A DNA stretch of 64,000 nt from contig JAJZZC010000003.1 in NCBI GenBank assembly GCA_021797775.1, forward strand, positions 1 to 64,000, in the 5' to 3' direction. A model generated the notes under the pieces. It was not told the origin of the DNA, made no database searches, and saw only the letters and a program-made list of their open reading frames with translations. Source of the stretch: Bacillota bacterium (GTDB lineage: Bacteria > Bacillota > Sulfobacillia > RBS10-35 > JAJYVN01). The position numbers and the translations under genes were made by a program. This document shows, piece after piece, positions 1 through 64,000 of this stretch (positions are counted from its first letter, which is position 1; the number at the start of each line of letters is the position of its first letter).

Positions 1-1229
1 TCCGGAGTGTCATGTCCAATCTCCAGACCGTGGTCCAGGAGAACATCGTTGGTGTGCGCGTGGTCAAGGCCTTCGCGCGCGAACCGTATGAGTTGGAGAA
101 GTTCCGGGCGCAGAACGAGGAGTACCTGCGCACCAACCTGCTGGCCGGATATCAGCAGGCGGTCAATATCCCGCTGATGCAGCTCCTGGGGAATGCCTCG
201 GCCGTGGTGCTGCTGTGGTACGGCGGCATGCAGGTCATCCATGGCCGCCTGTCCCTCGGGGCCCTGGTCGCGTTCTTCGGGCTGCTCGGTTACCTGACCG
301 GCCCTACCCAACAGCTGGGCTTCCTGGTCAATCTGTACGCCCAGTCGCATGCGGCCGAGCAACGCCTCCTGGAGATCCTGGACACACCAGACCTCGTGCG
401 CGACCGCCCGGGGGCAGTGGCTCTTGCGCCCGGTCAAACCCGGGGGCACGTGCGCCTGGAGGAAGTGACCTTCCGTTACCCAGGGGCCAGGACGCCTGCG
501 CTGGTTGACGTGTCGCTGGACGCGCCACCGGGCACGGTGGTGGCGCTCCTGGGTACCACGGGCGCCGGGAAGACCACTCTGGTCAACCTGATCCCGCGTT
601 TTTGCGACGCCGAAAAGGGACGCATCCTGGTCGACGGCCGCGACGTGCGCGAGTGGACGCTGTCCAGCCTGCGCCGCCAGATCGGCTTCGTCCCGGGGGA
701 GACGTTCCTCTTCTCGGCGAGCATCACGCAAAACATCACCTACGGGCGGCGGGACGCCTCGCTCCAAGACGTGCGGCGCGCGGCGGCGATGGCGCAGGCC
801 GACGAGTTCATCAGTCAACTGCCGGAGGGATACGACACGGTGGTCGGCGAACGTGGGCTGGGGCTGTCCGGCGGGCAACGCCAGCGCATCGCCATCGCGC
901 GCGCCGTCCTTTATGCCCCGAGCGTGCTGGTGCTCGATGACGCGACATCGAGCGTGGACCTCGAAACCGAATACGAGATCCAGCAGGCGCTGGAGGCGGC
1001 CATGGCCGGGCGCACGACCTTCATCATCGCGCACCGGCTCAGTTCGCTGCGCCGCGCCGACGAGATCATTGTGCTCGACCACGGCCGGGTGGTGGAGCGC
1101 GGCCGCCACGAGGAGCTGCTGCGCGGGCACGGGCTGTACAGGGAGCTATTCGACATCCAGTTCCGCGACCGGGACGCGCTGCGCGCCCGCCCGGGCGCCG
1201 CCGGGAGGGTCGGCACTGTTGAAGGCTGA
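1..1229 (+). CDS. ABC transporter ATP-binding/permease protein (5' truncated by window)
   Basis: Reading frame open to the window edge; Walker A GTTGAGKTT, signature LSGGQRQR, Walker B VLVLDDATSS. Confidence 0.93.
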   Translation, partial: RSVMSNLQTVVQENIVGVRVVKAFAREPYELEKFRAQNEEYLRTNLLAGYQQAVNIPLMQLLGNASAVVLLWYGGMQVIHGRLSLGALVAFFGLLGYLTGPTQQLGFLVNLYAQSHAAEQRLLEILDTPDLVRDRPGAVALAPGQTRGHVRLEEVTFRYPGARTPALVDVSLDAPPGTVVALLGTTGAGKTTLVNLIPRFCDAEKGRILVDGRDVREWTLSSLRRQIGFVPGETFLFSASITQNITYGRRDASLQDVRRAAAMAQADEFISQLPEGYDTVVGERGLGLSGGQRQRIAIARAVLYAPSVLVLDDATSSVDLETEYEIQQALEAAMAGRTTFIIAHRLSSLRRADEIIVLDHGRVVERGRHEELLRGHGLYRELFDIQFRDRDALRARPGAAGRVGTVEG

Positions 1230-3177
1230 GGCGGGAAGCAGCGCGGCGTCGGACGTCACGCAGGGCGCGAGGGAGGCGCGGGGGCTGCGCCGGGCATGGC
1301 AGGGCGCCGCTGGTGCGGTGGAACGCTGGCTGGGTGAGGTGCCGCTGGCGGCCCGCGGGACGGAGCGCTTCTCCTACCGCGACGACGAGGAGATCGAGCG
1401 GCCCTTCAACTGGGCGCAGATGCGCCGTCTCCTGTCCTACATGCGTCCCTACCGAGCGCTGACCCTGTCCGCCCTGGCAGCTATGCTTCTGGCCGCAGCC
1501 ACGCAACTGGCGCGGCCGTTCATCCTCGCGCTCGCCATCGACGCCATCGCCCCGCCGCACGCCCACCCGCTCCCCCTGGCGCGCCGGGTGCACCTGCTGG
1601 ACCTTTACGCCGTCGCCTACCTCGCCTCGTTCGTGGTCAACTGGGCCTGCAACATGGTGCAGACCTGGCTCACCACGCGTCTCGGGCAATCGGTGGTGCG
1701 GGATCTGCGCGAGCACCTCTACGCCCATATCCAGGACCTGTCCCTCAATTTCTTCGACGCCCGGCCGGCGGGCAGCGTGCTGGTGCGGGTCGCCAACGAC
1801 GTCAACTCGTTGAGTGATCTGTTCACCAACGGGATCATCAGCATCCTGACCAATGCGTTCATGCTAGTCGGGATCGTGGTGGTGCTGCTGGTCCTGCGCT
1901 GGAACCTGGCCCTGGCCTGTTTCAGCGTCATCCCGGCGATGTTGTTCCTCTCCACCGGCATGCGCGAGCACATCCGCCGCTCTTGGCAATTGGTACGCCG
2001 CCGCCTCTCGCGCATCAATGCACACCTGAACGAGGCCTTGCAGGGGATCAAGGTAACGCAGGCCTTCACCCAAGAGGAGGAGAACCGGAAGTTCTTTTCC
2101 GTCATACTGCGCCGCTACTTCGACAGTTGGAATACGGCCAACCGCTGGTCGGCGATGTTCGGGCCGCTGGTCGCCTTGACCGGCGCATTCGGCACCGCCA
2201 TCGTCTTCGTGTACGGCACGGAGCTCTACCGCAGCGGCGCGCTGACCATCGGCCTGGTGGTCGCGTTCATCCAGTACGTCGCGCAGTTCTGGTCCCCCAT
2301 TTCGCAGTTGGGCAACCTCTACAATTCCCTGCTGCAGGCCATGTCGTCATCGGAACGCGTCTTCCAGTTCCTCGACTTCCAGCCGGCCGTGACCTCTGTC
2401 CCCGGGGCCCTGGCGCTGCCGGCAATCGCTGGGTCAGTGGCATTCGAGGACGTGGTCTTCTCGTACGACGGGAAGCGTCGGGCGCTGGACGGGGTGTCCT
2501 TCCGCGTCGAACCGGGGCAGACGATCGCACTCGTCGGCCACACAGGCGCCGGTAAGACCTCGGTGGTCAACCTCGTGACGCGTTTTTACGATCCCACGAG
2601 CGGTTGCATCCGCATCGACGGCCACGACCTGCGGACGGTCGACCTAGCGTCGCTGCGCCGCCAGGTGGGCGTCGTGCTGCAAGAAACGGTGCTCTTCACC
2701 GGCACGATACGCGAGAACCTGCGATACGGCCGGCTGGACGCCAGCGACGCGGAGGTCGAGGCGGCGGCTAGGGCGGTGGGCGCGCACGGGTTCATCGCCG
2801 AACTCGCGGAGGGCTATGACACGGAGGTGCGCGAGCGGGGCAGCCGCTTTTCGGTGGGGCAGCGGCAGCTGCTCTCGTTTGCCCGCGCCTTGCTGGCCGA
2901 CCCGCGCGTCCTGATTCTGGACGAGGCAACGAGCAGCATCGACACCCAGACCGAGATGGTGATTCAGAAGGCGTTGGTGCGGTTGCTGCAGGGCCGGACG
3001 TCGTTCGTCGTCGCGCACCGGCTGTCCACCATCCGCCAGAGCGACCTGATTCTGGTCTTCGACCACGGCCACATCGTGGAGACCGGTAGCCACGAGCAGT
3101 TGCTGGATGCCGATGGCGTGTACGCGGGTCTGCTGCGCGCGCAGTTCCGCTTCTTGGGCGATCAGGCCGCCGGGTGA
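1219..3177 (+). CDS. ABC transporter ATP-binding/permease protein, partner of the upstream half-transporter
   Basis: TTG start at 1219 with GGAGG upstream; TM domain plus Walker A GHTGAGKTS, Walker B VLILDEATSS; overlaps upstream stop. Confidence 0.92.
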   Translation: MKAEAGSSAASDVTQGAREARGLRRAWQGAAGAVERWLGEVPLAARGTERFSYRDDEEIERPFNWAQMRRLLSYMRPYRALTLSALAAMLLAAATQLARPFILALAIDAIAPPHAHPLPLARRVHLLDLYAVAYLASFVVNWACNMVQTWLTTRLGQSVVRDLREHLYAHIQDLSLNFFDARPAGSVLVRVANDVNSLSDLFTNGIISILTNAFMLVGIVVVLLVLRWNLALACFSVIPAMLFLSTGMREHIRRSWQLVRRRLSRINAHLNEALQGIKVTQAFTQEEENRKFFSVILRRYFDSWNTANRWSAMFGPLVALTGAFGTAIVFVYGTELYRSGALTIGLVVAFIQYVAQFWSPISQLGNLYNSLLQAMSSSERVFQFLDFQPAVTSVPGALALPAIAGSVAFEDVVFSYDGKRRALDGVSFRVEPGQTIALVGHTGAGKTSVVNLVTRFYDPTSGCIRIDGHDLRTVDLASLRRQVGVVLQETVLFTGTIRENLRYGRLDASDAEVEAAARAVGAHGFIAELAEGYDTEVRERGSRFSVGQRQLLSFARALLADPRVLILDEATSSIDTQTEMVIQKALVRLLQGRTSFVVAHRLSTIRQSDLILVFDHGHIVETGSHEQLLDADGVYAGLLRAQFRFLGDQAAG

Positions 3178-3222
3178 GGCGGGTGCGATCTCTCCGCACG
3201 GGTTGGCGGAAGTCGGGGGGCG

Positions 3223-3831
3223 ATGGGCGCGGGCGAAGTGGGGGAAGCGGGCGGGAGCCGCGCGGCGGTGCAGTCGGGCCCAGGGGGCGCGGCTTACGGG
3301 GACATCGGGGAGGTGCTGGTGGGGCGGGACGCCCTGGCGCGCCGCGTGGCCGAGCTGGGCGAGCGGATTGGGGCCGACTACGCCGGCCGCGCCCTGCAAC
3401 TCGTTGGCGTGCTCAAGGGCGCGGCCACCTTCCTCGCCGACCTGGCGCGCGCGTTGCCGCTGCGCGATGTCCGCCTGGACTACCTGGCCATCTCCAGTTA
3501 CGGGCGGTCGACGGAGACCTCTGGGGTGGTTCGTTTCGTCAAGGACCTGGACGAGTCGGTCGCTGGGCGCCATGTGCTCATCGTGGAGGACATCGTCGAC
3601 ACGGGCCTGACGCTGGCCTACCTGCGCGAGCAACTGCAAGCGCGCGGCCCAGCGAGCCTGGCCGTGGCGGTGATGCTGGACAAGCCGGAACGGCGCAGGG
3701 TGCCGGTGCCGGTGGAGTACGTGGGCTTCCGCATTCCGGACCGCTTTGTCGTGGGGTACGGGCTGGACCACGCCGGCCGCTACCGGCACTTCCCGGACGT
3801 GGTCGCCCTCTCGCCCGGCGCCATCCCGTGA
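3223..3831 (+). CDS. hpt: hypoxanthine phosphoribosyltransferase
   Basis: PRTase motif VLIVEDIVDTGLTL, LVGVLKGAATFLADL; next to guaA. Confidence 0.9.
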   Translation: MGAGEVGEAGGSRAAVQSGPGGAAYGDIGEVLVGRDALARRVAELGERIGADYAGRALQLVGVLKGAATFLADLARALPLRDVRLDYLAISSYGRSTETSGVVRFVKDLDESVAGRHVLIVEDIVDTGLTLAYLREQLQARGPASLAVAVMLDKPERRRVPVPVEYVGFRIPDRFVVGYGLDHAGRYRHFPDVVALSPGAIP

Positions 3832-3904
3832 CCCTGGCGGCGGGCCCGCGCCTCGGGGTGGCTTGGGGGGACGGCCGCGCTTGATCCATGAGGCCCGAAT
3901 AAGC

Positions 3905-3981
3905 GTCCGCCTGTCGTCCTGCGCCCCCGCAAGGGGCAGAATCCCAGGGCCGAAAGGGGCAGAAGACCTGGTGGGGCGGAC
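3905..3981 (+). ncRNA. candidate structured 5' leader motif, copy 1 (upstream of guaA)
   Basis: gtccgcc...ggcggac closing stem, gccccCGCAaggggc-like hairpin, gccGAAAggggc core; shared with four other loci. Confidence 0.6.
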
Positions 3982-4058
3982 AGCGCGCGCGGGCGGGGGG
4001 AAGGGGGGCTGCCCCCTGCCCGCGCGCCCGTGCGCTTGGTGATCACCAGGTCCAGCAG

Positions 4059-5642
4059 TTGATGGAAGCGGTCGTTCCGTCCGCCGCGCAGGTGTCCCCC
4101 TCCCCCGAGGACGCGCCCGAGCGGGTGGCCGTGCTCGACTTCGGCGCGCAGTACGCTCAGCTCATCGCCCGCGGGGTGCGCGAGTGCCACGTGTACTGCG
4201 AGATCCTGCCGGCGGGGACCTCGCCCGCCGAGTTGGCCGCGCGGGGTGTCGCGGCCGTGATCCTGAGCGGCGGTCCGGCGAGTGTGTACGCCCCGGATGC
4301 GCCCCGGTTGCACCCGGCGCTCTTGGCCTCGGGGCTGCCGATCCTCGGCATCTGCTACGGGCAGCAGGTGCTGGCACAGGCGTTGGGGGGCGAGGTCGCC
4401 CCCGGATCGCCGGAGTTTGGTCCGGCGGAGCTGGAGGTCGCGCACGCCGAGGGCGTGCTCGCGGGCTTTCCTCCGCATACGTCGGTATGGATGAGCCACG
4501 GGGACCGCGTGCTCTCGCCGCCGTCCGGTTTCCGCGTGTTGGCGCGCACCGATCACGCGCCCGTGGCTGCGATGGGGGACCCGCGCCGCCGCATCTACGG
4601 CGTGCAGTTCCATCCGGAGGTCGCCCACACGCCACTGGGCACGCAGGTGTTGCGCAATTTCCTGCACGGCGTCTGCGGCCTACAGGGACTCTGGACGGTC
4701 GAGGCCTTCGTCGAGCGCGCGGTGCCGGCCATCGCGCGGGAGGTGGGCGAGGCTCGGGCCATCGTCGCGCTCTCCGGGGGTGTGGACAGCGCGGTTGCGG
4801 CCGCCCTCGTGGCGCGCGCCGTGGGCGAGCGCCTGACCGCCATCTTCGTCGACCATGGCCTCAACCGCGAGGGGGAGGCCGAGGACGTGACGGCGGCCTT
4901 CACGGCGGCCTTCCCCGGGTTCCCCCTGATGCGCGTCGATGCGTCCGCGCGTTTCCTTCGGCGGCTGGCGGGGGTGCGGGACCCGGAGCGCAAGCGCCGC
5001 GTCATCGGCGAGGAGTTCGTCACCGTCTTTGAGGAGGAGGCGGGGCGCATCGGCCCCGTGGACTTCCTGGTCCAGGGCACGATCTACCCGGATGTCGTGG
5101 AGAGCGGCGGTGGCGCCACGGCGACCATCAAGACGCACCACAACGTTGGCGGCCTACCGGAACGCATGCGCCTCCGACTGCTGGAGCCCCTGCGCGCGTT
5201 GTTCAAGGACGAGGTCCGGGCCGTGGGCGCCACGCTCGGGCTGCCGGATGCGCTGCTGTGGCGCCAGCCGTTTCCCGGCCCCGGGCTGGCCGTGCGCCTG
5301 ATCGGTGAGGTGACGGGCGAGCGCGTGGCGCTGCTGCGGCGGGCCGATGCCATCGTGCGGCAGGAACTGCAGCCCCTGGGGCTCGGCCGGGAGATTTGGC
5401 AGGGGTTCGCGGTCTTGCCGGGGATTCGCAGCGTGGGCGTCATGGGGGATGGGCGGACGTACGGGGAGGTGGTCGCGGTACGCGCCATCACGAGCCGCGA
5501 CGGCATGACGGCGGACTGGGCGCGCATCCCCCACGAGGTGCTGGCCCGGCTGAGCGCCCGCCTCGTGAATGAGGTGCCCGGCGTGAGCCGTGTCGTGTAC
5601 GACGTGACCAGCAAGCCGCCGGCGACTATCGAGTGGGAGTAG
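4059..5642 (+). CDS. guaA: GMP synthase (glutamine-hydrolyzing)
   Basis: GATase motif GICYGQQ, ATP-PPase SGGVDSAV, C-terminal [16 protein letters not shown]. Confidence 0.97.
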
Positions 5643-6290
5643 GCGCCCGGACCGTACCCCCCGGAAAGCGTCCCCCCGACCCCGCGGCTCGCGCCGGAGG
5701 GGCTCCGCAGCGCGATCCGCGGCGGGTCCAGCAGCCGGTGTGGGGCGGCCACCTGTCCCAAGGTGACTTTGCCCGGTCCGGCGCGTGGCCGTTGGCGGCG
5801 GAGGGCGGGGCGCGCCTTCGGTCGCCGTGTCCGCCCTCCGAGAGATGGCTTTGCTGTGGTCAGCCGGCCGCTTTGCCCCGAGCGCAGCCGGTGGGGTGGT
5901 GGTCCCACGTGCCCGTCCCCTGATCGCCACGGTAGGGTGAACGTGTGCGGGCCCCGCACCATCTCCGGGGTCGAAGGCGCCCCACGGAACGCGGCCCTCG
6001 TGGCTCCCCCCGCACTTTCACCGAACGCTGACCGTTTGCGGCGAACGCCCCCGCAGTCCGCCGCCCGGCGCCCCCACAGAGGGAGTTGGCACGCTCCCTT
6101 TGCCGCCGGCATCAGGGCGTCCCTGGCCGCTCGGCCGCAAGTCCTCCGTTGTGCCCCCTGTCGTGTTTCCATCGATAGGAAGATGGATCCGGCTGGGCCG
6201 GGACCGTGTGCGGGCCCTCCCCGGTGTCCCCCGTGGGCGTCGATTTCTGGTACGCTACGGCGGGCTCCAGGCGGGGTTGCAAGTGAGGCG

Positions 6291-6893
6291 ATGGTCATGG
6301 GGGCCGGCACCGCCGGCTCGCATCGGGAGCGCGCGCGGGCCCGGCGTCCTTCCGTTAGCGCGGCCTCCGGCGCCACGGCGCCAGCGCCCGCAGGGCCGCT
6401 GGTTGCCGTGGTGATGGGTTCGGAGAGCGACCGCGAGACGGTGGCGCCGGCCGGCGCCCTGCTCGACGAGTTTGGTGTCCGCTGGCAGTGGCGGGTGCTG
6501 TCCGCGCACCGCACGCCGGATGCCGCGGCAGAGTTTGCCCGCGGCGCCGAACGCGCCGGCATCCGGGTCATCGTGGCCGCGGCCGGGGGGGCCGCCCACC
6601 TGCCGGGCGTGCTCGCCGCCTCGACGGCGCTGCCCGTCATCGGCCTACCTATACGCGGTGCCGCGCTTGGTGGTCTGGACAGCCTGCTCTCCATGGTGCA
6701 GATGTCTCCCGGCGTGCCGGTGGCCGTTGTGTCGATCGACGGCGCTCGCAACGCGGCGTTGCTGGCGGTGCAGATCCTCGCCCTGGCCGACCCGCCGCTC
6801 CGCAGAGCGCTCGTGGATTTCCGCGCGCGCCAGGCGGAACGGGTGCTGGGCGCCGATGCCCGCTACCGCGAGGGCGAGGGCGGCAAGGCCTAG
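6291..6893 (+). CDS. purE: N5-carboxyaminoimidazole ribonucleotide mutase
   Basis: VVMGSESDRE, SAHRTP, GLDSLLSMVQM motifs; purine cluster. Confidence 0.92.
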   Translation: MVMGAGTAGSHRERARARRPSVSAASGATAPAPAGPLVAVVMGSESDRETVAPAGALLDEFGVRWQWRVLSAHRTPDAAAEFARGAERAGIRVIVAAAGGAAHLPGVLAASTALPVIGLPIRGAALGGLDSLLSMVQMSPGVPVAVVSIDGARNAALLAVQILALADPPLRRALVDFRARQAERVLGADARYREGEGGKA

Positions 6894-7020
6894 GGGGCTG
6901 GATGCGCCGGCCTCTGCCCGCGGGGATCCCGGCGGCCCGCTGCGCCGGCACCGGAGCCCCTGTGCACCGATAGGCGGACGGCGCGTCCGCGTGGGGCGCG
7001 GACCGTGCGCTCCGGCCTTC

Positions 7021-8370
7021 ATGGGGAGGGGGCCCACGTTGATCCCGCGGTACACGCGCCCGGAGATGGGGGCGATCTGGTCCGAGCCATCCCGCCTCGC
7101 GCTGTGGCTGGAGATCGAGTTGCTGGCGGTGGAGGGTTGGGCGGCTGTGGGACGCGTCCCCGCCGCCGATGCGCTCGCACTGCGCGCCGCGGCGCACGTG
7201 GACCCAGCGCGCATCGCCGATATCGAGGCGCGCACCGGGCACGACCTCGCCTCTTTCGTGGAGGGCGTCGCCGAGGGGGCTGGCCCCGCTGGCCGTTGGT
7301 TGCACTTCGGCCTCACCAGCAACGACGTGGTGGATACCGCCCTCAGCGTCCAGCTCACCCGGTCCACCGACCTGTTGCTCACCGGCCTCGACGGCCTGAT
7401 CGGGGAGGTGGCGGGCTTAGCGCGGCGTTGGCGCGACGTGCCTGAGATCGGCAGGACCCATGGCGTGCATGCTGAGCCGCTGACCTTCGGGTTGAAGGCC
7501 GCGCGTTGGCACGCGGAACTCGGGAGGGGCCGGGCGCGCCTCCAGGCGGCACGTGCCGAGGTGGCGGTGGGCAAGGTGTCCGGGCCGGTGGGCACCTACG
7601 CCGGCTGTGATCCGCGCGTGGAAGCCCATGTCTGCCGTGCGTTGGGCCTTGCGCCCGCCGACGGCGCGACCCAGGTGGTGCCACGGGACCGGCACGCCGC
7701 TTGGCTGTGCGCGTTGGCCGTGCTGGCCGGCAGCCTGGAGTATGTGGCCACGGAGATTCGCGGGCTCCAGCGCACGGAGATCCGCGAGGTAGAAGAGCCG
7801 TTCCGCGCCGGGCAGAAGGGCAGCAGCTCCATGCCGCACAAGCGGAATCCGGAGAAGTGCGAACGGGTCTCCGGCCTCGCGCGGGTGGTGCGCGGGCATG
7901 CGTCGACGGCCCTGGCCGACCAGCCGCTCTGGCACGAACGCGACATCTCGCACTCGTCGGCGGAACGCATCATCCTGCCCGACGCCGCCATCGCCCTCGA
8001 CTACATGATCCACCTCATGCGCGGCGTGGTCTCTGGCCTGCTCGTCTACCCGGAGGCGATGGAGGCCAACCTTGGCAAGACCCGGGGTCTCTGGGCTTCG
8101 GGTCAGGTGCTCCTCGCGTTGATCGGGGCTGGGCTCTCGCGCGAAGACTCCTACCGGCTGGTGCAGGAGCACGCCATGGCCGCGTGGGCGGACCCGGGGG
8201 GACCCACCTTCCGGGATCGGCTGTCCGCCGACCGCCGGGTGGTCGACACCCTCGGGCCATGCGGGTTGGACGACGTGTTCGACCTGAAATACCAGTTGCG
8301 TTACGTGCCGGGGATTCTGGAAGGGATGGGGCTGGGCGGTCCGGCCGCCGCGCCGTCGCCCGGACGCTGA
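7021..8370 (+). CDS. purB: adenylosuccinate lyase
   Basis: Fumarase/ASL signature [27 protein letters not shown]. Confidence 0.96.
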
Positions 8371-8849
8371 AGCGGGCCCCGACCGCGCGCAGCGGCCCCA
8401 ACCGGGGGGGCCATGCAACCCAGAGCGCGCAAGCGTCAGGCCCTGGGCGCGGGGCGCAGAGGGGGCGAGCGGACCGCGCCGACCGCCGCCCGGTGACGAC
8501 GGGCTCCGCTGTGGTGGCGGGGGAGCATGGTGCGCGGCCGAGCTTGGCGCGAGTTGGCTGAAGGGGAGCAAGGGCCGCTGGCGGCGGGGGCGGGGATGCG
8601 CGCTCGGTGCCGTGCCCCTATTTCCCAAGCCGCCAGCCCCACGCAAGGGCTAGGCGGACAGCCCAGCGGCGCGCCGACGGACGAGGATACGCCGATCCGC
8701 AACCGCTCGATGGAGGGACCACGGCCCACGGGCGCGGGATGCGGCTCTACTCCGGCCGGCTGGCCCTGGCCGCGGATGTGGGCCGTGCACCCGCTATTCC
8801 GTGCCCGCATGGGAGTCCCGGGGTGCGCGGCGTGTGCTGCTTGACCCTG

Positions 8850-8922
8850 GGCCGCCTGTTGCCTACTGCCCCGCAAGGGGTAAATCTCAGGCCGAAAGGG
8901 GCGAAAGCCTGGTCGGGCGGGC
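8850..8922 (+). ncRNA. candidate structured 5' leader motif, copy 2 (upstream of purS)
   Basis: ccccGCAAgggg hairpin and caggccGAAAggggcgaaagcctggtcgggcggg core shared with copies 1,3,4,5. Confidence 0.6.
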
Positions 8923-8979
8923 GGTGTGGCAGGCCGAGGGATCGGTTTGACCACACGGTCTCAACCAGGCATGTAGGCT

Positions 8980-9282
8980 TTGTCGCTTTTCACTGCCGCC
9001 GTGGACGTGCGGCTCAAGCCTGGCGTACTGGACCCGCAAGGGCAGGCGGTAGCCGGGGCGCTGCGGACCCTGGGCGTGGCCTCGGTGGAAGATGTGCGCG
9101 TGGGCAAGCACGTGGTCGTGCGCCTGCGCGCCTTGGACGAGGCTGGTGCGCGTACCGCCGTCGAGCGCATGTGTCGGGAACTGCTGGCCAATCCGGTGCT
9201 GGAGGACTTTGCGTACACGCTGCGGCGTGAGCAGGACGACGAGGCGACCGCCGCCGGCGTCGCGGGCGGGGGGTTGGGATGA
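8980..9282 (+). CDS. purS: phosphoribosylformylglycinamidine synthase subunit PurS
   Basis: VDVRLKPGVLDPQGQAV, VRVGKHVVVRL, CRELLANPVLEDF; overlaps purQ. Confidence 0.93.
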   Translation: MSLFTAAVDVRLKPGVLDPQGQAVAGALRTLGVASVEDVRVGKHVVVRLRALDEAGARTAVERMCRELLANPVLEDFAYTLRREQDDEATAAGVAGGGLG

Positions 9283-9995
9283 AGAAGGCGGCCGTGGTCG
9301 TCTTCCCGGGTAGTAACTGCGATGCGGACGCCGCGTGGGCGTGGGAGCGTGCGACCGGAGGGGCTGCCGAACTGGTCTGGCACGAGCGGGACGAGCTCGG
9401 CGGGGCGGACGTCGTGGTGCTGCCCGGCGGGTTCGCCCACGGCGACTACCTGCGCTGTGGCGCGCTCTGCCGTTTCTCGCCGGTGATGGCCGCCGTGCGC
9501 GCGGCCGCCGCGGCGGGGCGGGCCGTCCTCGGGATTTGCAACGGCTTCCAAATCCTCTGCGAGGCGGGCCTGCTGCCTGGGGCGCTGGCGCGTAACCAGG
9601 ACATGCGTTTCCACTGCCACGACGTCCACGTGCGCGTGGAACGCGTGGACACGGCCTGGACGCTGGCCTGCGCCGCGGGCCAGGTGCTGCGCTTGCCCAT
9701 CGCCCACGGCGAGGGCCGGTTTCACCTGCCGTCGGCGGACCTGGCGTCGCTGCTCGCCGCGGGCGGTGCCGTCTTCCGGTATTGCGACGCCGGGGGGCGG
9801 CGGCGGGCGGAGTCCAACCCCAACGGATCCCTCGACGACATCGCCGGCATCGCCAGCCCCGGTGGGAACGTGGTGGGCCTGATGCCGCACCCCGAGCGCG
9901 CCGCCGAGGCACTGCTCGGGGGCGAGGACGGCGTCGTGATCCTGCGGTCGGCGCTACGCTGGGCCATGGCGCGGGAGGGGGACGCCCGTGGTTAG
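9279..9995 (+). CDS. purQ: phosphoribosylformylglycinamidine synthase subunit PurQ
   Basis: VVVFPGSNCDAD, GICNGFQIL, MPHPERA. Confidence 0.96.
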   Translation: MKKAAVVVFPGSNCDADAAWAWERATGGAAELVWHERDELGGADVVVLPGGFAHGDYLRCGALCRFSPVMAAVRAAAAAGRAVLGICNGFQILCEAGLLPGALARNQDMRFHCHDVHVRVERVDTAWTLACAAGQVLRLPIAHGEGRFHLPSADLASLLAAGGAVFRYCDAGGRRRAESNPNGSLDDIAGIASPGGNVVGLMPHPERAAEALLGGEDGVVILRSALRWAMAREGDARG

Positions 9996-12333
9996 GCGGA
10001 CGCCGGCGGCTGTCCCAGATGCGTCGGCCGCGGGAGGCGGTGCGTCCCCGCTTTTGCCCCCGACAGAGCCACCAGCGGCCGTGCCGGGGGCGCCGGCCGC
10101 CCCGCCGCGATGGGAGGCGGTGGGCCTGAGCCAGGCGGAGTACGCGGCGGTCTGCCGCCTGCTGCTGCGCGCGCCCGGGGACGTGGAGTTGGGCCTCTTC
10201 GGCGCCATGTGGTCGGAGCACTGTTCTTACAAGTCGTCGCGCGCCTTCCTCGGACGCTTCCCCACGGAGGCCCCGCAGGTGCTCGTAGGGCCCGGTGAGA
10301 ACGCGGGCGTGCTCGACCTGGGCGAGGGCCACGCCGTAGCCCTGCGCATGGAGTCCCACAACCACCCCTCGGCCGTCGAGCCGTTCCAGGGCGCAGCCAC
10401 GGGCGTGGGCGGCATCCTGCGGGACATCTTCACCATGGGTGCGCGCCCGGTCGCGCTCCTGGATGGGCTGCGCTTCGGCGATCCCGTGGTCGCGCGGGCG
10501 CGCCACCTGGCGGGCGGCGTCGTGGAGGGTATCGCCCACTACGGCAACTGCGTCGGCGTGCCGACGGTCGGCGGCGAGGCCGGCTTCGATCCTGCGTACG
10601 CGGACAACCCGCTGGTCAACGTGATGTGCGTAGGCTTCCTCCGCCGGGAGCACCTGCAGCGCGGCGCGGCACCCGGCCCGGGCAACGCGCTGCTGCTGGT
10701 CGGCAACCGCACTGGCCGGGACGGCATCCACGGGGCGAGCCTGCTGGCCTCGCGCACCTTCGCCGAGAAGCCCGAGGAGATGCGCCCGGCGGTACAGGTC
10801 GGCGATCCGTTCGTCGGCAAGCTCCTGCTGGAGGCGTGTTTGGAACTCGCCTCCTCGGGTCTCCTGCGGGGGATGAACGACCTGGGCGCCGCCGGGATCA
10901 CCTCCGCCGCTACCGAGACCGCATCCCGGGCCGGTACCGGTGTGGAACTCGACCTGGATGCGGTGCCCTGCCGTGAACCGGGGATGAACGCCTACGAGAT
11001 CCTGCTCTCCGAGTCGCAGGAGCGCATGCTACTGGTCGCCGCGCCGGCGGACCTGCCGGCCATCCTCGCCGTCTGCCGCCGCTATGGTCTCAGTGCCGCG
11101 CGTATCGGCACGGTCGTCCCGGACGGCCGCATGCGCGTCCGCTTCCGCGGTGAAGTGGTGGCGGACGTCCCGGTCGAGGCGCTCACCCGGCGCGCGCCCC
11201 GCTACCGGCGGCCGGCGCGTCGGCCCGAGTCGCCACGCCCGTGGTCGCCCCCCAGTGGCGGGGGGGGGCTGGATCAGTCTGGCGGGGCGGACCTCGCGGG
11301 GGAGGATGGTGGAAGGGTACTGCTCGACCTGCTCGCCGCGCCCACGCTCGCGGCCAAGGGCTGGATTTACCGGCAGTACGACCATCAGGTCCAGACCAAC
11401 ACCGTCGTCCCGCCCGGGGCCGGGGACGCCGCGGTCCTGCGCCATAGGCCCACGGGACGCGGCATCGCGCTGGCGCTCGATATGGGCGGCGGCGCCTGCG
11501 CCCTTGACCCGTACGGCGGCGGGGCGCTGCTGGTGGCGGAGGGGGCGCGTAACGTGGCCTGCGTGGGCGCGCGCCCGTGGGGCCTCACCAACTGCCTCAA
11601 TTTTGCCAGCCCCGAGGACCCGGCGGTGCTGGGCGCGTTCGTGCGTACCATCGACGGGATGGCGGCCGCCTGCCGGCGGCTCGGCATCCCCGTGACCGGC
11701 GGCAACGTGAGCTTTTACAATGAGACTGCTGGCCAGGGCATCCCGCCGACGCCAGCCGTCGGCATGCTGGGGGTCCTGCCCGACCCGGGCCGTGCGCGCC
11801 GTGCCGCGTTCCCGGCGGACGGGCTCGCCATCTACGGTCTGGGCCCGCTGACCCGGGCGCGGCTCGACGCCTCAGCCTACCAGCGCCTGCGCTGGGGCGT
11901 GTGCGCTGGTGTGCCGCTGCGGCCGGACTGGGGTGTGGAGGGGGCGCTCCTCGGGTTGCTGGCCTCGCACGACCACCTGGCCTGCGCGCACGATTGCTCC
12001 GACGGCGGTCTGGCGGTGGCACTCGCCGAGTGTGCGCTGCTGGCCTCTGACGGCGTCGGCGCGCACATCGCGCTGCCGGCTCGGCCGGGGCAGCGCCTGG
12101 ACGCGGTCCTCTTCGGGGAGGGTCCGGGCCGTGTGGTCGTCGCCGTGCCGCCGGAGCACGGCCCAGCGCTCGAGGCGGACTGCGCCCAGCGGGGTCTGGC
12201 CTGCAGGCGCCTCGGAGCCACGACCGCCGACGGCGTGCTCGCGGTGTCGGCCGGTGGCCGGCCGGTTTGCACGCTCCAATTGGCGCGTGTCCGTGCGGAC
12301 TGGGAGGAGGCGTTGCCGCGGTGGCTGCGCTAG
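9988..12333 (+). CDS. purL: phosphoribosylformylglycinamidine synthase subunit PurL
   Basis: MWSEHCSYKSSR, GPGENAGVLDLGEG, GGNVSFYNET. Confidence 0.97.
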   Translation: MVRRTPAAVPDASAAGGGASPLLPPTEPPAAVPGAPAAPPRWEAVGLSQAEYAAVCRLLLRAPGDVELGLFGAMWSEHCSYKSSRAFLGRFPTEAPQVLVGPGENAGVLDLGEGHAVALRMESHNHPSAVEPFQGAATGVGGILRDIFTMGARPVALLDGLRFGDPVVARARHLAGGVVEGIAHYGNCVGVPTVGGEAGFDPAYADNPLVNVMCVGFLRREHLQRGAAPGPGNALLLVGNRTGRDGIHGASLLASRTFAEKPEEMRPAVQVGDPFVGKLLLEACLELASSGLLRGMNDLGAAGITSAATETASRAGTGVELDLDAVPCREPGMNAYEILLSESQERMLLVAAPADLPAILAVCRRYGLSAARIGTVVPDGRMRVRFRGEVVADVPVEALTRRAPRYRRPARRPESPRPWSPPSGGGGLDQSGGADLAGEDGGRVLLDLLAAPTLAAKGWIYRQYDHQVQTNTVVPPGAGDAAVLRHRPTGRGIALALDMGGGACALDPYGGGALLVAEGARNVACVGARPWGLTNCLNFASPEDPAVLGAFVRTIDGMAAACRRLGIPVTGGNVSFYNETAGQGIPPTPAVGMLGVLPDPGRARRAAFPADGLAIYGLGPLTRARLDASAYQRLRWGVCAGVPLRPDWGVEGALLGLLASHDHLACAHDCSDGGLAVALAECALLASDGVGAHIALPARPGQRLDAVLFGEGPGRVVVAVPPEHGPALEADCAQRGLACRRLGATTADGVLAVSAGGRPVCTLQLARVRADWEEALPRWLR

Positions 12334-13880
12334 CGGGACGCGGGCAAGACGCGGGCAGCGGGCTTCAGGGCGGCCGGGCACCGGCCCCGGGGCGTGGCGG
12401 CCAGCCGGCGGCATCCCTGGCCCACAAGTGCGGGGTGTTCGCGGTCTTCGGCCACCCGGACCCCGTCCACATGGCGGTTTACGGCCTGCTCGCCTTGCAG
12501 CACCGGGGCCAGGAGGCAGCCGGCATCGCCGCCGCGGACGGTGAGCGCGTGCACGCCGTCCGCGGGGTGGGCCTCGTGGCCGAGGCCCTACGGGAGGCGG
12601 AACTCGATGCCTTGGCCGCGACGCGCCCCGCGGCGGCTATCGGCCACGTCCGCTACTCTACGACCGGCGCGAGCACCGAGGCCAACGCGCAGCCGCTCTT
12701 GTTGCAGTACCGCCTGGGGAGCGTCGCGGTTGCCCACAACGGCAACCTCACCAACGCGCTGCTGTTGCGCATGGAGTGTGAGGCGCAAGGGTCCATCTTC
12801 CAGACGGGCTCGGACACCGAGGTCATCCCCCACCTGATGGCCCGCTCCGGCGCGCAAACCGTGCGGGACGCGCTCTTGGCCGCTCTGGATCGCATACAGG
12901 GCGCCTACGCCCTTGCGGTACTCGCCGCCGACCGCCTGTGGCTCGCGCGCGACCCCCACGGGATCCGGCCGCTGGCGCTTGGTACGTTGGCTGGCGCGGT
13001 GGTGGCGGCATCGGAGACCTGTGCCCTCGACGCGGTCGGCGCCACCTTTGAGCGCGAGCTCCTCCCCGGCGAGGTGCTCGAGGTGGACGCCAGCGGTGTG
13101 CGCGTCGTCCGTGAGGCCGCGGGCGGCGGCCGCCATCTCTGCCTGTTTGAGTACATCTACCTGGCTCGGCCCGACAGCGTTCTGCAGGGGCGCAACGTGC
13201 ATCTGGTGCGCAAGGAGATGGGGCGGCGCCTGGCGCGCTGCGCTCCCGCGGCGGCCGATGTCGTGGTGGGGGTTCCGGACTCCGGCATCTCCGCGGCGGT
13301 GGGCTTCGCGGAGGAAGCCGGCATCCCGTTCGAGCTCGGCCTGATTAAGAACCGGTATGTCGGCCGCACGTTCATCCAGCCGACCCAGGCCATGCGCGAG
13401 GCGGCCGTGCGTATGAAGCTCAACGCGGTTTCCTCGGTGGTCCAGGGCAAGCGCGTGGTGCTGGTCGACGACTCGGTGGTGCGCGGCACCACAGCCCGCC
13501 ACTTGGTCGGGCTGGTCCGGCGGGCGGGAGCGGCCGAGGTCCACATGCGCGTGGCCTCGCCACCGTTCCAGCATCCATGCTACTACGGCATCGACATCCC
13601 GTCGTCCGGCGAGCTGTTGGCGACGGGACAGACGCCGCAGCGGATGGCCGAGATGGTCGGCGCCGATAGTCTGGCCTTTCTGGAATGCGCCGAGGCGGTG
13701 GACGCGGTGCAGAGCGCGGGCGGGGGCTTTTGCACGGCCTGCTTTTCGGGGCGCTATCCCGTCACGCCGCTTGACGCCGACCGCCAGCCAGCGCGGCACC
13801 GTTCCGGCGGGGGGGGCACCGTCCCTGGGCGCGAGACGGGATCGCGTCCGCGCGCCGAGCGCCGCGCTTCGCCCGCCTAA
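12321..13880 (+). CDS. purF: amidophosphoribosyltransferase
   Basis: CGVFAVFGH N-terminal Cys, LQHRGQEAAGI, VVLVDDSVVRGTTA PRPP motif; GTG start at 12321 inferred. Confidence 0.96.
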   Translation: MAALAGRGQDAGSGLQGGRAPAPGRGGQPAASLAHKCGVFAVFGHPDPVHMAVYGLLALQHRGQEAAGIAAADGERVHAVRGVGLVAEALREAELDALAATRPAAAIGHVRYSTTGASTEANAQPLLLQYRLGSVAVAHNGNLTNALLLRMECEAQGSIFQTGSDTEVIPHLMARSGAQTVRDALLAALDRIQGAYALAVLAADRLWLARDPHGIRPLALGTLAGAVVAASETCALDAVGATFERELLPGEVLEVDASGVRVVREAAGGGRHLCLFEYIYLARPDSVLQGRNVHLVRKEMGRRLARCAPAAADVVVGVPDSGISAAVGFAEEAGIPFELGLIKNRYVGRTFIQPTQAMREAAVRMKLNAVSSVVQGKRVVLVDDSVVRGTTARHLVGLVRRAGAAEVHMRVASPPFQHPCYYGIDIPSSGELLATGQTPQRMAEMVGADSLAFLECAEAVDAVQSAGGGFCTACFSGRYPVTPLDADRQPARHRSGGGGTVPGRETGSRPRAERRASPA

Positions 13881-13908
13881 GCGGTATCGCGAGGAGGGAC
13901 GCGCCGCG

Positions 13909-14892
13909 TTGGCGGACTATGCGACGGCCGGTGTGGACCGCAGTTCCCACGGCGAGATGGTGCGACGCATCGCTACCCTGGCGGGGCAGGCGTCGCGGCC
14001 TGAGGTTCTGGATGGCGTCGGCTTCTTCGCGGCCGCCTGCCGCCTGCCGGAAGGGTACCGCGAGCCGGTGCTGGTCAGCGGTACCGACAATGTGGGCACA
14101 AAGGTCCTGCTCGCGTCGACCATCGGGCGGCACGACACCGTGGGGATAGACTGCGTGGCCATGTGCGCCAACGACATTCTGACCATGGGCGCCGAACCGC
14201 TCTTTTTCCTCGACTACCTGTCGGTGCACCGGCTGGAAGCGGAGGTCGCCGCCCAGGTGGTGGCGGGGGTGGCCGAGGGTTGCCGCCGGGCTCGGTGTGC
14301 CCTCGTCGGCGGCGAGACGGCCCAGTCCGGCGACATCATCCAGCCCGGCGGCTATGACCTCTCGGGCACGGTGGTCGGCGTGGCCGAACGGTCGCGCCTG
14401 GTGCGGGCCGGGGCCCGGGTCGGGGACGCGGTCGTCGGCCTGCCGAGCGCAGGCCTGCACAGCAACGGGTTCTCGCTGGTGCGTCGCGTCCTGGCCGCCG
14501 CCGGGGTTGACCCGGCCGCGCACGCCGGGGACCTCCTGCGGCCCACGCGCATCTACGTGGGAGAGGTGCTCGGCGTCCTGGCCGCGGGGGCTTCCGTCCA
14601 CGCGATGGCGCACGTGACCGGTGGCGGGCTCCCCGGCAACCTGGACCGGGTGCTTCCGGCCGATGCCGACGCCGTGCTCGATCCGACGACTTGGCGGCGC
14701 CCGCCGGTGTTCGACTGGTTGCAGGGGTTGGGGGGCATCGATGAGGCTGAGATGCGGCGCGTGTTCAACCTCGGGATCGGCTTTTGCCTGTTCGCGCCGG
14801 CTCCTGAGGCGGACGCCCTGTGCCGGAGGTTGCCCGGTGCCTCGGTCGTCGGTGAGGTCGTGCCCGGTGCGGGCCGGGTGCGGTTCGCGTGA
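13909..14892 (+). CDS. purM: phosphoribosylformylglycinamidine cyclo-ligase
   Basis: SGTDNVGTKVLLA, GAEPLFFLDYL, GGETAQ; TTG start with GAGGAGG upstream. Confidence 0.95.
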   Translation: MADYATAGVDRSSHGEMVRRIATLAGQASRPEVLDGVGFFAAACRLPEGYREPVLVSGTDNVGTKVLLASTIGRHDTVGIDCVAMCANDILTMGAEPLFFLDYLSVHRLEAEVAAQVVAGVAEGCRRARCALVGGETAQSGDIIQPGGYDLSGTVVGVAERSRLVRAGARVGDAVVGLPSAGLHSNGFSLVRRVLAAAGVDPAAHAGDLLRPTRIYVGEVLGVLAAGASVHAMAHVTGGGLPGNLDRVLPADADAVLDPTTWRRPPVFDWLQGLGGIDEAEMRRVFNLGIGFCLFAPAPEADALCRRLPGASVVGEVVPGAGRVRFA

Positions 14893-14937
14893 GCATCGAG
14901 GGGCGCCGGGTGCGCACTCTCGGGGGAGGTCTCTGCG

Positions 14938-16488
14938 GTGCCTAGGGCTCTGATTTCCGTGTCTGACAAGGCGGGGTTGATCCCCTTCGCGCGCGGCCTG
15001 ACCGAGCTCGGCTGGGAGCTTGTGGCCTCGGGCGGCACGGGCGAGGCTTTGCGTGAGGCCGGACTGCCGTTTCTTGCCATCGAGGACCTGGGCGGTGTGC
15101 CCGAGGTGCTCGGCGGGCGGGTGAAGACGCTGCAGGCCCAGGTCCACGCCGCCATTCTCGCTCGGCCGGACCGTCCGGAGGACCGGGAGGAATTGGCGCG
15201 CCTCGGGGCGCAACCCATCGCCCTCGTAGCGGTCAACCTGTACCCCTTCACGCGGCGCCCAGGCATCGAGACGATCGACATCGGCGGGGTGGCCCTGCTG
15301 CGCGCCGCCGCGAAGAACCACGCCCACGTCGCCGCCGTCTGCCGGCCCGGCGATTATGAGCCCGTGCTCCAGGAGCTCCGCGGGGGGGGGCTCTCGGAGG
15401 CGAGCCGTCGACGCCTGGCCCTGGCGGCGTTTCGCCACACGGCCGTCTACGACTCGGCCATCGCGGCGTGGCTGGCGGGCGGTGGTCCCCTGGCCGACCT
15501 GGGGGCTGGGGAGCCCGCGCCCGCCAGCGAAGACGACCCGTTCCCTGCCGAACTGCCCCTGGCCCTGGTGCGCGCCATGCACCTGCGCTATGGCGAGAAC
15601 CCGCACCAGCGGGCCGCGCTCTACCGGGACGCCCTGAACGCGGGGCCCTCGCTGCTCGACGCCAAGCAGTTGCAGGGCAAGGAGCTTTCGTATAACAACC
15701 TGATGGACGCGGACGCCGCCTGGGACCTCGTCTGGCGGCTGCAAGCGCCGGCCGCGGTGGCGGTCAAGCACGCCGGCCCCTGCGGCGTGGCCATCGGCCA
15801 GGACGCGGCGGACGCCTTCCAGCGGGCGCGGGACGCCGACCCCGTCAGCATCTTCGGCGGCGTCGTAGCCTGGAACCGGCCGCTGGACGGCGCGGCGGCG
15901 GCCGCGATCGCGGACCTCTTCCTCGAGGTGCTGATCGCGCCCGAGGTGACCGCGGATGCGGTCACCTCCCTGCGCGCCAAGAAGAACCTGCGGGTACTAG
16001 CCTGCCCGCCGCCAGCCGTGGGCCGCGCGCTGGATTACCGCCTGCGCCGCGTCAGCGGCGGCCTCCTGGTAGAGGACGAAGACCGCGTCCCCACCGTCCC
16101 ATCCGCGTGGCGCTGCGTCACGCGGCGGGCACCCACCGCTGGAGAGCTGGAGGAACTGGCCTTCGCCTGGGAGATCGTGCGGGCGGTGGGCAGCAACGCC
16201 GTCGTGGTCAGCCGCGACCGCCAGAGCATCGGCCTGGGTGGCGGCCAGCCCAACCGCATCGATCCGGCGCGCCACGCGCTGGCCCAGGCCGGTGCACGCG
16301 CCCGGGGGGCCGTACTCGCTTCGGACGGCTTCTTCCCCTTTGACGACGTGGTGCGCGCGGCCGCGGATGCGGGTATCGCGGCCGTGGTCCAGCCCGGGGG
16401 CTCGCTCCGCGACGCCGACTCCGTCGCCGCCTGTGACGCCGCCGGCATCGCCATGGTGGTGACCGGCCGGCGGCACTTTCGCCACTGA
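14938..16488 (+). CDS. purH: bifunctional AICAR formyltransferase/IMP cyclohydrolase
   Basis: ALISVSDKAGL, GGRVKTL, RYGENPHQ, KHAGPCGVA, SDGFFPF. Confidence 0.97.
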   Translation: MPRALISVSDKAGLIPFARGLTELGWELVASGGTGEALREAGLPFLAIEDLGGVPEVLGGRVKTLQAQVHAAILARPDRPEDREELARLGAQPIALVAVNLYPFTRRPGIETIDIGGVALLRAAAKNHAHVAAVCRPGDYEPVLQELRGGGLSEASRRRLALAAFRHTAVYDSAIAAWLAGGGPLADLGAGEPAPASEDDPFPAELPLALVRAMHLRYGENPHQRAALYRDALNAGPSLLDAKQLQGKELSYNNLMDADAAWDLVWRLQAPAAVAVKHAGPCGVAIGQDAADAFQRARDADPVSIFGGVVAWNRPLDGAAAAAIADLFLEVLIAPEVTADAVTSLRAKKNLRVLACPPPAVGRALDYRLRRVSGGLLVEDEDRVPTVPSAWRCVTRRAPTAGELEELAFAWEIVRAVGSNAVVVSRDRQSIGLGGGQPNRIDPARHALAQAGARARGAVLASDGFFPFDDVVRAAADAGIAAVVQPGGSLRDADSVAACDAAGIAMVVTGRRHFRH

Positions 16489-16613
16489 GGTTGGCGGCGC
16501 GGGCGCAACAACGCGTGGCCGTGTGCCGCAAGGCGGGACACCTGGCCTGTGCCGAGGACAGCATGCCGTGTGGCGCGGCCGCACCCGCCGCACGGAGCCG
16601 GGAGGGCGTCGGT

Positions 16614-17912
16614 GTGCGTGTGCTGGTGGTGGGTGGCGGGGCGCGCGAGCACGCGCTGTGCTGGCGGCTCGCGCGGGAGGACGGGGTGCACGTGTGGGCG
16701 GCCCCGGGGAATCCGGGGATGCGGTCCGTCGCGCGCTGCGTGCCCGTAGCGGCGGACGACGCCGCCGCCCTGGCCGATGTCGCCCGCCGGGAGGGCGTTG
16801 ATCTGGTGGTGGTGGGCCCGGAGGGGCCGCTGGTGGACGGGGTGGCCGACGCGCTGCGCCCGCAGGGGTTGGCGGTCCTCGGCCCGGGCGCGGCGGCGGC
16901 GCGCATCGAGGGCAGCAAGCGCTGGGCGATGGCCTTCTGCCGGCGGCACGGGATCCCCGCCCCGGCCTTCGAGGTGGCGGAGGACGTTCCGCGGGCGCTG
17001 GAACTCGCGGCTCGCTGGCCCCTGCCCGTGGTGTGCAAGGCGGATGGGCTGATGGCCGGCAAGGGTGTGGTCGTCGCCGAGACTCGAGACGAAGCCCTGG
17101 CGGCCGCCCGCCTGCTGGCGGCGCGCGGGCCGGTCGTGTTCGAGGAGTTTCTAGCCGGGGTGGAACTGTCGGCGTTCGCCCTCTGCGACGGCCAGCGCGT
17201 CTGGTACCTGGGCGAGGCCCGCGACCACAAGCGCCTGCTCGATGGGGACCGAGGGCCGATGACCGGCGGCATGGGGGCCTTTGCGCCCGTGCCCGAGCTC
17301 GATGAAGCCACACGCACCCAGGTGCGAGGCATCCTCCGCGCGGCGGTAGCGGCTTTGGCTGCCGAGGGTGTGCCCTTCGTGGGCTTTCTCTTTGCGGGCC
17401 TCATGCTCACGGCCGCCGGGCCTCGGGTGTTGGAGTTCAATTGCCGGTTGGGGGATCCAGAGGCTCAGGCCCTGCTGCCACTCCTCGCCGGGCCGATCGC
17501 CGAGCACTGGCTGGTCGCGGCGCGCGGCGGGTTGCCTGGGGATGGCGACGCGCCGCGCGCGCCGGAGGCGGCGTTGGGGGTGGTCCTGGCCTCCCCCGGC
17601 TACCCGGAGGCGCCGCGCGCGGGAGGACGGATCCAAGGCCTGTGCTCGGACGGCGGCGTTCATGGGGCCCTCTGCTTTCACGCCGCCACGGCGCTGCGGG
17701 ACGGGGAGTGGACGACGACGGGGGGACGGGTGCTGACGGTCGTGGGGCGCGGGTCAGACCTAGCCACGGCGCGGTCGGCGGCCTACCGGGCCGCGGCATC
17801 CGTACAGTTCGCGGCGCGTCAGTGGCGGGGCGACATCGGCCTGCCACCGGGGGGCGGGAGAGAGGGGTCCGGCCTGCCGGATCCGTCCGAGAGCGGGGGG
17901 CGGCGGCTGTGA
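16614..17912 (+). CDS. purD: phosphoribosylamine-glycine ligase
   Basis: VLVVGGGAREHAL, GPEGPLVDG, KADGLMAGKGVVV, EFNCRLGDPEAQ; GTG start at 16614 with GGAGG upstream. Confidence 0.95.
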   Translation: MRVLVVGGGAREHALCWRLAREDGVHVWAAPGNPGMRSVARCVPVAADDAAALADVARREGVDLVVVGPEGPLVDGVADALRPQGLAVLGPGAAAARIEGSKRWAMAFCRRHGIPAPAFEVAEDVPRALELAARWPLPVVCKADGLMAGKGVVVAETRDEALAAARLLAARGPVVFEEFLAGVELSAFALCDGQRVWYLGEARDHKRLLDGDRGPMTGGMGAFAPVPELDEATRTQVRGILRAAVAALAAEGVPFVGFLFAGLMLTAAGPRVLEFNCRLGDPEAQALLPLLAGPIAEHWLVAARGGLPGDGDAPRAPEAALGVVLASPGYPEAPRAGGRIQGLCSDGGVHGALCFHAATALRDGEWTTTGGRVLTVVGRGSDLATARSAAYRAAASVQFAARQWRGDIGLPPGGGREGSGLPDPSESGGRRL

Positions 17913-18514
17913 TCCTCGACACCCTGTCGCAGCACCTGGTGAACCGGTATGGCGCGTTCGGCATCCTGCTGGGGATGACCGTGGAGAGCGCGGGTATCCC
18001 CCTGCCGAGCGAAGTCATCATGCCGCTCGGCGGGCTGCTGAGCCCCAATCTCCCCGCCCTCGTCGGTGTCATTGCGCTCGGCACGGCGGGCAACCTGCTT
18101 GGGTCTTGGATCGCCTACGGCATAGGCGCCGGCATCCGTGCGCGCCTGGGGGCGCAGACAGGCGGCGGCGCGGACCGGCACGCCCACGGCCACCTTGCGG
18201 CGGCCTATGCCTGGTGGGATCGGCGTGGCGGGCTCGCCGTGCTGGTGGGGCGCGTGTTGCCGGGGGTGCGCACGTACATCTCCTTCCCTGCCGGGGCGGC
18301 CGCCATGCCCCCGGCTCGCTTCACCGCGTACACCGTCCTGGGTTCGGCCCTCTGGTCCGGTGTGCTGGCCGCGTTGGGCTACGCCCTGCGCGGCCGGTGG
18401 CATGCCATCGGCCCGTGGTTCGACCGCTACACGGTGGTGGTGCTAGGCGCGCTGGCCCTAGCCGTGGTGCTCTGGCTGCTGGCCAGGGGCCGGCGCGCCG
18501 TTAGGCGCGGGTAA
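17909..18514 (+). CDS. DedA family membrane protein
   Basis: VESAGIPLPSEVIMPLGG, GRVLPGVRTYISFPAG. Confidence 0.92.
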   Translation: MILDTLSQHLVNRYGAFGILLGMTVESAGIPLPSEVIMPLGGLLSPNLPALVGVIALGTAGNLLGSWIAYGIGAGIRARLGAQTGGGADRHAHGHLAAAYAWWDRRGGLAVLVGRVLPGVRTYISFPAGAAAMPPARFTAYTVLGSALWSGVLAALGYALRGRWHAIGPWFDRYTVVVLGALALAVVLWLLARGRRAVRRG

Positions 18515-18672
18515 CGGTTCCGCGCGGCTGCCGGGCACGGTGTGGTCGGCGGCCCGCACGGACGGGCCTCGCGCGGTCGGCCGGCCACACGTACAATCGA
18601 TGGGTCGCGCAGTGAGGGCGGGCCCCCGCCGTCGGCCCGCCGCACGCACGCCGATGGGTCGCATGCGGTCGG

Positions 18673-18717
18673 GGCGGCCTCGCTACGGCTGGGGGGGCGT
18701 GGTGTAGCGAGGCCGCC
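18673..18717. terminator. bidirectional hairpin between convergent dedA and YkoP-like gene
   Basis: Perfect 14-bp inverted repeat GGCGGCCTCGCTAC/GTAGCGAGGCCGCC. Confidence 0.5.
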
Positions 18718-18718
18718 G

Positions 18719-19384
18719 TCAATGCCCCATCCGCCGGTCCTCGTGCCCGCCGCCAGGATCCGACGGGCGCGCCACCCGGCTCGCGCGGTTCGCGCGGCCA
18801 GGCCCATACAGCTCCAGCAGGCGCCTGCGGCTTAGCCAGGCCTCCATGGTGGTCGCCTGGAGTTCGGCGTGGACTCCGGCTGGCCGGAAGACCCGCCGCA
18901 CCGTCAATTGCCAGAAGGAGAGCAGGGACCGCCGCCAGCCCGCGCGGAGGGGCAGCACGGTGAAACCGAGCCGCTCGGCACCGGCGGCCACGGGGCTGGC
19001 GCCGTACACGGCGACCGCGCCCGCCGCGAACTCGCCAGCGAGGACGACGCGGGCCAGGACGCGCAGGTCGGCGCGGATGTCGCGGACGAGACGCCAGGTG
19101 ATGGCGTGCGCGTCTCGCCCGCTCCGCTCGGCGATGTGCCGGTTCCAGAAGTGCAGCTCCGCCACGGGGTCTCCCTGGTGCACCACCGTGCCGTCAGGCA
19201 GGCACACGGCCCCGCCCCGGTGGGGGTGGTAGGCGACGAGGAAGGCGCCGCACGCGCCGGGCACCGGCCGGCTCCCCGCCATTTTGGTGAACAGCCACTC
19301 CACCGGGGTCATGAGCCACTGCCAGAAAGCGGGGGGCGCATCGAGGCGCTGGGCCCGGCCGTCAAGCCGCGGGGTGCGTATCAC
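18719..19384 (-). CDS. YkoP-like protein
   Basis: FWQWLMTPVEWLFTKMAGSRP, HPHRGGAVCLPDGTVVHQGDPVAELHFWN; next to polysaccharide deacetylase; start (GTG) inferred. Confidence 0.6.
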   Translation of the reverse strand: MIRTPRLDGRAQRLDAPPAFWQWLMTPVEWLFTKMAGSRPVPGACGAFLVAYHPHRGGAVCLPDGTVVHQGDPVAELHFWNRHIAERSGRDAHAITWRLVRDIRADLRVLARVVLAGEFAAGAVAVYGASPVAAGAERLGFTVLPLRAGWRRSLLSFWQLTVRRVFRPAGVHAELQATTMEAWLSRRRLLELYGPGRANRASRVARPSDPGGGHEDRRMGH

Positions 19385-19584
19385 GCCGGTCGCCGTTCCC
19401 TTCCGTTGCCCTCGGGCAGCCGGGGGCAACCGCTCTCTCCGTTCGGGCGGGGCCCCCGGCCGGCGCCTGCGGCGCGGGAGCCGTGGGTCCCGCCCCCCCC
19501 GTGTTGTACGCCCGCGGTGGCCCATTCTTCCACCCTCGCCGGTACCTTTTCGGCCCGCTTTCGGGTGCCCCGCGCGCGCAGCCC

Positions 19585-20298
19585 CTAGTCCGCCAGAGCG
19601 GGCAGCCCGAAAAACTCCCCGAGGTGCACGGCGGACAAGCCGCGTGCCCGCATAGTCGACAGCACCGCGGGCAGCGCCGCCGCCATGTGCCTGCAGCCCG
19701 GCAAGGTCTGGCCGCCGTCGTGCAAGTCGATCACGGCGCCCGGGGCCAGGCCGGCGATCACACGGCCCTCGATGCCTTGCTGGCTAGCACCGGGCAGCCA
19801 GTCGCCGGCGTCGCAGCTCCAGAGGGCGACGTGCAGACCAGCCCCGTGGGCCATCCGGCGGGTGACCGCGTTGAACGCCCCGTATGGGGGCCGGAACCAG
19901 AGGGGGCGCCGGCCCGTGGCCTCGCCGATGGTTTCCAAGCACCGCGTGATCTCCTGCCGCATGCGCGCGGGTGTGCAGAGCCAGGCATGCCGGTGCGTGT
20001 CCGTGTGGACGCCCACAGCGTGTCCGGCGCCGACGAGCTCTCGCACCAGAGCGGGGTAGCGCCGGACATTCTCCCCGACGAGGAAGAATGTGGCACGCGC
20101 CGAGGCTGCTGCCAACGCCTCCAGCACCAGGGGGGTCAGTTCGGGGTGAGGGCCGTCGTCGAAAGTGAGCGCGACGGCCCCCGCCGACCCGGGCCCCCGC
20201 CGGATGGAGGTTGGCGCGCGCCGTTCCATCAGGTCGGGGAGGAGGTCGTATCCGACGAACAGTGCGAAGGCTGCGGAGACTGCCCACTTAGCGAGCAA
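19585..20298 (-). CDS. polysaccharide deacetylase family protein
   Basis: NodB domain VALTFDDGPHPELT, HTDTHRH, WFRPPYGAFN, VIDLHDGG. Confidence 0.92.
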   Translation of the reverse strand: MLAKWAVSAAFALFVGYDLLPDLMERRAPTSIRRGPGSAGAVALTFDDGPHPELTPLVLEALAAASARATFFLVGENVRRYPALVRELVGAGHAVGVHTDTHRHAWLCTPARMRQEITRCLETIGEATGRRPLWFRPPYGAFNAVTRRMAHGAGLHVALWSCDAGDWLPGASQQGIEGRVIAGLAPGAVIDLHDGGQTLPGCRHMAAALPAVLSTMRARGLSAVHLGEFFGLPALAD

Positions 20299-21733
20299 CG
20301 GGGTCCCCCTGCCGGGCGCGGAAGCTACGCGCTGGGACCACGAGGTAAAAGGCGGCCATGGCGAACAGCACCAGGGCCGTGGCCTCGAATGGCACACGGA
20401 AGCCCATGTGCGTGTATAACCACCCACCAACGACGGGGCCGGTCGTCTCCCCGATGCCCTCGATGGCCATGAACACTCCCAGGAGCAGGCCACGGCGGTC
20501 CTCGGCGATCTGCCCGACCGTCAGACCGTTCCACGCCGGTAGGATGAGGGCGTAAGAGAGGCCTAGCAGTCCGACCCGCCAGAGCAGGTCGGGAACGGCG
20601 TTGCCACGGGCGACCAGGAGGACGGCGGCCCCGGCGAGCAGGAACCCAGCTACCAGCGGGGCCTTGCTCCCAAAGCGGTCGACGACCCGACCCATGGGGA
20701 CCAGACACAGGACCGTAACCGCACCGCCGCCGAGCAGGATGAGCCCGTATTGAGGCTGGCTCAGGTGCAGCACCTGGCGGGCGAACGGCACGAGCACAGG
20801 CATGAGCATGCCCAGGGCCAGCATCTGCACGTACATCCCGGGGATCAACCACGCCGCACGGCCCAGGTTTTCCCGCAACGCGGCCGCCGCATCCCGTGTC
20901 TCCGCCCTGCCCCGCGGGCGGGGGGACCAATCGGGATCGAGCGGACTGCGCAGGAGGCCGCTCGATCCCAGCAGGGCCGCCGCGGGGCCAGCGGTGACGA
21001 CCACCGCCAGCAGGAGGAGCGGTAGCGCGTAACCCCTGCCCATGAGAAAGCTGATCAGCACGGGGCCGATGCCCCCTGCGGCCAGCCAGGCCAGGAACGT
21101 GATGCTGGTCGCGCTGGCGCGAGAGGCCAAACCGGAGATGTGCACGCTGCCGGCCAGCACGGCTGGCCAGTTGGCCGAGGTGCCCAGGCCGAACAGCAGC
21201 GCCAGGAGGACGAGGGGAAGCAGCGTGTGGGCGCGCGGTAGGAGGTAGACGGCCAAGGCCGCCAGGGTGAGAAAGGGCAGCAGGGTCCGCCAAGGCCCCA
21301 GCCGATCCACCAGCCAGCCCGTGGGGATCTTGAACAGCGTGTCGGCCAGGTACTGGGCCGCGATGACCAGGCCCACCCCGGCCACGCTGACGCCCATCCG
21401 CTGGGGGAGATAGGCCGGAAGCAGGGCGATGAACAGTGCGCCACGACAGAACTCCACGCTGGCCGTGGTCACGACGAAGCCCCAGATCTGCGGACGGCGC
21501 AACAGCTCGCCCACCGTCAGCCCGGGTTCGCCCGCGCCGCTGTTCCGCCGCGGCAAGCCGCTCACACCCCCCGCCGGGGGGTGTGAGCGGGTGTCTCCGT
21601 GCGCCCCGCCGGCCGCGCCTGAGGACGCCTCGGCTGGTACCGGGGGCCGGTGTCGTGTGGGCGGAGCCAGTGTGTCGCTAAGCGGCGCCGCGGGAGCCCG
21701 GCGGTTGGTGACGCCGGAGGCCTGCCGTGTCAT
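20288..21733 (-). CDS. MFS transporter
   Basis: 12-TM type hydrophobic protein, DRLGPWRTLL and MGRVVDRFGSKAP loop motifs; N-terminus uncertain. Confidence 0.85.
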   Translation of the reverse strand: MTRQASGVTNRRAPAAPLSDTLAPPTRHRPPVPAEASSGAAGGAHGDTRSHPPAGGVSGLPRRNSGAGEPGLTVGELLRRPQIWGFVVTTASVEFCRGALFIALLPAYLPQRMGVSVAGVGLVIAAQYLADTLFKIPTGWLVDRLGPWRTLLPFLTLAALAVYLLPRAHTLLPLVLLALLFGLGTSANWPAVLAGSVHISGLASRASATSITFLAWLAAGGIGPVLISFLMGRGYALPLLLLAVVVTAGPAAALLGSSGLLRSPLDPDWSPRPRGRAETRDAAAALRENLGRAAWLIPGMYVQMLALGMLMPVLVPFARQVLHLSQPQYGLILLGGGAVTVLCLVPMGRVVDRFGSKAPLVAGFLLAGAAVLLVARGNAVPDLLWRVGLLGLSYALILPAWNGLTVGQIAEDRRGLLLGVFMAIEGIGETTGPVVGGWLYTHMGFRVPFEATALVLFAMAAFYLVVPARSFRARQGDPVAR

Positions 21734-22953
21734 GCCCTCGCCCCCGCGGGCCCGGCGCGAGGCCCGTGGCTTCCCGGGCCTTCGGGTTCGCCCGCCATGC
21801 GCAGCACCATCGCCGCCACGTCGCGCGAGGCGTGCGGGCGACCGAGGCGCGCCGCGGCCAGCCGCATGGCGTCCAGGCGCGCCGGCGTGGCGAGCAGGCC
21901 CCGGCAGACCTCGCCCAGTTCGCCGTGGTGGCGCGCGCTGATGGCGGCGCCGTGACGGCAGAGGTATGCGGCATTGGCCTCCTCCTGTCCGGGGATCGCC
22001 CGGTAAATGACCATGGGCAGACCCAGAGCCAGGGCCTCGGCGGTCGTGACACCTCCCGCCTTGGTCACCAACAGGGAGGCGGCGCTCATAAAGTCGGCGA
22101 TCTGCTCCACGTAGCCGAAGGTGTGGACCGGAAAGGGCAGGTGGCCACCCACCCGCTGCAGGCGGGCCAGCAACTGCTTGTCCTTGCCAGCGACGACCAC
22201 GAGTTGCAGGGGAGTCCCGAGGTGGGTCAGGGTGCGGCAGGCCTCCAGCACACCGCCCAACGCGCCAAAGGCCCCGCTCATCACCAGCGCGATGGGCAAC
22301 GAGGGATCGAAGCGGTAGCGGCGGCGGATCTCCGCACCGTCCCCCCGCCGGGCGAAGGCCCCCCGCAGCGGGATTCCGGTGACCGCCACCCGGCTCGGCG
22401 GCACCCCCCGTCGCAGGAGCAGGTCCGCAACCTCCTCGCTGGAGACGCAGTACAGATCCGTATACGGATGGACCCACTGGCTGTGCACCGTGTTATCGGT
22501 GATCACTGTCACGGCCGGTACCCGTGCGCGCCCGGCCCGGCGCAGTTCGGACAGCACGCCGGCCTGCACGGGGAAGGTCGACACGACCACTGCCGGTTGG
22601 ACGTCCGCGATCAGGTCGGCCAGCCGCTCGCGTCCGAGACCGTTGACCAGGTTGTTGAAGCGCGAGTACGGGGGGAGGGCGCTGGTCTTCCGGTAGAACC
22701 ACCCGTAGCCGCGCGGGAAGTGCTTGATCGAAGCGATGTACACACGGCGCGCCGTGCGGTTGAGCGCCGGGTTGGCCATCTCGATGTAGTCGAGCATCAA
22801 GGGGTTCCCTGCGCCGCCCAGGGCCTCGCGCACGGCCGCCGCGGCCTGCCAGTGGCCCTCGCCGTAGCGGGCAGACAGGATCAGGATGTCGTGCCGCTGG
22901 CGCGGGGGCCGCACGGCCGCCAGAGAGCCACGCCCCGCCGGGAAGGTGGACAT
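21730..22953 (-). CDS. MGDG synthase/UgtP-type diacylglycerol glycosyltransferase
   Basis: ILSARYGEGHWQAA, TVITDNTVHSQWVHPYTDLYCVSS, TKAGGVTTAEALALGLPMVIY. Confidence 0.88.
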   Translation of the reverse strand: MSTFPAGRGSLAAVRPPRQRHDILILSARYGEGHWQAAAAVREALGGAGNPLMLDYIEMANPALNRTARRVYIASIKHFPRGYGWFYRKTSALPPYSRFNNLVNGLGRERLADLIADVQPAVVVSTFPVQAGVLSELRRAGRARVPAVTVITDNTVHSQWVHPYTDLYCVSSEEVADLLLRRGVPPSRVAVTGIPLRGAFARRGDGAEIRRRYRFDPSLPIALVMSGAFGALGGVLEACRTLTHLGTPLQLVVVAGKDKQLLARLQRVGGHLPFPVHTFGYVEQIADFMSAASLLVTKAGGVTTAEALALGLPMVIYRAIPGQEEANAAYLCRHGAAISARHHGELGEVCRGLLATPARLDAMRLAAARLGRPHASRDVAAMVLRMAGEPEGPGSHGPRAGPAGARA

Positions 22954-23885
22954 CGCCTGCCACCCTTCGCCACAAGATCGGCGCTCGGCCGCCCCGGTCC
23001 GCCAGAGACCAGACCGGGCTGCGGCCGAGAAGGCCGGACGACTTCCGCCAGGTGGCGTGCGTGGGCGTGCCGCCCTCACCGGCGGAAGACTGTCCCGGAA
23101 GGTTGCCCGCCATCCACCCCGGGGCCCGCTCCGTGAGCGACGCGACGGGGGGACCGTACCGGACCGCCAGGGCCGGTGAAAGCGACCACCCTGGTGAAGC
23201 GACGGCCGGCGGCTCCGACCCGCCGGCCCGGCCATCCCGACCGAGTCCGCCCCACCCGGCCGGCTGCTCGCGGTGGCCAGGTCATCCTGGGCCGCAACGC
23301 CGCACGCCCAACCGCCGCGCAGAGCGGGCCAGTCCGGCGGAGGAACGGCATACGGCGCCGCAGCGGCCGCGTCCTCCCGCCCCCCCGCGCGGCCGTCGGA
23401 CCCGTTTACGCCGTCTCCCCCTATGCGCCGCGCGGCGGGTTTACGCGCTTGGGCGCCTGCCCGCATCGCGCATGCGAGCCGCGGCGCAGCCGCCCGCACC
23501 GTCCTTCACCGCGCCGGCAATCCATTCCTGCGCTGGGGCGCGCAGGGCCAGGGTGGCGTCACCCCGCTAAGGGCGTGGGATCTGCACAGTGACGCGCCAG
23601 GCGGCGCCCGTCCTTTGCGCCCCGCACCCCACCCCGGGGCGCCCGTTCCCCTCCCGATCTGCCGGTTACCATGCGAACCTCCTCGCTGAGGAGGCATGCC
23701 GAGAAAGACGCGGCCCCTGGGGCACCACCTCTTTCCACCGCATCGGATGTTGGCGGGGCGCTGCCTCGACCGCGGGGGTCCCGGCGCTGTTCGGTGCGGT
23801 GGGTACCCATCGCGATCCGTGCGGGGTGCCCCAGACGTTGGCGTACCACCGCACACGCAAGGCCCTGCCCCCGACCGCTCCGCGC

Positions 23886-23914
23886 TTGACTTTCCCCGCA
23901 CCGCTCTCTATGCT
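23886..23914 (+). promoter_or_regulatory. sigma-A-type promoter upstream of rpmG-tRNA-Trp-secE-nusG
   Basis: TTGACT-17 nt-TATGCT. Confidence 0.65.
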
Positions 23915-23955
23915 GAGAAGCCGACGCTGGTCGCGCGTGGAAAGGGGCTGCGCTC

Positions 23956-24120
23956 GTGGCCGCTTCGACCAACCGGGTGTTAGTGACGCTCGCCTGCAAC
24001 GACTGCAAGCGGCGCAACTACCACACTTCGAAGAACAAGAAGAACACCTCCGGCCGCCTCGAGCTCAAGAAGTACTGCCGGTGGTGCCGCAGCCACACCG
24101 TCCACCGCGAGACCCGCTGA
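23956..24120 (+). CDS. rpmG: 50S ribosomal protein L33 (GTG start)
   Basis: Translation [54 protein letters not shown]; zinc CxxC pairs. Confidence 0.95.
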
Positions 24121-24139
24121 CCATTTCGTTCGGGCAAGC

Positions 24140-24216
24140 AGGCCCGTAGCTCCAACTGGTAGAGCGGCGGACTCCAAATCCGTTGGTTGGGGGTTCGAAT
24201 CCCTCCGGGCCTGCCA
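24140..24216 (+). tRNA. tRNA-Trp (CCA)
   Basis: Cloverleaf AGGCCCG/CGGGCCT acceptor, anticodon loop CTCCAAA, GGTTCGAATCC T-loop, encoded CCA. Confidence 0.97.
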
Positions 24217-24244
24217 GATTCTCTGTCCGCTCCAATTCGCGTCT

Positions 24245-24466
24245 GTGCCGGCTGGCGTCGGCGGGGTGAATCCGTTGTTCGAGCGCATCAGCCGGTACGT
24301 GCGCGAGGTTCGCAACGAGGCGAAGAAGGTTACATGGCCGTCCTCCCGCCAGACGCTGGCGTTCACCGGAGTCGTCATCCTCATGGTGGCCGTGCTCGCC
24401 GGCTTCATGGCGGGATTCAACGCCCTGCTCAACTGGGCACTCACGGCGATCCTCGGCACTGCCTAG
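24245..24466 (+). CDS. secE: preprotein translocase subunit SecE
   Basis: YVREVRNEAKKVTWPSSRQT; upstream of nusG. Confidence 0.95.
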   Translation: MPAGVGGVNPLFERISRYVREVRNEAKKVTWPSSRQTLAFTGVVILMVAVLAGFMAGFNALLNWALTAILGTA

Positions 24467-24583
24467 CGCCCCCTGTCGCCTGATGCGCCCGTCGGGGCGT
24501 GGTTCCATTCGCCGGGTGTCGGCGGGGGGTGCGCTCCGAGCGGCCGGCCCGGCGGGCCGTCCAGCTGGGCCTGTCCAAGGGGG

Positions 24584-25261
24584 TTGATGGCGACGGAATC
24601 CGTGGACCTGTCCCCGGTGCCGGATGCGGAAGAGGTGGATGTCGACGCCGAAGACGCCGGGTCCGCCGATTCCGCGCATGGGACGGACGCCCCCCCGCCG
24701 GCCAAGGCCCCGGCCGAGCCCGCGGACCCCAACCGCAAGTGGTACGTCATCCACACCTACTCCGGGTATGAGAACAAGGTGAAGACCAACCTGGAGAAGC
24801 GGCTCAGGTCCATGGCGATGGAAGACCGCGTCTTTGAGATCCTCGTTCCGGAGGAAGAGCAGATCGAGCTCACCAAGGAAGGCAAGCGCAAGACGGTCAA
24901 GCGCAAGATCTTCCCTGGCTACGTGCTCGTGGAGATGCGGCTGGACGATGACTCCTGGTACGTGGTGCGCAACACCCCGGGCGTGACGGGCTTCGTGTCC
25001 TCAGGCAACCGCCCGACCCCCCTGGGCCAGGAGGAGGTCGACGCCATCCTCGAGCAGATGGGGTTGGGCGAGGAGAAGCCCATCCCCCGTCTGGACGTCG
25101 AGGTCGGGCAGAACATCCGCGTGCGCAGCGGACCGTTCGACGGGTTCATCGGCGTAATCGACGAGATCGATCATGCCCGCGGTAAGCTGCGTGTGCTCGT
25201 GTCGATGTTCGGGCGGGAGACGCCGCTGGAACTGGACTTCAACCAGGTGGAGAAGATCTGA
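24584..25261 (+). CDS. nusG: transcription termination/antitermination protein NusG
   Basis: [31 protein letters not shown] domain. Confidence 0.97.
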
Positions 25262-25296
25262 GCCGGGCGCTCGGGAGCGCGGCGGAGGGGCGGAAG

Positions 25297-25725
25297 ATGG
25301 CGAAGAAGGTCCAGGCCGTGGTCAAGCTGCAGATTCCGGCGGGCAAGGCGACCCCGGCCCCGCCCGTGGGGACCGCCCTTGGTCCACAGGGCATCAACAT
25401 CATGGCGTTCGTCAAGGAGTTCAACGAGCGGACGCGCGAGCAGGCCGGGCTGATCGTGCCGGCCGTGATCACCGTGTACGCGGACCGCTCCTTTACTTTC
25501 GTGCTGAAGACGCCGCCGGCTCCCGTGCTCCTCAAGCGCGCCGCCGGGATTGAGGCCGGCAGCAGCAACCCCAACACCAAGAAGGTGGGGCGCCTGACGC
25601 GCGCACAGGTGCGCGAGATCGCACGGGAGAAGCTGCCGGACCTCAACGCGACGGATCTTGGCGCGGCCGAGCGCATGATCGAGGGGACGGCGCGCAGCAT
25701 GGGCCTGGAGGTCGTGGAGGCCTGA
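25297..25725 (+). CDS. rplK: 50S ribosomal protein L11
   Basis: [28 protein letters not shown]. Confidence 0.98.
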
Positions 25726-25783
25726 AGCTCGGCGCCTCCTGGCCGGCGTCGGGCGTGGACCGGGTTACGGGGAGGGTGTCGGC

Positions 25784-26488
25784 GTGAAGAGGCACGGCAA
25801 GCGCTACCGGGACGCCGTGAAGCAGGTCGAGAAGAAGCTGTATGGGCCGGCGGACGCACTGGCGCTGGTCAAGCGCCTGGCGGGCGCGCGATTTGATGAG
25901 ACGGTCGAAGTGGCCTTCCGCTTGGGCGTCGACCCACGGCACACCGACGAGGTGGTGCGAGGCGCCGTGTCCCTGCCGCACGGCCTGGGGCGGGCTGTGC
26001 GCGTTGTGGCGTTCGCTCGGGGTGATCGCGCGCGCGAAGCGGAGCAGGCCGGCGCCGATGTCGTGGGTGCCGACGACCTGGTGGCGCGCGTCCAGGGCGG
26101 CTGGCTGGACTTCGACGTGGCCGTGGCCACCCCGGACATGATGAGCGCCGTCGGTCGCCTGGGCCGCATCCTCGGGCCTCGCGGCCTCATGCCCAACCCG
26201 CGCTCCGGCACCGTCACCCAGGAGATCGGGCGCGCCGTGGCCGAGGTCAAGGCCGGCAAGGTGGAGTATCGGACGGACCGCACGGGCGGCGTGGTCCACG
26301 CCCCCGTAGGCAAGGCGTCCTTTGAGGTCGACGCCCTGGTGGAGAACTTCGAGGCCCTGCTCGACGCCATTTACCGCAGCAAGCCGGCCGCGGCGAAGGG
26401 CGCGTACGTACGTTCCATCACCGTCACGTCGACGATGGGGCCCGGCGTGCCGGTGGACCCCACGGTGACGGTGCGGGCGGCGTCCTGA
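25784..26488 (+). CDS. rplA: 50S ribosomal protein L1
   Basis: [41 protein letters not shown]. Confidence 0.98.
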
Positions 26489-26712
26489 GCAGGCGCCCTC
26501 GGGCTCCGTGTGGCGGCACGGACTCGGGTGGGATCGGGGAGGGCGTCGGCGGGCCCATCTGGGTCGGCCCTGTGGCCCATGGACGTCGGCGACCGCTCTC
26601 GCGGGCGGTACCGGTAAAGCGGTCGGTGGCGGCAGCGTGGTGCACGGGGCACCACCTAAGTAAGGCCACTCGGGTCGGATGGGGCGGGAACCTGTTAGAC
26701 TCTGGGCCCCCC

Positions 26713-26741
26713 TTGACTTGCGTCTCGTGTTTGTGTACCCT
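26713..26741 (+). promoter_or_regulatory. sigma-A-type promoter of rplJ-rplL operon
   Basis: TTGACT-17 nt-TACCCT upstream of the L10 leader. Confidence 0.65.
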
Positions 26742-26751
26742 TTCCGTTTGG

Positions 26752-26900
26752 CAGTCAGCACGATCCACCCGAGACAGCAGGTGCCCCTGACGGGGGCCCA
26801 ACGGCGTCTTGACGCCGCCTGCCGAGGTGGGGCACCGGCAGCCGCGTCGTCGGCTAGTCCGTCTGACCCTCCACGCTCGGGTGGAGGGCTTTTTGTGTTG
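26752..26900 (+). ncRNA. ribosomal protein L10 leader
   Basis: Position between rplA and rplJ; cgagacagcaggtgcccc start followed by nested stems and an intrinsic terminator. Confidence 0.75.
26868..26897 (+). terminator. intrinsic terminator of the L10 leader
   Basis: ccctccacgctcgggtggaggg followed by cttttt. Confidence 0.85.
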
Positions 26901-26974
26901 CGCGACGGTGTTCCTGGCAGCGCGGAGCGTCCTGCTCCCTGTGCCGGGGAGGCCGGGACGAAGGAGGAGATCGC

Positions 26975-27544
26975 GTGGCCAGCGCGGGCAGCATGCTCAC
27001 GCCCCAGCGCCGCGAGAAGGAGGAGACGGTCGCCGAGCTGGCGCGGCTGCTGCGCGAGGCGCCAGCCTGCGTCGTCGTGGACTATAGGGGGCTACGCGTC
27101 GGCGAGGAGGGTGAGCTCAGGCGCCAGTTGCGCGAAGCGCACGTCACCTACCGCGTCGTGAAGAACACGCTGGTCGAACTGGCGGCCCGCCAGGCCGGCG
27201 TCGATGGGCTGGACGGGTACCTGCGCGGGCCCACCGCCGTCGCCTTCAGCTTGGAGGAACCGACGGACGCCTCCCGCGTCCTTGCCCGATTCGCCCGTGA
27301 CCACCAGGCGTTGCGCTTCAAAGGCGGCGTGCTCGACGGTCGCGTGGTGGGCGAGCAGGCGGTGCGCGCCCTTGCCGATTTGCCCCCACGCGAGGTGCTC
27401 CTGGCACAGGTCGCGGGTGCCTTCGCCGCACCGCTCGCCCTGGTCGGCGCGATGCTGTCTGCGCCGATCCGCGGCCTCGTCACCGTGGCGGAGCAGTTGG
27501 CCAAGGCCCGAGCCGAGGCGGCACCCGTGGCCGGCGAGGCCTAG
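26975..27544 (+). CDS. rplJ: 50S ribosomal protein L10
   Basis: KEETVAELARLLREAPACVVVDYRGL, RVVKNTLVELA. Confidence 0.96.
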   Translation: MASAGSMLTPQRREKEETVAELARLLREAPACVVVDYRGLRVGEEGELRRQLREAHVTYRVVKNTLVELAARQAGVDGLDGYLRGPTAVAFSLEEPTDASRVLARFARDHQALRFKGGVLDGRVVGEQAVRALADLPPREVLLAQVAGAFAAPLALVGAMLSAPIRGLVTVAEQLAKARAEAAPVAGEA

Positions 27545-27752
27545 CGCCAGGACGGTCGCCGGGACGCGCCCCGGCCCGGGCGGGGCAACTCCGGTGCCTC
27601 AGGGCCCGAGCGCCACTTGGTCGCAGCGCAGGGTTGTTTGACCCGTCACCCCGTGATGTTCGCCACGCGGGCCTTGCCGTCGGCCCCACAGCGTGACGTG
27701 GCCATGGGTAGTGGAGCGAACAGTGACCAACGGTTTGAGGAGGTGTCCCGCG

Positions 27753-28133
27753 TTGTCGAAGGTGGAGCAAGTTCTGGACGTAGTGTCCGGCATGACGGTT
27801 CTGGAGTTGGCCGATCTTGTCAAGGCCTTCGAGGAGAAGTTTGGCGTATCCGCTGCCGTGGCGGCGCCCGCGCCCGCGGCGGCTGCCGCCGGGCCTGCGG
27901 CGGCGGTGGTCGAGGAGCAGACCGAGTTCGACGTGATCCTCGAGGCGGCGCCCGCCGATAAGAAGATCCAGGTCATCAAGGTGGTCCGGCAGGTGACGCA
28001 ACTCGGTCTCAAGGAGGCCAAGGACCTGGTGGACGGCGCGCCCAAGCCGGTGAAGGAGAAGGTCAGCAAGGACGAGGCCGCCAACGTCAAGAAGCAGTTG
28101 GAAGAGGTCGGCGCCACGGTGACCGTCAAGTAG
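27753..28133 (+). CDS. rplL: 50S ribosomal protein L7/L12
   Basis: [24 protein letters not shown]-like region, [19 protein letters not shown] start with GAGGAGG. Confidence 0.97.
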
Positions 28134-28142
28134 GCTCTGCGG

Positions 28143-28172
28143 TTGACAGGCCGCCTCCCTGCTGGATAGGAT
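28143..28172 (+). promoter_or_regulatory. sigma-A-type promoter of rplU-prp-rpmA
   Basis: TTGACA-18 nt-TAGGAT. Confidence 0.55.
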
Positions 28173-28247
28173 GCGGGGCGTCCGTCCGTTCAGCGAGGGT
28201 GGCGAGCAGACCGGCGGGGCGGGGCGGCGCCGGGGGGGAGATCTCTG

Positions 28248-28691
28248 TTGTACGCCGTCGTGGAAACGGGCGGCAAGCAGTTGCGTGTACGCGAGGGCGA
28301 CGTCGTCCGTCTGGAGTTGCTGGACGTCGCGCCCGGCGACGAGGTGGTCTTGGACCGGGTGCTGTGTCTGGCTGGCGACGGCATACTGATACCCGGTCAC
28401 CCCACGGTGCCAGGTGCTGCCGTGGTCGGCAAGGTGCTGGCCCAGGCGCGTGGCCGGAAGATCGTGGTGTTCAAGTACAAGGCCAAAGTGAATTACCGGC
28501 GCAAGACGGGGCACCGCCAATCGTTGACGGTGGTGCAGGTCACCGGGATCCGCACCCCAGGCGGGTCGGCGCCGGACGGCGACGTGGCTGGGGACGGGAA
28601 CGCGGTCGTGGAGTCGGTCGGAGGGGGCGTTGCTCCAGAGCCGGCCGATGGCACCTCCGTCGCCGGGGACCTGCCTACGGCTTCGGCCTGA
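28248..28691 (+). CDS. rplU: 50S ribosomal protein L21 with C-terminal extension
   Basis: MYAVVETGGKQLRVREGD, KYKAKVNYRRKTGHRQ; about 45 extra C-terminal residues. Confidence 0.95.
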   Translation: MYAVVETGGKQLRVREGDVVRLELLDVAPGDEVVLDRVLCLAGDGILIPGHPTVPGAAVVGKVLAQARGRKIVVFKYKAKVNYRRKTGHRQSLTVVQVTGIRTPGGSAPDGDVAGDGNAVVESVGGGVAPEPADGTSVAGDLPTASA

Positions 28692-28784
28692 ACCCCGTCG
28701 CGCGGATGCCCGCGTCGCCACGGCGGCCGGGCGTCCGCGCACGTGCTCGGGGTTGCGTTGGGCTTGTGCCGGACGGGCGAGGCG

Positions 28785-29165
28785 ATGCGTGTGCTGCGCG
28801 TGCGTATTGACCGCTCTCCAGAGGGCGCCATCGATGCCTTTTCGGTCGATGGCCACGCTGGCGCCGGACCCTACGGCACAGACATCGTGTGCGCCGGGGT
28901 GTCCGCGCTGGCGCAGGCCGCTGTGCTGGGGTTGGAGCGGCAGCTCGGGCTGGACGTGCACGTGACGACTGCGGGTGGGCACCTGGCGTGTCGGCTTCCC
29001 GCGGGCATCGACGCAGGGGCCATGGGGCGGGCGCAGGATGTCCTGGAGACCATGCGGCTCGGCCTCTGTGCGATCGCGGCCGCCTACCCCGGCCGCATCC
29101 GCGTTGCCGATGCCCCTGGGGGCCCGGTGGGCGTCCCGCGCGGCAAGGCGGGCACCGGAGGGTAG
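28785..29165 (+). CDS. prp: ribosomal-processing cysteine protease Prp
   Basis: [20 protein letters not shown]; between L21 and L27 genes. Confidence 0.92.
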
Positions 29166-29308
29166 GGAGCGAGCCGCTGGGGCCGCGGGCTAGGCCCTGC
29201 GGGGGGAGTTCCCGCGCGAGCCAGGCGGCATCTGCTGGTCGGGGGCGACGGCGACCATGTGGGGGATGGGGCGGCCTCCCCGATCCCTGGAAGAAAGGGT
29301 GGGGGCGC

Positions 29309-29650
29309 ATGAACCGCGCGCCGTGGGTGTTCGACCTGCAGCGTTTCGCGCACAAGAAGGGTGGCGGCAGTTCCCGCAACGGCCGGGACAGCCGCAGCAA
29401 GCGCCTGGGCGTCAAGCGCTTCGATGGCGAGGTGGTCACGACCGGCACGGTGCTGGTGCGGCAGCGGGGCACACGCGTACAACCCGGCCGGGGCGTGGGC
29501 CGCGGTAGCGATGACACGCTCTTCGCCATGACGGACGGCGTAGTGCGGTTTGCGACCTCGGCGGGGCGCAAGCGGGTCCACGTGCTGGCCGCGACCGCCC
29601 TGGCGGCGGCGGCGCCCGAGGCCGCGGCCAGTGCCGGAGCGGGGGGCTAG
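29309..29650 (+). CDS. rpmA: 50S ribosomal protein L27 with cleavable-type N-terminal extension
   Basis: [38 protein letters not shown]. Confidence 0.96.
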
Positions 29651-29855
29651 CGGCGCAGTTCTCGCGTTTGGCTCGGGGCGCTGATCCCCGACATAGGCTC
29701 CGGCGCACTGGGCGTTTCCGAGACGCGATGTGCTTGCAGCCCTCGTAAACGGGCCTCAGCGCGCCACGGCGGTCCCTTTGGCGGGGTGTCCCCTCAGCGG
29801 GGCGGGCTCAGGCCCTCGATGGCCGCCGAGGTGGACGCCCTGGAGCGACCGTCGG

Positions 29856-31506
<1,651 letters not shown>

Positions 31507-31550
31507 GGCCGGCCGCGACGAGGTCGCGGCCACGCGGGGGTGCGTCCGGC

Positions 31551-32150
31551 GTGCGCGTCGGCGTCTTCGGCGGCACTTTCGATCCCATCCATACCGGCCA
31601 CCTCGCGGCTGCGGAGGAGGCACGCCTCGCTGGGGGCCTGGACCGCGTGCTCTTCGTCCCCGCCGCGCGCCCGCCCCACAAGCCGGGCATGGTGTCCGCG
31701 CCGGCCTGGGCCAGGTTGGAGATGGTTCGGCTGGCGGTGGCCGGCAACCCCGGCTTTCACGTAAGCGCCATGGAGTTGGAGCGCGAGGGGCCATCCTACA
31801 CGGTGGACACGCTGCGCGCCCTGCGCGGCGAGCGCCCGGGGGACGAATTGTTCTACCTGCTCGGCGCGGACAGCCTCCCGGAAATCGGGAGCTGGCGCGA
31901 ACCGGAGGTGCTATGCGAGCTGGTGACCTTCATTGTCATGTCGCGCCCTGGCTGGCCGCGCGTGGCCCTGGAGGACTGGCTCGGGCGACAGCCTCCGGGC
32001 TTGCGCCCCCGGACGGTTCTGGTGGAGACGCGCGGGATGGACATCTCCTCGCGTGACCTGCGCCGCCGCCTGCAGGCGGGTCAGCCCGGCCGCTACCTGT
32101 TGCCCGATGCGGTCCGGGCGTTTATCCACGCCGAGGGGCTCTACCACTGA
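31551..32150 (+). CDS. nadD: nicotinate-nucleotide adenylyltransferase
   Basis: VGVFGGTFDPIHTGHL, DISSRDLRRRL. Confidence 0.95.
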   Translation: MRVGVFGGTFDPIHTGHLAAAEEARLAGGLDRVLFVPAARPPHKPGMVSAPAWARLEMVRLAVAGNPGFHVSAMELEREGPSYTVDTLRALRGERPGDELFYLLGADSLPEIGSWREPEVLCELVTFIVMSRPGWPRVALEDWLGRQPPGLRPRTVLVETRGMDISSRDLRRRLQAGQPGRYLLPDAVRAFIHAEGLYH

Positions 32151-32182
32151 ACGAGGGGTGCGGGCATAGCGAGGGGAGCGGG

Positions 32183-32812
32183 ATGGGCGACGTGAGCCGG
32201 GCGCGGGGTACCCCTGAACCGCCCGACCCCAGGGAGGTCCGTCGCGCGGTGGAGGGCCGGCTCTCGCCGGACCGGGCCGCGCATTGCGTCCGCGTGGCCG
32301 CGGAGGCCGAGCGGTTGGCCCGTGTCCACGGGGCGGACGCGGCGGAGGCCCGCCTGGCGGGCCTACTGCACGACTGGTGCCGCGAGGAGCCGGCCGACGC
32401 CATCCTCCGGGACGCGCAGGCCCTTGGTGTGCCGCTTCCCCGCGGGGAGGCGCAAGTTGTGCCCGCGGCCCTGCACGGCCCGGTGGCAGCGCGCCTCCTG
32501 CCCCTGCGCTGGCCTGGGCTGTCTTTGTCCGTGCTGGCGGCCATCGACCGGCACACGACTGGCGACCCGGAGATGACCGATTTCGACTGCCTGGTCTTTC
32601 TCGCGGATCTACTGGAGCCGGCCCACGACTTTCCCGGGATCGACGACCTGCGCGCCGCCGCGGAGCGCGACCTGCGCGCGGCCTGCGCGGAGGCCCTGAC
32701 CCGCGCGCTGAGCCGCCTGCTGGCCCAGGGTCGGCGCATCGACGCGCGCGCGGTAGCCGCACGCAACGCCCTGCTGGCCCGAGGGGCCGGGGCGGGCGGC
32801 CCAACCACCTGA
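32183..32812 (+). CDS. yqeK: YqeK-like HD domain phosphohydrolase
   Basis: HCVRVA, LLHDWCRE, IDRHTTG, DLLEP; nadD-yqeK-rsfS order. Confidence 0.92.
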   Translation: MGDVSRARGTPEPPDPREVRRAVEGRLSPDRAAHCVRVAAEAERLARVHGADAAEARLAGLLHDWCREEPADAILRDAQALGVPLPRGEAQVVPAALHGPVAARLLPLRWPGLSLSVLAAIDRHTTGDPEMTDFDCLVFLADLLEPAHDFPGIDDLRAAAERDLRAACAEALTRALSRLLAQGRRIDARAVAARNALLARGAGAGGPTT

Positions 32813-33408
32813 CCCTGGCTGGCCTGAATAGTGGCGCGCGGGACCGGTGGGCGCAATGGCGCACGGCTGGGCGGGCGCGTCCATCCACGGTGCGCGGGCC
32901 CCAGAACGGTGGCCACGGCCGTCATGGGCCGAGGGCAGGGGGCCTTGCGCGGAGAGCCGCCCTGCGCGCGGCTGCAGGCTCCATACGGGGCTCGGACGGG
33001 GCTCGCGGGCCACGCCCGAGCCCCGCGATGGTGCCCGGGTCTGTACGGGGCCGCAACACAAAGTGAGGTTGGTTGCGGCAGCCACAGCCTGAGCGAGGGT
33101 GGCGGTCGTCGCGGCCACTGCCCTCGGGATCGGGCCCCGCCGTCAGGGGCTTGGCCGCGGGCGCCTCGGACGGGGCTCGGCCACACGCCCTGCGTCGCCT
33201 GCGGGCAGCCCGCAGGCATCTGCTGCGTGGGCCGGGATCGGGCAGTCCCCACTCGATCGCGTACCCCAATGGCGTGCGGCGAAGGGCTACGCCCGCATGG
33301 GAACGCTTCCGGCGGGCCACCGTGCTGGCGGGGCAGGAATCGCCCCCGCGGACCCGGTAGAACGTGCGCCGAGGCGTGCCGCGGACATACCATGGGCGGG
33401 GCCGCTGG

Positions 33409-33834
33409 ATGGCGCGCCCCGTGTGGCACGCGACGGACCAGTCGGGGGAGGGAGCCGGCGCGGAGGGAACGGACGGGTCCGATCGGCTGCGGGGTTGCTG
33501 TGAGGCCCTGGCCTCCCGCAAGGGCATCGACGTGGTCGTCATGCGCGTCGCGGAACTCAGCTCCGTCACCGACCACTTCGTCATCGCCAGTGGCCACTCG
33601 CGCACGCAGGTACAGGCGCTCGCAGACGCGGTGCGCGAGCGCCTGCTGGCAGAGGACCGGCCAGCGCTCCGCTGCGAGGGGTACGCCGAGGCGCGCTGGA
33701 TCTGCATCGACTACGGCGAGTTCGTAGTGCACGTCTTCCTGGACGAGGTGCGCCGGTATTTCGACCTGGAGCGACTCTGGGGGGACGCCCCGCGGGACCG
33801 GTTCCCGCCGCGGTCCTCGGCCGAGCCGGCTTGA
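33409..33834 (+). CDS. rsfS: ribosome silencing factor RsfS
   Basis: DVVVMRVAELSSVTDHFVIASGHSRTQVQALAD, WICIDYGEFVVHVF. Confidence 0.95.
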   Translation: MARPVWHATDQSGEGAGAEGTDGSDRLRGCCEALASRKGIDVVVMRVAELSSVTDHFVIASGHSRTQVQALADAVRERLLAEDRPALRCEGYAEARWICIDYGEFVVHVFLDEVRRYFDLERLWGDAPRDRFPPRSSAEPA

Positions 33835-33919
33835 CCGCGCTGCCCGCGAGGCGTTATCATCATCCGCGCCGCCGCGGCGTACCGTTTCCATGGCGGCGTG
33901 CCGGTGGTGGTCCGCTCGT

Positions 33920-33995
33920 GGGGGTATAGCTCAGCTGGGAGAGCGCGTGAATGGCATTCACGAGGTCAGCGGTTCGACTCCGCTTACCTCCACCA
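33920..33995 (+). tRNA. tRNA-Ala (GGC)
   Basis: GGGGGTA/TACCTCC acceptor, anticodon stem CGTGA-ATGGCAT-TCACG, encoded CCA. Confidence 0.96.
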
Positions 33996-34007
33996 CCTGA
34001 CAGCACA

Positions 34008-34043
34008 CGGGGCCCCGGGGCGGTGACTCCGGGGCCCTTTGCC
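34008..34043 (+). terminator. hairpin downstream of tRNA-Ala
   Basis: ggggccccgg...ccggggcccttt. Confidence 0.6.
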
Positions 34044-34103
34044 GCGTCCTTGCGCCCGCCTGCAACGCCGCGGACGGAAGGGGGACGCCGCTTCCACCCG
34101 ACC

Positions 34104-35297
34104 ATGCTGCGCACACACCCCGCCTTGAGCGACCCAGGTGTCCTGTTCCTGACGGCCACGCTTGGCAGCGGGCATCGCCAGGTGGCGCGCGCTGTCGAGG
34201 ATGCCCTGCTGTTGCGCCGCACCGACCTGCGTGTGCACAGCGCGGACTACGCGGACGCGCTGGGACCGGCGCTCTACCGCGGGATCCGCGCGGCGTATGT
34301 CTTCACCCTGCGGCACTGGTGGAGTGGCTGGGAGTGGTTCTACCGCACGATGGCCATGCTGCAGCCGGGATCGGCCCTGCACCGCGGGCTACACGGCTTG
34401 GGCCAGCGCCGGGTGCTCGCGGTGCTGCTGTCCGTCGCGCCGCGCGTCGCGGTCTGCACCTTCCCCGAAGAGGCCGGCATCCTGTCGGAACTGCGCCGTC
34501 GCGGGCTCTGGTCGGGGCGCACGCTCGTCGTGGTGACCGACCATGTCGCGCACTCCCAATGGATCCACCCGCACGTCGACATCTACTGTGTCTCCTCGCC
34601 CGAGGTCGCCGCCGACTTTGTCGCGTTGGGCGTCCCTCCGGACCGGGTGCAGGTCACGGGCATCCCGCTGCGACCGGGGTTTGCCGTCCGGCACGAGCGT
34701 GTGGCAACCCGGGCCGCCCTCGGCCTTGACCCCGAGTTACCTCTCGCGCTGGTCATGCCGGGGGCCTTCGGCGACGTCGAGCCCTCGGTGCTGGCCTGCC
34801 GGGCCCTCCTGGCCTTGTCCATGCCCGTCCAGGTGGCGTTTGTCACCGGAGACGCCCGCGCCGCGACCCAGGCCGCCGCCGCGCTTGGCACCGACATCTG
34901 GCGCCGGGGGCAGGTGGCCGCGGGACGCTTGCGGGTGCTCGGCCAGGTGGAGGCGATGGCGCCGCTGATGCAGGCCGCAGACTTCCTGGTCGGCAAGGCT
35001 GGCGGTGTCACCACCTCCGAGGCACTGGCCTGCACCCTCCCCATGCTGCTGTTCCGTCCGCTTCCCGGGCAGGAGCGCGCTAATGCAGGTTTTCTCCAGC
35101 AGCGCGGCGCCGCGCGCGTGGCCACCGACGTGGGAGGTCTGGCGGCCGCAGCCGAAGAACTGCTCCACCGGCCGGAGGCGGTGGCCGAAATGCGCGCGGC
35201 CTGCCGGCGCCTCGCGCGGCCCCACGCGGCCGACGCGGTCGCCATCATCCTCTTGGCCTGGCTGGCCGAGGGAGAGACCGCTGGCGGCATCGCGTAA
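34104..35297 (+). CDS. MGDG synthase/UgtP-type glycosyltransferase (paralog of 21730-22953)
   Basis: LTATLGSGHRQVARAVE, VVVTDHVAHSQWIHPHVDIYCVSS, GKAGGVTTSEALA. Confidence 0.88.
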   Translation: MLRTHPALSDPGVLFLTATLGSGHRQVARAVEDALLLRRTDLRVHSADYADALGPALYRGIRAAYVFTLRHWWSGWEWFYRTMAMLQPGSALHRGLHGLGQRRVLAVLLSVAPRVAVCTFPEEAGILSELRRRGLWSGRTLVVVTDHVAHSQWIHPHVDIYCVSSPEVAADFVALGVPPDRVQVTGIPLRPGFAVRHERVATRAALGLDPELPLALVMPGAFGDVEPSVLACRALLALSMPVQVAFVTGDARAATQAAAALGTDIWRRGQVAAGRLRVLGQVEAMAPLMQAADFLVGKAGGVTTSEALACTLPMLLFRPLPGQERANAGFLQQRGAARVATDVGGLAAAAEELLHRPEAVAEMRAACRRLARPHAADAVAIILLAWLAEGETAGGIA

Positions 35298-35717
35298 GGG
35301 CGTTTCCGTGCGCAGGGCATCTGTCCCAGCCGGCGGGGTGCTAGAACGGTGCAGGCGTAGCGCAAATGGCGGTGTGCTTTTGCGTGCCTCTGCCGCGTGG
35401 GTGGGGCGGATGCGGTTTGTGCCGTGTGGTGGCGGCTTTTCACCCCTGGATCGTCACGGTTCGGCGCTGCGTTTGAGGGCCTGCCCAGAGTCGTGTCGGT
35501 GGAGCGGGTGGCGCATAGAGCACCTGCGTGGGGCAGGCGCCTCCCCCTACTGCTCTCTCTCTCGGGTCGACGGCATCTCCCCTCTTGTCAGGGCTTATCC
35601 CAGTGTGTTGGCGCGCGGGGCCAACGCCGGTTTGCCTCGCTCGAGCGGCGCACGATAAGATCGAGAGCGGCCGGCGCACCGCGTGCGGCGGCGTGGGCGA
35701 AAGGCGGTAGCGCAGGC

Positions 35718-38303
35718 ATGGCCGGAGCGGGGGAGCGCAGCGACGGGGCGCGGGGGGCGGAGGTGACCCGCGCCGAGGGTGAGGTCGCTCGGTACGAGCC
35801 GGCCGCGGTCGAGGCCAAGTGGCGCAATCGGTGGGAGGAAGAGGCCGCCAGGGGTGAGGCTGCGTTGCGCGCTGCTGGGGTCGACCCGGCAAGCCGCCTA
35901 CCGGATCCGACGCGCCCAAAGCACTATGCGCTGACCATGTTCCCCTACCCGTCGGGCGACCTGCACATCGGCCATTGGTACGCCATGGTGCCCGCGGACG
36001 CGCACGCGCGGCTGCACCGTATGCGCGGGTACGATGTCATCTTCCCCATGGGGTTCGACGCCTTCGGCCTGCCGGCGGAGAATGCGGCCATTAAGCGCGG
36101 CGCCCACCCCTACCGCTGGACCATGGCCAACATCGCGCGCATGCGCTTGCAACTGCGCAGTATGGGCGCGTCTTTCGATTGGGCGCGCGAGGTGGTGACG
36201 TGCGACCCAGCCTACTATCGGTGGAACCAGTGGCTCTTCCTCCGGCTTTATGAACGCGACCTGGCGTACAGGAAGAAAGCGCCCGTGGACTTCTGCCCGC
36301 ACTGCAACACCACGGTGGCGCGGGAGCAGGTGATCGGGCCGGAGCGCCTCTGCGAGCGCTGCGACACGCCGGTGACGCGCAGGGACCTGGAGCAGTGGTT
36401 CTTCCGCATCACGGCATACGCCGATGAACTCCTGCGCTTCGACGCGCTGGAGTGGCCAGAGCGCGTCCTCACCATGCAGCGTAACTGGATCGGCCGCTCC
36501 GAGGGCGTGCAGTTCACCCTGTGCATCCAGGGACATCCCGGTCTGAGCTTTGAGGTGTTTACCACCCGTATCGATACGGTCTTCGGGGTCTCGTTTTGTG
36601 TCCTGGCCCCGGAGCACCCGTTGGTGCCGCTGGTGTCGGTCCCGGAGCGGCGCGCCGCGGTGGAGGCCTACCGCGCTCAGGCCGCACGCCGCAGCGAGAT
36701 CGAACGCCTCTCCAGCGAACGCCAGCGGACCGGCGTGTTTACGGGCGCGCACGTGCTGCACCCCTTCACCGGCCAGCCTGTGCCGGTGTGGGTTGGCGAC
36801 TACGTGCTGGCCACCTACGGCACGGGCGCGATTATGGCGGTGCCCGCCCACGATGAGCGAGACTTCGACTTCGCGCGGGCGCACGGACTCCCCGTGCCGG
36901 TGGTCGTGGTGCCCCCGGGGACCGGGGCGCTGCGGGGCGAGGAGCCGGCCTCCGCGTACACGGCCGACGGCGTGCTGGTCTGCTCGGGCCCGTACGACGG
37001 GCTGCCGAGCGCGGTGGCGCGCCAGCGCCTGGCCGACGACCTGGAGGCCCGTGGCGCCGGCCGTCGTCAGGTCCACTACCGGCTGCGCGACTGGCTGATC
37101 AGCCGCCAGCGCTATTGGGGTACGCCCATCCCCATCGTGTACTGCGCGCGCTGCGGCACCGTCCCCGTGCCAGACGCCGACCTGCCGATACGGCTGCCGG
37201 AGGACGCCGCCTTCCTGCCGACCGGGGAGTCCCCGCTCCTGCGCCATGCGGCCTTCCGCCACGCACCCTGCCCGCGTTGCGGCGCGCCGGCGCAGCGGGA
37301 GACCGACACGATGGACACCTTTGTGGATTCGTCGTGGTACCAGTACCGCTACCTGTCGCCGCAGGACCAGAGCCAGCCGTTCGATCCGGCCGCGGCACAG
37401 GCGTGGTTGCCGGTGGACCGTTACACGGGCGGCGTCGAGCACGCCACGATGCATCTCCTGTACACGCGCTTCTTCACCAAGGCGTTGCGTGACCTCGGCC
37501 TGAGCACCCTCAATGAGCCGATGCCTCGCCTGTTCAACCAGGGGGTGATCCTGGGCGAGAACAGCGAGAAGATGAGCAAGTCGCGGGGAAACGTCGTCAA
37601 CCCCGACGATCTGGCCGCGCGCTACGGTGCCGACGCCGTCCGGGTCTACCTGATGTTCCTGGGTCCGTGGGACGCGGGCGGTCCCTGGAACCCGCAGGGA
37701 ATCGAGGGGGCCGTCCGTTTCCTGCAGCGCGTCCATCGGCTGTGCCTGGTGGTCGCCGCCGCTCCGGCAAGCCCGGATCCGGGGCTCCCGCGCGGCGCCG
37801 CGGCCGCGGGGGTGTTGCGGGCGGTGCATCGCACAATCCAGCGCGTGGGCGACGACATGGAGCGGTTCGCGTTCAACACGGCCATCGCCGCGCTCATGAC
37901 GCTGGTCAACGAGTTGTACGCGTACCGCGAGGACGCGGGGGAGGGCGCCGACTGCGCCGCCCTGCGCCAGGCGGCGGAAGCCCTCGTCCTCCTGTTGGCG
38001 CCGTTGGCACCGTACCTCGCGGCGGAGTGCTGGGAGGTACTGGGCCGCCAGGGATCGGTGCACGCACAGCGCTGGCCCGCCTTCGACCCGGAACTGGTCG
38101 CCGAGCAGGTGGTGACCTTGGTGGTCCAGGTCAACGGGCGGGTGCGCGACCGCGTGGTCGTCCCGGCCTCGGCCAGCGAGTCGGAACAACGCGCGGCGGC
38201 GCTCGGTAGCCCCAAGGTGGCCGTGGCGCTGGGTGGGCAGGCCCCCGAGCGCGTCGTGGTCGTGCCAGGCCGGCTGGTCAACGTGGTGGCCGCGCGCCCC
38301 TGA
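35718..38303 (+). CDS. leuS: leucyl-tRNA synthetase
   Basis: FPYPSGDLHIGHWYAM, KMSKSRGN, DTFVDSSWYQYRY. Confidence 0.98.
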   Translation: MAGAGERSDGARGAEVTRAEGEVARYEPAAVEAKWRNRWEEEAARGEAALRAAGVDPASRLPDPTRPKHYALTMFPYPSGDLHIGHWYAMVPADAHARLHRMRGYDVIFPMGFDAFGLPAENAAIKRGAHPYRWTMANIARMRLQLRSMGASFDWAREVVTCDPAYYRWNQWLFLRLYERDLAYRKKAPVDFCPHCNTTVAREQVIGPERLCERCDTPVTRRDLEQWFFRITAYADELLRFDALEWPERVLTMQRNWIGRSEGVQFTLCIQGHPGLSFEVFTTRIDTVFGVSFCVLAPEHPLVPLVSVPERRAAVEAYRAQAARRSEIERLSSERQRTGVFTGAHVLHPFTGQPVPVWVGDYVLATYGTGAIMAVPAHDERDFDFARAHGLPVPVVVVPPGTGALRGEEPASAYTADGVLVCSGPYDGLPSAVARQRLADDLEARGAGRRQVHYRLRDWLISRQRYWGTPIPIVYCARCGTVPVPDADLPIRLPEDAAFLPTGESPLLRHAAFRHAPCPRCGAPAQRETDTMDTFVDSSWYQYRYLSPQDQSQPFDPAAAQAWLPVDRYTGGVEHATMHLLYTRFFTKALRDLGLSTLNEPMPRLFNQGVILGENSEKMSKSRGNVVNPDDLAARYGADAVRVYLMFLGPWDAGGPWNPQGIEGAVRFLQRVHRLCLVVAAAPASPDPGLPRGAAAAGVLRAVHRTIQRVGDDMERFAFNTAIAALMTLVNELYAYREDAGEGADCAALRQAAEALVLLLAPLAPYLAAECWEVLGRQGSVHAQRWPAFDPELVAEQVVTLVVQVNGRVRDRVVVPASASESEQRAAALGSPKVAVALGGQAPERVVVVPGRLVNVVAARP

Positions 38304-38596
38304 TAGGCCCTGCGCTCTGCCAGACGGGGTCGGCCTGGGCGGACCCCTGCGGGCGCAGGCGGCGCGGCCAAGCGCAGGGCGGCGGGTGCGCACCCCCGGT
38401 CGCGGTGGCGGCCCCTCTGACGGTGTGGCCGCCCGAAAGGCGGTCGGCCGGCCGCTTGCCCCGCGCGTCTGGGTGGGCGAGGCTCCCGCCGCCTGAGAGC
38501 GTGCGCGGGGGTGACGATGCCCGTGGGCACGGCGCACGGGTGCGGGGTGGCGCGGGCAGACAGGGTTGGACGGCCGGTGTTCCGCTTCGGTCTCCC

Positions 38597-39811
38597 ATGA
38601 CCGTGCACGAACTCCTCGGACCGGATCCTGAGCACGCGCTCCCCCTCGCGGGCCGGCGAGGTGCCTCTGAGCAAGCGACGCTCGGCGAGCGGCCCACGGC
38701 GCCGTCAACCAGGAGGGGGCGTGGCGTGGTGTACGATGCGGCCGTGGTTGGGGCCGGTCCGGCGGGGGCCACCCTGGCCCGGCTGCTGGCTGCCGAGGGC
38801 CTGTCCACGGTCCTGCTGGAGGCCGACCGCCTCCCTCGGTACAAGCCGTGCGGCGGCGGGCTGACGCTGCGTGCCCTGCGCGTCCTGGCCCCGGAGGCGC
38901 TGGCGTCCGTCCGCGTGCGCTGCCCGCGCGCCCACGCTGTCTGCGGGCGGCGCGAGGTGCTGGTGCAGGGCGGGTCCTTGGCGGTCGCCATGGTCATGCG
39001 CGATGAGTTCGACCACCTGCTGACGCGGCTTGCTCGGGATGCAGGTGCCGAGGTGCGCGATGGCTGCCGCGTGACAGGTGCGCGCCTCCTCCCCGACGGC
39101 GTCGAGGTGGTGGCGGGGGGACAGCCGGTGCGCGCACGCCTGATTGCCTGTGCGGACGGTGCCACCGGTCCGTTTGCCGGCCCGCTCGGCCGGGCCGTGG
39201 GCTTGGCGGGGACGCCGCCCCACGTCGGCGCGCTGGAGGTGGAGTTGGAGGATCCCGCCCAGGCTTGGGGGGACGAGGTGCGCGGTGACTTCGACCTGGT
39301 GCCGCGCGGGTACGGTTGGGTCTTTCCCAAGGCCGGTATCCTCTCGGTCGGCGTCGCTTCCTGGCGTCGAGGGGTCGGTGGCCGCGCGCTCCGCGAGGCC
39401 CTAAACACATACCTCCGCCGCCTGGGCCTCCAGAGCCGGCGCGTGCTGCGCGCCCGCGGGCACCCCATCCCCGTCGGAGGCCGCCTGCCCGCCTCGCTGC
39501 TGGCGGCTCCGCGTGCCCTGCGCTTGGGCGACGCCGCCGGCCTCGCCGATCCCCTCTTCGGCGAGGGGATTGCCCATGCCCTGGAGAGCGCCCATCTGGC
39601 TGCCGCGGCCATCGTGCGCGGTCAGCCGCAGGCGTACGCCCGCGCGGTCGGCGCGACCATCTATCGCAGCTTCCGCCTGGCGAGCGCGGTGGGGGATGTC
39701 TTCTACGCCAACCCCCGGCCGTGGTTCGCCCTGGCGGGCGGGTTGCCCGCTGCGCGCGCGTGGGCCTGGCGGCTGGCGGTGGGGGGGCTTGGCCATGGCG
39801 CTGGCGTTTGA
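38597..39811 (+). CDS. geranylgeranyl reductase family FAD-dependent oxidoreductase
   Basis: AAVVGAGPAGATLARLLA, YKPCGGGL, GYGWVFPKAGILSVGV, GLADPLFGEGIAHALES. Confidence 0.88.
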   Translation: MTVHELLGPDPEHALPLAGRRGASEQATLGERPTAPSTRRGRGVVYDAAVVGAGPAGATLARLLAAEGLSTVLLEADRLPRYKPCGGGLTLRALRVLAPEALASVRVRCPRAHAVCGRREVLVQGGSLAVAMVMRDEFDHLLTRLARDAGAEVRDGCRVTGARLLPDGVEVVAGGQPVRARLIACADGATGPFAGPLGRAVGLAGTPPHVGALEVELEDPAQAWGDEVRGDFDLVPRGYGWVFPKAGILSVGVASWRRGVGGRALREALNTYLRRLGLQSRRVLRARGHPIPVGGRLPASLLAAPRALRLGDAAGLADPLFGEGIAHALESAHLAAAAIVRGQPQAYARAVGATIYRSFRLASAVGDVFYANPRPWFALAGGLPAARAWAWRLAVGGLGHGAGV

Positions 39812-40988
39812 GAAGCTGGCCGCCGCGATCCGGCGGGGCGAGGTCGCGCCCGTGTATACCCTGGCCGGCGAGGACCTGCTGCAACAGCGCGAGGTGTTGG
39901 CGGCGTTGCGCGAGCGCGTTCCCGACATCGGCCGCCAGGTGCTGGACGGCGCCACCTGTTCGGCGGGGGAGATCGTCGCGGCGCTCCGCACCGCGGGCTT
40001 TGTCCCTGGCCGGCTCGTGGTTGTCGAGGAACCACGGTGGATGTTGCCGCCCCGCCGGGCCGCTGGCCGCTCCGCCCGCGGCCGGCCGGCCCGTGCCGAC
40101 GCGCGGAGCGCACCCGATGGCGGTGAGGACGCCGAAGGCGCCCTAGGGGAGGGCGGCGATGCAGTCGCCGACGACCCTGCCACGGAGGGACCGGGCAGCC
40201 CAGCGCCCGCGCAGCAGAACGCGGAACAGGGCGAGACGGGAGGCGATGAACGCGCCCTGCTCGCCTACATCGACCGGCCGGCGACCGACGCGGTGCTGGT
40301 GCTGCGTGCGACTGCGGCCGTGGACCGGCGCCGCCGTCTCACCCGCCGGGCGGCTGAACGCGGCGTGCAGTTGCTGACCGTGCCGCCGGCACCGGCCGAG
40401 GCTGCTCGCTGGATCCAGGAGCGCGCCCGCGGCCTGGGCCTACCGCTGGACCGGGCATCCGGGGACCTGGTCGCGGCGCGGCTGGAGGGTGCGACGTGCG
40501 AGCGCATCGACAGCGAGTTGCGCAAGCTGGCGGCGTGGGCGCAAGGGACGGTGCTCGACCGGGAGGCCCTCGACCGCCTGTTGCCGGCGAGCCGGGAGGA
40601 GCGCGTCTTCGATCTGCTCGATGCGGCCGTGCTGGGCCAGGGGGCGCGGGCGCTCGCCCTCGGCGCAGCCCTGCGCGCGCAGGGCGAGCCGGTGCCCCTG
40701 CTGCTTTTCCTCCTTGCGAAGCAGTTGCGCTCGCTGGTCCTCGTGGCGGACGCCTGCCGTGACGGGAGCCGGCCCGAGGAAGCGGCCGGACGGCTCGGGT
40801 TGCACCCTTTCGTCGCACGTAAGGCTTTGCAGCAATCCCGTCATTTCTCGCCCGGCGCCCTGGCGGCAGCGTGGGACGCCGTCTGGGGGGCCGAGTTCGC
40901 TTTCAAGTCCGGCCGGCTGGACGAGGATCGAGCCCTCGACCAAGCCCTGTTGGGCGTACTGCGCGCACAGGCCACAGCTTCAAGTTGA
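39795..40988 (+). CDS. holA: DNA polymerase III subunit delta
   Basis: APVYTLAGEDLLQQREVL, C-terminal KQLRSLVLVAD, followed by rpsT. Confidence 0.88.
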   Translation: MALAFEKLAAAIRRGEVAPVYTLAGEDLLQQREVLAALRERVPDIGRQVLDGATCSAGEIVAALRTAGFVPGRLVVVEEPRWMLPPRRAAGRSARGRPARADARSAPDGGEDAEGALGEGGDAVADDPATEGPGSPAPAQQNAEQGETGGDERALLAYIDRPATDAVLVLRATAAVDRRRRLTRRAAERGVQLLTVPPAPAEAARWIQERARGLGLPLDRASGDLVAARLEGATCERIDSELRKLAAWAQGTVLDREALDRLLPASREERVFDLLDAAVLGQGARALALGAALRAQGEPVPLLLFLLAKQLRSLVLVADACRDGSRPEEAAGRLGLHPFVARKALQQSRHFSPGALAAAWDAVWGAEFAFKSGRLDEDRALDQALLGVLRAQATASS

Positions 40989-41186
40989 CATCTCCCCACG
41001 GCTAGAGCCGGGGGATGCGGGGTTATGGGACCCTCGCGGGCCCTCCGGTTCCTGGTTCCTCGGGAGGCTTGCGCCCCATCTCTCCACAGGCAACTGCACC
41101 GCCTGCCCGGCGGCGGAGCGGCGCCTCAGCGCGCTGTCGTTCTGCCCTCCAAACCGCGACCGGAACGACCCCATTCGCACCCGCGC

Positions 41187-41427
41187 CAGGGCCGCGTCGT
41201 TCTGGGCGAGTGGCTTGCGCCACAGGCGATTGCGGGCGCAGGCCGAATGCGCGGCGTACGGTCGTCAGTGCCCCCGTGACCCCACGGGCGCCGCGGCCGC
41301 GTCGTGGCGCCGAACCTGTGCGCGGCAAGCGGTGGCAGGCGCGAGCGGACCGGCGTACCGCTCCGAAGTCACCCCCGCTCGTGGCGCCGTCTGGGCGAAG
41401 GCCCCCCGCCGGAATGACGCCACCCTG
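41187..41427 (+). mobile_element. MITE-like element, copy 1
   Basis: TIRs CAGGGCCGCGTCGTTC / GAATGACGCCACCCTG; 10-bp TSD gcacccgcgc at 41177-41186 and 41428-41437; near-identical to 55227-55467. Confidence 0.8.
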
Positions 41428-41522
41428 GCACCCGCGCCCGCGCTGCAGGGCCGCCGTGTGCGGCGTCGAAGGCACGTCCGGATTCCGGTGCGTGTGGGTG
41501 CCCGAGCGGCGGGGGATGGGCC

Positions 41523-42089
41523 GTGGAGCAGGCCAGGGACGCAGGTCTCCGGGTACGGCAGGCGGGGCCCAGCGACCTTCCGGCGCTGACGGCCCTGCGC
41601 GCTGCGGCCGGGTGGGGTTCCGGCGGGCTGGAGGGCAGCTTCGCTGCGGTGGCGGCGGGGCGTCAGGTCATCCTGGTTGCTGATCTGGACGGGCGAGCCG
41701 TCGGCACGGTGACCGCCACCTTTATGCCCGCGGGAACGGGGAGGGCGCGCTCGGGTCACATCAGTGATCTGGTGGTGGCCCCCCGCTGGCGCCGGCGCGG
41801 GATCGCCAGCGAGTTGCTGGCGGCGGCGGAGGAAGCCATCCACCGGCGGGGTCTGCAAGGTGTCACGCTCGACGTGGACGCCCACAACGACGGGGCCATG
41901 CGCCTCTACCTCGGACGTGGGTACCACCGCCTCGGTCCGGCGCAGTTTCCCTGGGGCCCTGGTCACACGCTGCTCAAGGTGCTGGAACCGGACGGTCGGC
42001 CCGTGCCGGCGTCGCCCCGTGGATGGCCGGCATGGACGCACCGGATCCGGCGGTTCCTGGCTGGTGACCAGTGGCCCTTACCGCGTTGA
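41523..42089 (+). CDS. GNAT family N-acetyltransferase
   Basis: ISDLVVAPRWRRRGIASELLAAAEEAIHRRG, YLGRGY. Confidence 0.85.
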   Translation: MEQARDAGLRVRQAGPSDLPALTALRAAAGWGSGGLEGSFAAVAAGRQVILVADLDGRAVGTVTATFMPAGTGRARSGHISDLVVAPRWRRRGIASELLAAAEEAIHRRGLQGVTLDVDAHNDGAMRLYLGRGYHRLGPAQFPWGPGHTLLKVLEPDGRPVPASPRGWPAWTHRIRRFLAGDQWPLPR

Positions 42090-42317
42090 TGGCGGGCAGG
42101 TGGGTGGGAGCCCGTCCGGCAGCGTGCCGGGAACGGCGTTCAGCCCCGGGTGCGGCGGCCGAGAAGGGGCTCAGCGAGGGTTCCCGCCGTGTGCGAAAAC
42201 CGTCTGCCCTATCCAGGCGCAAGCCTGGCTCGGGCGGGCCGTGGTGGTCCCATCCGCGGCCCCCGCGCCCCGGTCCACCGGCCTCCCGCAAGCGGGGCAG
42301 GGTTTCCCTTAGGCTAC

Positions 42318-42391
42318 GTCCGCCCATCGCCTGTCTCCCTGTGGAGGGAGCAAATCCGGGGTCGAAAGGGGACAAGCCTGGTCGGGCGGAC
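42318..42391 (+). ncRNA. candidate structured 5' leader motif, copy 3
   Basis: GTCCGCC...GGCGGAC; ctccctgtggagggag hairpin; gtcGAAAggggac core with compensatory changes relative to copies 1-2. Confidence 0.6.
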
Positions 42392-42435
42392 GGCGTGCGT
42401 CGGAAGGAGATGGGGCGTCTCCGCAGGCGCGCGCG

Positions 42436-42843
42436 GTGGTGACCAGGCGGAACGAGAACGTGGCAACCGCAGAGGATGCCGAACTGGTCCTGAAGCTCTA
42501 CGAGTTGCGGCGCGAGCCGGTATTGCGGCAGGCGCGCGAGTGGTTCATGCGGGAGTTCAACCCGCAGTCTCAGGAGGAGATGCAGAAGCTCTGCCCGCCG
42601 GGCAGCGACGCCAATCGCTTCTACCGTATGGTGACGACCTACTGGGAGATGGCCGCCGCCTGCATGGTCCATGGCGGCATCGACGAGGCGCTGTTTCTGG
42701 AGACCAGTGGGGAATGCATGGTCGTCTGGCGGAAGGTCGCGGGTTGGATCGGCGACGTCCGTGCCGCCAGGCATCAGCCCGGTTACCTGCGCAACGTGGA
42801 AGAGGTCGCCAAGCGGATGGAGGCCTATCGGAGCCGCGGCTAG
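42436..42843 (+). CDS. hypothetical protein (DUF4760-like)
   Basis: Well-structured ORF: LKLYELRREPVLRQAREWFMREFNPQSQEEM...FYRMVTTYWEMAA; downstream of leader motif. Confidence 0.75.
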   Translation: MVTRRNENVATAEDAELVLKLYELRREPVLRQAREWFMREFNPQSQEEMQKLCPPGSDANRFYRMVTTYWEMAAACMVHGGIDEALFLETSGECMVVWRKVAGWIGDVRAARHQPGYLRNVEEVAKRMEAYRSRG

Positions 42844-43090
42844 ACCAAGGGCCGAGCCGCTACTGCGGCCCGGCCCTCCGATCGCTGCTGCGGGGCGCGT
42901 CCGGGGATTGCCCGGCGGGTTCCGGCCCGTGGGGGCCGGGCACTGCGGTTCCCGCACGCCTCCGTGCCGCCCGAGCTGCTGCTGGCGTGTCCCGGAAGCA
43001 GAGCGCGACCGTCGGCAAATGCCTGCGCCGATGCCGTGAAGGGGCGCAGAAGAGCGATGGCCCCTCTGGCCGGGGGGGGGCGCTCTGCCC

Positions 43091-43363
43091 TCAGGCCCCG
43101 GCTGCGATCCGGTTGACGCGACGGGCCAGGCGCGACTTGCGGCGCGCCGCGGCGCGCCGGTGGAGTACGCCCCGCTTCGCGGCACGGTCGATGACGCTCT
43201 GCGCGACGGTCAGGGCGTTGCCGGCCGCAGCTCCGTCGCCAGCGGCAACCGCCACGACCACCTGCTTGCTCACGTTGCGCACTCGGGTGCGGATCGACCG
43301 GTTGCGTGCGCGCCGCTTCTCGGACTGGCGGGCTCTCTTGATCGCAGAGCGTATATTGGCCAC
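43091..43363 (-). CDS. rpsT: 30S ribosomal protein S20
   Basis: VANIRSAIKRARQSEKRRARNRS...; GTG start. Confidence 0.95.
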   Translation of the reverse strand: MANIRSAIKRARQSEKRRARNRSIRTRVRNVSKQVVVAVAAGDGAAAGNALTVAQSVIDRAAKRGVLHRRAAARRKSRLARRVNRIAAGA

Positions 43364-43579
43364 GGGTGCCTCATTCCCCCATGACGGGCGTTGCAAGCGT
43401 TCGGGCCGCAATTGTACCAGAGCGGGGCATCGCTGCACAATGAGCTGGCTCGCCCCACGAATGCGCCATGGCTCAGAGGGGCGGCACCGGCCGTGCGGTG
43501 CGTGGCGTCGGCTCCCAGCGATAGCAAGGCGGGGCCTGACTGGCGAAGAATGGCCAGAGAGCGGCCCCGCTCCCGTGCC

Positions 43580-44683
43580 TCAGACCCTTAGCGCCGTGGA
43601 TCGAGACTCTGCCGCCACCTCCTCGGCGGACACCTCGCGGCCCATCCGCTCGGAGAGGTAGATCCCTTCGCTGACCAGCATGGTCTGCAGCGCGATCTCG
43701 GCGGTGGGCAACAGCGGCACACGCCCCTGCAGCGCCGCCACCCAGTGCTGCTGCGAGGAGTCGTAGGCGTCTTGGTTCTCGCGCAGGCGGTGCCAGCGCA
43801 CGTCCAGGCCGCCAAGATCCGTGGTCAGGTCGAACGGCACATCGTCGATGGTGGTGTGGAAGGCGAAGGGCTGCAGGCGCAGCCCGCCTTGTGTCCCGGC
43901 CAGGTAGCTGCCCTCAAAGCCGCCGAGATGGATGGCCCATGCCTCGGCGATCTCTAGCGTAACGCCGCCGGCCAGGCGCACGAATCCGAGTCCAAGTTCC
44001 TCGACATCGTAGCGGCTCTCGGTCCGGCGTCGCTCATCCATGGCGAGTTCCTGGTAGGTCCTCCCGCTAATGCGCTCAGGCGCCGGGCAGCCGAGGAGGT
44101 GGAGGAGTTGCGCAATATGATAGACGCCCATGTCGATGAGGGCCCCGCCCGCTGCGGTCTCCCTGTTGACAAAGAACTTCGCGCCGTACCCGTCGACAAA
44201 GGGCCGCCCCATGCGGCGGTGGCCGGTCGAGCGGGCGTAGTAGAGACGCCCGAGGCGGCCGCCGTCGATCAGGTGCTTAGCGAGCTTGGTCTCCCGGCTG
44301 TACAGCGTGGTAAGTTGGATGTGCAGCATGCGCCCCGCGGCCGCGGCCGCCTGCACCATCGCACGGCCGTCGGCGTACGAGCCCGCGATGGGCTTTTCGC
44401 AATACACATGCTTGCCGGCAGCCACCGCCTCGACGGTGACAGGGGCGTGGAGGTTATTGTGCAGGCAGACGTCAACCGCCACAATGTCGTCCCGGCGCAG
44501 GAGCTTCCGGAAGTCGGTGGCCACATGGGGGACATGGAAGCGCTCGGCGACGCGCGCCGCTTCAGCGCCGTCGATGTCGGCGACGGCGACCACCTCGACG
44601 CCGGGGATTTCCGCATACTTCTGCAGATGCGACTTGCCGATGAGGCCCACGCCGATGACACCGATGCGTACGGGCTCCGCCAT
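43580..44683 (-). CDS. Gfo/Idh/MocA family oxidoreductase
   Basis: IGVIGVGLIGKSHL, GKHVYCEKPIA, GALIDMGVYHIA. Confidence 0.93.
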   Translation of the reverse strand: MAEPVRIGVIGVGLIGKSHLQKYAEIPGVEVVAVADIDGAEAARVAERFHVPHVATDFRKLLRRDDIVAVDVCLHNNLHAPVTVEAVAAGKHVYCEKPIAGSYADGRAMVQAAAAAGRMLHIQLTTLYSRETKLAKHLIDGGRLGRLYYARSTGHRRMGRPFVDGYGAKFFVNRETAAGGALIDMGVYHIAQLLHLLGCPAPERISGRTYQELAMDERRRTESRYDVEELGLGFVRLAGGVTLEIAEAWAIHLGGFEGSYLAGTQGGLRLQPFAFHTTIDDVPFDLTTDLGGLDVRWHRLRENQDAYDSSQQHWVAALQGRVPLLPTAEIALQTMLVSEGIYLSERMGREVSAEEVAAESRSTALRV

Positions 44684-45135
44684 GGGAACGCCTCCCGTGG
44701 GAATGGTCTGTCGCGCGTTCCACCGGTCACCGACCAAAGCCCCGCGGGGGGGAGGGGCCGGCGTACGTCGGGGCAGTGGGCGCGGCGCGCACTGTTCCCC
44801 CGTGTCCAGCGGATTCCCTGCGGGGCGCACCCGGCTGTGGACCCCCGCCCCTGCCAGCGGGGAAACAGCGCGTGTCCACCGGGGCGGCCTTTCGACCCCT
44901 GGTCACGCCGTGGGGCGCTGCCCGGGGCCCACGACCCCCGCGCGGGGAAAGACCGCGCTGGCCAGGTCCCAGGCGACGCCTGTAGGGCACGGTCCGGTCC
45001 TCCTCCGTGACCGTGGCCGCCAAGGTGGGCGTTGGCGGCGGGGGAGATCCGCGAGGCGCATGGTGCCGGCGGCCGGTAGGCCCGTGGGCTCAGCCGGCAC
45101 GCCCCTCCGCATCCATTGGGGCCCCGCGTACGGCC

Positions 45136-46083
45136 TCAGGGGACGCGCGCCTCCGGGTGCGCGCCCGGCACGAAGTCCAGCAGCACCGCCGAGCGCAGGA
45201 GCCCGGATGGCGTCCGTTCGGCGTAAGCCACGCGGAGTGCCAGTTCAGGGCGGACCCAGCGCCGGATGTCCCCTGCCCGCGCGGGCGGTGCCCCCACGGG
45301 CGGCGGCGCGGGCGGTAGCGCGCGTAGGTGGGCGCACAACCGAGCGGCGACCGCCTCGCTCCAGCCGGCACCGACTTCGCCGAGGTAGGTCAGGACGTTG
45401 CCCGCGTATGCGGCCATGGACAGGGACCGCAGACGACCGGCGCCGGTCGACCGGTGGCCGGCCACCAGCGCCAGGAGTACGCGCCGCGGTTTCACCTTCC
45501 GCCACTCTGAGGATGGGCCCGCGCGGTAGTGGCTGCCGGCCCGTTTGGCCACGGCGCCCTCCATCCCAGCGGCGGCCACCGCCGCGACGAAGGCGGCGCC
45601 GCCGCCGGCAGTGGTATCGACGATATGTACGCCTGATGTGCGACGCAGCGCGGTCGACAGCGTGGCCAAGCGTGCTTCCAGGGGAAACCCCCGCAGGTCG
45701 TGCCCGTCCAGCGCCAGCAGGTCGAAGACCGCGTAGAAGAGGGGTAGCGCCGCCACCTCGGCCGGGCCTGGACGCTCCATGGCGGCCCGGCGCATCGTCA
45801 GGTGGAAGCTGGGGCGTCCCTCCGTGTCGAGGGCCACCAGTTCCCCATCCAGCACGGCCTCCCGCCCGTCCAGCGCGTCCGCGAGTGCGCGGACCACGTC
45901 CGGGTAGCGGGCGGCGCGTGGCAGGCCGCGCCGGCTCCAGAGCCGCGCTTGGCGGTCGCCGGCCACGGCCAGGCAGCGGACCCCGTCCCACTTAAGCTGC
46001 CAGAGCCAGCCGGGGTCGTCGAAACCAGACGGCCAGGGCACTGGCTCCATCGGAGTCGGGGGTTCCGCCAGCGGCGTGCGCAT
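45136..46083 (-). CDS. ATP-dependent DNA ligase
   Basis: Adenylation motif KWDGVR, DGELVALD, MEGAVAKR, EWRKVKPRR. Confidence 0.9.
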   Translation of the reverse strand: MRTPLAEPPTPMEPVPWPSGFDDPGWLWQLKWDGVRCLAVAGDRQARLWSRRGLPRAARYPDVVRALADALDGREAVLDGELVALDTEGRPSFHLTMRRAAMERPGPAEVAALPLFYAVFDLLALDGHDLRGFPLEARLATLSTALRRTSGVHIVDTTAGGGAAFVAAVAAAGMEGAVAKRAGSHYRAGPSSEWRKVKPRRVLLALVAGHRSTGAGRLRSLSMAAYAGNVLTYLGEVGAGWSEAVAARLCAHLRALPPAPPPVGAPPARAGDIRRWVRPELALRVAYAERTPSGLLRSAVLLDFVPGAHPEARVP

Positions 46084-46412
46084 CGCATAACAGGATGCGC
46101 GCGCCGTGGCGGGTCCACGCAGAGAGAGCGCAGTGGATGGGCCGATGCAGGGCAGACGTTGCCGAGAGGCGCGTTGTGGCATGGACGTACGGACGGGGTG
46201 GCCGCCCCGCGGCGCACCTACCGCACGCTGGCCCAACGGGCCCACCGCCATGGCGTCCCCGGCCGGCGCCGCTCTCATCCGCGCCTTGACGCGCCGGGGC
46301 GGCGGAAGTACGATGCGTCGGGAATCCTGAGTGGTGTACTAGGGATTCGGGCGCCCCGGGGGCTGCCCGGGCAGACCCGTGGTCCCGAGGCGTGCGAAAG
46401 GAGCCTGCGGCC

Positions 46413-47831
<1,419 letters not shown>

Positions 47832-47905
47832 GCGGAGCGGCGGCCACGGGCCGCCGCTCCGTGCGGAGCTGGGCGCGGTGACCGGGGCGATCGAGTCCCG
47901 GTCTT

Positions 47906-48241
47906 TTGTCGTGGCGGGGAGGCGATTGGCGGGTGCCCTGGGTCACGGTGTGTGCGGTCGATGACCTGCCCGCGGGCGCGATGCGCCGCTTTCCGGTGGC
48001 GGGGCTGCAGGTCGCGGTTTACCACTTGGAGGATGGCTTTTACGCCACAGCCGCCATCTGCACGCACGAGCGGGCGGACCTTACCAAGGGCGAGTTGCGG
48101 GGCACCCGCGTGTCCTGCCCGCTGCACGGGGCCCGCTTCGACGTCCGCACCGGCCGGGTGCTCTCGCCGCCAGCGTTCAAGCCGCTGAAGGTCTATGCGG
48201 TACGAGTCACCGACGGGAGCGTGCAGGTCGATGTGGGGTAG
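47906..48241 (+). CDS. Rieske 2Fe-2S ferredoxin-like protein
   Basis: CTHERADL and CPLHGARFD motifs. Confidence 0.9.
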   Translation: MSWRGGDWRVPWVTVCAVDDLPAGAMRRFPVAGLQVAVYHLEDGFYATAAICTHERADLTKGELRGTRVSCPLHGARFDVRTGRVLSPPAFKPLKVYAVRVTDGSVQVDVG

Positions 48242-48396
48242 GGGGCGGCACGCCCCGCGGCATCATCCGGTGGGTGGGCCCGGTCCCCGCTGCCCCGCAC
48301 CGCGCGGATCCCCGACCGCTGCGTGCGCGGGCGTTCCGGGGTCGGGACGCTGGCAGCGGGGTCGCGGCTTGGCGCCGGGTGCCGCTTTTATGCACA

Positions 48397-49152
48397 TCAC
48401 GGCGCCCGAAAGCCCCGTGCCACCGCAATAGAGGCCTTGGCCAGCAGGGATGCGACGAAGGCCCGCACGGCGGCCTGCGCTCGCGCCGGTGCGCGCTGGC
48501 CGGCGACCGCCCGCAGCAGGCGCTGTCCGGCCAGGGCCAGCCGGTAACTGGCGATCTGCTGCGCCGTCGGACGGCCCCCGTGCAGGGCCCGCAGGGCTTG
48601 CACCGCCGCAGACGGCGAGGGAGCGAGTCCCCGCGCCTGGCCGGCGTCGTCGACCACGATGTCGGTGATGACCGCGTCCAGGGCCGCTTGCTCCACGCCC
48701 TGGCGGGAAGACGGCGGGTGGGGGCCGGCGCGGACCAACACCTCCGCCTGCGCCACCACGAAGGCGCGGATGGGCTGCCCATTGACCGTGGCCACGATGG
48801 GTGGAAGGTGCGGGTCGGAGGCGGCGCCCATTTCATGGGCCAACTCGGCGAGCGGCGGCGATGTGGCGCCAACCCGGTGGGTGTGCGCGGGCAAGACGTG
48901 GACGGGCTGCGCACGGAGCCTGTCGAGGGCCGGAGGAAGCTCGGGGTAGGAGTCCGCCGCCACGCCCGGCGCCCCAAGCCGAGTTGGTGGCCTTATGGCC
49001 GCCACGTCGGGGAGCACGTGCTCCGGTATGCTCAGGAGGGTGGCGAGGCCCACGGCGGCCAGGCAGACGGTGACCGCCAGGGTTGCCGGGAGGCGCCGCT
49101 TCAGCGCGCGGAGGCCCCCGGCGTGAGCCGTCCGGCGGAAGCGCGCACCCAT
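48397..49152 (-). CDS. SurA N-terminal-like secreted/membrane-anchored protein
   Basis: N-terminal signal-anchor; IVATVNGQPIRAFVVAQAEV, QAALDAVITDIVVDDAGQARGL; no PPIase domain seen. Confidence 0.55.
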   Translation of the reverse strand: MGARFRRTAHAGGLRALKRRLPATLAVTVCLAAVGLATLLSIPEHVLPDVAAIRPPTRLGAPGVAADSYPELPPALDRLRAQPVHVLPAHTHRVGATSPPLAELAHEMGAASDPHLPPIVATVNGQPIRAFVVAQAEVLVRAGPHPPSSRQGVEQAALDAVITDIVVDDAGQARGLAPSPSAAVQALRALHGGRPTAQQIASYRLALAGQRLLRAVAGQRAPARAQAAVRAFVASLLAKASIAVARGFRAP

Positions 49153-49204
49153 GTCTCCACCTCAGCCCTGTGTCGCGCCGTACCCGTCTCGTTCCTCCCC
49201 CGCA

Positions 49205-49441
49205 CACGGTCGCGTCATTTCGCCAGGGGCTTGGCGGTACAAACGATGGCGCACATATCTGTGCGGTCATGGCCCGGGGCCCCCGGCGCCCGCCACCGCA
49301 ACGGCCGCGCGATTTCGGCCAGCCGGGCCCACAGTGGCGGTGCCCCGAGGGGCTCCCCCGAGCCGCTGTACGCCCCGGGTTGTCCCTATACGCTGCCAGC
49401 CCTTGCCGCTGCGGCCGTTTGCCGCGAACGACGCGGCCCTG
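49205..49441 (-). mobile_element. MITE-like element, copy 3 (diverged, reverse orientation)
   Basis: Left end cacggtcgcgtcatttcg, right end cgaacgacgcggccctg (exact RC of copy 1 left end over 16 bp); 10-bp TSD ctcccccgca at 49195-49204 and 49442-49451. Confidence 0.7.
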
Positions 49442-49850
49442 CTCCCCCGCAGCGCCCCTGCCGCCCGCTGCCGCCCACCAACACCGCGGCCTGTCGCCGC
49501 GGCAAAAGGACGGGGCGTTTCCCCCGGTGCAGGCGCGCCGTTCGCGGCCCGGATCCAGAGCACCGCCGGTCGCCGCTCCTCGGGGCCGCGGCGTTTCCGC
49601 AAGCGAGCAGCGGTCCACAAGCCTCCTGCCCTGCGGTGCCTTGGGGGCACCCACCGGGACGCGTCCCCGGTGGCGTACCCCACGATGCCGGCCGCTCCTG
49701 GTGCGCCCTTGTGCCGGCCGCCCCACGCCCAGTAGGCGCCCACGGTACCGGCCTGGGGCGCAAATCGCCTCGTCGTGGGCGGCGCGTCAACGAAAATCGG
49801 GCTGGGCCAGGCCACTTCCCCCGTGAACCATGCTCATTCTAACGCGGAAC

Positions 49851-50579
49851 CCAGCCGGTGGTGCAGCGCGGCTCCTAAGCTACGGGATAGGGCCGTGGGG
49901 ATGCGCATCCGGCCGCACAGGGCGTAGACGTGCCTTCACCTGGCGCCGCGCGGGCGGCGCCTCTTCTCGGCTTCGGCGCCCACGCCGCTTGGCCCGGTCC
50001 CCGGGGCTGGCTCCTGCGCGATACAATTCCCGCGCGTCCCTGCGCGTGCCTTGTGGCCGCGCGCAGGCCCCGGCGCGACCGTTGTGGCCGGGCGCTGAGC
50101 GGGTGCCTGCGGGACCCGCCGGCCTCTGGCGCGTGGGGTCCGCAACTGCGACGGGCCGCCGCGCCATGGCGGCGGACGGCCTGGGCCCCGGTCTCCGGTC
50201 GGTTCCCCTGTTCGGCCGCGGGCCGATGCGACGGTGGGTGGACACGGGCGGGCCGTCGGGCTCGGAGGGGGGCGAGCGCAACGACGGTCGACACGACCGC
50301 CACCTTCGACGACCTGTGCGCCTTCATGGCCGAGCCGGGCTGCGCGGTCTGCCACTGCGCCACCCAGGCGGAGGACCGGTTCTTCCGGGCCGCGCTGTAT
50401 GAGCGCGTGGTGGAGGTGCCCTTCCGCGAGCGCCTGCGGGAGACGGGCGGGTTCTGCGCGCGCCACGCCCAGGCGCTGCTCGCCTACCGCGACCCCCTGG
50501 CGACCGCCATTCTGTATGGGGACCTCCTCCGGCAGCGGCGGGAGCTCCTGGCGCGCTGGCGCGATACGCGGCTGCCGCT
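49851..50579 (+). repeat. Segmental duplication, copy A (matches 54443-55168)
   Basis: Long near-identical tracts, e.g. gacggtcgacacgaccgccaccttcgacgacctg and ctgcgcggtctgccactgcgccacccaggcg. Confidence 0.85.
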
Positions 50580-51033
50580 ACGCGCGCGTGGACCCGCCTG
50601 GGCGCGGCCGGACGAGGCGGCGTTGAGCCGCCGCTGCATGGCCTGCGCCATCACCGCCGAGGCCGAACGGCGGGCCTGCGCGGTGCTGGCCACGGGGCTG
50701 GGCCAGGGGCGGCTCGGCGAGGCCTGGGCGGCGTCACCGGGCCTGTGCTGGCCCCACTTCGCCATGGCCCGCCCGCGCTGCGGCGGCGCCGCCCGCCGGC
50801 TGCTCGACGACGTGGAGGCGCAGCGGCTGCAGGCGCTGGGGGCCGACGTGCAGGCCCTGATCGACAGCTTCGACTACCGGAGCGACGGCCAGCGGCCCCC
50901 TCAGGTAGAGTCCGCCTGGAGGCGCGCCGTCGCCGCCCTGGTCGGGCGCGTGGTCGGTCCAGGGGAGGGTGGAGGCGTCGACGCGGCCGAGCGGCGCCGG
51001 CGACTGCCGCCGGGGGCCGGGGCGCGGGGGTGA
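50326..51033 (+). CDS. DUF6062-like cysteine/histidine-rich protein
   Basis: CAVCHCAT, GFCARHAQALLAYRDPLATAILYGDLL, CMACAIT; conserved frame begins upstream near 50290 but no canonical start found there. Confidence 0.65.
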   Translation: MAEPGCAVCHCATQAEDRFFRAALYERVVEVPFRERLRETGGFCARHAQALLAYRDPLATAILYGDLLRQRRELLARWRDTRLPLRARGPAWARPDEAALSRRCMACAITAEAERRACAVLATGLGQGRLGEAWAASPGLCWPHFAMARPRCGGAARRLLDDVEAQRLQALGADVQALIDSFDYRSDGQRPPQVESAWRRAVAALVGRVVGPGEGGGVDAAERRRRLPPGAGARG

Positions 51034-51346
51034 GGGGGCGCATCCCAGAAACCTAGCCCGTAGATGACGACCGTGCCGCCGCACGCGGCAGAGCGGTGCC
51101 GGGGTGCCGCGTCGTGTCCCTGGCGGCGGCCCCCCCTCGTTGCCGTTTGCACGCCGGGGACCGGCGCTGGGCTTCTGGTACCCTGGACGGAGCGAGTCGC
51201 GCGCCGTGACGGCCAGGCGTGGATGCCTGTGCCGTCCCCATCCGACGTCGAAGGGGGCAAGAGCCGGGTCGGCCGCGGCGTCCGGGCGCGGCGGGGGCGA
51301 TGCTCCCATCGCCACCCCTTCCCGTGCGCTGGGCCCGGCGTTCGAC

Positions 51347-51874
51347 ATGCCGGAATCCCCGACTCGTCCACGCTCCGATGCTGGCGGCGAGGCGGCCCTG
51401 GATCCTGCGGTGGGTATCGGTCACATCCACCTGAAGGTCAGCGACCTGGAGCGGGCCATCGCCTTCTACCGCGACGCGCTGGGCTTCGCCCTCATGCAGC
51501 GCATGGGCCGTGAGGCGGCCTTCCTCTCTGCGGGCGGCTACCACCACCACATCGGTCTCAACACCTGGGAGAGCCGCGGTTGCCGCCCGCCAGCGCGCGG
51601 CAACACGGGCCTGTATCACTTCGCCCTGCTCTACCCGTCGCGCCGGGAGTTGGGCCGTGCCCTGCGGCGGCTGCTGACGCACGGGGTAGCCCTGGACGGC
51701 GCGGCCGACCACGGTGTGAGCGAGGCGCTCTATCTGCACGATCCCGACGGCAACGGGATCGAACTCTATCGCGACCGCCCACGCGCGGAGTGGCCGCACG
51801 ACGCCGGGGGCGGCCTGGCCATGGTCACCGAGCCCCTGGACCTGCAGGCGCTCCTGGCCGAGGCGGACGGCTGA
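51347..51874 (+). CDS. VOC/glyoxalase family protein (CatE-like)
   Basis: IGHIHLKVSDLERAIAFYRDALGF, LNTWESRG, DPDGNGIELYRDRP. Confidence 0.92.
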   Translation: MPESPTRPRSDAGGEAALDPAVGIGHIHLKVSDLERAIAFYRDALGFALMQRMGREAAFLSAGGYHHHIGLNTWESRGCRPPARGNTGLYHFALLYPSRRELGRALRRLLTHGVALDGAADHGVSEALYLHDPDGNGIELYRDRPRAEWPHDAGGGLAMVTEPLDLQALLAEADG

Positions 51875-52544
51875 TCGCCCCCGACGGCGCGGCACGCGGC
51901 GCGGTGGATGCGGGTGAGAGCGTCCACCGCCGGGGCGCGCTGGAGCTGTCCGGCACGTGTGTGGGCCAGCGCCGCGACCGCTGCGGGCGCGGGCGTGCCG
52001 TGTCGGAACGGTGGCATCGCCCGCGCGCTGTCTGGTCTGCCCCTGGGCTCGGGCAGATCCCGTACCGCGGCGTGCCCGTCACACGTGGTGCCGGCGCATT
52101 ATGACTACCCCGAGCACTTCCTGGTTCTGGGACGGGCCGCTGCCGTCCAGGCGCCGTGTATTACCGTTCATAGCGTTCGCGCGACCTCCCGTTCACAACC
52201 GCTTGAATCCCCAGTCGCGACCAGTGCTAAGGAGCCGCGAAATATCAAGTTTCAGGCCCCACGTGAGGCCGGATGCGGCGGTTCCGCTGCGGATGGAGCC
52301 GGTTCGAGATCTGTGATGGTGAATTCTCGGCCGCCGATCCAGATTGGCGCCGCTGCGCCCGATACCAAAGTCCAGCACGCTAACGTTACCATTGCGCATC
52401 GACCACGCTCTGTCAACCGAGGAGCTTTGATCATGCGCGACTCCTAACACTGCAATCAGGCTTCGGTCGCGATGCCCCCACAGGTGGGATGCGGTCGTCT
52501 GCGAGCACCACCGCGGGTGGTAGATGAATGCGTAACCCTGACCA

Positions 52545-52768
52545 CCATACTAAGGGACTGGCAGGAATTAACTTCTCCTGAAGCAACCCCCGCTGCGGTC
52601 CCGCCCATGTGCCGGCCGTGGTACTACCACCCACGGAGATCGTTGCAGCCGTTGGTCGATACCCTTGTGCCACAGCATGTGGCGTCAGGACGCCAAGGGC
52701 AGCTTGATCGGCGGCCGACACATTGTCAAGCGGGCTGAGGTTATCTCCTGCCAGTGCCTAAGGACAGT
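52545..52768. mobile_element. Inverted-repeat-bounded element (MITE/IS remnant), unrelated to the 240-bp family
   Basis: CTAAGGGACTGGCAGGAATTAACTTC inverted against GAGGTTATCTCCTGCCAGTGCCTAAGG about 170 bp away; no transposase. Confidence 0.5.
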
Positions 52769-52917
52769 ATGATCCAGACTTTCGCAAAGGGGCGGCCGGT
52801 CGCTCCTTTGCGCGCAGGGGCCGGCCCCGCGCGACGACGCCTTCCGCTCGCGTCGCGGGGTCCTTCTACGCAGCGGCGCCCGCCTGACAGCGCGAGCGTC
52901 AGGATGATGCGGATGCG

Positions 52918-54150
52918 TTATACGAAGGCGCGAACGGCCAGGACCACGTAACCGCCGGCCAGGAGGGCCAGGGCCCACTGGGCGTGCCGCCCGATGGCCA
53001 GATCCCCCATCAGGTGCTTGCTGCGGGCCACGAGCCCCAGCAGGACGAGACTGACGGGCATCCACACGGCCCCCAAGGCTTGAGCCCACAGCGCCAAGGT
53101 ACCGGCGGCCACTCCTGGCCACAGCGCCCCGGCCGCCGCCACCGCAAGGGTGGCCAGGTGAACAGCTCTCCAACCGCCACGGTTAGGGGCTTCCTCCGGG
53201 CTCGGCGCGCCGGCGCCCAGGGCTTCGCGCAGGGTCCACAGGGACGCCAGCGAGATGGTGCAGGCCGCCAGGAGGCCGGCGGCGAACAGACCCACCGCGA
53301 AGAGGGCTCCGGCTGTGCCTCCCCCGTCGCGGGCGATCCATGCCACGGGTGAGGCCCAAGCCGAGGCCCGCCCTGGCGTGAGCGCCCCAAGCAGCAACAC
53401 AGCGGAGGCCATGACGATCATGGCGATCTGGCCGGTGAGCAGGTCCCAGCGGCGCTGGCGCGGGGCGCGCGGCTCGCCGGCCCAGACCGCGTTCTGCTGC
53501 CAGTAGATCATCCACGGGGCCAGCGTGTTGCCGGACAGCGCGAGCAGCAGGAACCACGCGTTGGGGACGTGGGCGGCAAACGCCGACGCCCACCCCCCGG
53601 CACGGTGGTGAACCCATAGCAGGGCAGGGATGAACGCTAGGGTGACCAGGGCGATGCGGAGCAGAAGCTGCTCGATGTGGGGATACACCCGGGCAGTGGT
53701 CAAGGCCACGACGAGGCAGAATGTCAAGATAGCCGACAGTGGCCGCGACACACCGGCCAAAGAGAGGGCCAGTCCCATGCCCACGAATTCGGTCGCCAGG
53801 ATCAGGGCGTTGAGGGCGTACAGAGCGAAGGCTTCCATCCGGGCCAGGGGGAGGCCGACTCCGGCCAGCAGCACCTTGCTGTATGGTCGGCGGGTTGCTT
53901 CCGCCACGCGCAACGCGACCGCCTGAACGCCGAAGGTTGGGAAGCCTAGCAACACCAGGGCCGGCAGGAGCCAGAGGAGGCCGTGGCTCGCACCGGTCAC
54001 GACGTAGGAGAGCATGCCGCCGGCGTCGTTATCGGCACAAAGGCCGATGACCCCAGGTCCCAACGCCAGGAAGAAAGGCACCAGATAACAGGGCCAAGAC
54101 CGCCGTACCGGCACAGCCGTTTGCGCGGACCCGGGCAACTCCATGCGCAT
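52918..54150 (-). CDS. NRAMP-like divalent metal transporter
   Basis: LGPGVIGLCADNDAGGMLSYVVTGA; 11-TM type; ATG at 54150 with GGAAGGGG upstream. Confidence 0.82.
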   Translation of the reverse strand: MRMELPGSAQTAVPVRRSWPCYLVPFFLALGPGVIGLCADNDAGGMLSYVVTGASHGLLWLLPALVLLGFPTFGVQAVALRVAEATRRPYSKVLLAGVGLPLARMEAFALYALNALILATEFVGMGLALSLAGVSRPLSAILTFCLVVALTTARVYPHIEQLLLRIALVTLAFIPALLWVHHRAGGWASAFAAHVPNAWFLLLALSGNTLAPWMIYWQQNAVWAGEPRAPRQRRWDLLTGQIAMIVMASAVLLLGALTPGRASAWASPVAWIARDGGGTAGALFAVGLFAAGLLAACTISLASLWTLREALGAGAPSPEEAPNRGGWRAVHLATLAVAAAGALWPGVAAGTLALWAQALGAVWMPVSLVLLGLVARSKHLMGDLAIGRHAQWALALLAGGYVVLAVRAFV

Positions 54151-54442
54151 GCGCTTCGCGCCCCTTCCGCCCTGTCCTGTCAAGGCTGGCCCCGGTCTAT
54201 GCGGCTTAGCGCGCCGTGGTGCGCACCGGGGCGCACCACGGCGCGCCGGTCACACACGTGATCTAGTGGCGCGGCACGCACTTCAGCGGATGCTGACAAC
54301 CGAACTCTCTCGCAAAGGGGTGGCCGGTCGCCTCGGCGCCAGGGGCCCGGTCCCGGCGGCAACCTCACCCGCCCGCGGCGTGGGGTCCTTGCGCGCGGCG
54401 ACGCCCGCCGGAGACGGCGAGATGCGGGTTCTCTCGCGGACC

Positions 54443-55168
54443 GCAGCCGGTGGTGCAGCGCGCCGACCACGCTGCCGGATAGGGTCGTGGGGACGCGCAG
54501 TTGGCGGCACGCGACGCAAACCAACCGGGCGCCCCGCGCGGGCGGCGCCTGTTCTCGCCTTCGGTCCCCGCGCCGTTTGGCCAGACCCCAGGCTGGGTCC
54601 CACGCGATACGATTCGCACGCCTCCCCATGCGCGCCTTGGGGCTGCGCGCGGACCCCGGGAGCAACCGTTGGGGAGGGGCGCTGAACGGGCCGCCGGCGG
54701 GATACGGGGTCCTCTCTGTGAGGCCGCCTCCCCAACTGGGGCGGGCCGCCGCGCCACGGGGCGGCCCGCCTGGGCCGCGGTCTCGCGTCGGTTCCCCTGT
54801 TAGGCCGCGGGCGGAGGCGACGGTGGGTGGACACAGGCGGGCCGCAGGGCTCGGAGGGAGGCGAGCGCAACGACGGTCGACACGACCGCCACCTTCGACG
54901 ACCTGCGCGCCTTCATGGCCGATCCGGGCTGCGCGGTCTGCCACTGCGCCACCCAGGCGTAGGACCGGTTCTTCCAGGCCGCGCTGTATGAGCGCGTGGT
55001 GGAGGTGCCCCTCCGCGAGCGCCTCCGGGAAACGGGCGGGTTCTGCGCGCGCCACGCCCAGGCGCTGCTCGCCTACCGCGACCCCCTGGCGACGGCCATT
55101 CTGTACGGCGATCTCCTCCGGCAGCGGCGCGAGCTATTGGCGCGCTGGCGGGGTACGCGGCTGCCGCT
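54443..55168 (+). pseudogene. Truncated DUF6062-like copy B
   Basis: Duplicate of 49851-50579 with in-frame TAG at 54960-54962 (GAG in copy A) and loss of homology at 55168. Confidence 0.8.
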
Positions 55169-55226
55169 CGGCGCGGCGGCGTCCCGGCCAGGGCCCCCCT
55201 CCAGAACGCCACCCTGTGAAGGCGCT

Positions 55227-55467
55227 CAGGGCCGCGTCCTTCTGGGCGAATCGCTTGTGCCACAGGCGATTGCGGGCGCAGGCCGAATTCGGCGCGTACG
55301 GCCGTCAGTGCCCCCGTGACCCCACGGGTGCAGCGGCGGCATCGAGGCGCCGAACCTGTGCGCGGCAAGCGGTGGCAGGCGCGAGCGGAACGGCGTACCG
55401 CTCCGAAGTCACCCCCGCTCGTGGCGCCATCTGGGCGAAGGCCCCCCGCCGGAATGACGCCACCCTG
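55227..55467 (+). mobile_element. MITE-like element, copy 2
   Basis: Same TIRs and length as copy 1; 10-bp TSD tgaaggcgct at 55217-55226 and 55468-55477. Confidence 0.8.
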
Positions 55468-55609
55468 TGAAGGCGCTCGCCCCGGCAGGTAACCCGGCCC
55501 TGCCGGTGTACCCTGCACGACACATGGCCCGCTGCACCCGCCGATGCGTCCGGGGACGCGCGCGGGCCGGCGCGAGCGCCCGTGGGCTGCGCGGCCTTGC
55601 CCCCCAAGC

Positions 55610-55651
55610 GCAAATCGAGGCCGAAAGGGGCGAAGGCCTGGTGGGGCGGAC
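55610..55651 (+). ncRNA. candidate structured 5' leader motif, copy 4 (core)
   Basis: gcaaatcgaggccGAAAggggcgaaggcctggtggggcggac. Confidence 0.5.
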
Positions 55652-55705
55652 GGCGCGGTAGGCCGGTGGCCGATCGTTGCGCGTCCGTGTCGCCAGGGAT
55701 CACCG

Positions 55706-56566
55706 ATGCGGCTCTGTCTGACGACGCTCGGCTGCCCGAACTGGACGATCCCGCGGGTGTTCGCCGAGGCGGCGCGCCTCGGCTACGAGGGCGTGGAGTT
55801 CCGCTGCCTGGGCGGCAAGCCCATCACGCCGGCCTTGCCCGCCGAGGACCGTGCCGAGATCCGCCGGCTGTCGCGGGAGACGGGGCTGCCGGTCGTGGCC
55901 ATCGGCGCCTCCTCCGCGTTCTCCCACCCGAACCCCGCGGTGCGCGCGGCGCAGGAGGAGGACCTGCGTGGCATGCTGCAGCTCGCCGCTGACGTTGGTG
56001 CCCCCATGGTGCGGGCGTACGGGGGCGGGTTCCCGCGGCCCCTGACGCAGGATGCCGGCCGCACCTACGGGGGGGATCTGCCCGAGGGCGTGGGGCGGGA
56101 CGTGGCCTGCGCCTACATCGCCGAGTCGCTCGACCGCATGGCGCCCCGGGCCGGAGAACTCGGCCTCACGATCGTCGTCGAGACGCACGACGGGCTGTCG
56201 TCGGCGCGCGTGGCCGCGGACGTCCTCGGCCGCGTGCGCTCGCGGCACGTGCAGGCCCTCTGGGACGTGCTGCACCCCACGCGCATGGGGGAGACCCCGC
56301 GCGCAGTCTGGGACCTGATCGGGCCGCGGGTGCGGCACGTACATTTCAAGGATGCGGCCCGTGACCCCTCGGGGCGCTGGCGGGCGGTGCTCCTGGGTGA
56401 GGGCGAGGTGCCGCTCCCCGAGTGCCTGCGCCTGCTGCGTGCCGAGGGCTACGCCGGGTGGGTCACCCTGGAGTGGGAGAAGTATTGGGAGCCGGAGATC
56501 GCCGAGCCGGAGGTCGCCCTGCCCCACATGATCGCGACGGCGCGCCGCTGGCTGGCGGAGGGGTGA
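55706..56566 (+). CDS. sugar phosphate isomerase/epimerase family protein
   Basis: AARLGYEGVEFRC, VVETHDGL, ALWDVLHP, VRHVHFKDA, GYAGWVTLEWEKYW. Confidence 0.9.
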   Translation: MRLCLTTLGCPNWTIPRVFAEAARLGYEGVEFRCLGGKPITPALPAEDRAEIRRLSRETGLPVVAIGASSAFSHPNPAVRAAQEEDLRGMLQLAADVGAPMVRAYGGGFPRPLTQDAGRTYGGDLPEGVGRDVACAYIAESLDRMAPRAGELGLTIVVETHDGLSSARVAADVLGRVRSRHVQALWDVLHPTRMGETPRAVWDLIGPRVRHVHFKDAARDPSGRWRAVLLGEGEVPLPECLRLLRAEGYAGWVTLEWEKYWEPEIAEPEVALPHMIATARRWLAEG

Positions 56567-56893
56567 GGTGCCAGGATGATGCCACTGACCAAATGCTAGG
56601 AGATCGCTGAGCGGACGATGGTGGAGAGCCCGGGCGGGCCGGCGGTGCTCGGTCTGGGTAGCGGGTGCGAGATCCGGACGCCAAGAGGGCGTGGGTACCG
56701 AGCACCAGATGGCTTTCCCACCTTGGTCGGCGTCACTTGCTGCGACATGGTTTTGACCCAAGCGATACCGAGCGAGGCCTGGGGCGTCACGGTACCGAGC
56801 ACAGCGATTTGCCACACTAGTGGCATCCTCTTTTGACAAACGTCGTGACAAGTAGGGTCATGGGGTCCGCGTGTCTTACCAGAGGTCAGTCTG

Positions 56894-57373
56894 TTGGCAC
56901 AAGCCGGGCCACGACTCGTCCCGCATCCCTGCCGGCTGCTTGAAGTCCATTTTGACAGCGTAGAGGCCATGAGGTTGAGCAACCATCCGTCTGATCAACC
57001 TCTGGCTGGTCCGTTGCTTGCTCGTGTAAGCTGCGGGGATTTGCGAGAGAATCGGTGTGAAGCTCGTCTCTCAGTGACCGTTGGTGACCGCCAGTCGGCG
57101 TCGCTGGTGTTCTTTATTCGCTTTGACGTCGTCGGTGACGTGCAGGGTCCAGAAGGCCTGCAGGGTGAGTTGCTAAAAGATTTTGTCAAGCGGCAGGCCA
57201 CGTGGCTGCTATGGCCTTACGCTCGAGAATTTGCGCAGAGCCTCTCCGTACGGCTGGGGCTGAACCCGATTTTGCTGCTGACGTTGCAGGTCGGCATGGC
57301 GTCTAGCCCACCATCCGAGCGCGCGGACGCCGACGCACCCGAAGAGTCCGTCGAGGGCAGAAGCGAGGGGTGA
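56894..57373 (+). CDS. SecB-like chaperone domain protein
   Basis: C-terminal half LLKDFVKRQATWLLWPYAREFAQSLSVRLGLNPILLLTLQ resembles SecB family; start uncertain. Confidence 0.6.
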   Translation: MAQAGPRLVPHPCRLLEVHFDSVEAMRLSNHPSDQPLAGPLLARVSCGDLRENRCEARLSVTVGDRQSASLVFFIRFDVVGDVQGPEGLQGELLKDFVKRQATWLLWPYAREFAQSLSVRLGLNPILLLTLQVGMASSPPSERADADAPEESVEGRSEG

Positions 57374-57695
57374 TGTTGCTGCGGATAGAGCGGATAGAGC
57401 AGTACACAAATTGGAACGACCACCTTGAGCCGCCTATCTACGGGGCGTGCGACGCAATGGCCTGCACGCCATGGCCCCGTATCCGGGTGACCCGCCCCGG
57501 CCCCCATGTATCCTCCCTTCTCGCGGAGGCCGACGGATGGCGCCCGCCAGAGCGTGTCTGCCGTCCGGGCCCAACGGGGCAGGCCGAGTGCGCCGGACTC
57601 GGCCCGCCGCCCCCGCTTCTGCTACACTCACCCCGTCCCGCGCGCCAACGAGAGCCGGCGCGTCTTCGGCGCGCGAGAGAGGGGGTTTGCCCCGT

Positions 57696-59579
57696 ATGTC
57701 CGCGACACCGCCCGCCGCCCGCACCCCGGCCCCGGCCTTGGCTTCCGCCGAGGGAGCAGCGGCCGGCGCCACCGCCACGCTCCCGTCGCGTGCCGAGATC
57801 GCCGAAGGCGACCGGTGGCGCCTGGAGGACATCTTCCCGGACGATGCGGCCTGGGCGGCCGGGTTCGCCCAGCTGGAGTCACGCGTGGGTGCGGCCGCGT
57901 CCGTCCGCGGGCACCTGGGCGAGGGACCGGTCATACTGCTTGGGGCGTTGCGCGCGCAGGAGGAGATCAGCCAGCTGATCGAGCGGCTGTTCGCCTATGC
58001 GCACATGCACCAGGACGAGGACAGCCGCGTGAGCCGCTATCAAGAGATGGTGGACCGCGTCTCGACCCTCGCCACGCGGATCGAGAGCGAGTGGGCGTTC
58101 TTCGAGCCGGAGGTGCTGGCGCTGCCGGAGCCTGACCTGCGGGCCTGGCTCGCGGAGCCCCCTGCTGGCGCGGGCGATCTTGTTGTCTACCGGCACAAGC
58201 TCGACAACCTGCTGCGCCAGAAGCCCCACGTGCTCGCCGCCGAGCAGGAGGAACTCCTGGCGCGCGCCGGAGAGGTGGCCCGCGCCCCGGAGGCCGTTTT
58301 CGGGATGCTCAACGACGCCGACCTGCGCTTCCCGAGCATCCAAGACGAGCACGGGCGCGAGGTCGAACTGACCAAGGGCCGCTACGTGCGCTTCCTGGAG
58401 AGCCACGACCGCCGCGTGCGGCGCGAGGCCTTCGAAACCCTCTACGCCACCTACGCTAAACAGCGCAACACGCTGGGCGCGCTCCTCGGGGCCTCGGTGC
58501 GCCGCGACTGGTTCTACGCCGAGTCCCGTCACTACCCGTCGTCCCTGGCCATGGCGCTGGACGGCGACAACGTCCCCGCCTCCGTCTACGACAACCTGAT
58601 CGCTTCGGTGCACGCTCACCTGCCCGCGCTGCACCGCTACCTGCGGCTGCGCCGCCGGGCGCTCGGGCTCGACCGCCTGCACATGTACGACCTGTATGTG
58701 CCGCTTGTGCCGCAGCCGGAACGGCACATCCCCTACGCCGAGGCCGTGCGCACAGTCGCCGCGGGGCTGGCCCCACTGGGGGCGGACTACGTGCACCGTT
58801 ACCAGGAGGCGCTGGCCGCGCGCTGGGTCGACGTCTACGAGAACCAGGGCAAGACGAGCGGCGCGTATTCCTGGGGTGTGTACGGTGTCCACCCGTTTGT
58901 GCTGCTGAACTATCAGGGCACCGTGGACCACGTCTTCACCATCGCCCACGAGTTCGGCCACGCCCTGCACAGCGAACTGGCGCAGGAGGCGCAGCCCTAT
59001 CCCTACGCCGGCCACTCCATCTTCGTGGCCGAGGTGGCGAGCACCGTCAACGAGGCTCTGCTGGTGCGCCACCTGCTGGCGCACGCCACCGACAAGGCGG
59101 AGCGTGCCTATCTGGTCAACCACCACCTCGAGGAGTTCCGCGGCACCGTGTTCCGCCAGGTGATGTTCGCCGAGTTCGAGAAGCGTATCCACGAGACGGT
59201 CGAAGCGGGAGGGGCGCTCTCGGCTGACAACCTCTCGTCGCTGTACCGCGAGCTGAACCTGTTGTACTACGGCCCCGAAGTCGAGGTCGACCCCGCGATC
59301 GACCTGGAGTGGGCGCGCATCCCGCACTTCTACCGCGCCTACTACGTGTACAAGTACGCCACAGGCTTCTCTGCGGCCGAGGCCCTGGCGGAAGCGGTGC
59401 GCGGCGAGGGGGAGCCCGCGGTGCGCCGCTACCTGGACTTCCTGCGCGGCGGGGCCTCCCGGTATCCCGTGGATCTCCTGCGCGGCGCCGGCGTCGACAT
59501 GACCTCGCCCGCGCCCGTGGATGCGGCGCTCGGGGTGTTCGTGCGCTTGGTCGAGGAGATGGAGGGCCTGGTGGGCTGA
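57696..59579 (+). CDS. pepF: oligoendopeptidase F (M3 family)
   Basis: Zn motif HEFGHALHS, GAYSWGVYGVHPFVLLNYQGT. Confidence 0.96.
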   Translation: MSATPPAARTPAPALASAEGAAAGATATLPSRAEIAEGDRWRLEDIFPDDAAWAAGFAQLESRVGAAASVRGHLGEGPVILLGALRAQEEISQLIERLFAYAHMHQDEDSRVSRYQEMVDRVSTLATRIESEWAFFEPEVLALPEPDLRAWLAEPPAGAGDLVVYRHKLDNLLRQKPHVLAAEQEELLARAGEVARAPEAVFGMLNDADLRFPSIQDEHGREVELTKGRYVRFLESHDRRVRREAFETLYATYAKQRNTLGALLGASVRRDWFYAESRHYPSSLAMALDGDNVPASVYDNLIASVHAHLPALHRYLRLRRRALGLDRLHMYDLYVPLVPQPERHIPYAEAVRTVAAGLAPLGADYVHRYQEALAARWVDVYENQGKTSGAYSWGVYGVHPFVLLNYQGTVDHVFTIAHEFGHALHSELAQEAQPYPYAGHSIFVAEVASTVNEALLVRHLLAHATDKAERAYLVNHHLEEFRGTVFRQVMFAEFEKRIHETVEAGGALSADNLSSLYRELNLLYYGPEVEVDPAIDLEWARIPHFYRAYYVYKYATGFSAAEALAEAVRGEGEPAVRRYLDFLRGGASRYPVDLLRGAGVDMTSPAPVDAALGVFVRLVEEMEGLVG

Positions 59580-60096
59580 AGGAGGGCAGAGGCCGCTTTT
59601 CCCGCCGCGGGCACGGCGGCGGAGGGGGCCGGCCGTCCAGGTGTGGGCGTCCGTGCGCGGGGTGCCGCGCGGACCATGGCGCCGCGGGTGGCGCGCCAGC
59701 GCGTACCGAGCTTCCGGCCCCGGGGCGGCGCCTCGCCGCCGCCCCGGGCACATGGGTGCGCGCGCCTTTTCTGCCCAATTCGCGGGGCGCAGCGGGGTGC
59801 GCGGCCCGCCAGAGCGGGCGTCGCTCGCCCGCAGGCAGCGACGCGGCGCAGCGTCCCCCCGGGCCGGAGCGAGGTGCCCCGCTGCATGCCGCGAGCCGTT
59901 CCCGTGCCGGTGGGCGGGCAGTGGCGGTGCGAGAGCGCGCTCTGGCCCGCACCGGGCGCGGGGCCATGGCTGATCGCACCCGGGCCGCGGCAGCGGAGCG
60001 CCGGCAGGATCGGGCTCGACGTGCGGCCGGGCGCCAGCTTGGCGGGGCGGCCCCGCCGCAGGGCGTCTTTCCCGGTACGCGCGGCGCAGGCCCGTT

Positions 60097-60157
60097 CCGG
60101 CCGCCGCGCGTGGGGCGAATCGAAGGCGGAAAGGGGCGAAGGCTTGGCGGCGGACGG
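60097..60157 (+). ncRNA. candidate structured 5' leader motif, copy 5 (upstream of hemQ)
   Basis: ccggccgccg/cggcggacgg stem; gcgaatcgaaggcgGAAAggggcgaaggcttgg core. Confidence 0.5.
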
Positions 60158-60208
60158 TGGACGGCCGCGTCAGCGGTCGGTCCATGCGGCACGGGCCAGG
60201 CGACGGAC

Positions 60209-60901
60209 ATGCCCGATGGCGAGCGACCCGCGGTTCCCGAGACGCAGTTCAGCCACACCCTGGTCTACCGCCGCACGGAACGCTGGCTGGCGGTGGGGGA
60301 CGGCATCCGCCCGGCCGCGGTAGAAGTGGAGGCGGCGCTGGCCGCGCACGCGGACGTCGCCGTGCGCGGGATCTATACCGTCGCCGGGCTGCGGCCCGAC
60401 GCCGACCTCGCGATCTGGCTGCTGGCCGAGGACGTGGAGCGCGTGCAGGCGGTGACCGCCGCGGTGCGGCGCACGGCCTTTGGCCGCGCCTGTGACCTCT
60501 CATACGCCTTCCTCGGGGTGGCGCACCGGCCGGAGTACGTGGGTGACCACTACGCCAGCTTTCAGTTGGGGAAGCCGCCCTTGCGGTACCTCTGTCTCTA
60601 TCCCTTCGTGCGCACGCCGGAATGGTACCTGCTGCCGCACGCCGAGCGCGCACGCATCCTGCGGGAGCACGGCATGATGGGTGCCGAGTTCCCGGAGGTG
60701 CAGACCAACAACGTCCAGGCCTTCGGGCTTGGCGACTGGGAGTGGCTGCTCCATTTCGAGTGCAACCGCCCGGAGCGTTTCACCGCGCTGATCCGCCGGC
60801 TGCGCGAAGCTGAGGCCCGCCGCTACACCAGGCTGGAGATCCCCTTCATCCTCGGCCGCCGGGTCGAGCGCGTCGAGGAGGCCCTGCACGCGCTCGGGTA
60901 A
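60209..60901 (+). CDS. hemQ: chlorite dismutase family protein / coproheme decarboxylase HemQ
   Basis: YPFVRTPEWYLLPHAERARILREHGMMG, NNVQAFGLGDWEWLLHFECNRPERF. Confidence 0.92.
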   Translation: MPDGERPAVPETQFSHTLVYRRTERWLAVGDGIRPAAVEVEAALAAHADVAVRGIYTVAGLRPDADLAIWLLAEDVERVQAVTAAVRRTAFGRACDLSYAFLGVAHRPEYVGDHYASFQLGKPPLRYLCLYPFVRTPEWYLLPHAERARILREHGMMGAEFPEVQTNNVQAFGLGDWEWLLHFECNRPERFTALIRRLREAEARRYTRLEIPFILGRRVERVEEALHALG

Positions 60902-61155
60902 TGGTCGGACGGGCCTGGTTCTGCCCCCGTCCCGTCTGGACCGCCGGATCCCGCCGGCCGGGTTGTGCGTGGTCGTGTGCAGACAGAGAGCGCATCGGCG
61001 AAGGGCGTGCCCGGACGCCAATCAGGGCGCCTCTCGGCGGCACGCGGCCATTCGGTGGACATTCCGATAGCGGGATGGGGGATGCCGGCGGAGTGACCCA
61101 TCCCGACGGGACCGGACGCGCCCCGCTGACTGGCCCCGGTGTGGCAACACGTGGG

Positions 61156-62400
61156 CTACGGGTGCACCGCTAACGGCCACCACGCCATCGCCTGGCTGAC
61201 CGCCAGCACGGCTGCAGCGGCGCCCGGGCCGCCGACGGAGCGGGCACCCGTCGCCAGGACGCCGGCAGCCACCAGGGTGACGATCCCCGACGAGGCGGGG
61301 GGACCCGCGGTACCGCCGGCCAGCAGGCACGCCCCTAGCGCGAGTGCCGAGGCGTGTAGGGGAGGTAGCAGTTCGGCGGCACGGGCCTGCAGCAGGCCGA
61401 AGCAGAGGGCGGCCTGTGCGGCGGGCAGGAGCACCGCGTAGAGCGGCAAGAGCGCGAGCGCGTGAGCCGCGTGGGTGTGGCGTGCCGCCATTCCCCCGAC
61501 CAGCGCGGCGGCCACGACGAAGGGCGCGAGCAGCGCAGGCTGAGGCGCAGGCAGGACGAGTTCCCGCCAGTGGACGTAGCGGTTGCGCACGGCGAGGGCG
61601 ACGGCCACGGCCGCGGCAAAGGCGGTCGCCAGCGCGGTCCCGACCGCGCCCAGGGGACCCGTGAGCGCGGCAGGCACGAGCAGGGCCGAGAGGATGTAGA
61701 CCGCCAGCAGCCGCGCGGACGATGCGGCAGGGGACACCAACCGTGCGGACAACGGCAGCACCGCAGGCCGGGGCCTCTCCACGGCGTCGCGCAGCACGCG
61801 CCACCCGCCGTTGGTGAGCCGCGCGGCGGCCAGCAGGCCCCCTTCGGCCGCCTGTCGCAGGGTTTGCAGAGCCGACCGGCCGGCCGCGAGCCACGGTGAT
61901 GTTCCTTTCGGGGCGCTGGCGGCCGCACCGTCCGCATCGGTCGCGTCGGCAGCCAGGACGGCCGGCCGCGGCGGTTGCGGGTCCACGGGGTGCCGCCCGT
62001 GCCAAAGGGCGGCACCTCCGGGCGCCCTGCCGGCGTCTGCGGCCCAGGCGTCTCCGTTGCCGGAAGGGGACACCAGCGGATCCATGCCCGGAGATGGCCT
62101 CCCGCATGGCGGCGGGGCGGGCGCCCCCGGCGCGCCCGCCGGAGGTCGCGTTTTCGCGCTACCACCACTTCCCGGGTCTGCTGTCCAGAGACCCAGCGGC
62201 TCCACCCCGGATCCGGCGGAGGCGGTCGCGGCCGCGCGCGCTGGCGGCTGCGACGGCGGTCCCGGCGGAGCCGGCAGTTCCGGCGCGACGCGCCAGGGTG
62301 CGGCGCCGCCGGGCGGAGTGGCGGCGTTTTCCCACGTCCCCTCCGTGCTCGCCGGCGGAGCGGGCGGCTGGCCGACCGTTCCGTCGGGCAGCCCCGTCAC
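61156..62400 (-). CDS. hypothetical membrane protein with Pro/Ala-rich N-terminal half
   Basis: Multiple hydrophobic segments from LLAVYILSALLVPAALTGPLGAVG onward; long P/A/G-rich N-terminus. Confidence 0.5.
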   Translation of the reverse strand: MTGLPDGTVGQPPAPPASTEGTWENAATPPGGAAPWRVAPELPAPPGPPSQPPARAAATASAGSGVEPLGLWTADPGSGGSAKTRPPAGAPGAPAPPPCGRPSPGMDPLVSPSGNGDAWAADAGRAPGGAALWHGRHPVDPQPPRPAVLAADATDADGAAASAPKGTSPWLAAGRSALQTLRQAAEGGLLAAARLTNGGWRVLRDAVERPRPAVLPLSARLVSPAASSARLLAVYILSALLVPAALTGPLGAVGTALATAFAAAVAVALAVRNRYVHWRELVLPAPQPALLAPFVVAAALVGGMAARHTHAAHALALLPLYAVLLPAAQAALCFGLLQARAAELLPPLHASALALGACLLAGGTAGPPASSGIVTLVAAGVLATGARSVGGPGAAAAVLAVSQAMAWWPLAVHP

Positions 62401-63568
62401 CCTACCCGCGCACCGACAGCCGCCACGACGCTTGTCTCATCTGGATTACGGTGCGCACGTCACCCCCGACGCCCCGTGCTCCTGCTTCCTCCCGCCCGAC
62501 GACTGGCAGGCCCTCTACTGTCGCATCCACCTCGGCCGTCGCGGGGATAGCGAACCGGGCGTCGATGTCCAGTGGCGCGGCTTCCGACGGCTCCAGGAAA
62601 ACGTACGCATGTGGCGCATCCTGCACGGCCGCGAGTAGTGGCCGCGACGACCCGCGGTTCGTCCCCCTCGCACCGACCCGTTCTGCTGCCCCCCGGTGCC
62701 TTGCTTCGCCGTCGGCACGCACACGACACGTCCCGTTCACTCCTCCTGTGCAACACCCCACCCATTTCGTCTCTTGCGTTGTCTCTCTTCTGCCCTTGCC
62801 CGTTTCATCGCCTTGATGCCTGCGTGAACCGTCAGGTGCTTGTGGGTAACGGGTAGGCTTTAGCCGTAGCGAGATTGAAGCAGCTACCCTAAACACGGCA
62901 CCGGTCGCGCCGAAGATGTGGATGTGAGTAGATGTGACGGATGGCAAGAGCGATAATGGCGGTGCGGGCAACGCTGGAGGAGGTGAGCGCCGTGGGCGGG
63001 TAGGCGGGTGCAGGGCCTAGAGGCCGACGGGGTGCTCAGCGTGCCATGCGAGTGGTTTCCCGCCGAGCCTGCCGAGGAGCGCCCACCGGACCCGTGGCGA
63101 GAGGGCGAGGAGGGTTGGCTGGAGACGGAGGTGGGCCTGTTCGGCCCCACGATGCGCACGGCGTTCAAGCGTCTGGCGGAAGGATTGACGCGGGTGGCGC
63201 GCGGCAAGGCGACCACGCCGCCTGTCTGCGGGGACCTCGCCTCCGAGCAGGTGGCAGCGGTCGAGACCTTGGGCAACGAGACCGGCGCCCTGCGTGGGGA
63301 GTTGCAGCAGAGGCTGCAGGCGCGTTCGGGCTCAACAGGCCGTACGTGGACGACGCGGCCCCGAGCGCCGATGTCCCGGCGGTTTGCTGCGTGTCGCACC
63401 GGATGCTCCTGCGAAAAAGGCCGCGGGTGCCACTACCGGTAGTAGGGGCGCCCGCAGCGACCTACTCCGACGGCGGTGCGCGAGTCGGTCCCGCCTTTTT
63501 CATGCCGCGTGGCGCCGGGCCCCGCCGGCATGGGGGGTTTACGGGAACAGGGACGAAGGGGGAACGGC

Positions 63569-64000
63569 ATGACGGACGAGCGAGCGCAGGGTGCCCGGGA
63601 GCGCGCGCCAGGGGAGTTCCGCCATCTACGGCCCGAGGACCGGGAGGCGTTCGAGCACCTGCAGCGCCGGGGCTACGCCTCCGGTCACGGCACGCTGCAC
63701 GCCGGGGCCGCACGGCGCCCGGAACCCGGGCCGCACGCGGCCGAGCAGGTAACGGACGACGGTGCACGGGGCTACTTCGTCGGTGGCCGCGCCGTGGCGG
63801 GCGCGTATGTCAAGCGCTATCAGACCTGGTGGGGCGCCGATGATCTGCCCATGGAGAGCGTCGGGGGCGTGGTGGCCCTGCCGGAGGCGCGGCGCCGCGG
63901 CTACACGGCCCAGGTGATGACGGGCCTCATCGGCGATATGCGCGCGCGCGGCGTCGCCATCTCGACCATCACCACGCCCTTCTCCTATGCCTTCTACCGC
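63569..64000 (+). CDS. Eis-like GNAT N-acetyltransferase (3' truncated by window)
   Basis: Translation MTDERAQGARERAPGEFRHLRPEDREAFEHL...ESVGGVVALPEARRRGYTAQVMTGLIGDMRARGVAISTITTPFSYAFYR; frame open to window end. Confidence 0.88.
   Translation, partial: MTDERAQGARERAPGEFRHLRPEDREAFEHLQRRGYASGHGTLHAGAARRPEPGPHAAEQVTDDGARGYFVGGRAVAGAYVKRYQTWWGADDLPMESVGGVVALPEARRRGYTAQVMTGLIGDMRARGVAISTITTPFSYAFYR

Follow-up and report, generated by a model that had tools for sequence, protein, structure and literature searches.

The structured RNA motif that recurs in the window, by which we mean the whole stretch of 64,000 nucleotides that was analysed, is most probably (we put this at about 90%) the right-end reRNA scaffold of IS607-type TnpB transposons, together with 5'-truncated remnants of such ends, inserted into Shine-Dalgarno (SD) sites. 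An earlier note on this DNA had read the motif as a possible riboswitch or cis-regulatory RNA, a reading that is not supported, since IS607/TnpB transposons of other Bacillota have this RNA as their right end.

All five copies described in that note are present in the window and share a common architecture (Table 1), as was established by a check of their sequences, with the reservation that P1 lacks an intact 5' strand in the 55 kb copy and that part of the 60 kb copy has degenerated. A core covariance model (R1, 75 positions, built from ten copies) gave the copies 41-92 bits in the window, versus at most 17.5 bits for the next-best match; as the training set included the guaA, purS and 42 kb copies, only the scores of the 55 kb and 60 kb copies are independent. 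The purS copy reaches 5' to about 8765. The guaA copy is 5'-truncated, as its upstream sequence has no similarity to that of other copies and no upstream module was found there. The window also holds three paralogous stretches (49930-51033, 54487-55470, and 40489-41589) with up to 94% identity. The ORF at 49930-51033 matches DUF6062, the ORFs at 54487-55470 and 40489-41589 have no Pfam match, and ORF 54487-55470 stops about 100 nt short of the 55 kb motif copy (55573).

Table 1. Features of the five motif copies in the window and of the genes downstream of them.
Feature	Position	Strand	Remarks
Putative reRNA scaffold core before guaA (P1, P2, P3 region, GAAAGGGG)	3904..3982	+	R1 70.6 bits, training copy
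Pseudoknot 5' strand CCTGGT, guaA copy	3967..3972	+	
Pseudoknot 3' strand ACCAGG, at guaA SD position	4045..4050	+	
guaA (GMP synthase), host gene downstream	4059..5642	+	Pfam GMP_synt_C, GATase
Upstream scaffold module remnant, purS copy	8765..8831	+	76% identity to 144-nt module query
Putative reRNA scaffold core before purS	8849..8923	+	R1 91.6 bits, training copy
ACCAGG, partner of CCTGGT 8908-8913, purS copy	8964..8969	+	
Putative reRNA scaffold core before DUF4760 gene	42317..42392	+	R1 69.7 bits, training copy
ACCAGG, partner of CCTGGT 42377-42382, 42 kb copy	42442..42447	+	
DUF4760 gene downstream of 42 kb copy	42460-42843		Pfam DUF4760
Putative reRNA scaffold core, 55 kb, P1 5' strand decayed	55573..55652	+	R1 42.2 bits, non-training copy
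GCCAGG, partner of CCTGGT 55637-55642, 55 kb copy	55692..55697	+	
Xylose-isomerase-like gene downstream of 55 kb copy	55706-56566		Pfam AP_endonuc_2
Putative reRNA scaffold core before hemQ, partly decayed	60089..60156	+	R1 41.1 bits, non-training copy
GCCAGG, partner of CTTGGC 60143-60148 (C-G replacing usual U-A), hemQ copy	60195..60200	+	
hemQ downstream of 60 kb copy	60209-60901		Pfam Chlor_dismutase

That the motif is a recurrent one was borne out by covariance-model searches of the genome and its relatives. Across the whole assembly (5.55 Mb), at least about 98 copies reached E<0.01 with R1, while R2, a longer model of 122 positions, found at least 113 at E<=1; both counts are lower bounds from scoring the best 150 candidates. 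The core pattern gave 14 matches in the whole genome versus 1 in a reversed control. The motif is present in all six genomes of the window's family and scattered elsewhere (27 of 154 class genomes and 28 of 399 phylum genomes). A pattern scan of named genomes returned 89 stretches, mostly from thermophilic Bacillota and a few of them chance matches in other phyla, with many copies each in Carboxydocella thermautotrophica and Fervidicola ferrireducens. Other RNAs were seen near two motif copies: a sub-threshold PyrR binding site (L113:1837-1924, minus strand; 47.8 bits, gathering 54) lies 5' of a copy before a pyrB-like gene, and in Desulfofundulus a group II intron (L232:6436-6605; Rfam group-II-D1D4-3) is separated by about 1 kb from a copy before a ribosomal-protein-like gene.

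The approximate consensus of the RNA consists of AGTCCGCCTGTYGCCTACNGCCCCGCRAGGGGCAAATCCAAGGCCGAAAGGGGCGAAAGCCTGGTCGGGCGGACG, the P4 stem (TGTGG...CCACA) and AACCAGG, followed, mostly after 5-12 nt, by the start codon. Its final helix, in which CCTGGT pairs with RCCAGG 5-12 nt upstream of the start codon, was absent from the earlier description of the copies. Because this pairing occurs at the SD position, each copy extends to the SD site, so that the claimed placement before start codons stands but the element runs further 3' than had been thought. RCCAGG is most often 7 nt away from the start codon, and 84% of the copies in the window's own genome have RCCRGG at SD distance of a start codon that opens an ORF of 100 aa or more, versus 16% of all RCCRGG occurrences in the window tested in the same way.

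Covariation of the stems, also claimed previously, was upheld by a pair test on 40 copies. In these, 92.6% of cells pair, and 13 double-sided pair changes were observed versus 5.5 in shuffles, none of 500 shuffles being as high; the pair counts were above every shuffle and every slid control. The right end is a structured RNA with a pseudoknot (CCTGGY/RCCAGG) that lies over the new SD position and shows compensatory changes of its own. Among 174 copies from all genomes, 149 have full six-pair complementarity between CCTGGT and RCCAGG (with some G-U pairs). Where C replaces the last T, the partner is nearly always GCCAGG (seven CCTGGC/GCCAGG and one CTTGGC/GCCAGG), and two of the 174 copies have CCCGGT/ACCGGG. 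CCUGGU has two mutually exclusive pairings, one with the upstream P3 strand and the other with the SD; three drawings of the P3 region were compared, and the pair counts favoured none of them over the others.

The view that the motif lies outside the known classes agrees with an Rfam cmscan of the copies, which gave no match at the gathering threshold and only chance-level matches at E<=10. RAGATH-18 was likewise absent at E<=1 from a scan of six loci whose elements are complete or partial, and since whole elements were without an Rfam match, the scaffold is an RNA family other than RAGATH-18. Judged from sequence, the motif represents a putative reRNA family that is missing from Rfam and is paired with an unusually large TnpB. 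Readings of the upstream GGGTGGAACTCC loop as T-box-like, and of P4 with its T run as a terminator, were dropped, as both left the transposon association unexplained.

The motif is associated with tnpA and tnpB in other genomes. In Carboxydocella, Fervidicola and other Bacillota, it forms the 3' end of a transposon of the IS607 family, in the order IS607 TnpA, a TnpB/Cas12f-like protein of about 560 aa, motif RNA, and gene start. The sequence upstream of most Carboxydocella copies is a nearly identical repeat of about 2 kb that contains the ~560-aa ORF and has the motif at its end, and TnpB ORFs precede the motif in further phylum-level matches. One Bacillota MAG (L241) has a MerR/serine recombinase in front of the large-protein ORF, and this recombinase was assigned to NCBIfam transpos_IS607 (NF033518) with 197.6 bits (cut-off 110); many single copies are without tnpA. 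Carboxydocella also has a miniature, non-autonomous form (L227, ~545 nt) in which a large internal deletion has left the left and right ends in place.

The ~560-aa protein matches NCBIfam TIGR01766 (TnpB-related) with 38.2 bits (cut-off 32) and also Cas12f2, and its match to guided_TnpB (E 7.7e-28, 97.8 bits) is just under the cut-off of 100. Sequence searches of Pfam and PDB gave no match, and the best PDB folds found by Foldseek with an AlphaFold model of moderate confidence (pLDDT 69) were those of Cas12f and CasX. Residues D314 and E403 of the TnpB-like protein (L196:851-2536; alignment A7) are invariant, as is His470 (HTST-G-WKY..H..AAL), which by eye stands where the third RuvC acidic residue is expected. 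Based on this apparent replacement, the protein may be nuclease-dead or have a rearranged active site.

Insertion into SD sites was observed directly in Carboxydocella. The left flank of all nine copies with a readable left end finishes with xGG[A/T]G, and the right flank begins with G in the copies where the right end was read. These nine insertions are thus at a GG (xGG[A/T]G^G) and have not duplicated their target; once the flanks are joined, an SD and start codon reappear, e.g., AAGGAGGTTCCAGAAAAATG. Insertion into SD sites accounts for the near-fixed distance of the motif to start codons. In the window's family, similarity stops at differing places in different copies and no left end could be placed, and the insertion site is therefore assigned there by analogy with Carboxydocella. 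The target motif of the TnpB is probably GGAG-like. By the same analogy, the element of the guaA copy would end at 4049, with 4050 as the right-flank G.

AGGAG is the core of the SD site. IS607 TnpA has been described as using a GG target without duplication (PMC6188088) and IS607 TnpBs as having the TAM AGGAG or GAGGG (PMC11061315), while a report on the IS607 reRNA describes a pseudoknot beside the guide and a right-flank base within the scaffold (PMC10711439). The target motif AGGAG published for IS607 TnpBs is the SD site, a correspondence that the text of PMC11061315 does not mention. Our literature search on TnpB or IS607 in connection with the SD, of incomplete coverage, found no paper stating an SD insertion preference.

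TnpB remnants lie beside motif copies in the window's genome. There are 12 TnpB fragment matches, and those on contigs C16, C365, C375, C87 and C221 are on the same strand as motif copies and just upstream of or touching them. Relatives likewise have TnpB fragments beside copies (G002:C82, G004:C162, and G005:C175), IS607 transposases occur in all six family genomes, and in one member an IS607 TnpA is followed directly by the start of a TnpB that is cut by the contig end (G002:C241). There are 31 occurrences of an upstream scaffold module of 144 nt, all but one of them adjoining a core; the remnant before purS is among these 30. As most cores have no detectable upstream module, most copies look 5'-truncated or decayed. 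We found TnpB fragments but no intact TnpB element with the motif in the window's genome; assembly breaks at repeats may be the reason why intact multi-copy elements are missing.

The downstream host genes are functionally unrelated. They include guaA, purS, hemQ and a sugar-isomerase-like gene (from Pfam) and, by eye from their N-termini, ftsZ, minD, ilvE, ispG, dnaE, purC, and others. This supports the earlier suggestion that the targets are too varied for one metabolite and speaks against the purine link that had been drawn from guaA and purS, as does the finding that guaA is present but the motif is absent there in each of the five related genomes searched. A plain SD-like sequence precedes the guaA start in some of these relatives. 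Only ispG, purC and dnaE carry the motif in the window's genome and in another genus (two genera each), and their leaders are no more alike between genera than random copies. The absence of the motif at the relatives' guaA and the dissimilar leaders of orthologues therefore indicate mostly lineage-specific, 5'-truncated insertions. A conserved regulon was considered and rejected, since few genes are common to the genera and their leaders are not orthologous by similarity; the conserved link to functionally related genes that is expected of a riboswitch was not found.

Based on these observations, we propose that the serine transposase TnpA would swap strands at the GG within the SD (GGAG^G), and because this exchange lies inside the SD, the element would end 5-12 nt before the start codon. 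Its final ACCAG and the flanking G would occupy the SD position, where ACCAGG pairs with CCUGGU as a pseudoknot adjoining the guide. The opening bases of the host gene, those of guaA in the case of the guaA copy, would serve as this guide, and the motif RNA would, with this gene start as its guide, be a putative partner bound by TnpB. The inserted end would supply a weak SD (CCAGG) and so become a leader, and the pseudoknot may reduce translation of the host gene. On sequence evidence, inserted ends are probably the 5' leaders of about 100 host genes.

The alternative that fares best, although we regard it as unlikely, is that the transposon ends have been domesticated, so that the family's copies are mainly cis-regulatory leaders whose pseudoknot masks the SD, with or without TnpB. 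The core and pseudoknot have been kept in many copies despite loss of the upstream module, but the copies were found by their core and its retention is biased by the search. Compensatory pseudoknot changes, e.g., CCCGGT/ACCGGG and CCTGGC/GCCAGG, may similarly predate insertion, having arisen in active elements. Copies do precede many apparently essential genes (by eye); however, few genes are common between genera and their leaders are not especially alike. An extension to genome scale, in which about 100 leaders carry a pseudoknot over the SD, translation is tuned either by a TnpB, which may be nuclease-dead, or by the pseudoknot on its own, and mRNA starts double as guides, seems to us equally doubtful.

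It is less probable still that the motif is a transposon end acting at the DNA level, through TnpA binding sites, or else a miniature non-autonomous element, and that it does not function as RNA. The short truncated copies and the internally deleted Carboxydocella L227 with both its ends would fit this, but the covarying structure is strand-specific, the pseudoknot lies next to the element end, and IS607 ends have been described with short directly repeated motifs (PMC6188088). Least probable is a riboswitch or global cis-regulatory RNA in which CCUGGU pairs with the P3 strand or the SD to switch translation on a signal, since its two mutually exclusive pairings, the ~100 copies before start codons and the covarying stems are set against the transposon association in other genomes, insertion within the SD, unrelated downstream genes, the failure to find a regulon conserved between genera, and the relatives' guaA without the motif.

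Translational riboswitches have a structured leader that sequesters the SD. The motif is similar to these in having a leader strand able to pair with the SD position, but differs from them in its mobile origin and unrelated targets and in that no conserved regulon was found. ISFba1, an IS607 element with TnpB and a RAGATH-18-derived reRNA (PMC11061315), is also from Firmicutes and has a structured RNA directly after tnpB, a pseudoknot (PK2) in which the 3' end pairs with a loop further upstream, and a TAM, 5'-AGGAG, that matches the Carboxydocella insertion site. Its TnpB averages 390 aa versus about 560 here and, unlike ISFba1, the window's family has about 100 copies per genome, mostly truncated. 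The ISXfa1 IS607 TnpB reRNA (PMC10711439) is alike in that guide-flanking nucleotides form a pseudoknot with an upstream loop, and in its GG crossover with a right-flank base in the scaffold; it differs in host, TAM (GGG) and scaffold, and stand-alone copies are not described in the part of that paper which was consulted.

Reading the motif as the right end of IS607-type TnpB transposons explains a riboswitch-like pattern as a mobile element, and is a warning that transposon ends can turn up when regulatory RNAs are sought by their motifs. We consider the link between targeting and the SD and the scale of leader replacement to be the parts of most interest. The AGGAG target of IS607 TnpBs is linked to the SD, a site that lies before many genes and that an inserted end can replace. 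As about 100 genes apparently have transposon ends as their 5' leaders, the effect of such insertions on expression would be directly measurable.
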